A stretch of 33,194 nt of DNA from Actinomycetota bacterium (GCA_009700025.1 WLMW01000010.1:1-33194); one strand, 5' to 3'; shown: positions 1 to 33,194, numbered from the stretch's first letter. The notes: generated from the letters alone by a model not told the origin. Numbers and translations: made by a program.

Positions 1-252
1 CGCGATCTTCGCGGTAAGGCTGCCAAGATTCGCGAAAAGCGCGATGGCATTGAAGGTTACGGTGATGGAATTCTTTCGACTCCAGAGCCAGTTGCAGTAA
101 TTGTTCCAGAGGCAGTCGTTGAAGCTCCAGTGGTTGAAGCAGTTGTTGAAGCTCCAGTGGTTGAAGCAGTTGTTGAAGCTCCAGTGGTTGAAGCAGTTGT
201 TGAAGCTCCAGTTACAGAAGTTGTAGCTGAAGACGAAACTCCTCAAGCTTAA
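1..252 (+). CDS. rplS: 50S ribosomal protein L19, C-terminal part (5' end outside window)
   Basis: The open frame enters from the left edge and ends at TAA 250-252, so it has no start and is absent from the ORF track. The first residues (RDLRGKAAKIREKR) match the basic C-terminal end of ribosomal protein L19, which lies at the 30S-50S interface. The protein does not stop there. It continues for about 60 residues rich in Val, Glu, Ala and Pro, built on a nine-residue repeat, and ends EDETPQA. Ordinary L19 proteins end near the basic segment, so this acidic tail is an extension. The following lepB begins 12 nt downstream, the usual actinobacterial rplS-lepB order. Identification is supported by both the basic motif and synteny; the tail's function is unknown. 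Confidence 0.88.
   Translation, partial: RDLRGKAAKIREKRDGIEGYGDGILSTPEPVAVIVPEAVVEAPVVEAVVEAPVVEAVVEAPVVEAVVEAPVTEVVAEDETPQA
118..213 (+). repeat. 27-bp coding tandem repeat, three exact copies plus a partial fourth
   Basis: Units at 118-144, 145-171 and 172-198 are identical at the nucleotide level and each encodes VEAPVVEAV. A fourth unit starts at 199 and diverges after 15 bases. Identical synonymous codons in each copy point to recent duplication or slippage rather than old conserved repeats. The array lies inside the C-terminal tail of L19. Confidence 0.95.
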
Positions 253-264
253 AGAACTTTACAC

Positions 265-918
265 ATGCGCCGAAAGGGATCCCTACTACGGGAGTTCCCA
301 GTTCTTGTAATTGTTGCTCTCCTTGTCTCGCTTTTAATTAAGACTTTCTTAGTGCAGTTTTTCTATATTCCATCGGGCTCAATGGAAAATACTTTGCAGA
401 TTCAAGATCGTGTTGCAGTCAACAGGCTTCCAATAATTTCAAAGAATATTTCTCGTGGTGATGTCGTGGTCTTTAGAGATCCCGCAAATTGGTTACCCGA
501 AATTGATGAGACCACATCTAATCCAGTTATCGCAAAAGTGAAGAGTGGACTAGTTGCCGTGGGGATACTCCCCAATCCGGCGAAGCAGTATTTAGTTAAA
601 AGGGCTATAGGTGTAGCCGGCGATCGCATAGTTTGTTGCACTAAAAAAGGTCTCCTGACCGTGAATGGGACGGCGATTAAAGAGCCCTATATATTTGCTG
701 GAAACACTCCTAGCGAAATGAACTTCGATGTGACGGTACCTAAGGGCAAACTTTGGGTGATGGGTGATCACCGTGGGGCTAGTGCAGATTCTCGCTACCA
801 CCAAGAAGATGTCAACGAGGGAATGGTCCCCGTATCACGAGTTACTGGTCGAGTTTTTGCGGTTATCTGGCCATTTAAAAATATTGCATATATTCCACAG
901 ATCGATGTTGTTAAGTAG
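265..918 (+). CDS. lepB: Signal peptidase I
   Basis: Type I signal peptidase, the membrane-anchored Ser/Lys protease that removes signal peptides from secreted proteins. A short cytoplasmic basic segment is followed by one transmembrane helix at about residues 11-33. The catalytic serine is Ser39 in IPSGSM and the general-base lysine is Lys112 in VKRAIGVAGD. The conserved box E appears as GDHRGASADSR (family form GDNR-S-DSR), so His replaces the usual Asn. At 217 aa it has one anchor and a normal small actinobacterial length. It starts 12 nt after rplS and ends 6 nt before rnhB, so the three are probably co-transcribed. Confidence 0.95.
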   Translation: MRRKGSLLREFPVLVIVALLVSLLIKTFLVQFFYIPSGSMENTLQIQDRVAVNRLPIISKNISRGDVVVFRDPANWLPEIDETTSNPVIAKVKSGLVAVGILPNPAKQYLVKRAIGVAGDRIVCCTKKGLLTVNGTAIKEPYIFAGNTPSEMNFDVTVPKGKLWVMGDHRGASADSRYHQEDVNEGMVPVSRVTGRVFAVIWPFKNIAYIPQIDVVK

Positions 919-924
919 TTTCTA

Positions 925-1539
925 ATGAAAGTGATTGAGCAGCAGCTCATCAATGCAGGAATTTCACCTATCGCAGGAGTCGATGAAGCTGGCCGTGGTG
1001 CTTGTGCCGGGCCACTTGTTATTGCCGCGTTAATTTTAAAAGATCTCAGCGATCCTGGGTTAGAACAAGTGCGTGATTCCAAAGAACTTTCAGAGAATAA
1101 ACGCGAGCAAATCTTTGATCAGATACTAGCGTTGGCATCGAGTGTGAATATCGTAATTGTTCCAGCACAGGAAGTTGATTCACGGGGCGTTCATGCTGCA
1201 AACATTGATGGAATGCGTCGGGCGGTTCACGGTCTAGATCAAATACCTGCTTATGTACTAACTGATGGCTACGCTATTGAAGGGTTAGCTGTACCGAACT
1301 TGGCGGTCTGGAAAGGCGATCAAGTCGCGGTAACAATTAGCGCAGCTTCGATTATTGCGAAAGTAACTAGAGATCGAATCATGCGCGAGATGGATATTAT
1401 TTATCCGGCTTATGGTTTTGCTGGCCACAAGGGATATATCACTGCAGCACATACAAAAGCTCTAATTAAAAATGGTGTGTGTATAGAACATCGACGATCT
1501 TTTTCAAATATTGCCGCGCTCATCCACAGAGAAATTTAA
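925..1539 (+). CDS. rnhB: Ribonuclease HII
   Basis: RNase HII cleaves the RNA strand of RNA-DNA hybrids and starts removal of single ribonucleotides misincorporated in DNA. The N-terminal motif GVDEAGRG carries the first two metal-binding acids, Asp20 and Glu21. Further acids are Asp114 in VLTDGYAI and Asp150 in the signature AASIIAKVTRDR. The 204-aa length is typical. It follows lepB by 6 nt. In many actinobacteria a DUF2469 gene lies between rnhB and yraN; here only 42 bp separate them and no such gene fits. Confidence 0.96.
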   Translation: MKVIEQQLINAGISPIAGVDEAGRGACAGPLVIAALILKDLSDPGLEQVRDSKELSENKREQIFDQILALASSVNIVIVPAQEVDSRGVHAANIDGMRRAVHGLDQIPAYVLTDGYAIEGLAVPNLAVWKGDQVAVTISAASIIAKVTRDRIMREMDIIYPAYGFAGHKGYITAAHTKALIKNGVCIEHRRSFSNIAALIHREI

Positions 1540-1581
1540 GAGAGTCCGCATTGTCAGGGTGTCTATTTATTCTCACCGACT

Positions 1582-1947
1582 ATGCAAACAAAACATAATC
1601 AACGCACCGGCGCATTAGGTGAAGAAGCAGTCACTAGATATCTAATTGAACACAATACCGAGATTGTCGAACGTAACTGGCGGATTCGAGAGGGTGAAAT
1701 TGACATTATTGCCCTCCACCCAAGCGGAGTATTTGCCTTCGTCGAAGTAAAGACGCGATCATCTTTGGTTTTTGGCCATCCTTTTGAAGCCATCAATCGT
1801 GACAAAGCCCACCGCATGCAGAGATTGGCACTTGCCTGGTTAGCAACACATGGATGTCTAGGTTGTGATTACCAAATTGATGTGGCCGCGGTATTAATTG
1901 GCAGTAATGGAGCACACTCGATTGAATACCGAGCCAAGATTTTATGA
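1582..1947 (+). CDS. yraN: YraN / UPF0102 family nuclease-fold protein
   Basis: A small (121 aa) UPF0102 protein with a restriction-endonuclease-like PD-(D/E)XK fold. The N-terminal RTGALGEEAV and the core GEIDIIA followed by FVEVKTR supply the Glu, Asp, Glu and Lys expected of this fold. The biological role of the family is not settled; DNA processing is often assumed from its place beside comM and dprA. Its 3' end overlaps comM by four bases (ATGA), indicating translational coupling. A TATTCT at 1568-1573 lies 8 nt before the ATG and could be a near-leaderless internal promoter, but the gene may simply be read through from rnhB. Confidence 0.9.
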   Translation: MQTKHNQRTGALGEEAVTRYLIEHNTEIVERNWRIREGEIDIIALHPSGVFAFVEVKTRSSLVFGHPFEAINRDKAHRMQRLALAWLATHGCLGCDYQIDVAAVLIGSNGAHSIEYRAKIL

Positions 1948-3464
1948 CTTTAGCCCAGACAACTTCGGTGGCATTGCTAGGCCTTGATGGGCACCTAGTA
2001 ACCGTAGAAGTAGATATCGCAGATGGTGTTCCCATGTATTCACTTTTGGGTCTTCCTGACACAGCACTTTCAGAGTCTCGTGAACGCGTGCGGGCCGCAA
2101 TGGTCAACTGTGCAGAGATTTGGCCCAACAAAAAAGTGACCGTTTCACTATCACCTGCTTGGTTACCTAAAGGAGGCTCAGGTTTCGATCTTGCGATTTG
2201 CATTGCACTTTTATCGGCGCATGAAACTATCCAACCAGAACGCATTTGTGATGTGGTTTTTCTCGGTGAGTTATCTCTTGACGGAAGAATTCGGTCGGTA
2301 CGAGGTGTATTACCAGCACTTATGGCGGCATTTCGTTCGGGGATAAGAGTTGCAGTAGTTCCTGCCGCTAATGCTGCAGAAGCTGGCCTCATGCAAGGTA
2401 TGGAAATTATTGCCATGGATCATTTGAAAAGTGTTCTTCGATGGCTACGCACCGGACAGCGTGAAGTTTCGCAAGAAATTGATTATCAATGGACACACAG
2501 TGAAGAACTTTTAGATTTTGCTGATGTAGCGGGACAACCTCAGGCACGTTTAGCTGCTGAGATCGCAGCAACCGGTGGGCACCACATTTTATTGATTGGC
2601 CCGCCAGGAGCTGGTAAGACAATGATTGCCGAACGAATTCCTACAATCATGCCTGCGTTAACCATTGCACAAGCCCTTGAAGTCAGCGCCGTACATTCGT
2701 TAGCTGGAACATTTGCAACACGATCGCCAACATCACTCGTTGCTCCAATTGTAAGTCCGCATCACACAACTACTCGAGTTGCTATGGTCGGTGGTGGTGC
2801 ACACTCAATTAAACCTGGTGCATGCTCACTTGCTCATCATGGAGTTCTCTTCATCGATGAGGCACCCGAATGTCCATCAGGAGTATTAGATTCCTTGCGG
2901 CAACCTTTGGAGGCTGGAAGCATCTCAATTGCCCGGAGTATTGGAAATGTAACTTTTCCAGCTCAGTTTTTGCTTGTTTTAGCTGCAAATCCGTGTCCAT
3001 GTGGAAAGTTCAGTGGAAGAGGAAGAAATTGCACGTGCACTTCACAACAGGTTCGTCGTTACTTGGGAAAACTTTCAGGTCCGCTCATGGATCGGATTGA
3101 TTTACGTGTGCATGTAGACCCAGTAGGGCGAATTGATATGGCCCGTAGTGAACTTGGTGAATCAAGTGCTGCAATACGAGCGCGCGTCATTGCGGCGCGT
3201 GACGTCGCACGGAAGCGTTTTGTTGATTTGGGATACTCCTTGAACTCCCAGATTCCAGCACGTGCACTTCGAACAGTTTTTCAACCAGAGCGAACTGCAA
3301 TGAGCTTTCTGCACGATGAACTCGAACAAGAACAAATCACTGCACGTGGACTGCACAAAATTATAAGAGTCGCATGGAGTCTGGCTGATTTATATGGCCA
3401 TGAGATTCCAAATCTGGCCGATGTTATGCAAGCACATTCAATGAGAGGTGGAATTGAGATTTGA
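1944..3464 (+). CDS. comM: ComM / YifB-family Mg-chelatase-like AAA+ ATPase
   Basis: This family includes ComM, a hexameric helicase promoting branch migration during natural transformation; many members are annotated as Mg chelatase. Residues 1-170 form the Lon-like N-terminal domain. The AAA+ core has Walker A GPPGAGKT (219-226) and Walker B VLFIDE (301-306), followed by an arginine-rich Mg-chelatase C-terminal region. A cysteine cluster, NPCPCG with CTC downstream, is the zinc-finger-like insert typical of the family. At 506 aa it is full length. It overlaps yraN by 4 bp and dprA by 4 bp (TTGA), so the three are translated as a coupled set. It belongs to DNA uptake or recombination, not chlorophyll synthesis. 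Confidence 0.94.
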   Translation: MTLAQTTSVALLGLDGHLVTVEVDIADGVPMYSLLGLPDTALSESRERVRAAMVNCAEIWPNKKVTVSLSPAWLPKGGSGFDLAICIALLSAHETIQPERICDVVFLGELSLDGRIRSVRGVLPALMAAFRSGIRVAVVPAANAAEAGLMQGMEIIAMDHLKSVLRWLRTGQREVSQEIDYQWTHSEELLDFADVAGQPQARLAAEIAATGGHHILLIGPPGAGKTMIAERIPTIMPALTIAQALEVSAVHSLAGTFATRSPTSLVAPIVSPHHTTTRVAMVGGGAHSIKPGACSLAHHGVLFIDEAPECPSGVLDSLRQPLEAGSISIARSIGNVTFPAQFLLVLAANPCPCGKFSGRGRNCTCTSQQVRRYLGKLSGPLMDRIDLRVHVDPVGRIDMARSELGESSAAIRARVIAARDVARKRFVDLGYSLNSQIPARALRTVFQPERTAMSFLHDELEQEQITARGLHKIIRVAWSLADLYGHEIPNLADVMQAHSMRGGIEI

Positions 3465-4321
3465 ACGAGCGAGAAGCCAGAGCAACCCTCTTTAGCGCAG
3501 TAGAGGGAGCGCATCCTTTTTGGGCCCGTGAGATATTTTCGCAAGGCGCATTAACCGTGATAAAAAAACTACAAAATGGAAGCTATGACTCCATTAAATA
3601 TGAAAAGTTAATTAAAGCTGTGACAGCCACCTCGAGTGATTATGTGTTCACCTCGATTGAGAAAGCAGGCGCTGAGCTTCTAACCCCTGGCGATGCAATG
3701 TGGCCCCAGTCAGTTGATGATTTAATAGCACCACCTATTGCGCTGGTAATTAAAGGTAATAGCGCTACGTTGTCTATGCATTCACTTGCAATTGTAGGAA
3801 CTCGGAATCCAACACACTACGGCGCACGAATCGCTGGAGATTTTGCCGCAGGTTTTGTCGATCGCGAGTGGGGGATCATCAGCGGTGGGGCATACGGTAT
3901 AGATTCATATGCGCATAAAGGCGCCTTAATCGCCGAAGGAATAACCGTTGCCGTCATTGCTTCTGGAGTCGACATCAACTATCCGGCAGGCAATTCACGT
4001 CTATTTGCCGAAATATGCGAGGCCGGTGCAATTGTTAGCGAGGTGATGCCGGGTTACCCCGCATTACCTGCACGTTTCTTAACTCGTAATCGATTGATTG
4101 CAGCGCTGGCACAGGCGACGTTAGTGGTTGAAGCAGCATTTCGAAGCGGCTCATTGCGAACCGCTAGAGATGCAGCTGAGTTAATGCGTCCGGTCATGGC
4201 AATTCCCGGGCCGATAAATTCACCAACAAGTGAGGGTTGTCATCGATTAATTGGTGAGAGAGCCGCAGAGATCGTGACATCAGTGGCCGATGCAGTGGAG
4301 TTTATCGGCATTAATAGATGA
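3461..4321 (+). CDS. dprA: DNA processing protein DprA
   Basis: DprA (Smf) binds incoming single-stranded DNA and loads RecA during transformation. The Rossmann-like core begins at about residue 108 with AIVGTRNPT, followed by SGGAYGID (141-148) and the conserved stretch RFLTRNRLIAAL at about 205-216. The 286-aa protein ends soon after the core, so it lacks the C-terminal winged-helix domain found in longer DprA proteins. The start is a TTG whose last bases form the TGA stop of comM, a four-base overlap. The next in-frame ATGs lie too far inside the protein, so the TTG is the most sensible start. Confidence 0.93.
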   Translation: MNEREARATLFSAVEGAHPFWAREIFSQGALTVIKKLQNGSYDSIKYEKLIKAVTATSSDYVFTSIEKAGAELLTPGDAMWPQSVDDLIAPPIALVIKGNSATLSMHSLAIVGTRNPTHYGARIAGDFAAGFVDREWGIISGGAYGIDSYAHKGALIAEGITVAVIASGVDINYPAGNSRLFAEICEAGAIVSEVMPGYPALPARFLTRNRLIAALAQATLVVEAAFRSGSLRTARDAAELMRPVMAIPGPINSPTSEGCHRLIGERAAEIVTSVADAVEFIGINR

Positions 4322-4333
4322 GAGAATAAAGAC

Positions 4334-5254
4334 ATGAATCAACATCGTTCGGGTTTCGTTGCCATTGTTGGCCGCCCAAACGTTGGAAAATCCACTCTCA
4401 TTAATGCATTAGTCGGCAGCAAAATTGCTATTACTTCACATCATCCAAATACTACGCGAAGTGCAATCCGTGGAATCGTTCATGGACCGGATTTTCAAGC
4501 GGTACTCGTTGACACTCCGGGTGTTCACAAACCGAAAACTCTCTTAGGGCATCGCCTTAACGCCGTTGTCGATCAGAGTATGGACTCAGTAGATGTTGTA
4601 ATTATGTGCATTCCTGCCGATGAGACTTCAGGCGCGGGAGATTTGTATATTTCTGCAGAAATTGCAAAACACCCTCGAGCCAAGAAGTTTGCAGTTATCA
4701 CTAAAACCGACTTGATCTCTAAAGAGAAGTTAGCTTTGCGCTTAGCTGGCATCATGGCATTGGCGCAAGGTTTCGTCTGGGATGAAATCATTCCTGTATC
4801 GGCTGCAATCCATAATCAAATTGAATTATTGAACGAACTTATCGGCGATAACTTACCTATTGGGCCGGCTTATTACCCTGCAGGAACAACAAGTGATCAA
4901 GCAATTGAGGCGCTAATCTGTGAATTCATTCGCGAAGCTGCCTTGCAAGATGTGCGAGAAGAAATGCCGCACTCGATAGTTGTAACTATCGATGAGTTTG
5001 GTGAGCGCGAAGAAAAGGGATCTAGACCCTTCTATGACGTACATGCAACCATCCACGTCGAACGTGATACTCAACGTGCAATTTTGCTAGGCCATCAGGG
5101 AACTCGTTTGAAGGAAATCGGCATTAGGGCACGTGCTGATATCGAACGTGCTCTTGTAGCCAAAATATTTCTTGGCCTTCACATAAAAGTATCGAAAGAG
5201 TGGCAGCGAGATCCCAAACTACTTGAACGTTTAGGCTTCGGCGATAATAGCTAA
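4334..5254 (+). CDS. era: GTPase Era
   Basis: Era is an essential GTPase that binds the 3' end of 16S rRNA and helps 30S maturation. The G domain shows G1 GRPNVGKS (13-20), G3 DTPG (60-63) and G4 as TKTD (123-126) rather than the commoner NKxD. The C-terminal KH domain is seen in LLGHQGTRLKEIG. At 306 aa it is full length. Era usually sits near ybeY and recO; here it follows dprA by 12 nt, so its position is unusual and it may share the comM-dprA transcript. Its last 24 bases overlap the 3' end of the convergent permease gene. Confidence 0.95.
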   Translation: MNQHRSGFVAIVGRPNVGKSTLINALVGSKIAITSHHPNTTRSAIRGIVHGPDFQAVLVDTPGVHKPKTLLGHRLNAVVDQSMDSVDVVIMCIPADETSGAGDLYISAEIAKHPRAKKFAVITKTDLISKEKLALRLAGIMALAQGFVWDEIIPVSAAIHNQIELLNELIGDNLPIGPAYYPAGTTSDQAIEALICEFIREAALQDVREEMPHSIVVTIDEFGEREEKGSRPFYDVHATIHVERDTQRAILLGHQGTRLKEIGIRARADIERALVAKIFLGLHIKVSKEWQRDPKLLERLGFGDNS

Positions 5255-6112
5255 ATTTGATTTTCGGCTAGCCAAGTAAGAACCTAGAACAACAAGTGGC
5301 AAGCCCACGATAATTCCAAGAGTTATTGGCTCGTTTAAAATTACTATGCCAAGGACTACTGCAACTGCGGTATTAACGTAAGTAGTCAAAGATCCACGAG
5401 CTGGACCTATTTCAACGATTACGATAAAAAACAACATAAATGCAATCGCCGTTGAAAATACGCCAAGTGCAACGAGTGCAGCAATGGCATTGATTGAAAC
5501 AGGATTACTTGGCCACATAAAGATTGAGATTGGCAGATAGAAAAGCGACGTGATTGCCATGGCAACGCCATTAATTGCAATGCCATCTACGCCAGGCAGA
5601 TTAGATGTGACCATCAATACGGCGTACGCATAGAGAATTGCAGCAAGAATGACCATTGCGATAGCTTTTGGATTACTTGTTCCAGTAATCGATTCAATTC
5701 CAACGAGTGCGACGATTCCAATAAATCCAACGATTAAACCGAAAATTCGCTTGGGTTGCCACACTGTGTGATCCCCGCGCATTGAAGTGAAGATTGTGGC
5801 GAAAATAGGTACCGTTGCAACCAACAAACCGGCTAATCCCGAAGAGATTTCTTTCTCCGCATTAGTAATGAGAATCCAAGGTCCCACCATTTCAAGAAAT
5901 GCGTAGGGCAGAACATATTTGATGCCCCGTATTGCATCCATAAAAGTTTTCTTGTGAATTGCAATGGGAATGAGAATTGCGGCACCGATAAGTGTTCGCC
6001 CAGCCACGATTAATGGTGGTGGAATATCGGCTACGGCCACTTTCATCAGTAAATATGGAATTCCCCACAGAAAGCCAACGAAAGCAAATTGAATCCAAGA
6101 TTTACGTGTCAT
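5231..6112 (-). CDS. EamA-family (DMT superfamily) permease
   Basis: A 293-aa integral membrane protein with about ten hydrophobic helices arranged as two EamA repeats; the first begins FAFVGFLWGIPYLLMK. EamA proteins are drug/metabolite transporters, mostly exporters of amino acids or related metabolites, and the substrate cannot be read from sequence. Its ATG directly follows the glgA stop codon with no spacer, so it is probably translated by coupling from the glgA mRNA. The 3' end overlaps era on the other strand by 24 bp. No functional link to glycogen metabolism is implied. Confidence 0.88.
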   Translation of the reverse strand: MTRKSWIQFAFVGFLWGIPYLLMKVAVADIPPPLIVAGRTLIGAAILIPIAIHKKTFMDAIRGIKYVLPYAFLEMVGPWILITNAEKEISSGLAGLLVATVPIFATIFTSMRGDHTVWQPKRIFGLIVGFIGIVALVGIESITGTSNPKAIAMVILAAILYAYAVLMVTSNLPGVDGIAINGVAMAITSLFYLPISIFMWPSNPVSINAIAALVALGVFSTAIAFMLFFIVIVEIGPARGSLTTYVNTAVAVVLGIVILNEPITLGIIVGLPLVVLGSYLASRKSNLAIIAEA

Positions 6113-7273
6113 CTATGCAAGCACGCGTCGATAAAGTTCCACGGTTGCTTCGGCAACAGATTTCCAGCCAAATAGTTCCATGGCTCGCATTCTGCCAGCC
6201 AGACCATACGCTTTGAGTAGATCTGGCTGTGACATCAAACGCGTTATAGCTTCGGTGAGTGCAGTTTCAAATTCAGCGCTATCGCCATGGTAATCAACTA
6301 ACTCACCTGTTTCTTTATCTGATACAACTTCAGGAATTCCACCAACGCGAGAACCCAGTACCGCAGTTTCACAGGCCATGGCCTCAAGATTGACAATGCC
6401 TAATGGCTCATAAACAGATGGACAGATGAAAAGTTCTGCACCAGTTAAAATCGCAGTCAATTCGGAGTGGGGCAGCATGTCTTTTATCCACCAGATGTTG
6501 GGCCTTGACTCTTGGAGCTGCTCAATGAGTTTGCCAACTTCAGTGCCGATTCCTATTTCATCCGGGCTGCCCGCGGCCAAAACTAAACCGTAATCCTTTG
6601 GGACATCTTTCCAAGCGCGCAGCAAGTGCGCTAAACCTTTTTGCCGAGTAATGCGACCAACAAAGATTGCATATCGACCAGTCACCCCGTATTTTGCTGA
6701 AATAGTTGAATCGTGATTAGGTGTAAAACTTGCTGTATCAACGCCATTGCGAATGGTGAAAACTTTTGCTGGATTTATTGCGGGGTAAGCGGCCAACACA
6801 TCGGCTCGCATTGCGTCACTGACAGCAATAATTGCGGCTGCAGATTCGAAAGCTGTTTTTTCTGCCCAAGAGGAAATGGCGAATCCGCCGCCTAGCTGTT
6901 CAGCTTTCCAAGGCCGCAGTGGTTCGAGAGAATGTGCGCTAATGACATGGGGGATTTGGTACTGCAAAGATGCAATGTGGCCCGCTATATTTGCATACCA
7001 GGTGTGTGAATGCACAACATCGACACCCTGCAGATGTGAAGCGATTTCAAGATCCGTTGCTAAGGCCTGCACAGCCGGGTTTGAATCTGCAAACCCATCG
7101 GGAGTTGAGTAACCAAAAGCATCAGTTCGTGGTCCGCCAAAGCAATGAACATCAACATTCACTCCATTGATTGTGCGAAGGGCTTGGGTTAATTGCAGTA
7201 CATGCACACCAGCACCGCCATAAATGGCAGGGGGCCACTCTTTGGTGACTATTCCGATTTTCAAATCGCTCAC
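6113..7273 (-). CDS. glgA: GT4-family glycogen synthase / alpha-maltose-1-phosphate synthase (GlgA/GlgM type)
   Basis: A GT-B fold glycosyltransferase of actinobacterial GlgA type. The N-terminal acceptor-side loop is PPAIYGGAGVHV (14-25) and the EX7E donor motif is EPLGIVNLE (289-297). The 386-aa length matches mycobacterial GlgA rather than the ~480-aa GT5 synthase of E. coli. The mycobacterial orthologue has been shown to form maltose-1-phosphate from ADP-glucose (GlgM), feeding the GlgE route, so either name may apply. The start is GTG, supported by a five-G Shine-Dalgarno tract at 7280-7284, 6 nt upstream. Its divergent partner glgC makes the ADP-glucose donor. Confidence 0.93.
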   Translation of the reverse strand: MSDLKIGIVTKEWPPAIYGGAGVHVLQLTQALRTINGVNVDVHCFGGPRTDAFGYSTPDGFADSNPAVQALATDLEIASHLQGVDVVHSHTWYANIAGHIASLQYQIPHVISAHSLEPLRPWKAEQLGGGFAISSWAEKTAFESAAAIIAVSDAMRADVLAAYPAINPAKVFTIRNGVDTASFTPNHDSTISAKYGVTGRYAIFVGRITRQKGLAHLLRAWKDVPKDYGLVLAAGSPDEIGIGTEVGKLIEQLQESRPNIWWIKDMLPHSELTAILTGAELFICPSVYEPLGIVNLEAMACETAVLGSRVGGIPEVVSDKETGELVDYHGDSAEFETALTEAITRLMSQPDLLKAYGLAGRMRAMELFGWKSVAEATVELYRRVLA

Positions 7274-7279
7274 TGATTT

Positions 7280-7284
7280 CCCCC
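7280..7284 (-). promoter_or_regulatory. Strong Shine-Dalgarno of glgA
   Basis: On the minus strand, TAGGGGG ends 6 nt before the GTG of glgA. It is one of the few strong ribosome binding sites in the window and confirms the GTG start. It contrasts with divergent glgC, which appears leaderless. Confidence 0.75.
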
Positions 7285-7303
7285 TACCTGGTCCACGGGC
7301 TAC

Positions 7304-7313
7304 AGGCTATCGT
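7304..7313. promoter_or_regulatory. Overlapping divergent -10 boxes of glgA and glgC
   Basis: The ten bases AGGCTATCGT contain TATCGT (7308-7313, plus strand), 6 nt before the glgC ATG, and TAGCCT (7309-7304, minus strand), about 30 nt before the glgA GTG. The two boxes share the TA at 7308-7309. The glgC transcript would be leaderless; the glgA transcript would have a leader of about 24 nt with its Shine-Dalgarno. No good -35 is obvious on either side. Confidence 0.55.
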
Positions 7314-7319
7314 TAGCCC

Positions 7320-8543
7320 ATGGCAAAACTTAAACTCCCGCTCGGGATAGTACTTGCCGGTGGTGAAGGAAAGCGCTTAATGCCACTTACAGCTGATAGA
7401 GCCAAGCCCGCAGTTCCATTTGGTGGCTCCTATCGATTGATTGATTTTGTTTTATCGAACTTGGTAAATGCAAATATGTTAAAGATTGCAGTTCTTACGC
7501 AATACAAATCGCATTCACTTGATAGGCATATAACAACCACATGGCGCATGTCGGCTTTACTGGGAAATTACATTACGCCAGTACCAGCGCAACAGCGGCT
7601 AGGACCGCGTTGGTATACCGGTAGTGCAGATGCAATTTTACAGAACTTTAATTTAATTCACGATGAAAACCCTAAACACGTTTTAGTTTTTGGAGCTGAC
7701 CACGTTTATCGTATGGATCCAGGGCAAATGTTTGAACAACATGTTGAATCTGGCGCTGGGGTTACTGTTGCAGCTATACGGATGCCACGATCTGAAGCAC
7801 ATGAATTTGGCGTCATTGAATTAGCCGACGATGGAATAACTATTAAGGCATTCCATGAAAAACCATCTGACCCACCAGCTATGCCAGGTCACCCAGATCT
7901 GTGTTTAGTATCGATGGGAAACTATATTTTTAAGCGTGATGTGATGGAAGAAGCGCTCATTATTGATGCTGAGGATATTGAATCTCGTCATGACTTAGGT
8001 GCAAACATAATTCCATTCTTAACTAATAATGGCGTTGCAAAAGTCTACGATTTTGCGCACAACGTTGTGCCGGGTGAAACAGATCGTGACAAAGGCTACT
8101 GGCGCGACGTTGGTTCCATTGACGCTTACTACGACGCCCATATGGATTTAGTATCGGTGCATCCCATCTTCAATCTGTATAACCGCGACTGGCCGCTCTT
8201 GACTAACCCTCCTTCACTTCCTCCTGCAAAATTTAGCGAGGGAGGAGCCGCTCATGATTCAATCGTTGGCGCAGGAACGATTATCTCCGGTGGCATCTTG
8301 CACAATTCAGTTGTTTCTTATGATGTTGCGGTTGGTAGTGGCGCACTCATCGAAGGCTCTGTACTTATGCCTTCTGTTCATATTGGCAATAAGGCAGTAA
8401 TTAGAAATGCAATCCTTGATAAAAATGTTTTTGTTGAACCTGGAGCTTCAATCGGTGTAGACCTCGAGCGCGATCGCCAGAGGTTTACGATTAGTCCAGG
8501 TGGCGTAATCGTTGTTGGCAAAGGTGTCCGAGTTACAAATTAA
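7320..8543 (+). CDS. glgC: Glucose-1-phosphate adenylyltransferase (ADP-glucose pyrophosphorylase)
   Basis: GlgC makes ADP-glucose from ATP and glucose-1-phosphate, the committed step of glycogen synthesis. The N-terminal nucleotidyltransferase motif [11 protein letters not shown] (14-24) is followed by KPAVPFGG. The sugar-phosphate motif FHEKPS and [10 protein letters not shown] are also present. The C-terminal part is a left-handed beta-helix with hexapeptide-like repeats ([18 protein letters not shown] region). The 407-aa length is normal. It is divergent from glgA with a 46-bp gap. The ATG has no Shine-Dalgarno but sits 6 nt after a TANNNT box, suggesting a leaderless transcript. It ends 2 bp from the convergent xylB stop. 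Confidence 0.96.
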
Positions 8544-8545
8544 TT

Positions 8546-9955
8546 TTAGCTTTTCCACCCAGTTGTGTTATCTCTCAACGTTCTGTATTTATCCATGACA
8601 TGCGGTGTTGATTTAGTTTCAATTTTAGTCGTATCACCAACATTCCATTCTGGCATTGTTCCAAGCAAGGCCCATGCCGCCTGCTTTGCAGCACCATCGG
8701 CAACATATTCACTAGTTGGTGGAACAACTATGGGACGCCCAAAAATTGCACTAGCAATGGTGGGAATAGCGGGATTTTTTGCTGCACCACCAATTAATAC
8801 AATGCGATTGACGGCGACACCTAAGGCGACAAGTGAATCAACAGCATCTGCCAAGCCACACAGCATTCCTTCAATCATTGCGCGAGCGATATCAGATTGA
8901 TTGGAGTTCTTAAGATTCATGCCAGCAAAGACACCAGTTGCATCAGGACGATTAGGTGTGCGTTCACCTTCAAAATATGGCAATAGCGTCAGCCCATTAG
9001 CACCCGCCGGCGACAACATCGCTAACTCGCCAACTTCGGTATGTGTTTTCCCAAGAATTCTAGTTGCGGCATCTAAAATTCTTGCAGCGTTTAAAGTACA
9101 AACGAGAGGTAAGTATCGACCTGTTGCATCGGCAAATCCTGCGACCGAGCCACTGGAATCATGGGTGGGAGTATCTGAAACAGCAAAAGCAGTGCCACTC
9201 GTACCAAGCGAGACGATGACATCTCCAGGTTGTGCCTGCACTCCAAGTGCTGCTGCCGCGTTATCACCAGCACCGGCAGCGATAGGTACTCCAGCAAGCG
9301 TTGTGCCTCCAAATTTTTCTGGCTCAATAATTCGTGGCAGAGTAATTTCAAAATCATGGCGAAGAGCTAAGCGCAGAATATCTTCACGGTAATGTGATGT
9401 TGTCGGATCAAAGTATCCAGTTCCGGATGCATCACTTCTATCTGTAAAAATCTTTGCGATATCTTTTCCACCTTGTAATTGCCAAGAGAGCCAGTCATGG
9501 GGAAGGGCTATTGCAGATATGCGTGCAGCATTTTCTGGTTCATGATCGGCCAACCAACGTAACTTTGAAGCAGTAAAAGAAGCAACTAGGACAGATCCGA
9601 CTTTGCGTGAAATCTCAAGATTGCCGCCTGCTTCGGCGTTTAATTCCAACGCTGCTTGGGCTGAGCGTGTGTCATTCCACAAGATTGCTGGACGAATCAC
9701 CTCACCTTGATTATCGAGTGCGACCATTCCATGTTGTTGGCCCGCCACTGAAATCGCCTCAACGTCGGCAAGACCACCAGCCATTTCAATTGCAGACTCC
9801 AGGGCTTTCTGCCAATGAATTGGATCAATTTCTGTGCCATCGGGATGAGATGCTCTTCCTTCGCGCAATAATTGGCCTGTATGCGCATCACGAATTACCA
9901 CTTTTACTGATTGGGTAGATGAATCCACGCCGGCGATGATTTGTCGATTTCCCAT
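8546..9955 (-). CDS. xylB: Xylulokinase (FGGY carbohydrate kinase)
   Basis: Phosphorylates D-xylulose to xylulose-5-phosphate for the pentose phosphate pathway. The FGGY-family phosphate-binding motif is GVDSSTQS (9-16). The xylulokinase segment SVAGQQHGMV and the following ILWNDTRS are clear, and the C-terminal domain has GAGDNAAAALG with the catalytic Asp and the ATP site LIGGAAKNP. The 469-aa length is typical. No xylose isomerase or sugar transporter is in view, so the substrate source lies elsewhere. The ATG has no Shine-Dalgarno and is 6 nt after TAGCCT, consistent with a leaderless mRNA. An inverted repeat just upstream may be an operator. Confidence 0.93.
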   Translation of the reverse strand: MGNRQIIAGVDSSTQSVKVVIRDAHTGQLLREGRASHPDGTEIDPIHWQKALESAIEMAGGLADVEAISVAGQQHGMVALDNQGEVIRPAILWNDTRSAQAALELNAEAGGNLEISRKVGSVLVASFTASKLRWLADHEPENAARISAIALPHDWLSWQLQGGKDIAKIFTDRSDASGTGYFDPTTSHYREDILRLALRHDFEITLPRIIEPEKFGGTTLAGVPIAAGAGDNAAAALGVQAQPGDVIVSLGTSGTAFAVSDTPTHDSSGSVAGFADATGRYLPLVCTLNAARILDAATRILGKTHTEVGELAMLSPAGANGLTLLPYFEGERTPNRPDATGVFAGMNLKNSNQSDIARAMIEGMLCGLADAVDSLVALGVAVNRIVLIGGAAKNPAIPTIASAIFGRPIVVPPTSEYVADGAAKQAAWALLGTMPEWNVGDTTKIETKSTPHVMDKYRTLRDNTTGWKS

Positions 9956-9961
9956 AGCGCA

Positions 9962-9971
9962 AGGCTAGACT
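9962..9971. promoter_or_regulatory. Overlapping divergent -10 boxes of xylB and pfk
   Basis: AGGCTAGACT contains TAGCCT on the minus strand (9967-9962), 6 nt before the xylB ATG, and TAGACT on the plus strand (9966-9971), sharing the TA at 9966-9967. The plus-strand box would give pfk a leader of roughly 68 nt. The minus-strand assignment is firmer because of its exact spacing; the pfk promoter is less certain. Confidence 0.45.
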
Positions 9972-9980
9972 GTCCCAGTC
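9968..9980. promoter_or_regulatory. Inverted repeat GACTG-TCC-CAGTC, candidate operator upstream of xylB
   Basis: A perfect 5-bp inverted repeat with a 3-bp spacer lies directly upstream of the xylB -10 box and overlaps the proposed pfk -10 box. The placement would suit a repressor of xylB, pfk or both. No regulator gene lies nearby, and the repeat is short enough to occur by chance. Confidence 0.35.
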
Positions 9981-10000
9981 AGCGTTGACCACAGGTAGGG

Positions 10001-10031
10001 CGAAATTGGCCCTTCATCAATGAAAATTTCG
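10001..10031 (+). promoter_or_regulatory. Nested inverted repeat in the pfk leader
   Basis: CGAAATT at 10001-10007 is complementary to AATTTCG at 10025-10031. Inside, TTCAT (10013-10017) is complementary to ATGAA (10020-10024), with GGCCC left as an internal bulge. It lies 14 nt before the pfk ATG and just upstream of its GGAG ribosome binding site. It could be an mRNA hairpin or a protein-binding palindrome. The central loop is only two bases, so a DNA operator is somewhat more likely than a stable RNA hairpin. Confidence 0.35.
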
Positions 10032-10045
10032 TAGTGGAGTAAAAA

Positions 10046-11071
10046 ATGCGTATTGGTGTGCTTACTGGTGGTGGAGATTGCCCAGGATTAAATGCTGTAA
10101 TCCGTGCAGTGGTCCGTAAAGGTGTAAAAGAGTACGGACATGAGTTCGTCGGATTTCGCGACGGCTGGAAAGGCCCACTCGAGGGCATAACAATGCCCCT
10201 TACTCTTGAAACAACGAGAGGCATATTGCCACGTGGAGGAACAATCCTTGGTTCCTCGCGCACCAACCCGTTTAAAATTGAAAATGGTGTCGAAAAGATT
10301 AAAGATAATTTAGCTAAAGCTGGAATTGATGCGCTGATTGCAATTGGCGGAGAAGACACTTTAGGCGTTGCAACAAAACTTGATTCACTTGGTGTTAATG
10401 TCATTGGAGTTCCAAAAACAATTGATAATGATTTAGATAATACCGATTACACATTTGGTTTTGATACCGCGGTTAACATTGCCGTTGAAGCCATTGATCG
10501 TTTGCACACAACTGCCGAGTCTCACCACCGTGCTTTAATCGTTGAGGTAATGGGTCGCCATGCAGGTTGGATTGCACTCCATGCCGGTCTAGCCGGAGGT
10601 GCAACATGTATCTTGATTCCTGAACAAAAGTTTTCTGTAGATAAAGTCTGTGAATGGGTTGAATCTCGTTTCAAATCACACTATGCGCCAATTATCGTTG
10701 TTGCCGAGGGCGCTATCCCACAAGATGGTGACATGGCAGTTAAAGATCAAAGCCTTGATTCCTTTGGACACGTCAAGCTCGCAGGAATTGGTGATTGGCT
10801 TGCACAAGAGATTGAAGCCAAGACTGGCAAGGAAGCACGCACATCCGTTCTAGGTCACATACAACGCGGTGGAACACCTACGGCCTTTGATCGAGTTCTT
10901 GCAACACGCTTTGGGCTTCAAGCAATCACCGCGGCTCATGAGGGCGACTGGGGCAAGATGGTTGCGCTTCATGGAACCGATATTGTCCGCGTGCCGCTTG
11001 CATCGGCTACTGAAAAGCTTAAGTTGGTACCAATCGAGCGCTATAAGGAGGCCGAGATTTTCTTTGGTTAA
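10046..11071 (+). CDS. pfp: 6-phosphofructokinase, probably pyrophosphate-dependent
   Basis: Group A phosphofructokinase, phosphorylating fructose-6-phosphate to the 1,6-bisphosphate. The N-terminal GGGDCPGLNA (8-17) is the actinobacterial form of the nucleotide loop. The catalytic motif is PKTIDND (123-129) with Asp127 as base, and MGRHAGW and GHIQRGGTPTA are also present. Two residues decide the phosphoryl donor: IGGEDT has Asp104 (Gly in ATP enzymes) and PKTIDND has Lys124 (Gly in E. coli PfkA). Asp104 with Lys124 is the signature of PPi-dependent enzymes; mycobacterial ATP-PFK keeps Gly104. The 341-aa length matches actinobacterial enzymes. A GGAG site 6 nt upstream supports the ATG. The name pfp reflects this inference; pfkA is the alternative. 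Confidence 0.88.
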   Translation: MRIGVLTGGGDCPGLNAVIRAVVRKGVKEYGHEFVGFRDGWKGPLEGITMPLTLETTRGILPRGGTILGSSRTNPFKIENGVEKIKDNLAKAGIDALIAIGGEDTLGVATKLDSLGVNVIGVPKTIDNDLDNTDYTFGFDTAVNIAVEAIDRLHTTAESHHRALIVEVMGRHAGWIALHAGLAGGATCILIPEQKFSVDKVCEWVESRFKSHYAPIIVVAEGAIPQDGDMAVKDQSLDSFGHVKLAGIGDWLAQEIEAKTGKEARTSVLGHIQRGGTPTAFDRVLATRFGLQAITAAHEGDWGKMVALHGTDIVRVPLASATEKLKLVPIERYKEAEIFFG

Positions 11072-11100
11072 TGGCATCGCGCGCTGACCAAGCAACTCTC

Positions 11101-11106
11101 TACTCT
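11101..11106 (+). promoter_or_regulatory. -10 box of aroG, probably leaderless
   Basis: TACTCT lies 7 nt before the aroG ATG. There is no Shine-Dalgarno in front of that ATG, so transcription would begin at or next to the start codon. The pfk stop is only 42 bp upstream, so read-through is also possible. Confidence 0.5.
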
Positions 11107-11113
11107 TACCCCT

Positions 11114-12460
11114 ATGAACTCATCACTTGAGAATCTCTTTACACCTGGCTTAGTTGCAGCCCAACAGCCGAACTGGCCAGGTGGTCCAGAGGGTCCAGCA
11201 ATTAAAGCTGCCGTTGCAGAATTGAAATCATTTCCGCCATTGGTCTTTGCTGGAGAGTGTGATGACTTGAAAGCGCGCATTGCTGTGGCTGCCAAAGGCG
11301 ATGCATTTTGGCTTCAAGGCGGAGATTGCGCTGAAACTTTTGCAGCAGCAACTGCCGATTCAATTCGCAATCGCATTAAAACTATCTTGCAGATGGCAGC
11401 GGTCTTGCAGTATCACTCCAGTTTGCCTGTCATTAAAGTTGGAAGAATGGCCGGTCAGTTTGCTAAGCCACGTTCAAATGATGTTGAAGTTCGCGGAGAT
11501 GTAACTCTTCCGGCTTATCGCGGAGATGCGGTCAATGATCTTGAGTTCACTGAAAGTGCAAGGACACCCGATCCTCATCGATTAGTGCGCGTATACAACA
11601 CATCTGCTGCAACTTTGAATTTAGTTCGTGCCTTTACTCAGGGTGGATTTGCAGATTTGCGGCAAGTGCATGAATGGAACAAAGGATTTATCCGTGATTC
11701 ATCAGTTGGTGAACGCTATGAGCAGATGGCAAATGAAATTGGACGTGCGTTAGCGTTTATGAAGTCCGCTGGCGTAGATCCAGAGTCTTTCAAGTCAGTT
11801 GATTTCTTCTCTAGCCACGAGGCATTGATTTTAGAGTATGAAAAGGCGCTCACCCGTATAGATTCACGAACTGGCAATCCATACGACGTTTCTGGACACT
11901 TTATTTGGATTGGCGAACGCACTCGTCAGCTAGACGGTGCACACGTTGATTTTGCATCTAAGGTGCGCAACCCAATTGGGATAAAACTTGGACCAAAATC
12001 AACGGTTGCTGATGCATTAGCGCTAATCGATAAATTAGATCCAGATCGCGAACCTGGCCGCATTACTTTCATTACCCGAATGGGTGCTGGCAAAATCCGC
12101 GAAGTTCTACCAGAACTTGTTGACGGGATTACTAAATCTGGCGCAACACCTTTGTGGGTCTGCGATCCAATGCATGGGAATACGTATGAAGCACCGTCTG
12201 GATATAAGACTCGAAGCTTTGATGATGTACTGGATGAAGTGAAGGGCTTCTTTGAAGTGCATAAAGCATTAGGAACACATCCAGGGGGAATCCATATCGA
12301 GCTCACCGGGGATGATGTAACCGAGTGCGTTGGCGGTGGAGAGAAAATTTCTCATGAAGATTTAGCCACGCGCTATGAGAGTGCATGTGATCCGCGACTT
12401 AATCATGCTCAATCACTCGAACTCGCATTTCTGGTTGCTGAAATGTTGCGCGACCGCTAA
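11114..12460 (+). CDS. aroG: Class II 3-deoxy-7-phosphoheptulonate (DAHP) synthase
   Basis: First enzyme of the shikimate pathway, condensing phosphoenolpyruvate and erythrose-4-phosphate. Class II (plant/actinobacterial) signatures are plain: NWPGGPEGPA, LQGGDCAETFA with the metal-ligand Cys72, GRMAGQFAKPRS, and MGAGKIREVLPELV near the C-terminus. The 448-aa length is typical. In mycobacteria and corynebacteria aroG lies near pknL and a prenyl diphosphate synthase, and the same neighbours occur here within about 12 kb. The ATG is preceded by TANNNT at 7 nt and no ribosome binding site. Confidence 0.96.
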   Translation: MNSSLENLFTPGLVAAQQPNWPGGPEGPAIKAAVAELKSFPPLVFAGECDDLKARIAVAAKGDAFWLQGGDCAETFAAATADSIRNRIKTILQMAAVLQYHSSLPVIKVGRMAGQFAKPRSNDVEVRGDVTLPAYRGDAVNDLEFTESARTPDPHRLVRVYNTSAATLNLVRAFTQGGFADLRQVHEWNKGFIRDSSVGERYEQMANEIGRALAFMKSAGVDPESFKSVDFFSSHEALILEYEKALTRIDSRTGNPYDVSGHFIWIGERTRQLDGAHVDFASKVRNPIGIKLGPKSTVADALALIDKLDPDREPGRITFITRMGAGKIREVLPELVDGITKSGATPLWVCDPMHGNTYEAPSGYKTRSFDDVLDEVKGFFEVHKALGTHPGGIHIELTGDDVTECVGGGEKISHEDLATRYESACDPRLNHAQSLELAFLVAEMLRDR

Positions 12461-12470
12461 TTTATTCCTT

Positions 12471-12944
12471 GTGCCTCTTCTTGTAGCATCGATGAAAACC
12501 CCAATAGGGACGCTTAATCTATTGGCAGATGATCAAATTCTTATTGGTGCTAACTTATCTACTATTTCGGCATTCAATGTGAATCAAGATTTAAAAGTAG
12601 TTAAATCAATTCCAGTGATTTCTGATTTAATTTCAGATTATTTTAATGGAGACCTATCTGCTATAAATGCAATAAAAGTTCGCCAGCCGGGTGCAGCATT
12701 TTCACAGGCAGCTTGGAAATCTATGCGCAAAGTCAGTGCAGGGAAAGTTATTTCGTACGCAGATCTGGCGCAAAATTCGGGTTCAGCTGCAGCAGTTCGT
12801 GCGGCTGGAAGTGCTTGTGCAAATAACGCAATAATGTTGGTAGTTCCATGCCACCGAATCGTAAAGACCGGGGGAGCGCTTGGAAATTATGCTTATGGAG
12901 TAGAAAAGAAAGACTGGTTACTGCGTCACGAGGGTTATTTTTAA
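12471..12944 (+). CDS. ogt: Methylated-DNA--[protein]-cysteine S-methyltransferase
   Basis: Suicide DNA-repair enzyme that transfers the alkyl group of O6-alkylguanine to its own cysteine. The active-site motif is VVPCHRIV, preceded by the helix-turn-helix and Arg finger in AAAVRAAGSACANN, and the C-terminal WLLRHEGYF is typical. The ORF-track start at 12375 would run 86 bp into aroG and add unrelated residues. I favour GTG 12471 (157 aa), which gives the usual few residues before KTPIGTL; ATG 12492 (150 aa) is the alternative. Neither has a clear ribosome binding site, so coupling to aroG, which ends 10 bp upstream, is plausible. The 3' end overlaps ltaE by 27 bp. Confidence 0.88.
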   Translation: MPLLVASMKTPIGTLNLLADDQILIGANLSTISAFNVNQDLKVVKSIPVISDLISDYFNGDLSAINAIKVRQPGAAFSQAAWKSMRKVSAGKVISYADLAQNSGSAAAVRAAGSACANNAIMLVVPCHRIVKTGGALGNYAYGVEKKDWLLRHEGYF

Positions 12945-13955
12945 TATCTCGATTGCTTGACTGAGCGCTGCGTCATCAAAATCCATGTGAGTTACTAATC
13001 GGGCGTATTTAGGACCTAGTGCACTTATCCATAAACCAGCTTCTCTGCAGCGTTGTGCTAGCTCGGCTGCAGTTAATGAAATATTTGCGAGATCGAGACC
13101 AACGATATTGGTTGTTACGCCCGAAGGATCTATGAGGGTCGAATTGATTGCTGCGATAGCGAAGGCCAGTTCTTTTGCGCGGCGATGATCTTCGGCAAGG
13201 CGCTCGATATTGTTATCAAGTGCGTAGTGTCCTGCAGCAGCTAGTAAACCTACTTGACGCATTCCAGCGCCATAGCGCTTTCGCCAGATGCGAGCTTTAC
13301 TGATGCGATCTTTCGTTGAAAGCATAATTGAACCGACTGGTGCACCGAGACCTTTAGACAAACATACGCTTATAGTGTCGAAGTGCTTTCCATAGTCAAC
13401 AAATGAAACCCCGCTTGCGACGTGCGCGTTCCAAATTCGAGCGCCATCCAAATGAAGTGCTAGTCCTAATGCGTCTGCGCCTTCGCGAAGCGCGGCAATT
13501 TCACTTAAGGGTTGAACAGTTCCACCACCAAAGTTATGGGTGTTTTCAACGGCAATTGCAGTTGTTGATACTAAATATGGACCTGAGTCTGGCCGGGCTA
13601 TTGCCAGGGCATCTTCGGCCCTTAATAATCCATTGAGTGCGGGCCATGTGCGGGTTGTTATTCCACTAAAGACTGCAGCCGCACCTAATTCGGCTCGGAC
13701 AATATGTGAATTTGTCTCAGCAATCAACTCTTCGCCAGGTGCCACCAAAATTCGAATAGCTAATTGATTAGCTAAAGAACCAGTTGGAGTAAAAACGCCT
13801 GCCTCTTTGCCAAACATTTGCGCAACGCGCTCTTCTAGAGAATTTACGGTTGGATCATCACCATAAACGTCATCACCTACCGGTGCATGAGAAATGGCAT
13901 CTCGCATGCCTGGGCTTGGTTTGGTTACTGTATCTGAGCGAAGATCAATTGCCAT
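12918..13955 (-). CDS. ltaE: Low-specificity L-threonine aldolase
   Basis: PLP-dependent beta-eliminating lyase family enzyme that cleaves L-threonine or allo-threonine to glycine and acetaldehyde. The N-terminus DLRSDTVTKP is diagnostic. The PLP-contacting aspartate is in HLDGAR (Asp170) and the Schiff-base lysine is Lys201 in CLSKGLGAPVGS. The 345-aa length is normal. The ATG lies inside the 3' end of the upstream eamA gene (11-bp overlap), so it is translated from the nfo-eamA-ltaE message. It may supply glycine in a genome with reduced amino-acid pathways, which is inference. Confidence 0.94.
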   Translation of the reverse strand: MAIDLRSDTVTKPSPGMRDAISHAPVGDDVYGDDPTVNSLEERVAQMFGKEAGVFTPTGSLANQLAIRILVAPGEELIAETNSHIVRAELGAAAVFSGITTRTWPALNGLLRAEDALAIARPDSGPYLVSTTAIAVENTHNFGGGTVQPLSEIAALREGADALGLALHLDGARIWNAHVASGVSFVDYGKHFDTISVCLSKGLGAPVGSIMLSTKDRISKARIWRKRYGAGMRQVGLLAAAGHYALDNNIERLAEDHRRAKELAFAIAAINSTLIDPSGVTTNIVGLDLANISLTAAELAQRCREAGLWISALGPKYARLVTHMDFDDAALSQAIEILKITLVTQ

Positions 13956-14826
13956 TGCGCGATTCTACATCTTTCATGACTATTAAATACATGGAAGTTA
14001 AAATGAGTACTCCTCCAATAGTATGTTGAATCGTTAAACGTTCACCACCAAATATGACGGCGAAAATCGCAGCAAATAACACTTCCATCGTTAGAATCAC
14101 GGCAACCTTAGTTGAACTCATATGAGCTTGCGCCCACGTTTGAATTATGAAAGCTATCGCTGTTGCAAAGACTGCCGTGAAAAGGACGACTCCCCAAACT
14201 CCTGCATCGGGTGGAGGTGAATAGCCTTGTGGAATAGATGCCAAACCGGCTAAGACTGCACACATCATAAGCTGGACCACGGTCATCGCGTAGGCATCTC
14301 TACCTGAACTCCATTGGCTCAACGCAATGATATGGAGCCCATAGAAAACTGCACTGATAAATACTAAAAACTCTCCAAAGCCAACTGAGAAGCCTTGAAT
14401 GGATAGCAGACCGAGCCCAATTGTCGCCATGGCAATACATAACCAAGTAAATCTATTTACTCTCTCCTTTAAAATTAGCCAAGCAAATAGTGGAGTCAGA
14501 ACCACATATAAACCTGTAACAAATCCAGTGATTGCAGCGCCGGTTCTCGCCAAGCCAAGAGTCTGAAAAATGTATCCAAAGCCGAGAAAGATTCCAGCAG
14601 TGGCAGCACGCATAACTAAATCTCGGGTTAACAGCCTTAAAACCTTGGGGCGAATGAGAATCATTACAACTGCTGCCACAGTGAAGCGTGTAAAGAGAAA
14701 GTTGTTCACGCTTTGTCGCTGGATCGCATCTTTCATAATGACAAATGCCCAACCCCAGGCCATTGCAACTGAAAGCAGTGCCCATGGGGCAAACTTCATT
14801 CTTAAAAGGTGACGCTCATTTGTCAT
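13945..14826 (-). CDS. EamA-family (DMT superfamily) permease
   Basis: A second 293-aa EamA transporter with about ten transmembrane helices in two repeats; the first repeat starts near LLSVAMAWGWAFVIMK. It is only distantly similar to the one at 5231-6112, despite equal length. The ATG overlaps the nfo stop (ATGA), and its own 3' end overlaps ltaE by 11 bp, so the three genes are translationally coupled. The adjacent threonine aldolase makes an amino acid or its breakdown product a possible substrate, but nothing in the sequence fixes this. Confidence 0.88.
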   Translation of the reverse strand: MTNERHLLRMKFAPWALLSVAMAWGWAFVIMKDAIQRQSVNNFLFTRFTVAAVVMILIRPKVLRLLTRDLVMRAATAGIFLGFGYIFQTLGLARTGAAITGFVTGLYVVLTPLFAWLILKERVNRFTWLCIAMATIGLGLLSIQGFSVGFGEFLVFISAVFYGLHIIALSQWSSGRDAYAMTVVQLMMCAVLAGLASIPQGYSPPPDAGVWGVVLFTAVFATAIAFIIQTWAQAHMSSTKVAVILTMEVLFAAIFAVIFGGERLTIQHTIGGVLILTSMYLIVMKDVESRNGN

Positions 14827-15686
14827 TGTTTGTCGCGAAGTCCCTTGAGTAGAGCCACTTCAATTGTGTGCTTTTCTTCTAATCCTGGAGTCTCCAACAC
14901 TAAAGGCACCCCTGCAGCTGCTGGGTGAGCAAGGAGTTCTGCAAATGGCTTCACTCCGATGTGCCCATCACCAATATTTTGATGACGGTCTTTGAGTGCG
15001 CCGCAAACATCCATAGAGTCATTTGCATGAATCAATTTAAAGCGTTCTGCTCCGGCAATTTCGACAAGAAGATCCAAAGTCTTTGCCATACCACCTTTAG
15101 CAGCAATGTCATGGCCGGCGGCGAATACGTGGCAGGTATCAAGACAGATACCAACTTTTGGATGGTATTCGAGTGCCTTCAAATAGTTTTCTAAATCGTC
15201 AAGTTTTTTGACAAGAGATTGGCCTTGACCAGCTGTTGGTTCAAGCAGCAAAAATGGTGAATCCTCATCGAGAGCATTCAAAATTGGCATCATGCCTTCA
15301 TGGATCTGCTTCCATGCCTGATCAACGAAGTTAACATCAACCGCTGAACCCGTATGGATAACCACTCCTAGCGCATTTATATCGGTTGCTCTTTGAAGTG
15401 AATATTTGGTTGATGCAAGTGAATTGAGATAGGTGGCTTCAGTGGGAGAACCTAAGTTAATGAGGAATGGCGCATGCACATATGTATGAATGTCTAATTC
15501 TGATGCTTTAATTTTGAACGCTTCATCTAAATCCAGTTTTGCCGGCGGCATCGCCCACATTCGTGGACTGGAAGCAAAAACTTGAATAACTTCTGCTCCA
15601 GTTACTTGTGCATATTCAATCGAGCGTTTAGCCATACCCCCAGTGGTGGGAGTATGTGCACCGATTCTTGAAAGGGGCTTAGGCAT
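14823..15686 (-). CDS. nfo: Endonuclease IV (AP endonuclease)
   Basis: Zinc-dependent AP endonuclease that nicks DNA 5' to abasic sites in base-excision repair. The TIM-barrel metal ligands are all visible: His71 in YVHAPF, His in VVIHTGS, Glu in LLLEPTAGQG, Asp and His in CLDTCHVFAAGHD, His in LIHANDS, Asp and His in DRHQNIGDGHIG, and Glu in VLETPG. The 287-aa length is normal. It starts 4 nt after the pknL-like kinase stop and overlaps the downstream permease by 4 bp. Confidence 0.96.
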   Translation of the reverse strand: MPKPLSRIGAHTPTTGGMAKRSIEYAQVTGAEVIQVFASSPRMWAMPPAKLDLDEAFKIKASELDIHTYVHAPFLINLGSPTEATYLNSLASTKYSLQRATDINALGVVIHTGSAVDVNFVDQAWKQIHEGMMPILNALDEDSPFLLLEPTAGQGQSLVKKLDDLENYLKALEYHPKVGICLDTCHVFAAGHDIAAKGGMAKTLDLLVEIAGAERFKLIHANDSMDVCGALKDRHQNIGDGHIGVKPFAELLAHPAAAGVPLVLETPGLEEKHTIEVALLKGLRDKQ

Positions 15687-15690
15687 CGGC

Positions 15691-17586
15691 TTACCCTACG
15701 GTAATTGTGACGGTGCTGCCACGTTTAACTTTGCTGCCAACTTTTGGTGAGATATTTGTTGTTTTCTTCAGCTTTTTGACTCCTAATTTTTTGACACTTA
15801 CCTTTAGGTCTAAATCTTTCAGTGCCTTGATGGCACTTGCTTCATCGAGTGAAAATACGTTAGGTATAAATACATATTGAGATCCCTTAGAGATAATTAG
15901 GGTAACTATTGAATTCTTTGGTGCATCGATATCTCCAAGTGGCATTTGGGACACAACGGCTCCAGCCAAGATACTTTCATTAAATTTGTAAGTACTTACA
16001 ACTTCAAAACCAGCATCAGTTAATTCATTGAGGGCTTGCTCGCCACTTTTTCCTATGTAGGAAGCAAGCGGAATCGTTTCAGGGCCCTTACTCACAACAA
16101 GATTGACGGTTGTATCGCGTTTTACTTTTACTCCAGATTTTGGTTCGGATGTAATTACAAACCCTTTAGGAATGACACCGCTATATATTTGAGTAGTTGT
16201 ACCCAAGTTCAAGGGAAATTTTGTAATTGTTTTTGCTGCGGCTTCAGGCGTTAAACCGGTAAGAGTTGGAAAAATGTAACGCTCGATACCTTTTGAAATA
16301 ACTAATGTGACAGTTCCTGCTGGATCAATACGTCCACCACCAGGAGGTGAAGATTCAATGATTGTATTTAATGGAACGTCTTCATCAAAACGTTTTTCGA
16401 CAACAATATTGGTGATACCAAGTGGCGTGAGTTCTGCAAGTGCTTCTTTGTAGCTTCCTCCAACTGTCGATGGGACAACGATGCGAGACCCAGGTCCTAC
16501 AAGCGCGTACCAACCTCCAACTCCTAGCGCGATAGCTAAAAAAACCGCAACTTTACGATTGCGGCGCACCCGCTTGCTAGTCCGACGCTTCTTTTCAGTT
16601 ACTCGACGAACCTCTTTAGTATTTTCGAGAATTTCATTAGTTGGTTCAGCAATGACTTCGGGCTCAATTTTTGCTCGAGGTTTTTCACGAATTGGTTCAA
16701 CTGGCAGATCCAAATTTAATTTAAGTTGATTCTGTTTTGGATCTAAGCTAGAAGAAATAGCTTCCAGCGCAGCAAGGAAAGCAGCGGCATCTCGGGGACG
16801 TAAATCAGGGTTCCGATTGGTTGCCTGACTGATTAGTTCATCGAGAGCTTCGGGAATCTCTTTACGGACAGAGCGCAGGCGGGGAATATCTTGGTTGACG
16901 TGCATATAGGCGATTTGAATGGGAGTTTGTCCTATGAAAGGTTTCTCACCTGTCAATAATTCAAAAGCAATAATTCCGACGGCATACACATCACTTCGTG
17001 AGTCGGCTACACCCCGTTGTACTTGTTCAGGAGATAGATAAGAGACTGAACCAAGGATGATGCTCGATTCAGCAGTCATGGTTGATCCAATAATTTCTCC
17101 ACGAGCTAGACCAAAGTCTGCGATTTTTACTCGGCCCTCACGCGATATTAGGATATTTTCAGGCTTAATATCACGATGCACTATTCCAATTGCATGAGCG
17201 GCAGCAAGTGCACTTAAAATGGGAGTCAAATAATTAATTGCATCTTTAGTGGCAAAACGCCCACGTTCATTTAAATATTCGCGCAGAGTGCTTCCATCAA
17301 TTAACTCCATGACAAGAAAAACTGCAGGAGTTCCATGTTGATTCCATCCTTGATCTTGGACCGCGACGATATTGGGATGCGATAAGGCGGCTGCAGCTTT
17401 AGCTTCTCGGATGAAGCGGTTCACATATGCCTCATCCTGAGCTAGATGAGGGTGCATAATCTTTACAGCAACTTTGCGATCTAAGCGGGTATCGAGAGCC
17501 TCGTAAACGGATGCCATACCGCCTGTAGCCACCTGTCGAATTAATTGATAGCGATCATCAATGAGTTCTCCAGATAAGTCTGACAT
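15691..17586 (-). CDS. pknL: PASTA-domain Ser/Thr protein kinase (PknB/PknL type)
   Basis: Membrane receptor-type Hanks kinase. The kinase domain spans about residues 12-275: glycine loop VATGGMASVYEA, Lys42 in VAVK, catalytic HRDIKPEN with Asp139, DFG at 157-159 and SPEQ in place of APE. A charged linker rich in Lys/Arg leads to one transmembrane helix at about 346-363. Four extracellular PASTA repeats follow (about 370-631), which in this family sense muropeptides or lipid II and control growth and division. Its place between aroG and a GGPP synthase matches pknL synteny in corynebacteria and mycobacteria, hence the symbol; PknB is the functional alternative. TAAAAT lies 7 nt before the ATG, so the mRNA may be leaderless. 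Confidence 0.92.
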   Translation of the reverse strand: MSDLSGELIDDRYQLIRQVATGGMASVYEALDTRLDRKVAVKIMHPHLAQDEAYVNRFIREAKAAAALSHPNIVAVQDQGWNQHGTPAVFLVMELIDGSTLREYLNERGRFATKDAINYLTPILSALAAAHAIGIVHRDIKPENILISREGRVKIADFGLARGEIIGSTMTAESSIILGSVSYLSPEQVQRGVADSRSDVYAVGIIAFELLTGEKPFIGQTPIQIAYMHVNQDIPRLRSVRKEIPEALDELISQATNRNPDLRPRDAAAFLAALEAISSSLDPKQNQLKLNLDLPVEPIREKPRAKIEPEVIAEPTNEILENTKEVRRVTEKKRRTSKRVRRNRKVAVFLAIALGVGGWYALVGPGSRIVVPSTVGGSYKEALAELTPLGITNIVVEKRFDEDVPLNTIIESSPPGGGRIDPAGTVTLVISKGIERYIFPTLTGLTPEAAAKTITKFPLNLGTTTQIYSGVIPKGFVITSEPKSGVKVKRDTTVNLVVSKGPETIPLASYIGKSGEQALNELTDAGFEVVSTYKFNESILAGAVVSQMPLGDIDAPKNSIVTLIISKGSQYVFIPNVFSLDEASAIKALKDLDLKVSVKKLGVKKLKKTTNISPKVGSKVKRGSTVTITVG

Positions 17587-17593
17587 AGCGTGA

Positions 17594-17599
17594 ATTTTA
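17594..17599 (-). promoter_or_regulatory. -10 box of the PASTA kinase gene
   Basis: Read on the minus strand, TAAAAT lies 7 nt before the kinase ATG, with no Shine-Dalgarno between. The 56-bp gap to the upstream kinase-like gene allows an independent promoter for the kinase-nfo-eamA-ltaE unit. Confidence 0.45.
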
Positions 17600-17625
17600 T
17601 GGATTCAACCTCAAAGTCAGGGTCG

Positions 17626-17635
17626 GGGCGCGCCC
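17626..17635. repeat. Perfect 10-bp palindrome GGGCGCGCCC
   Basis: A self-complementary G+C-only 10-mer in the 56-bp gap between the small P-loop kinase and the PASTA kinase. It stands out in otherwise A/T-leaning DNA. It has no loop and no T-tract, so it is not a standard terminator. It may be a protein-binding site upstream of the kinase promoter, or chance. Confidence 0.4.
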
Positions 17636-17642
17636 AACACGG

Positions 17643-18134
17643 CTATGAAGTCAGAAGATAATCAGCAAAGGTGCGAGTTGCGTCACCCTTAAAGTGTTTC
17701 TCCTGATCTATCTGCCACCGCCGCATCTGAGCTTCTATTTCAAAGCCATCTCTATTCAGAACACGGGCTAAGCCGATTTCAGGTTCCACGTCAAGCCAAT
17801 ACAGCGTTGCACCTGCGTCTCTGACTACTTTTTGACCGGAACCAACACCTTCAATAATAAGGATATCCGTGGGTTCGTATGTGCGTGAAGAGTCAAAAGA
17901 GTTGTTCGCCCAGTTATAAATTGGAACCGTGTGTTGAAGGCGAGCAGAAAAGGCCTCAACTATCTTGGCAAGAGTTACGGTTAAATCTTGACTCAGTGGA
18001 TTTGTCCATCCAGCATAAAGATCATCCATGTGGATGACATGGAGAGACTTCTCCTTAGAAAGATCTATCTGTAACTTCGCAGCTAAAGTAGTTTTGCCAG
18101 CACCGGCAGGACCATCAATGGCTATAAGTGTCAT
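17643..18134 (-). CDS. Small P-loop kinase, uridine-kinase-like; candidate thiamine-salvage kinase
   Basis: A 163-aa P-loop kinase of the uridine/cytidine kinase type. The Walker A is GPAGAGKT (residues 8-15 from the chosen start) and HMDDLY supplies the acidic pair seen in nucleoside kinases. IIEGVGSG and the Arg-rich stretch AQMRRWQ complete the fold. The track begins at a TTG at 18161; I prefer ATG 18134, which starts just before the first beta strand (MTLIAIDG) and has GGAAG upstream. It overlaps the transporter gene by 20 bp, so the two are translationally coupled. Since that transporter has a TPP riboswitch, the kinase may phosphorylate thiamine or a precursor. That role is inferred from context only. 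Confidence 0.8.
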   Translation of the reverse strand: MTLIAIDGPAGAGKTTLAAKLQIDLSKEKSLHVIHMDDLYAGWTNPLSQDLTVTLAKIVEAFSARLQHTVPIYNWANNSFDSSRTYEPTDILIIEGVGSGQKVVRDAGATLYWLDVEPEIGLARVLNRDGFEIEAQMRRWQIDQEKHFKGDATRTFADYLLTS

Positions 18135-18690
18135 TCCAGCGCTTCCATCCGAGAATCGCAATTAACGTGAAAGCAAAATACAACACCGCCGTAAACCAAT
18201 AACCAAGTACCGCATATTGCACCGTTCCTGCTGCATCTACGATAAGCCAAACAACCCATGACTCAGTTTTTTCATAGACCATCAGAATCTGAGCAACCAG
18301 ACTTGCTACCAGTAAAAATGCATCTGACCATGTTGCTGCTGCACCGATGCGGGCTAGTACTGGGGTAAGTAGAGAAACTGAAACAATCGTTGCAACTGCC
18401 CATAACGCTCTATTGCGCGCAGAAAGTGCTCCAGGTTTAGCACCAGTTGGCGCCCAATCGCGCCAACCCCAGTAGGCGGCTAAAATAAAAATTATTTGAA
18501 GTGCGGCACTAGCAAATAAGTCAGCCTGATAAAAAAAGATCATGTACAAAAAGCTACTTGCTGCCCACCAAGGCCATGTGATGCGCTGTCCGGTTGTACC
18601 AAGCAACACACCTACAAATGAAACCACTGCTGACAAGAGCTCAAGGATTGAAACGTCATAGCCCCAAGCACTAAAAAGAATAGTTGACAT
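18115..18690 (-). CDS. pnuT: PnuC-family transporter, predicted thiamine transporter (PnuT)
   Basis: A 191-aa membrane protein of the PnuC vitamin-transporter family with about six to seven hydrophobic helices. The conserved aromatic segment AAYWGWRDW (71-79) is the substrate-site signature, and a second WKRW motif lies near the C-terminus. PnuC proteins facilitate uptake of unphosphorylated vitamins (nicotinamide riboside, thiamine, riboflavin), which are trapped by a kinase. A clear TPP riboswitch directly precedes the gene, so thiamine is the most likely substrate, and family members regulated this way are named PnuT. The ATG follows an AAAGGA ribosome binding site by 7 nt. The 3' end overlaps the small kinase. 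Confidence 0.88.
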   Translation of the reverse strand: MSTILFSAWGYDVSILELLSAVVSFVGVLLGTTGQRITWPWWAASSFLYMIFFYQADLFASAALQIIFILAAYWGWRDWAPTGAKPGALSARNRALWAVATIVSVSLLTPVLARIGAAATWSDAFLLVASLVAQILMVYEKTESWVVWLIVDAAGTVQYAVLGYWFTAVLYFAFTLIAILGWKRWNDTYSH

Positions 18691-18697
18691 ACATAAT

Positions 18698-18780
18698 TCC
18701 TTTCCAAATCCGCATTACCGGATTGGTCAAACGGTCGGTCTGAATCTCAGACCCTCTCAGCCTTTGGCGGCTCCCGTGCG
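18698..18780 (-). promoter_or_regulatory. TPP (THI-element) riboswitch upstream of pnuT
   Basis: On the minus strand the leader contains the TPP aptamer landmarks in order: CACGGGAGCC, then GGCTGAGAGGG (the CTGAGA core), then GACCGACCG, and finally CCAATCC-GGTAATGC-GGATTTGG, which forms the P4/P5 arm around the conserved GGTAATGC, closed by GGAAAGG. The variable arm P3 is GGTCTGA...TCAGACC. The ribosome binding site AAAGGA is part of the 3' end of the aptamer and lies 7 nt before the ATG. Control is therefore probably translational: TPP binding would hide the ribosome binding site. No separate terminator hairpin is seen. Confidence 0.92.
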
Positions 18781-18784
18781 TCAT

Positions 18785-18794
18785 AGAGTAGCGT
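18785..18794. promoter_or_regulatory. Overlapping divergent -10 boxes of pnuT and crtYc
   Basis: AGAGTAGCGT contains TAGCGT on the plus strand (18789-18794), 6 nt before the crtYc GTG, and TACTCT on the minus strand (18790-18785), about 10 nt before the first conserved bases of the riboswitch. They share the TA at 18789-18790. The crtYc transcript would be leaderless, while the pnuT transcript begins almost exactly at the aptamer. The fit to both genes makes this one of the better promoter calls. Confidence 0.6.
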
Positions 18795-18800
18795 TAACCT

Positions 18801-19121
18801 GTGTTGAAGTTTGGGTATTTAGCGATGATTATCTTCACTGTCGTTGGCTCATTTTGGCTTGAGATTTTTTTGAAGGTGGGAGTTTTAAGAAGATTTAAGC
18901 GGGCTTTTAAGGCAATTGCGCCTATAGCTCTCCTCTTCATTGCTTGGGATGCCTATGCAATACGCAGTGGACACTGGCGCTTTGATGATCAACAGATTCT
19001 TGGAATTTATGGCCCATTTTGTATTCCGGTTGAGGAGTACTTGTTTTTCATTGTTGTTCCATTTGCGGCGATCATGACTATTGAAGCGGTACGAACCGTC
19101 AAGAAACATTGGCAGATTTAA
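18801..19121 (+). CDS. crtYc: Lycopene cyclase subunit CrtYc
   Basis: One half of the heterodimeric actinobacterial/archaeal-type lycopene cyclase, a membrane enzyme that closes beta rings on the ends of lycopene. The 106-aa protein has three hydrophobic helices. The family signature is WDAYAIRSGHW followed by GIYGPFCIPVEEYLFF, where the PVEE acids are thought to act in proton-driven cyclisation. The GTG start is 6 nt after TAGCGT, with no Shine-Dalgarno. crtYd begins 2 nt after its stop. Confidence 0.9.
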   Translation: MLKFGYLAMIIFTVVGSFWLEIFLKVGVLRRFKRAFKAIAPIALLFIAWDAYAIRSGHWRFDDQQILGIYGPFCIPVEEYLFFIVVPFAAIMTIEAVRTVKKHWQI

Positions 19122-19123
19122 CT

Positions 19124-19426
19124 ATGACATATACGCAAATTGCAATCATCGCAGTTGCATGTGCAGTCATCTTTGATTTTTATATCACTAGGAGTCGATT
19201 ATTGAGGCGTAGAGTTTTCTGGACTTCCTATGCGATTATTCTGCTTTTTCAGTTAGTCACTAATTGGTGGTTGACTTCACGAAATATTGTTATGTATCAC
19301 CCAGATGCAATCATCGGAATACGAATAGCATCTGCCCCAGTTGAGGACTTGCTTTTCGGTTTTGCTTTAGTGCTCGGGATCTCAACTAATTGGATACGAC
19401 TAGGCGCTTCAGAAAAGCAGCACTAG
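19124..19426 (+). CDS. crtYd: Lycopene cyclase subunit CrtYd
   Basis: Second half of the split lycopene cyclase. Three hydrophobic helices are present, and the conserved acidic motif appears as IASAPVEDLLFG, the counterpart of PVEEYLFF in CrtYc. The ORF track starts at TTG 19109 inside crtYc. I prefer ATG 19124, which follows the crtYc TAA by 2 nt and gives 100 aa. The partner lies directly upstream, so both halves come from one message in equal amounts. The last 41 bp overlap the 3' end of crtB on the other strand. Confidence 0.88.
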   Translation: MTYTQIAIIAVACAVIFDFYITRSRLLRRRVFWTSYAIILLFQLVTNWWLTSRNIVMYHPDAIIGIRIASAPVEDLLFGFALVLGISTNWIRLGASEKQH

Positions 19427-20258
19427 CAACACGCAGACGCCTTAAAGCCGAAGTTTTTGCACGCTTGTTAAAGATGTCGTAGCCAATTTTTTCAACTTCA
19501 TCAACGATTCCGCAGTACAGATTGCTGGCTGCCTGTATGCAGGGACGACTTGAAGCATCTAGCAATGCGATTCCTGGTGCTGCTTCAGATTGGAGTTGCC
19601 TAACGCGAGCTATCTGAAACTTGAGCGCCTCAATAATTTGAGGTGTCAAGACTCGTGCTTCCAACATTTCGCGAGAGACGCCAAACTGAGCCAGTTCTTG
19701 AATGGGAATATAAATCCGACCCCGTTCTAAATCTTCACCAACATCGCGGATGAAGTTAGCTAACTGGAAGGCGATTCCAAGTTTCTTAGCTGATTCAAAA
19801 GCCGCGATATCGCTATAACCAAGAACAGGAACCATTTCAAGGCCGATGACTGCAGCAGAGCCGTAAACATATTCCAATAAATCATCGTAGGTTTCATACT
19901 CTTGGACGGTTAGATCCATGGTCATAGAATGTAAAAATGCCTCAAAATGTGCGTGGGGAATTTGAAATTTATTCACTGTATCTATGAGCGCGCGGCCAAT
20001 TGCATCATCGCTCACCCCAGCCTTTAAATCAATAAGAATTTTTTTGCCCCAAATATCGAGAGCATCAGCTTTTTCTTGAACGCTTAATTCGGATTCCAAG
20101 TCATCAACAATTTCATCGGCATAGCGTGCGAAGCCGTAGAGGGCGTGAACGTATTGCCGTTTAGGTTTTGGCAGCAATAAAGTTGCTAAGTAGTAGGTCT
20201 TTCCATGAAGAGCATTTAATCTTTTGCACTCCGCATAAGATGCTTGGAGCTCATCCAT
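19386..20258 (-). CDS. crtB: Phytoene synthase
   Basis: Joins two GGPP molecules head to head to make phytoene, the first C40 carotenoid. The two aspartate-rich motifs that hold Mg-diphosphate are DEIVD (48-52) and RDVGEDLERGR with Asp172 and Asp176. The segment YGFARYADEIVDD is characteristic of bacterial CrtB, and the 290-aa length is normal. Its ATG directly abuts the crtI stop codon. It is the last gene of the crtE-crtI-crtB unit. Confidence 0.96.
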   Translation of the reverse strand: MDELQASYAECKRLNALHGKTYYLATLLLPKPKRQYVHALYGFARYADEIVDDLESELSVQEKADALDIWGKKILIDLKAGVSDDAIGRALIDTVNKFQIPHAHFEAFLHSMTMDLTVQEYETYDDLLEYVYGSAAVIGLEMVPVLGYSDIAAFESAKKLGIAFQLANFIRDVGEDLERGRIYIPIQELAQFGVSREMLEARVLTPQIIEALKFQIARVRQLQSEAAPGIALLDASSRPCIQAASNLYCGIVDEVEKIGYDIFNKRAKTSALRRLRVASAAFLKRLVVSN

Positions 20259-21743
20259 CTATTTAACCGGACCAACTATGCGTTCAGCAGCCAAGCGTCC
20301 TGAGATTAAAACCATCGGAACACCAACACCTGGCTGGGTACCAGAACCCGCAAAGACCACGTTCTCGATTCCGGCCGCCATATTACGTGGTCTAAAAGGT
20401 CCAGTTTGGAAAAACGTATGTGCACTTGCAAATGGTGCCCCGCGTTCCATTCCCTGGGCTTGCCAATCCAATGGAGTTGTTAGAACTTCGGTTTCTATAG
20501 CATCGCCAAAGCCTGTGTAACCACGTTTTTCTAAGGTTTCCACCATGTGATCACGATAAGGCTTCGCTTGAGTCTTCCAATCAATGTCGGCATCTAGGTT
20601 TGGCGTCGGGAAAAGCACGTAGTACGAATTCTTACCTGGAGGAGCCAAGGAGGGGTCATCTAAAGAAGGAATTGTTACTAGCACACTTGGATCAGACATT
20701 ACCTTCTTCTGTTTAATTAATTCATCAAAAACGCCATCCCATGATTCACCAAAATGGATATTGTGGTGGGCAGCAAATTCGTATTTTTTTGAGGAACCTA
20801 CCAGCATGGTGACGCACGATGGTGAATAGTTTAAACGCTTTACCGATAGTGGAGTTTTACCCAACAAGTCTCGCCATGCCACCGGTAAATCTGGATTCAA
20901 AATGACAGCGTCACATTCAATACGTTGTCCATCTTCTGTAAGTACAGCTTTTGCTCGACCGTTTGATACTTCAACCTTTGAGACTGTGGTTCCATATTTG
21001 AATTCAACACCGTGTTTGGTTGCAGCAGCTGCAAGTGCACGAGGGACAGCATGCATTCCTCCCTTAGGAAAGAAGACTCCATTTACAGAGTCCATGTATG
21101 CAATGACTGCATAAATTGCAAGAGCTTGCTGAGGACTTACACCCGCATACATAGCTTGGAATGAGTAAACCTTCTGTAGGCGCGGGTCTTTCATAAATTG
21201 ACTGACTTTAGGCGCTAAACGTCGAAATCCACCCAGTGCTATCAAGCGCGCAAGATTAGGGGTAAGTAGGTTCAAAGGCGAGTCAATGTTCCGATCAATA
21301 AAATCATTCATCTCGTACTTGTATAGCTTCGTTACAAAATCTACATATCTCGCATAACCCGCAGCTTCACTGGGGCTAATTTTTAAGGCAATTTCTGCCT
21401 CCATTTCTTGTGTGTTTGCATGCACGTCGAGTTGAGAACCATCGGCATAGTAAGCACGGTACAAAGGAGTAACAGGTTTGAGTTCCAACCAATCATTCAT
21501 ATCTTCGCCGACACAACTAAAAGCATCTTGAATCAGCGATGGCATAGTTAAAACCGATGGCCCGGTATCAAAAGAGTAACCATCTTTGTTTAGTAGCCCA
21601 TTGCGACCACCAGGTACTAACTCGCGTTCAATAACAGTTACTTTACGACCAGCTCCAGCTAAACGAAGTGCAGCACTGAGACCAGCTAATCCAGCCCCAA
21701 CGATGACAACATGATCTGTTGGGCCTTTTACTCGTGCGACCAT
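20259..21743 (-). CDS. crtI: Phytoene desaturase (lycopene-forming CrtI)
   Basis: FAD-dependent desaturase converting phytoene to lycopene. The N-terminal Rossmann motif is VVIVGAGLAGLSAA (GAGLAG at 16-21), followed by PGGRNG and the substrate-pocket motif FDTGPSVLTMP. The C-terminal flavin motif is FAGSGTQPGVGVPMVLISGR. The 494-aa length is typical. Position between crtE and crtB makes it the main phytoene desaturase, as opposed to the paralogue at 23575. Its ATG abuts the crtE stop. Confidence 0.95.
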   Translation of the reverse strand: MVARVKGPTDHVVIVGAGLAGLSAALRLAGAGRKVTVIERELVPGGRNGLLNKDGYSFDTGPSVLTMPSLIQDAFSCVGEDMNDWLELKPVTPLYRAYYADGSQLDVHANTQEMEAEIALKISPSEAAGYARYVDFVTKLYKYEMNDFIDRNIDSPLNLLTPNLARLIALGGFRRLAPKVSQFMKDPRLQKVYSFQAMYAGVSPQQALAIYAVIAYMDSVNGVFFPKGGMHAVPRALAAAATKHGVEFKYGTTVSKVEVSNGRAKAVLTEDGQRIECDAVILNPDLPVAWRDLLGKTPLSVKRLNYSPSCVTMLVGSSKKYEFAAHHNIHFGESWDGVFDELIKQKKVMSDPSVLVTIPSLDDPSLAPPGKNSYYVLFPTPNLDADIDWKTQAKPYRDHMVETLEKRGYTGFGDAIETEVLTTPLDWQAQGMERGAPFASAHTFFQTGPFRPRNMAAGIENVVFAGSGTQPGVGVPMVLISGRLAAERIVGPVK

Positions 21744-22820
21744 TTACGTGCTCCTCTTAGTTGCAATTTTAGCTAATTCAAGAAGTAATGGATGAGCTGC
21801 TTGCGCAATTAGTTCATCCTCGGCTGCTCGAAGTGCTTGGTCCGTAAGTTGATCAATCATCAACTCAAGTTTTTCTTTCGCTCCTGAAGTAATAATTATT
21901 TCCTGCAAGATTGAGATTCCCTGTGAATCCAAATCTGGTGCACCAAAATACTTCTTACTTTCTTCTCGCATTGATTCGGTACATGCCGCATCGGTTAGGG
22001 CAATAAGAACTGTACGTTTTCCTTCACGTAAATCATCACCAGCAGGCTTGCCAGTGACACTAGGTTCGCCAAATACACCCATTAAATCATCACGATATTG
22101 AAATGCTTCACCAAGGGGAAGTCCATAGTCAGAGAGTGCTTTAAGAAGTTCGGGGGACTGCTTGCCTGAGAGTGCTGCACCAATGTGAAGAGGTCGTTCA
22201 ATTGTGTATTTCCCTGATTTGTACCGTGCGATTTTTTGAGAGCGAGGCAAGTCAGTAGTTTTCTGAGTTTGTTCATGAATGTCTAAGAATTGTCCGGCCA
22301 TCAATTCAACGCGCATTTCATCATGGATAGGCATCACGTCTTGAAACTGTTTAAATGTAAGTTCTGCCGCATTGAGCATTTGGTTTGACCACACTAAAGC
22401 TAAATCTCCCAATAGCACGGCGGCAGCTAAGCCGTAAGCTGGTGCAAAACCCTCAAGCTCATCTTGCACATGCATTGATTCAAAGTGTCGATGTATTGAT
22501 GGCTTACCTCGTCGAGTATCTGACCCGTCCATTAAATCATCATGGATCAGTGCGCACGCTTGTAGTAGTTCCAAACTAGCCATTGCTTTTATTGTTGGAG
22601 TTTGTGGATTACAGCCAGCGCTTAAACATCCGGCGTAAGCAAAAAGTGGGCGTAGTCGTTTTCCGCTATCTAGCAGAAATGAAGATAATGCTTGAGCGAC
22701 TGGAGTTAAATCACTTGAAATAGTTTTTAGATAATCGGACTGCTCAGTGAGGAAACCAGCCAGCTCAATCTCCACTGCATCACGAATCTCTTGCAGTGCT
22801 GCCTTCGCCTCTAAACTCAC
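21744..22820 (-). CDS. crtE: Geranylgeranyl diphosphate synthase
   Basis: Prenyl transferase that extends allylic diphosphates with isopentenyl diphosphate to make C20 GGPP for carotenoids. The first aspartate-rich motif is HDDLMDGSDTRRG, with DDLMD as DDxxD, and the second is YRDDLMGVFGE. KRLRP binds isopentenyl diphosphate. The track uses a GTG at 22856; I prefer the GTG at 22820 (358 aa), because the protein then begins at the first helix and the codon sits exactly 6 nt after TACCGT, the spacing seen at other unit heads here. The gene leads the crtE-crtI-crtB operon. It resembles the idsA-type synthase found near pknL in other actinobacteria. Confidence 0.92.
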   Translation of the reverse strand: MSLEAKAALQEIRDAVEIELAGFLTEQSDYLKTISSDLTPVAQALSSFLLDSGKRLRPLFAYAGCLSAGCNPQTPTIKAMASLELLQACALIHDDLMDGSDTRRGKPSIHRHFESMHVQDELEGFAPAYGLAAAVLLGDLALVWSNQMLNAAELTFKQFQDVMPIHDEMRVELMAGQFLDIHEQTQKTTDLPRSQKIARYKSGKYTIERPLHIGAALSGKQSPELLKALSDYGLPLGEAFQYRDDLMGVFGEPSVTGKPAGDDLREGKRTVLIALTDAACTESMREESKKYFGAPDLDSQGISILQEIIITSGAKEKLELMIDQLTDQALRAAEDELIAQAAHPLLLELAKIATKRST

Positions 22821-22826
22821 TCCATA

Positions 22827-22832
22827 ACGGTA
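22827..22832 (-). promoter_or_regulatory. -10 box of the crtE-crtI-crtB operon
   Basis: TACCGT on the minus strand lies 6 nt before the GTG at 22820. If used, it makes the crtE transcript leaderless and excludes the upstream GTG at 22856 as the start. Confidence 0.45.
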
Positions 22833-22942
22833 CCCGTAGATAGAGGTAGTTCGCACTTCGGAAAGCCCAGCACAAGTTTGGCGAAAAACAGCCCCGTACC
22901 TCCAGCTTGTCTGTATGTGACTTATGGCGCTTTCAAGGCTTC

Positions 22943-22948
22943 TATACT
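22943..22948 (+). promoter_or_regulatory. -10 box of the CDP-alcohol phosphatidyltransferase gene
   Basis: TATACT is the closest match to a consensus -10 in the window. Transcription would start near 22955, about 25 nt before the ATG at 22980, giving a short leader with a weak AAAGAG ribosome binding site. No convincing -35 is visible. Confidence 0.5.
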
Positions 22949-22979
22949 ATGAGCAGCGCAACAACCTCCAAAGAGATTA

Positions 22980-23615
22980 ATGGAAACGTTAACGATGCTT
23001 ACTAAAGAAGAGTTCTATGCAAAGTGGAGTAGCTTGCATAGCGATGCACCCGTAAGCGGGGTGGTTGCTTGGTGGCTAAAGATTTCATATCGCTGTGGAT
23101 TGATTGCTACCTTGTTGAGGATTTCTCCAAATGCTTTGACGATTCTTGGGCTTATAAGTGCTGTAATAACGGCATTCACGGCAACTTCATGGTGGGCTCT
23201 AGTCTTTCTTGTATTTTCTCTTTTTTGTGATGGCATCGATGGCAGTGTTGCAATCTTCCAAAAGCGTGACAGTGCTTGGGGTGCAACTCTTGATTCAGTG
23301 GTTGACCGAGTCAGTGAAGCTTTTTGGCTGTATGCACTTTATGTAATTGGAATTCCTGCTTGGCTAGCAATATCTCTTTGGAGTGTTGCGGCATTTCAGG
23401 AGTATGCACGAGCCAAGTTAAGTTCGTTAAAAGTTTCAGAAATTGGCATTGTTACCCCGGCCGAGCGGCCAGTACGTGCAAGCTTCCTTTTTATAACGCT
23501 GGTGATGTATCAGCTAGGTATTCCAGGAATTGAGTTCGTTGCTATTGGGTTCTTGGCAATTCAAATCATAAGTTTTATTTTGGTTGCTCGTTTCGCGCAC
23601 TCCCAATTGCATTAG
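22980..23615 (+). CDS. CDP-alcohol phosphatidyltransferase family membrane protein
   Basis: A 211-aa polytopic membrane enzyme of the family that moves a phospho-alcohol from a CDP-activated donor to an acceptor alcohol, for example in phosphatidylinositol-phosphate or phosphatidylglycerol-phosphate synthesis. The signature DxxDGxxAR...GxxxDxxxD is present as CDGIDGSVAI...GATLDSVVD, with all acids kept but the Arg after Ala replaced by Ile. ATG 22995 is an alternative start. The gene lies between the two carotenoid blocks and its 3' end overlaps the desaturase paralogue by 41 bp. Its substrates cannot be told from sequence; a link to carotenoids is suggested only by position. Confidence 0.85.
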   Translation: METLTMLTKEEFYAKWSSLHSDAPVSGVVAWWLKISYRCGLIATLLRISPNALTILGLISAVITAFTATSWWALVFLVFSLFCDGIDGSVAIFQKRDSAWGATLDSVVDRVSEAFWLYALYVIGIPAWLAISLWSVAAFQEYARAKLSSLKVSEIGIVTPAERPVRASFLFITLVMYQLGIPGIEFVAIGFLAIQIISFILVARFAHSQLH

Positions 23616-25080
23616 CCACAATCTCACCGCTCATTCCAACAAGCGGAAGTCCACCACCAGGATGAGCTGAACCACCAACACAGTAGAGGTTCTTAATCGG
23701 AGAGCGGTTCTTTGCGCGCATAAAAGCTGCTTTCGCTCCATTGCTCGAAGTCCCATAAATGGAGCCACCAGGAGCATTTGCCGATAGCTCTAAATCCGCT
23801 GGCGTTCTAATTGACAGAGTCTCCAATCGATCTCTTACGGATATTCCTCGAGCTTCAATTTGATCTATAATCTTTTGAGCGTAATCTCTAGCAAATTTCT
23901 CATCACTCCAGTCGAAACCATTAACTCCGTGGAATGGAGCATTAACCAGGACACTCCAGCTTTCGAGATCTGGGCTTTTCACCATCGCGTCATCATCTGG
24001 AGAACAGATGTAAATCGTTGGTTTTTCTACTGGCTTTTTATCATTAAAAATTGAGTTAAATTCAGCGTCATAGTCTTCTGGAAATAGAATTGTATGGTGA
24101 CTTAATTTTGGGCTTTCATTTTTACGAAGACCTAATAGTAATGTGAAGCCTGCAATAGATGTGTCTGCGGCTTTTAGATTTTTGCGAACTTTACGTAGTT
24201 TTCTATTTTCACCCAAAATCAATTGGTTATAGATCAGTTCGGCATCAGCATTTGCAACAATACGGTCAGCAGTGATTTCTGATCCATCAGCCAGAACAAC
24301 TCCTTCTGCTACCCCTTTTTTGATAATAATTTGTTTAACTCTTGAGTTGAAGTGGAAATTCACTCCAACATCAACGCATCTTTGTTGCACTAGCTGTGCA
24401 AGAGTCCCCAGTCCGCCTTTTATATGCCAAGCACCAAAAGCCTCCTCAACGTATGCGATGGTTGCAAGTACTGCAGGTGCTCTGCGCGGATCTGATCCAC
24501 TATATGTTGCATAGCGATCAAGAATGAACCGGAGGTGTTGATCAGGCAATTGTTCGTTAGCAAAGGTACGCAGCGATTTCCATGGTGCAATTGTGAGGAT
24601 GTCCCTAACAAGACTCCTTCGCTTCAATAGAGAAAGTGGTGAACGAAGTTCAGATTCGATAAAAGGTTCGCGCGAAACATCCCACATTCTGGTTGCCCGC
24701 TTCATCATATTTTCCCAATACCCTGAGACTTCATCACCATAAGACTCTCTGATTGCGTTCAGAGTATGGTGTCTAGACGAGTTGGCAAATTTTACACTTG
24801 TACCATCTGTAAACCTATAGTCAAAGGATGGATTAACTGGTGTTATTTCGCAGAGTAAGCCAAGAGGTTTTCCAGTTCGGATAAAGAAATCTTTATAGAC
24901 AGCTGGCAGCGTTAATAATGATGGGCCAGTATCAAATGCAAATTTTCCAATCCACTCAGTTCGTAATTTCCCGCCATACGTATCTGATGCCTCATAAACA
25001 GTTACTGAGTGTCCAGAGCGTGCTAACCGCGCAGCCGCAGTCATTCCGCCCATTCCTGCACCGATTACAACAATTTTCAC
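23575..25080 (-). CDS. CrtI-family carotenoid desaturase, probable CrtD-type (acyclic end 3,4-desaturase)
   Basis: FAD-dependent carotenoid oxidoreductase paralogous to crtI. It begins MKIVVIGAGMGGMTAAA (GAGMGG), has the substrate motif FDTGPSLLTLP, and ends with the flavin motif CVGGSAHPGGGLPLVGMSG. The track starts at ATG 25098, but GTG 25080 overlaps the glycosyltransferase stop as GTGA and starts right at the Rossmann strand, giving 501 aa. Because the lycopene-forming crtI is elsewhere and this gene follows cruF- and glycosyltransferase-like genes, a CrtD-type C-3',4' desaturation of a 1-hydroxy end is the best guess. CrtN-like, CrtO-like or aldehyde-forming CrtP-like activity is possible. 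Confidence 0.85.
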   Translation of the reverse strand: MKIVVIGAGMGGMTAAARLARSGHSVTVYEASDTYGGKLRTEWIGKFAFDTGPSLLTLPAVYKDFFIRTGKPLGLLCEITPVNPSFDYRFTDGTSVKFANSSRHHTLNAIRESYGDEVSGYWENMMKRATRMWDVSREPFIESELRSPLSLLKRRSLVRDILTIAPWKSLRTFANEQLPDQHLRFILDRYATYSGSDPRRAPAVLATIAYVEEAFGAWHIKGGLGTLAQLVQQRCVDVGVNFHFNSRVKQIIIKKGVAEGVVLADGSEITADRIVANADAELIYNQLILGENRKLRKVRKNLKAADTSIAGFTLLLGLRKNESPKLSHHTILFPEDYDAEFNSIFNDKKPVEKPTIYICSPDDDAMVKSPDLESWSVLVNAPFHGVNGFDWSDEKFARDYAQKIIDQIEARGISVRDRLETLSIRTPADLELSANAPGGSIYGTSSNGAKAAFMRAKNRSPIKNLYCVGGSAHPGGGLPLVGMSGEIVANAIGSARNEQPK

Positions 25081-26147
25081 AATGTGCGGCCTTTCCATTG
25101 AATCTCTCGTCGCATGAGAAAAGAATAGGCGATGAGATAAATCAATAGGGCACTTGATGCAGGGTGTAGAAATGAGTAACTAAGACGACCTTTAGATTTA
25201 AAGGCACTCATCAGGCGCGATAGCACGATCAGTAGATACGCCAACAACCCGATTCTTGCGTTAGTCATGATAAAAATTAGAGGCGCAATGCCAGTCAAAA
25301 AGAGAAATACAGCAACTGAAATAGCACCCAATGTTGATCCAAAAGCAAAGCGAAGTGACTTTCCATAACCAGCTTCTATCTCATTCCAAGAAGCGTACAT
25401 TCGACACTCAGCAATATCTGCACCATTTACTACAACTCCACGAGCACCAGAGGCAACTAATCTGCGGGCTAGAAACACATCATCTAGAACTGCACTCTTT
25501 ACAGATTCATACCCACCGGCAACATCTAGAGCCGACCTTCTTGCGATAAAGAATTGACCATTTGCTACAGCCATAGAAGAAAACGATGTTCGTTCAGCAA
25601 TTCTTAGCAAAACCGTAGACATCCAGGACCACTGAAGTAACGGCTGAATTAATTTCTCACCAACAGTAAATGCCAACTGGCGCGGGTATGGTGACATGAA
25701 ATCAAGGCCAGTGGAGTTCATTAAAGAGATGGATTTGCTTATTGCATCAGGCTTTAATCGAACATCAGCATCGACTGAAATTATTATTTCACCTCTTGCT
25801 ACCTCTAATGATTGGTGAAGTGCCCAACTCTTACCAATCCAGCCTGGGGGGAGTAACGAACCTTTAATGATGTGAAAATTCTTCAACCCGGATACTGCGT
25901 CCTCGAGAAATTGGTAAGTCAGATCTTCAGAGTTATCGTCCAAAAAAATAAATTCAACATTCTTGAGTAATCGCTGATTCTTGAGGGAATCCACAAGCGC
26001 AATGACATTATTTGACTCATTGCGAAGTGGCACTAAAACACTAACGGACTCGGCAATCTCTGCAGTTTCTGAAGGGTTACGGATGGTGAAGAAGTTTATG
26101 AAAGTGATGATTACAAGAAATGTCGGCAATACAAGGATTAATTCCAT
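25077..26147 (-). CDS. GT2-family glycosyltransferase, CruG/CrtQ-like, probable carotenoid glycosyltransferase
   Basis: A membrane-bound family 2 glycosyltransferase. An N-terminal helix precedes the catalytic GT-A domain with VSVLVPLRNE, the nucleotide motif FLDDNSED, the metal motif SVDADVRL, and GWIGKSWAL, which recurs in carotenoid GT2 enzymes. Three or four C-terminal helices (LIVLSRLMSAFK region) anchor it. The track starts at TTG 26171; ATG 26147 is better, since it follows the cruF stop by 5 nt, giving 356 aa. Related enzymes add a sugar to the 1'-hydroxyl of gamma-carotene derivatives (CruG) or to carotenoid acids (CrtQ). The neighbouring CruF-like gene favours the former. Confidence 0.85.
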   Translation of the reverse strand: MELILVLPTFLVIITFINFFTIRNPSETAEIAESVSVLVPLRNESNNVIALVDSLKNQRLLKNVEFIFLDDNSEDLTYQFLEDAVSGLKNFHIIKGSLLPPGWIGKSWALHQSLEVARGEIIISVDADVRLKPDAISKSISLMNSTGLDFMSPYPRQLAFTVGEKLIQPLLQWSWMSTVLLRIAERTSFSSMAVANGQFFIARRSALDVAGGYESVKSAVLDDVFLARRLVASGARGVVVNGADIAECRMYASWNEIEAGYGKSLRFAFGSTLGAISVAVFLFLTGIAPLIFIMTNARIGLLAYLLIVLSRLMSAFKSKGRLSYSFLHPASSALLIYLIAYSFLMRREIQWKGRTL

Positions 26148-26152
26148 GAAAT

Positions 26153-26956
26153 CTATGGACGGCCAAGCCAACGAGTGAAGAAATATGGCGCAAGAATTAC
26201 TCCAAAAATACTGCCTGCGAAGAATGCAATTCCTGGCCTACTAAAGAAGAAGAGATTGCCAATGATTCCTGAAAATAGTATCCAGCCAAGATATACATCT
26301 ACCGCAGTATGAGAAGCACCAATTTTTCGTAAATCCCGGGGGAGAATCAGATGCAAGCTACCTATTAATCCCATCCCGGCCAGTAACCAACCAAAAGTAT
26401 TCGAGAGTGGAATTTCTGGTTGGAAAGGAACATGCGCGCCTTTAACTACCCAGGTCCAGCGACCTGAAGAGACCATGAGTGGGTCAAGAAATAAATCCCA
26501 GGCAGCAAGTGCAACTCCACCATAGAGAAAAATCCAGTTACCAGCAATTCTCCTTGATGCAATAAGTATTGGATGCGCCATCATAATCCAAGCAAAGGGG
26601 ACAACTAACGGAACTGCAAAAACATAAAAACCCAAGTCTGTCGAATAACTATATTCACCAAATGGCCACGAAGTGAGGACACCTATATGCTCGACAATAA
26701 GTGCGAAAAAGAAAGTGAAAGCTAAATATGTAAGCGCATATCGACCGCCAAATGCAAGTAATGCATGTAACAGCATTGCGCCTGCACCCCAGTAAACAAC
26801 TGAGATAGTAATGAGGCGAAGTGCTTCGCCATCTACCAGAGGATAAATAATTTGCAGTCCGATAGCTATTGAGAGAACAACCACCAGCATTGTGTTCATG
26901 CGCCGTGAGATGCTTCTATGGCGATTGCGTTTAGGTGTGTAGTGGCGAATCGACAT
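26153..26956 (-). CDS. cruF: CruF-like carotenoid 1',2'-hydratase (carotenoid biosynthesis membrane protein, DUF422)
   Basis: A 267-aa protein with about seven transmembrane helices and a basic N-terminus. The family core is visible as LIVEHIGVLTSWPFGEYSY, followed by VPFAWIMMAHP and AAWDLFLDPLMVSSGRWTW, with conserved Glu, His, Asp and Trp. CruF hydrates the psi end of gamma-carotene or lycopene, giving the 1'-hydroxyl later desaturated and glycosylated. The downstream glycosyltransferase and desaturase fit that sequence of steps. Internal ATGs at residues 20 and 23 leave some doubt about the exact start. The assignment comes from recalled family features, so cyclase-like paralogues are not excluded. 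Confidence 0.82.
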   Translation of the reverse strand: MSIRHYTPKRNRHRSISRRMNTMLVVVLSIAIGLQIIYPLVDGEALRLITISVVYWGAGAMLLHALLAFGGRYALTYLAFTFFFALIVEHIGVLTSWPFGEYSYSTDLGFYVFAVPLVVPFAWIMMAHPILIASRRIAGNWIFLYGGVALAAWDLFLDPLMVSSGRWTWVVKGAHVPFQPEIPLSNTFGWLLAGMGLIGSLHLILPRDLRKIGASHTAVDVYLGWILFSGIIGNLFFFSRPGIAFFAGSIFGVILAPYFFTRWLGRP

Positions 26957-26977
26957 GGTTGTAATTCTGCCCTATAA

Positions 26978-27640
26978 CTAGCCTTTGGTATTAATTGAGC
27001 CACGTACATTTATAAGCGCAAAGCGTGAAAACAGCTCTTCGGAGTACCACGAGTACTTTTTTGTCGCTGCAATTGCAGCATTATGAGCTTCACCCCGATA
27101 TGCAAAATCAGTAAGAGCGCCCGAGGACTCCCAAATTGAGAATGTGCCCTGAAGACCTATAGGCGCTTCTCCGATTCCTATAGCTGCTATGAGACCCGAA
27201 GAATCATGAAGCGAAGAGGTTACTGGTGGTACTGCGCGCCAAAATCTAAAGTTTTGAATGAATTTAATTCGTGCCCTCGTTATAGCGACTACCTGACCAT
27301 CCCATTTCTTTACTGAAGGCGTGAAGGGCTCTTGTTTTGACCACTTTCCATGAGATGAAATGGGTTCTAGAACTGCACGAAATTCGCTAATGGAGTTCTT
27401 GCGCCACTGTTTGACTACAAAGCATCGATCGAAATCTTCTACATCGTTGACTTGTGCGATTAATCCCCATCGCAGTGGATCTGCATCTTGTGGCGTAAAA
27501 GTTTCGCCTTTGCCAGTTCCTAGAGATTTGAAAAAACCAACATTCTTAGAACTCTTGAGAGAAAATCTTTCCAAAGCCATTGCTACTAAAGCAAAAGGTA
27601 ATGCCCTTTTTTTAATTGTCCAAAAATATGCAACTATCAC
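26978..27640 (-). CDS. crtA: CrtA-like (spheroidene monooxygenase family) carotenoid oxygenase
   Basis: A 220-aa soluble protein matching spheroidene monooxygenase, the heme enzyme that places a keto group at C-2 of acyclic carotenoid ends. Family landmarks seen in order are KSLGTGKGETFTP, a Trp-rich centre, LEPISSHGKWS, ARIKFIQNFRFWRAVP, IGIGEAPIGLQGTFSIWES, and the C-terminal WYSEELFSRFALI. CrtA is best known from purple bacteria; here it stands at the head of the hydratase, glycosyltransferase and desaturase genes, so a 2'-keto group on the glycosylated end is predicted. The GTG start directly abuts the upstream small gene's TAA, indicating coupling. Confidence 0.85.
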   Translation of the reverse strand: MIVAYFWTIKKRALPFALVAMALERFSLKSSKNVGFFKSLGTGKGETFTPQDADPLRWGLIAQVNDVEDFDRCFVVKQWRKNSISEFRAVLEPISSHGKWSKQEPFTPSVKKWDGQVVAITRARIKFIQNFRFWRAVPPVTSSLHDSSGLIAAIGIGEAPIGLQGTFSIWESSGALTDFAYRGEAHNAAIAATKKYSWYSEELFSRFALINVRGSINTKG

Positions 27641-27862
27641 TTAGTGCCAGCGCACCATTCCAATTAATCCAGCCGTTGCATAGAAGAACTGCAGAAAGAG
27701 AATTCCTCTATGTTTTCCTAGATAAGCCCAGATTCCAATCAATATCGAAGAAGTCAAGAGGAGAAAAAAGCCAACGAACTCTGCACCAACATTTGCTGCA
27801 ACTAACAGCGAATAGATGATTGCTGTTAAAACACCAAGCCATTCAAATACTCGAGACTTCAT
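27641..27862 (-). CDS. Small three-helix membrane protein of unknown function
   Basis: A 73-aa protein almost entirely made of three hydrophobic segments, about residues 7-26, 29-50 and 54-71, ending GLIGMVRWH. I do not recognise a named family. The C-terminal LQFFYATAGLIGMVRW loosely resembles the LQ-rich helix with a terminal Gly/Trp pattern seen in the PnuC-type protein here, so a half-size PnuC/SemiSWEET-like protein is conceivable but weakly supported. ATG 27862 is preferred over the track's 27880 because it follows the ybaK stop by 4 nt. It abuts the crtA start, placing it firmly in the carotenoid transcription unit. Confidence 0.65.
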   Translation of the reverse strand: MKSRVFEWLGVLTAIIYSLLVAANVGAEFVGFFLLLTSSILIGIWAYLGKHRGILFLQFFYATAGLIGMVRWH

Positions 27863-27866
27863 TAAG

Positions 27867-28352
27867 TTATTCTCCAACAATCATTGATTTGGCACCAGTG
27901 ACACGAACCAACTCTTCAAAAGTTGTTGGATAAACGGCATGGGGATGGCCAGCCGCTGCCCAAATAATTTGATAGTCATTGAGCGCTTCATCTATCAGGG
28001 TCACTACGGGTGAAACCCAGCCAATGGGAGCGACTCCTCCTATTGAATAACCTGAAGAAGCTTTCACAAAATCAGCATCAACGCGGCCTAAAGAATCTAT
28101 GCCAAGCTTTAATGCGACAAGTTCAGTATCCACACGATGACGGCCTGAAGTAATGATTAAAAGAGGCGAGCCATTGGGTAATTTAAAAATAAGTGATGAT
28201 GCAATTTGACCAACTTCAACATTCAGGCTGGCTGCTGCTTCAGTTGCAGTACGAGCGCTCTCAGACAAAATATGGACTTCGCCGCTAACTCCTAATGAGT
28301 TTCGAGCCTCAATGAATCTTTTTACCGCGGCCTTTTCGAGGATATTTTCCAT
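27867..28352 (-). CDS. YbaK/EbsC-type aminoacyl-tRNA deacylase
   Basis: A 161-aa protein of the YbaK/ProX superfamily, which hydrolyses mischarged Cys-tRNA-Pro, Ala-tRNA-Pro and similar species as a trans-editing factor. Conserved parts are VGQIASSLIFK (with the lysine used in catalysis), SGYSIGGVAPIG, and AAAGHPHAVYPTT near the C-terminus. The length is normal for a free-standing domain. It lies 26 bp downstream of the sulfotransferase and 4 bp upstream of the small membrane protein gene. It is a housekeeping function embedded in a carotenoid unit, with no evident metabolic link. Confidence 0.9.
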   Translation of the reverse strand: MENILEKAAVKRFIEARNSLGVSGEVHILSESARTATEAAASLNVEVGQIASSLIFKLPNGSPLLIITSGRHRVDTELVALKLGIDSLGRVDADFVKASSGYSIGGVAPIGWVSPVVTLIDEALNDYQIIWAAAGHPHAVYPTTFEELVRVTGAKSMIVGE

Positions 28353-28378
28353 CAGTGCAATTAACTCTCTATTATTTA

Positions 28379-29344
28379 TTAGTTCAGATCCGAATAGAAA
28401 CCAATACTATCTCTACGAAGCCGCGCAACCATTTCGTTATAGGCAGGGATAAATTCAGGATCCTTAATTTCTTCTCGCCAGCGACCCATTCTTGCAGCGG
28501 ATGGTTGCATCCGTTCGTGCAAAAAATCCGCCATCTGTGGAGAATCTTCAATCTTAAGAAAAGTCAGAAGCGAATTATAAGTCTCAGTCGATTTTTGGGA
28601 CACGAGCTCTTCGATTGAAATTGTAAGTTGTTGATCTTTAGGTACTCGTGATAGCGAAGAATGACCGGCTCTTATTCGCTTTTCAAACCACTCAATTCCT
28701 TCTAGGGCAGTGGTAGGTCCCCAGTCCTTAGTTAGCAATGAAGCGATTGTATCTCTCGGATCACGGACCATATTAATGAAAAGAGCGGTCGGATAAAGCT
28801 GAAAGAGGCGGTGAGCATTTGGAATATTCATAGGTGTCGTGTCAATCCAGAATTTTTCACCCCTATTATTACTTTGATGATTGATGAGTTGAATGAGTAA
28901 TTTTCTCGCTGCTTTTACTTTATTTCGGAAAACGCTTACTTTAAATTCACTGAAAGAGGAATCAAATTCTTCACGGGTAATGCCAGAGAGCAATCCACGT
29001 CCATGTGGAGGTGGCGCATCGATATCCCACCAGGTTGAATTGATTTTCGCCTCTAAGGCAATTAGAGCATTTCCAACCTTTTCTCTCTCACGAATTTTGC
29101 GATCACGTCTGGTCCGCAAGTTATAAAAGGGGATAGGATTATTTTCTTTAGGCGGCGCGAACTGAGAACCAAAGGTAAGATCTAGAAGTCCACCAGCGTT
29201 CGTTGTAAATTTCAATTCAATAGGAAGGCTAGCCCGGATAGCAGGGTGATTGTCGAGTAAGTCAGCGATAATAGTTGTTCCACTTCGACCTGTTCCGCCG
29301 ACAAAAATCATTATCGGCGTACGACTTTGATTCTCAATTCCCAC
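28379..29344 (-). CDS. PAPS-dependent sulfotransferase (family 1/3 type)
   Basis: A 321-aa soluble sulfotransferase. The 5'-phosphosulfate loop is GGTGRSGTT (16-24) and the 3'-phosphate motif is NMVRDPRDTIASL. The enzyme would transfer sulfate from PAPS to a hydroxyl or amine of a glycan, lipid or small molecule; the acceptor is not predictable. It shares the architecture and several motifs (ASLP-E-F, GLLDL, EELV-QK) with the divergent gene at 29449, so the two are paralogues. The GTG start is 6 nt after TATTCT and has no close ribosome binding site. ybaK, a small membrane protein gene and the crtA-cruF block follow on the same strand. Confidence 0.88.
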   Translation of the reverse strand: MGIENQSRTPIMIFVGGTGRSGTTIIADLLDNHPAIRASLPIELKFTTNAGGLLDLTFGSQFAPPKENNPIPFYNLRTRRDRKIREREKVGNALIALEAKINSTWWDIDAPPPHGRGLLSGITREEFDSSFSEFKVSVFRNKVKAARKLLIQLINHQSNNRGEKFWIDTTPMNIPNAHRLFQLYPTALFINMVRDPRDTIASLLTKDWGPTTALEGIEWFEKRIRAGHSSLSRVPKDQQLTISIEELVSQKSTETYNSLLTFLKIEDSPQMADFLHERMQPSAARMGRWREEIKDPEFIPAYNEMVARLRRDSIGFYSDLN

Positions 29345-29350
29345 TCGCTC

Positions 29351-29360
29351 AGAATATCCT
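29351..29360. promoter_or_regulatory. -10 box of the minus-strand sulfotransferase, with overlapping plus-strand box
   Basis: AGAATATCCT contains TATTCT on the minus strand (29356-29351), exactly 6 nt before the sulfotransferase GTG. It also contains TATCCT on the plus strand (29355-29360) sharing the same TA. The minus box is the better supported; the plus box would be a second promoter for the 29449 gene. Confidence 0.5.
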
Positions 29361-29436
29361 TGAAACTCTTGTAAACTGACAGGAAACTCTCAGCAAAAAA
29401 CGTCTGTGGTGCTGGCAGATAACTCACGGCCACCAT

Positions 29437-29442
29437 TAGCCT
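29437..29442 (+). promoter_or_regulatory. -10 box of the plus-strand sulfotransferase
   Basis: TAGCCT lies exactly 6 nt before ATG 29449, with no Shine-Dalgarno in the spacer, pointing to a leaderless transcript. Confidence 0.5.
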
Positions 29443-29448
29443 CAAGAC

Positions 29449-30375
29449 ATGAATTTGACGCCTATTTTTTCAGGTGGAAGTGGTCGGTCTGGAACGACAA
29501 TCATCATCAATTTACTGGATAAGCATGAGTCATTTAAGGCGAGCCTGCCTCGGGAGATTAGATTTCTTACTGACAGGCTTGGTCTCTTGGATCTAAATTA
29601 TGTAAGACCGTACCCTTTTGAGTTATCAATCAGACACATTCTCACCCGCTCCGCCTTAATGACATTACGGGTTACCAAGAGCGGTAAAAGAGGTTTATTT
29701 CTTTCGAGGATGCAGGATTATTGGTGGTCAACAGAAGGAAAAAATGGGAAGCCCCGTGGCTTAGTGCAAAGTATTGCTAAAAATGAACTTGAAAGAATCC
29801 TTGAAGAATTCAACAAGTCCCCAAAGAGCGAGTTAGAAAAAGCATCTTCTCAGCTATTTTTTGACATAGCGAATTCACAAATAAGTAAACCTGGAATCCG
29901 ATACTTTGGAGATTCGACACCAGCAAATATCACAAATTCTCAATACATCAAACAACTTCTCCCTACTTCGAAGTTTATTAATATGACTCGAGATGGTAGA
30001 GACGTTGCATTCTCAATTTCTAAACAACCTTGGGGACCGAATAACCCAGTGGAGTGTCTTGAGTTCTGGAAAAAAAGGTTACTAAGTGGGGTAAGTGCAT
30101 TAGAAAAAATTGACAGAGATTCTTGGATTGAAATCCGAATTGAGGAACTTGTTGAGCAAAAGCGTGATGAGACTTATACAAGACTGTCAAATTTTTTGGA
30201 TTTACCAGAATCAATCAAAATGAGAGATTTTTTTAATTCCACAGTAAATGTTGAGAATATGCATAGTGGAACTTGGCAATTTGCGTTACCGTCACCACAT
30301 CAATTCAACGCTAGATACTCAGAAATACTAAAAGAATTGAGCGATGAAGGAATTAATTTTATAAAGTACTATTGA
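29449..30375 (+). CDS. PAPS-dependent sulfotransferase, paralogue of the divergent neighbour
   Basis: A 308-aa sulfotransferase with the 5'-phosphosulfate loop GGSGRSGTT (9-17) and the 3'-phosphate motif NMTRDGRDVAFSI. It lacks a signal peptide or membrane helix, so it is cytoplasmic. Similar overall plan and shared motifs with the gene at 28379 indicate descent from a common ancestor, but divergence is large enough that acceptors probably differ. The DNA looks more A/T-rich than the core genes, with runs such as TTTTTTTAA, which may mean later acquisition. It ends 10 bp from the convergent permease gene, whose operon makes PAPS. Confidence 0.87.
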   Translation: MNLTPIFSGGSGRSGTTIIINLLDKHESFKASLPREIRFLTDRLGLLDLNYVRPYPFELSIRHILTRSALMTLRVTKSGKRGLFLSRMQDYWWSTEGKNGKPRGLVQSIAKNELERILEEFNKSPKSELEKASSQLFFDIANSQISKPGIRYFGDSTPANITNSQYIKQLLPTSKFINMTRDGRDVAFSISKQPWGPNNPVECLEFWKKRLLSGVSALEKIDRDSWIEIRIEELVEQKRDETYTRLSNFLDLPESIKMRDFFNSTVNVENMHSGTWQFALPSPHQFNARYSEILKELSDEGINFIKYY

Positions 30376-30385
30376 AACCCTCTGA

Positions 30386-31141
30386 TCAACCGTTTATTAC
30401 ACGAATTCCATTAAAAAGAATAATTGCTATTGAGACACAAATTGCTAGTGGTTTCTTAGGTAATTTACCAACTAAACGAGCAGCCAATGGAGCTATTAGG
30501 GTTCCACCGAGCGCAAGCCCACCTACAACACTCCAGTCAACATCAATACGAGAAAGATTTGCAATAAAACCGACACTTGCAGCTAGGGCAACGATGAACT
30601 CTGCCGCGCTTACTGTTCCTATGACCTTACGTGGCTCAGTTTTAGTTGTTGCTAAAAGTGTTGGCGTCACTATTGGTCCCCAGCCCCCGCCACCTGATGC
30701 ATCTACAAAACCACCCGTAAAGCCAAGATAGGTCAGAAAATTCGGATTTTTTATCTCAATTAAGTTAGCGCTGTCAGGGCTTTGAAAAATGTTGCGATAG
30801 AGCAAAAGGAATCCTAAAAAAAGTAGCAGCGTGGATATGAAAATTCTTCCATTAGAAGAGTCTATAAACGAAAGAAAGGTAGCGCCGCAGAGAGCTCCTA
30901 CTCCACCTGGAATTGCCAGGCGCTTGAGAATTTTCTTATCGACATTCTCAGCATGCCAATGTGATGCTCCTGAAGCTAACGTTGTCCCAATCTCTGCAAT
31001 GTGTACAGCTACAGAAGCTACTGATGCAGTTGCTCCAAGAGTGAGCAGAAGCGTAGAACTTGAGAGACCAAATCCCATTCCTAAGGAACCGTCAATAAGT
31101 TGTGCTATCGATCCTGCGAGTGCAAATAACATCCAACTCAT
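30386..31141 (-). CDS. TauE/SafE-family sulfite/sulfonate permease-like protein
   Basis: A 251-aa membrane protein with about seven to eight helices of the TauE/SafE (DUF81) family. Two family motifs are visible: IDGSLGMGFGL near the N-terminus and the repeat-related FVDASGGGGWGPIVTPTLL in the middle. Members move sulfite, sulfate, sulfoacetate or related anions across the membrane. Its ATG overlaps the cysNC stop (ATGA), so it is coupled to sulfate activation. A sulfate importer for PAPS synthesis is therefore the leading idea; sulfite export is the alternative. Confidence 0.88.
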   Translation of the reverse strand: MSWMLFALAGSIAQLIDGSLGMGFGLSSSTLLLTLGATASVASVAVHIAEIGTTLASGASHWHAENVDKKILKRLAIPGGVGALCGATFLSFIDSSNGRIFISTLLLFLGFLLLYRNIFQSPDSANLIEIKNPNFLTYLGFTGGFVDASGGGGWGPIVTPTLLATTKTEPRKVIGTVSAAEFIVALAASVGFIANLSRIDVDWSVVGGLALGGTLIAPLAARLVGKLPKKPLAICVSIAIILFNGIRVING

Positions 31142-32961
31142 AAGATTAACTTTAACAGTGCGTTAACATTTTCAGAGACAGCGAGTTTGCCATCTAAGAC
31201 AATATTGGGATTTGTTGGAACCTCGTACTCCTGTCCAAGGCCGGTCAAGTTAGGAATCTCTCCAGCCGCCGCTTTCTTATAAAGGCCTTTTGGATCTCGA
31301 GCTTTGCAAATTTCAATTGGTGTGTCTACCCACGCTTCAAAGAATTCGCTCTCATCAAAGATAGATCGAGCTTGGTCACGATCACTCTTGAAAGGACTTA
31401 CAAGAGCAACGATGACATAAAGACCGGCATCAATCATTAATTTTGCAATTTCTGAAGTACGGCGTACATTCTCAGCACGTTCTTCTGGGGTAAATCCTAA
31501 ATCCTTGTTGATTCCTAATCGTAGATTATCGCCATCTAAAACATATGAATGAATTCCGAGATTGAAAAGTTTCTTCTCAAGCTCATTTGCAATTGTAGAT
31601 TTTCCAGAACCAGAGAGTCCAGTGAGCCAAAGAACCCCTGGCTTTTGATGCTTCATATGCGCCCGCTCGGTTTTGCCAACTTCATAGTTATGGTGCGTGA
31701 TGTTACTTCCTCTGCGCAATACATGGTCAATCATTCCAGCGCCAACAGTACGGTTTGAGGCTCTATCAACAAGAACGAAATTACCAAAATCTCTTGATTC
31801 TTTGTATGGCAGTAAAGCTAAGGCGGTATCAGTAGCAATTTCGATAGAACCAATTTCATTCATTAAAAGTGTTGTGGCTGAATTGTGCTCTCCGCTATTT
31901 ACTTCAATTTTATGTCTTATCTTGGTCACGATTGCTGGGGTAGTGGTGGTTCCGGCAATTAAAATATATGAGCGGCTATGAATGAGTGGATTCTCATCTA
32001 GCCAAACGATATTTGCCACATAACGATCACTAGAGATTAGTTCTTCGGTTGATTTAACAATTAAGTCTCCTCTAGTGGCGTCAATTTCAGGTTCAAGAAC
32101 AAGAGTGATTGCGGATTCATTCACAGCTTTTTCCATATCGCCGTTGAAAGTTACAATCCTAGATATTTTGGCAGTTACACCACCTGGAAAAGTCTTTATT
32201 GTTTCGCCAACAGTAAATTCACCATCATGAACTGTTCCGGAAACTCCGCGGAAGTTCTCGGCTCTAGAGATACTCTGTATCTGCAAGCGTGCACCGCGAT
32301 CTATTGTCGCTTTGGGCGCCCAATCTTGAATTGCTTGTATGAGAGTAGGACCTTTGTACCAGTCCATAAAGGTACTTGCATCCACAACGTTATCTCCAGC
32401 TAATGCACTCATCGGTATAACTGTTGAATTTTTGATGTTCAATCTATGGAGAGCATCTGAAATTTCAAGTGAAATGCTTTGGAAGATTGATTGCGAATAA
32501 TCTTTGGCGTCAAGTTTATTCACTGCAATAATGACATGACTCACACCCATTAAGGCACAGATTGTTAAATGCCTAAGGGTCTGTGTTCGGACACCTCTTG
32601 TGGCGTCTACTAGCACCAGTGCAATATCAGCACGTGATGCGGCTACTGCCATATTGCGTGTGTATTGTTCGTGTCCAGGTGCATCAGAGATGATCAAGCG
32701 CTTACCGTTGAGCAAGTTCATAGATCGATAAGCAACGTCGATAGTTATTCCTTGCTCACGTTCGGCTTCAAGGCCATCAGTGAGTAGGGAAAAGTCGATT
32801 TCACCGGTTGGAATAGTTGAACCACTTCGGCGTATTTTACGTGTGGCATCGATACTGTCATGAGGAACGCTATCTGTTTGAACTAAAAGTCTACCGATTA
32901 AAGTACTTTTTCCATCATCAACGCTGCCACATGTTAATAAACGAATAATAGATTTGGTCAT
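31138..32961 (-). CDS. cysNC: Bifunctional sulfate adenylyltransferase subunit 1 / adenylylsulfate kinase (CysN-CysC fusion)
   Basis: A 607-aa fusion, NodQ-like in layout. Residues 1-430 are CysN, an EF-Tu-like GTPase with G1 GSVDDGKS (12-19), G3 DAPGH (93-97) and G4 NKLD (148-151); with CysD it makes adenylylsulfate from ATP and sulfate. Residues from about 438 are APS kinase, with Walker A GLSGSGKST (448-456) and LGFTPEERAENVRR, making PAPS. The ATG overlaps the cysD stop by one base (TAATG). PAPS can feed reduction or sulfotransferases; no cysH or sulfite reductase gene is in view and two sulfotransferases lie 0.8-2.8 kb away, favouring the latter. Confidence 0.96.
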   Translation of the reverse strand: MTKSIIRLLTCGSVDDGKSTLIGRLLVQTDSVPHDSIDATRKIRRSGSTIPTGEIDFSLLTDGLEAEREQGITIDVAYRSMNLLNGKRLIISDAPGHEQYTRNMAVAASRADIALVLVDATRGVRTQTLRHLTICALMGVSHVIIAVNKLDAKDYSQSIFQSISLEISDALHRLNIKNSTVIPMSALAGDNVVDASTFMDWYKGPTLIQAIQDWAPKATIDRGARLQIQSISRAENFRGVSGTVHDGEFTVGETIKTFPGGVTAKISRIVTFNGDMEKAVNESAITLVLEPEIDATRGDLIVKSTEELISSDRYVANIVWLDENPLIHSRSYILIAGTTTTPAIVTKIRHKIEVNSGEHNSATTLLMNEIGSIEIATDTALALLPYKESRDFGNFVLVDRASNRTVGAGMIDHVLRRGSNITHHNYEVGKTERAHMKHQKPGVLWLTGLSGSGKSTIANELEKKLFNLGIHSYVLDGDNLRLGINKDLGFTPEERAENVRRTSEIAKLMIDAGLYVIVALVSPFKSDRDQARSIFDESEFFEAWVDTPIEICKARDPKGLYKKAAAGEIPNLTGLGQEYEVPTNPNIVLDGKLAVSENVNALLKLIL

Positions 32962-33194
32962 TAGAAGTATCCCTCTGACTTCTTTTTCTCCATAGAATCT
33001 TCGTTTTCTCCATCAATTAGTCGCGTTGCACGCTCGCTTAGTTTTACTTGGAGTACTTCTTCTACTACCTCAGTGATGGTGCGCGCATCTGATTCAACGG
33101 CTGCAGTTAGCGGATAACACCCAAGTGTACGGAAGCGGACATTTCTTAATTCAGGTTTTTCATTCTCTGATAAAGGAAGTCGATCATCATCAAC
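32961..33194 (-). CDS. cysD: Sulfate adenylyltransferase subunit 2, C-terminal part (5' end outside window)
   Basis: The minus-strand frame runs from the right edge to TAA at 32963-32961 and encodes 77 residues. They match the C-terminal end of Cys[18 protein letters not shown], followed by [11 protein letters not shown] and the terminal KKKSEGYF, close to the family ending KKREGYF. CysD is the ATP-pyrophosphatase-type catalytic subunit that pairs with CysN. The gene is truncated by the window edge and so is missing from the ORF track. It overlaps cysNC by one base, so the two subunits are translated together. Confidence 0.93.

What the first reader, a model, noticed from the sequence alone, without database searches (positions are those of the whole stretch)
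23575..27640. Four-gene block for a modified, glycosylated acyclic carotenoid end
Seen: crtA-like, cruF-like, GT2 and CrtI-paralogue genes run in one direction with spacings of -4 to 21 bp. Known: CruF hydrates psi ends, CrtD desaturates at 3',4', CruG-type GT2 enzymes glycosylate the 1'-hydroxyl, and CrtA adds a 2-keto group. Inferred: with CrtYc/CrtYd closing one ring, the product would be a monocyclic carotenoid glycoside resembling myxol, phleixanthophyll or salinixanthin. In a rhodopsin-bearing freshwater actinobacterium such a pigment could act as an antenna, as salinixanthin does for xanthorhodopsin. No rhodopsin or retinal-forming dioxygenase gene is in this window.
Basis: partly seen in the sequence, partly recalled or inferred. 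Interest (0 to 1): 0.65.

Follow-up and report, generated by a model that had tools for sequence, protein, structure and literature searches.

The report
Carotenoid tail-end modification and glycosylation operon
A freshwater planktonic actinobacterium carries four tightly packed genes that probably oxidise the open end of a one-ringed carotenoid and attach a sugar; the operon is conserved across its genus and found in many other actinobacteria, so it is a little-studied member of a known kind rather than something new.

Summary
Observation confirmed. crtA-, cruF-, GT2- and crtD-like genes lie at 26978-27640, 26153-26956, 25077-26171 and 23575-25098 (-), nearly back to back. All 25 genus loci examined keep the same order, strand and tight spacing; all 21 genus genomes at least 90% complete have CrtA, CruF and GT2. 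CrtD and CrtI are separate clades. The genome also carries actinorhodopsin with the antenna-site glycine, Blh, and a second, paralogous CrtYc/CrtYd pair beside blh, so retinal and xanthophyll branches probably have their own cyclases. Likely product: deoxymyxol-type monocyclic carotenoid glycoside (1'-OH, 3',4'-ene, 2'-oxygen). Corrections: NCBIfam names CruG a 2'-O-glycosyltransferase, yet GT2 tracks CruF even without CrtA, which favours the 1'-OH; CrtA homologues include a 2-hydroxylase (myxol) as well as the 2-ketolase, and the tree cannot decide. The antenna idea is possible but not specific: eight of nine block-bearing genomes outside the genus lack a rhodopsin, and no known ring ketolase or hydroxylase was found. 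A secondary carotenoid branch in acI was, as I recall, already reported (Dwulit-Smith 2018, not readable here).

The parts
26978..27640 (-). crtA-like acyclic-carotenoid C-2 oxygenase (2-hydroxylase or 2-ketolase)
   Evidence: NF045923 154.9 bits; invariant core residues kept in the alignment; tree places it in an actinobacterial clade outside both characterised groups
26153..26956 (-). cruF-like 1',2'-hydratase (Caroten_synth, membrane protein)
   Evidence: PF04240 E=7e-29, TIGR03460 85 bits
25077..26171 (-). GT2 glycosyltransferase, CruG/HpnB-like; likely start ATG 26147
   Evidence: PF00535 E=2e-20; NF045692 CruG 131 bits; always with CruF in class relatives
23575..25098 (-). crtD-like 1-hydroxycarotenoid 3,4-desaturase (CrtI paralogue); alternative start GTG 25080
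   Evidence: NF045637 334 bits against 313 for crtI_fam; falls in the CrtD clade, SH-aLRT 99
27641..27862 (-). 73-aa hydrophobic ORF (79 aa from an upstream TTG) abutting crtA; unknown
   Evidence: conserved in about 10 close genus members at 76-87% identity; only sub-threshold similarity to PnuC
27867..28352 (-). YbaK-like aminoacyl-tRNA editing domain gene at the head of the run; probably unrelated function
   Evidence: PF04073 E=3e-19; close to crtA in some other families too
20259..21743 (-). crtI phytoene desaturase
   Evidence: TIGR02734 524 bits, CrtI clade
19386..20258 (-). crtB phytoene synthase
   Evidence: PF00494 E=8.5e-67
21744..22856 (-). crtE-type polyprenyl (GGPP) synthase
   Evidence: PF00348 E=6e-49
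18801..19121 (+). crtYc lycopene cyclase subunit, crt-locus paralogue
   Evidence: PF18916; crt-locus clade in the cyclase tree
19109..19426 (+). crtYd lycopene cyclase subunit, crt-locus paralogue
   Evidence: PF18916; crt-locus clade in the cyclase tree

Best explanation
The four genes form one operon that finishes the open (psi) end of a carotenoid. CrtE/CrtB/CrtI make lycopene; a CrtYc/CrtYd pair closes one end to gamma-carotene; CruF adds water across C-1',2' (1'-OH); CrtD adds the 3',4' double bond (1'-hydroxytorulene); CrtA oxygenates C-2' (OH gives deoxymyxol/plectaniaxanthin, double oxidation gives the 2'-ketone); the GT2 enzyme puts a sugar on an end-group hydroxyl, more likely the 1'-OH than the 2'-OH. 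The product is a polar, membrane-anchored monocyclic carotenoid glycoside (about 730.48 Da for a deoxymyxol hexoside, 728.47 for the keto form). Shown here: gene content, order, conservation, paralogy, and that CrtA and GT2 occur only with CruF across the class genomes searched. Inferred: each reaction, the order of steps, the sugar, the position of the sugar, and membrane photoprotection as main role with antenna use as a possible extra.
For: Family assignments. Same order, strand and tight spacing in 25/25 genus loci. CrtA, CruF and GT2 all present in every one of 21 genus genomes at least 90% complete. In 39 genomes of other families of the class the genes nest: GT2 (21) and CrtA (16) never occur without CruF (23), hypergeometric P=4e-9 and 6.5e-6, no phylogenetic correction. 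The gene set recurs near crtB/crtI in Nonomuraea, Streptosporangium, Actinomadura, Solirubrobacterales and Acidimicrobiia. CrtI and CrtD paralogues fall in separate clades. A CrtO-like beta-ring ketolase lies within or beside the block in five other actinobacteria, which fits a product with one ring. In E. coli, crtY+cruF+crtD+crtA-OH of Nonlabens spongiae turn lycopene into deoxymyxol (PMC11855829). GT2 relatives sit beside CruF and an acyltransferase in Deinococcus deserti and Cytobacillus.
Against: The four proteins do not reach the equivalog cut-offs. CrtYc/CrtYd can close both ends, so mono- against bicyclic output is not read from sequence. The CrtA tree does not decide OH against keto. 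No pigment data for this lineage.
Confidence: 0.8

Rival explanations
1. The product is a light-harvesting antenna for actinorhodopsin, docked at the helix-E glycine, as salinixanthin in xanthorhodopsin.
For: Rhodopsin and Blh are in the genome. The glycine equivalent to XR Gly156/Kin4B8 Gly153 is kept in all 29 rhodopsins that cover the site, and the GVLST segment equals that of Kin4B8. Ca. Aquiluna actinorhodopsin binds a native carotenoid (PMC8113403).
Against: In the class, 8 of 9 block-bearing genomes tested have no rhodopsin. SrXR needs a 4-keto and Kin4B8 a hydroxylated ring (PMC13093654), yet no CrtZ (PF04116), CrtW/CrtR (PF00487) or true CrtO was found. Of the Kin4B8 anchoring residues, Thr157 and Tyr204 are kept but Ser208 and Tyr209 are not (read). 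Canthaxanthin did not bind ActR-13023 and salinixanthin lowered its pumping rate (PMC8113403).
Confidence: 0.25
2. GT2 glycosylates the 2'-OH made by CrtA (CruG-like), giving a myxol 2'-glycoside type pigment.
For: Best NCBIfam model is the 2'-O-glycosyltransferase CruG (131 bits; Nonomuraea homologue 255); CrtA homologues can be 2-hydroxylases.
Against: Six class genomes have CruF and GT2 but no CrtA; Deinococcus deserti and Cytobacillus pair GT2 with CruF with no CrtA nearby, so the acceptor there should be the CruF-made hydroxyl.
Confidence: 0.4
3. CrtA acts as a 2-ketolase as in purple bacteria, giving a 2'-keto-1'-O-glycoside.
For: The best model is spheroidene monooxygenase; in Rubrivivax CrtA double hydroxylation gives the ketone (PMC2889829).
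Against: NF045923 also matches the CrtA of a flavobacterial MAG whose cluster has the Nonlabens myxol gene content (225.7 bits, against 154.9 here); the window protein groups with neither that set nor the Rhodobacterales CrtA.
Confidence: 0.4
4. The block acts on lycopene at both ends and yields acyclic pigments; the cyclases serve retinal only.
For: Several genus members have no cyclase at the crt locus, only elsewhere, mostly near blh.
Against: This genome and 12 other genus genomes keep two cyclase pairs, here one of them at the crt locus, and near-complete members without a detected blh still have a cyclase (e.g. G015 at the crt locus).
Confidence: 0.12

Closest known systems
[quoted passage not shown]
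   Same: Same psi-end functions CruF, CrtD and CrtA family, plus a cyclase
   Different: Here a glycosyltransferase is in the operon, CrtZ was not found, the cyclase is CrtYc/CrtYd instead of CrtY, and the CrtA sequence lies in another clade
Cyanobacterial myxoxanthophyll genes cruF/cruG
   Same: CruF hydratase and a GT2 whose best model is CruG
   Different: Linked operon, a CrtA-type oxygenase is present, low scores to the cyanobacterial models (CruF 36.8 of cut-off 400; CruG 131 of 600)
Nonomuraea/Streptosporangium/Actinomadura CruF-CrtD-GT2-CrtA block beside crtB-crtI
   Same: Same four families in one run next to the core crt genes
   Different: Gene order differs, CrtA belongs to another actinobacterial clade
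Deinococcus deserti crtO-cruF-acyltransferase-doxX-GT2-crtD cluster
   Same: CruF, GT2 and CrtD in one cluster
   Different: Has CrtO and an acyltransferase, no CrtA nearby
acI secondary carotenoid branch (Dwulit-Smith et al. 2018, recalled, not readable here)
   Same: Probably the same genes in the same lineage
   Different: To my memory the complex carotenoid was not chemically identified

Membership tests
CruF (Caroten_synth) 1',2'-hydratase | Match to PF04240 over its length | tested here: met
   101.7 bits against cut-off 25, positions 8-207/209
CruF (Caroten_synth) 1',2'-hydratase | Equivalog cut-off of a CruF model | tested here: not met
   TIGR03460 85.3 of 154.7; NF045693 36.8 of 400
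CrtA family | Homology over the whole protein with the family's invariant residues | tested here: met
   NF045923 positions 13-223/226; the window protein carries the invariant columns, incl. the single invariant His
CrtA spheroidene monooxygenase (2-ketolase) proper | Equivalog score and grouping with purple-bacterial CrtA | tested here: not met
   154.9 of 300 bits; outside the Rhodobacterales pair in the tree
CrtA-OH 2-hydroxylase | Grouping with flavobacterial myxol-cluster CrtA | tested here: not met
   L185, a MAG with the myxol gene content, lies in another clade
CruG 2'-O-glycosyltransferase | Equivalog cut-off NF045692 | tested here: not met
   131 of 600 bits, though CruG is the best model
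CrtD 3,4-desaturase | Clade distinct from the same genome's CrtI and shared with other block CrtDs | tested here: met
   CrtD clade of 18, SH-aLRT 99; quick tree, some rows with odd composition
CrtYc/CrtYd heterodimeric lycopene cyclase | Two adjacent Lycopene_cyc subunits | tested here: met
   PF18916 33.5 and 46.8 bits over cut-off 27
CrtYc/CrtYd heterodimeric lycopene cyclase | Ring type and one- or two-end closure | not testable with these tools
   Needs expression
Salinixanthin-type antenna pigment | 4-keto ring from a ketolase | tested here: not met
   No CrtW and the third CrtI-like protein is not CrtO (81 bits against 298 for the D. deserti CrtO); genome 85% complete
Carotenoid-binding xanthorhodopsin | Glycine at the fenestration | tested here: met
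   Gly149 in actinorhodopsin L001; 29/29 sequences covering the site

The most novel reading that the evidence does not exclude
In acI-type actinobacteria two paralogous cyclase pairs split one lycopene pool: the blh-linked pair feeds retinal, the crt-linked pair feeds a deoxymyxol-type glycoside, and the latter serves as antenna in an actinorhodopsin pocket that accepts a ring with neither keto nor hydroxyl group.
Probability: 0.15. Interest if true: 0.7.

Novelty: new member of a known kind. Interest (0 to 1): 0.4.

Why it matters
These bacteria are among the most abundant in lakes, and the chemical structure of their non-retinal carotenoid appears not to be settled. The block gives definite masses and end-group choices to test, and the split between two cyclase pairs suggests how one cell could make both retinal and a complex xanthophyll. 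Whether that xanthophyll is the actinorhodopsin antenna becomes a direct question.

Tried and rejected
(1) Deciding 2-OH against 2-keto from CrtA phylogeny: both characterised groups lie outside the window's clade. The careful tree did not finish; the quick tree is used. (2) A CrtO ketolase: the third CrtI-like protein (G000:C17) is a general actinobacterial FAD oxidoreductase, about 50% identical in Streptomyces. (3) The P450 (G000:C18) sits with an SDR and a phosphotriesterase-like gene, a catabolic-looking setting. (4) The sulfotransferase upstream (28379-29344) as part of the pathway: found in none of the fetched relatives. (5) Solved structures for CrtA and CruF: no match. (8) Dwulit-Smith 2018 is not held. 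(9) CruC references could not be obtained, so GT2 was not compared with the 1'-O-glucosyltransferase of green sulfur bacteria.

Full report
Observation. Pfam and NCBIfam support each family, always below equivalog cut-offs, so the names are family names and not proven functions. From the sequence, crtA and cruF are 21 bp apart; GT2 probably starts at ATG 26147, 5 bp after the cruF stop; crtD starts at GTG 25080 (4-bp overlap) or ATG 25098 (22-bp overlap, kept in most relatives). A 73-aa hydrophobic ORF and a YbaK-like gene precede crtA with almost no gap.

Conservation. CrtA is found in 70 of 100 related genomes. In 25 of 25 genus loci the four genes keep order, strand and tight spacing. All 21 genus genomes at least 90% complete hold CrtA, CruF and GT2. 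In 39 genomes of other families of the class, CruF occurs in 23, GT2 in 21, CrtA in 16; neither GT2 nor CrtA ever occurs without CruF (the P values of 4e-9 and 6.5e-6 take no account of shared ancestry). Six genomes have CruF and GT2 without CrtA. This nesting is what a pathway would give in which hydration comes first and C-2 oxygenation is an addition.

Spread. A scan of public genomes found the same families together in Nonomuraea, Streptosporangium, Actinomadura, Thermomonospora, Solirubrobacterales, Acidimicrobiia, an Euzebyaceae and a Frankiales MAG, mostly near crtB/crtI; Nonomuraea gerenzanensis has CruF-CrtD-GT2-CrtA. In five actinobacterial loci a CrtO-like ketolase (42-44% identical to the Deinococcus deserti protein) lies within or beside the block. 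The block is thus an old and common actinobacterial gene set and not special to this lineage.

Reactions. In E. coli, crtY, cruF, crtD and crtA-OH of Nonlabens spongiae convert lycopene through 1'-hydroxy-gamma-carotene and 1'-hydroxytorulene to deoxymyxol (PMC11855829). The window has the same functions with CrtYc/CrtYd as cyclase, no CrtZ anywhere in the held genome, and a glycosyltransferase in addition.

Two corrections. Even so, the 1'-hydroxyl is the better guess, since GT2 relatives occur with CruF and without CrtA in six class genomes, and next to CruF with no CrtA nearby in Deinococcus deserti and Cytobacillus. CrtA need not be a ketolase: Bacteroidetes homologues are hydroxylases, and Rubrivivax CrtA hydroxylates twice to a ketone (PMC2889829). 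The CrtA tree puts the window's enzyme in an actinobacterial clade (SH-aLRT 99) away from both the Rhodobacterales proteins and the flavobacterial ones from a myxol-like cluster, so OH against keto stays open.

Cyclases. The genome has two CrtYc/CrtYd pairs, one in the window and one divergent from blh on another contig. Across the genus the crt-locus and the blh-locus pairs form two clades (local support 0.975 and 0.957; one divergent crt-locus pair, L043, falls beside the blh clade with weak support). Twelve other genus genomes have two pairs. The simplest reading is one cyclase pair for retinal and one for the xanthophyll; genomes with only one pair must share it. Ring number per molecule cannot be read from sequence.

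Rhodopsin and antenna. The genome encodes an actinorhodopsin and Blh. The glycine that opens the carotenoid site in xanthorhodopsin (Gly156) and Kin4B8 (Gly153) is present here (Gly149) and in all 29 sequences that cover the site (the script's printed column is one residue before the glycine, which follows in every row). The rhodopsin of the actinobacterium Ca. Aquiluna binds a native carotenoid of unsolved structure (PMC8113403). But the known pockets need a 4-keto or a hydroxylated ring (PMC13093654); no known ring-modifying enzyme was found here, in a genome that is 85% complete and has one P450 of unknown role. Two of the four polar Kin4B8 pocket residues are kept (Thr157, Tyr204) and two are not (Ser208, Tyr209). 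And of nine block-bearing class genomes tested, eight lack a rhodopsin. So an antenna role is possible as a later use, not as the block's origin.

Prior work. The paper on acI actinorhodopsin (Dwulit-Smith et al. 2018, AEM 84:e01678-18) is cited in the held papers but not held. From memory, its abstract says that all acI clades contain genes for a secondary branch of the carotenoid pathway implying a complex carotenoid.

Verdict. A real and strongly conserved operon of known enzyme families, with a plausible but unproven product; interest 0.4.

Noticed in passing
window 27641-27862: Small hydrophobic ORF (73 aa) abutting crtA, kept only in the closest genus members, with sub-threshold similarity to the first part of PnuC; function unknown.
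   Followed up: partly
window 27867-28352: YbaK-like deacylase gene next to crtA here and in some other actinobacterial families (e.g. L060, L061) and genus members (L041, L042); in many genus members it lies about 1 kb away.
   Followed up: partly
window 28379-29344: Sulfotransferase (PF13469) directly upstream on the same strand, absent from the fetched relatives. A Palleronia plasmid has a sulfotransferase right after a related GT2 (L119).
   Followed up: partly
window 22980-23615: CDP-alcohol phosphatidyltransferase gene, convergent with crtD (41-bp overlap), kept between crtE and crtD across the genus; no evident carotenoid role.
   Followed up: partly
L210 and L217 (G014, G056): CrtYc/CrtYd pairs outside the crt locus without blh beside them, though G014 has an actinorhodopsin: possible loss of retinal synthesis with the cyclase kept.
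   Followed up: no
L054, L062, L063, L174, L196: CrtO-like ketolase within or beside the CrtA/CruF block in other actinobacteria, suggesting 4-keto monocyclic glycosides there.
   Followed up: partly
window 18115-18690: PnuC-like nicotinamide riboside transporter gene beside the crt genes, conserved in the genus.
   Followed up: no
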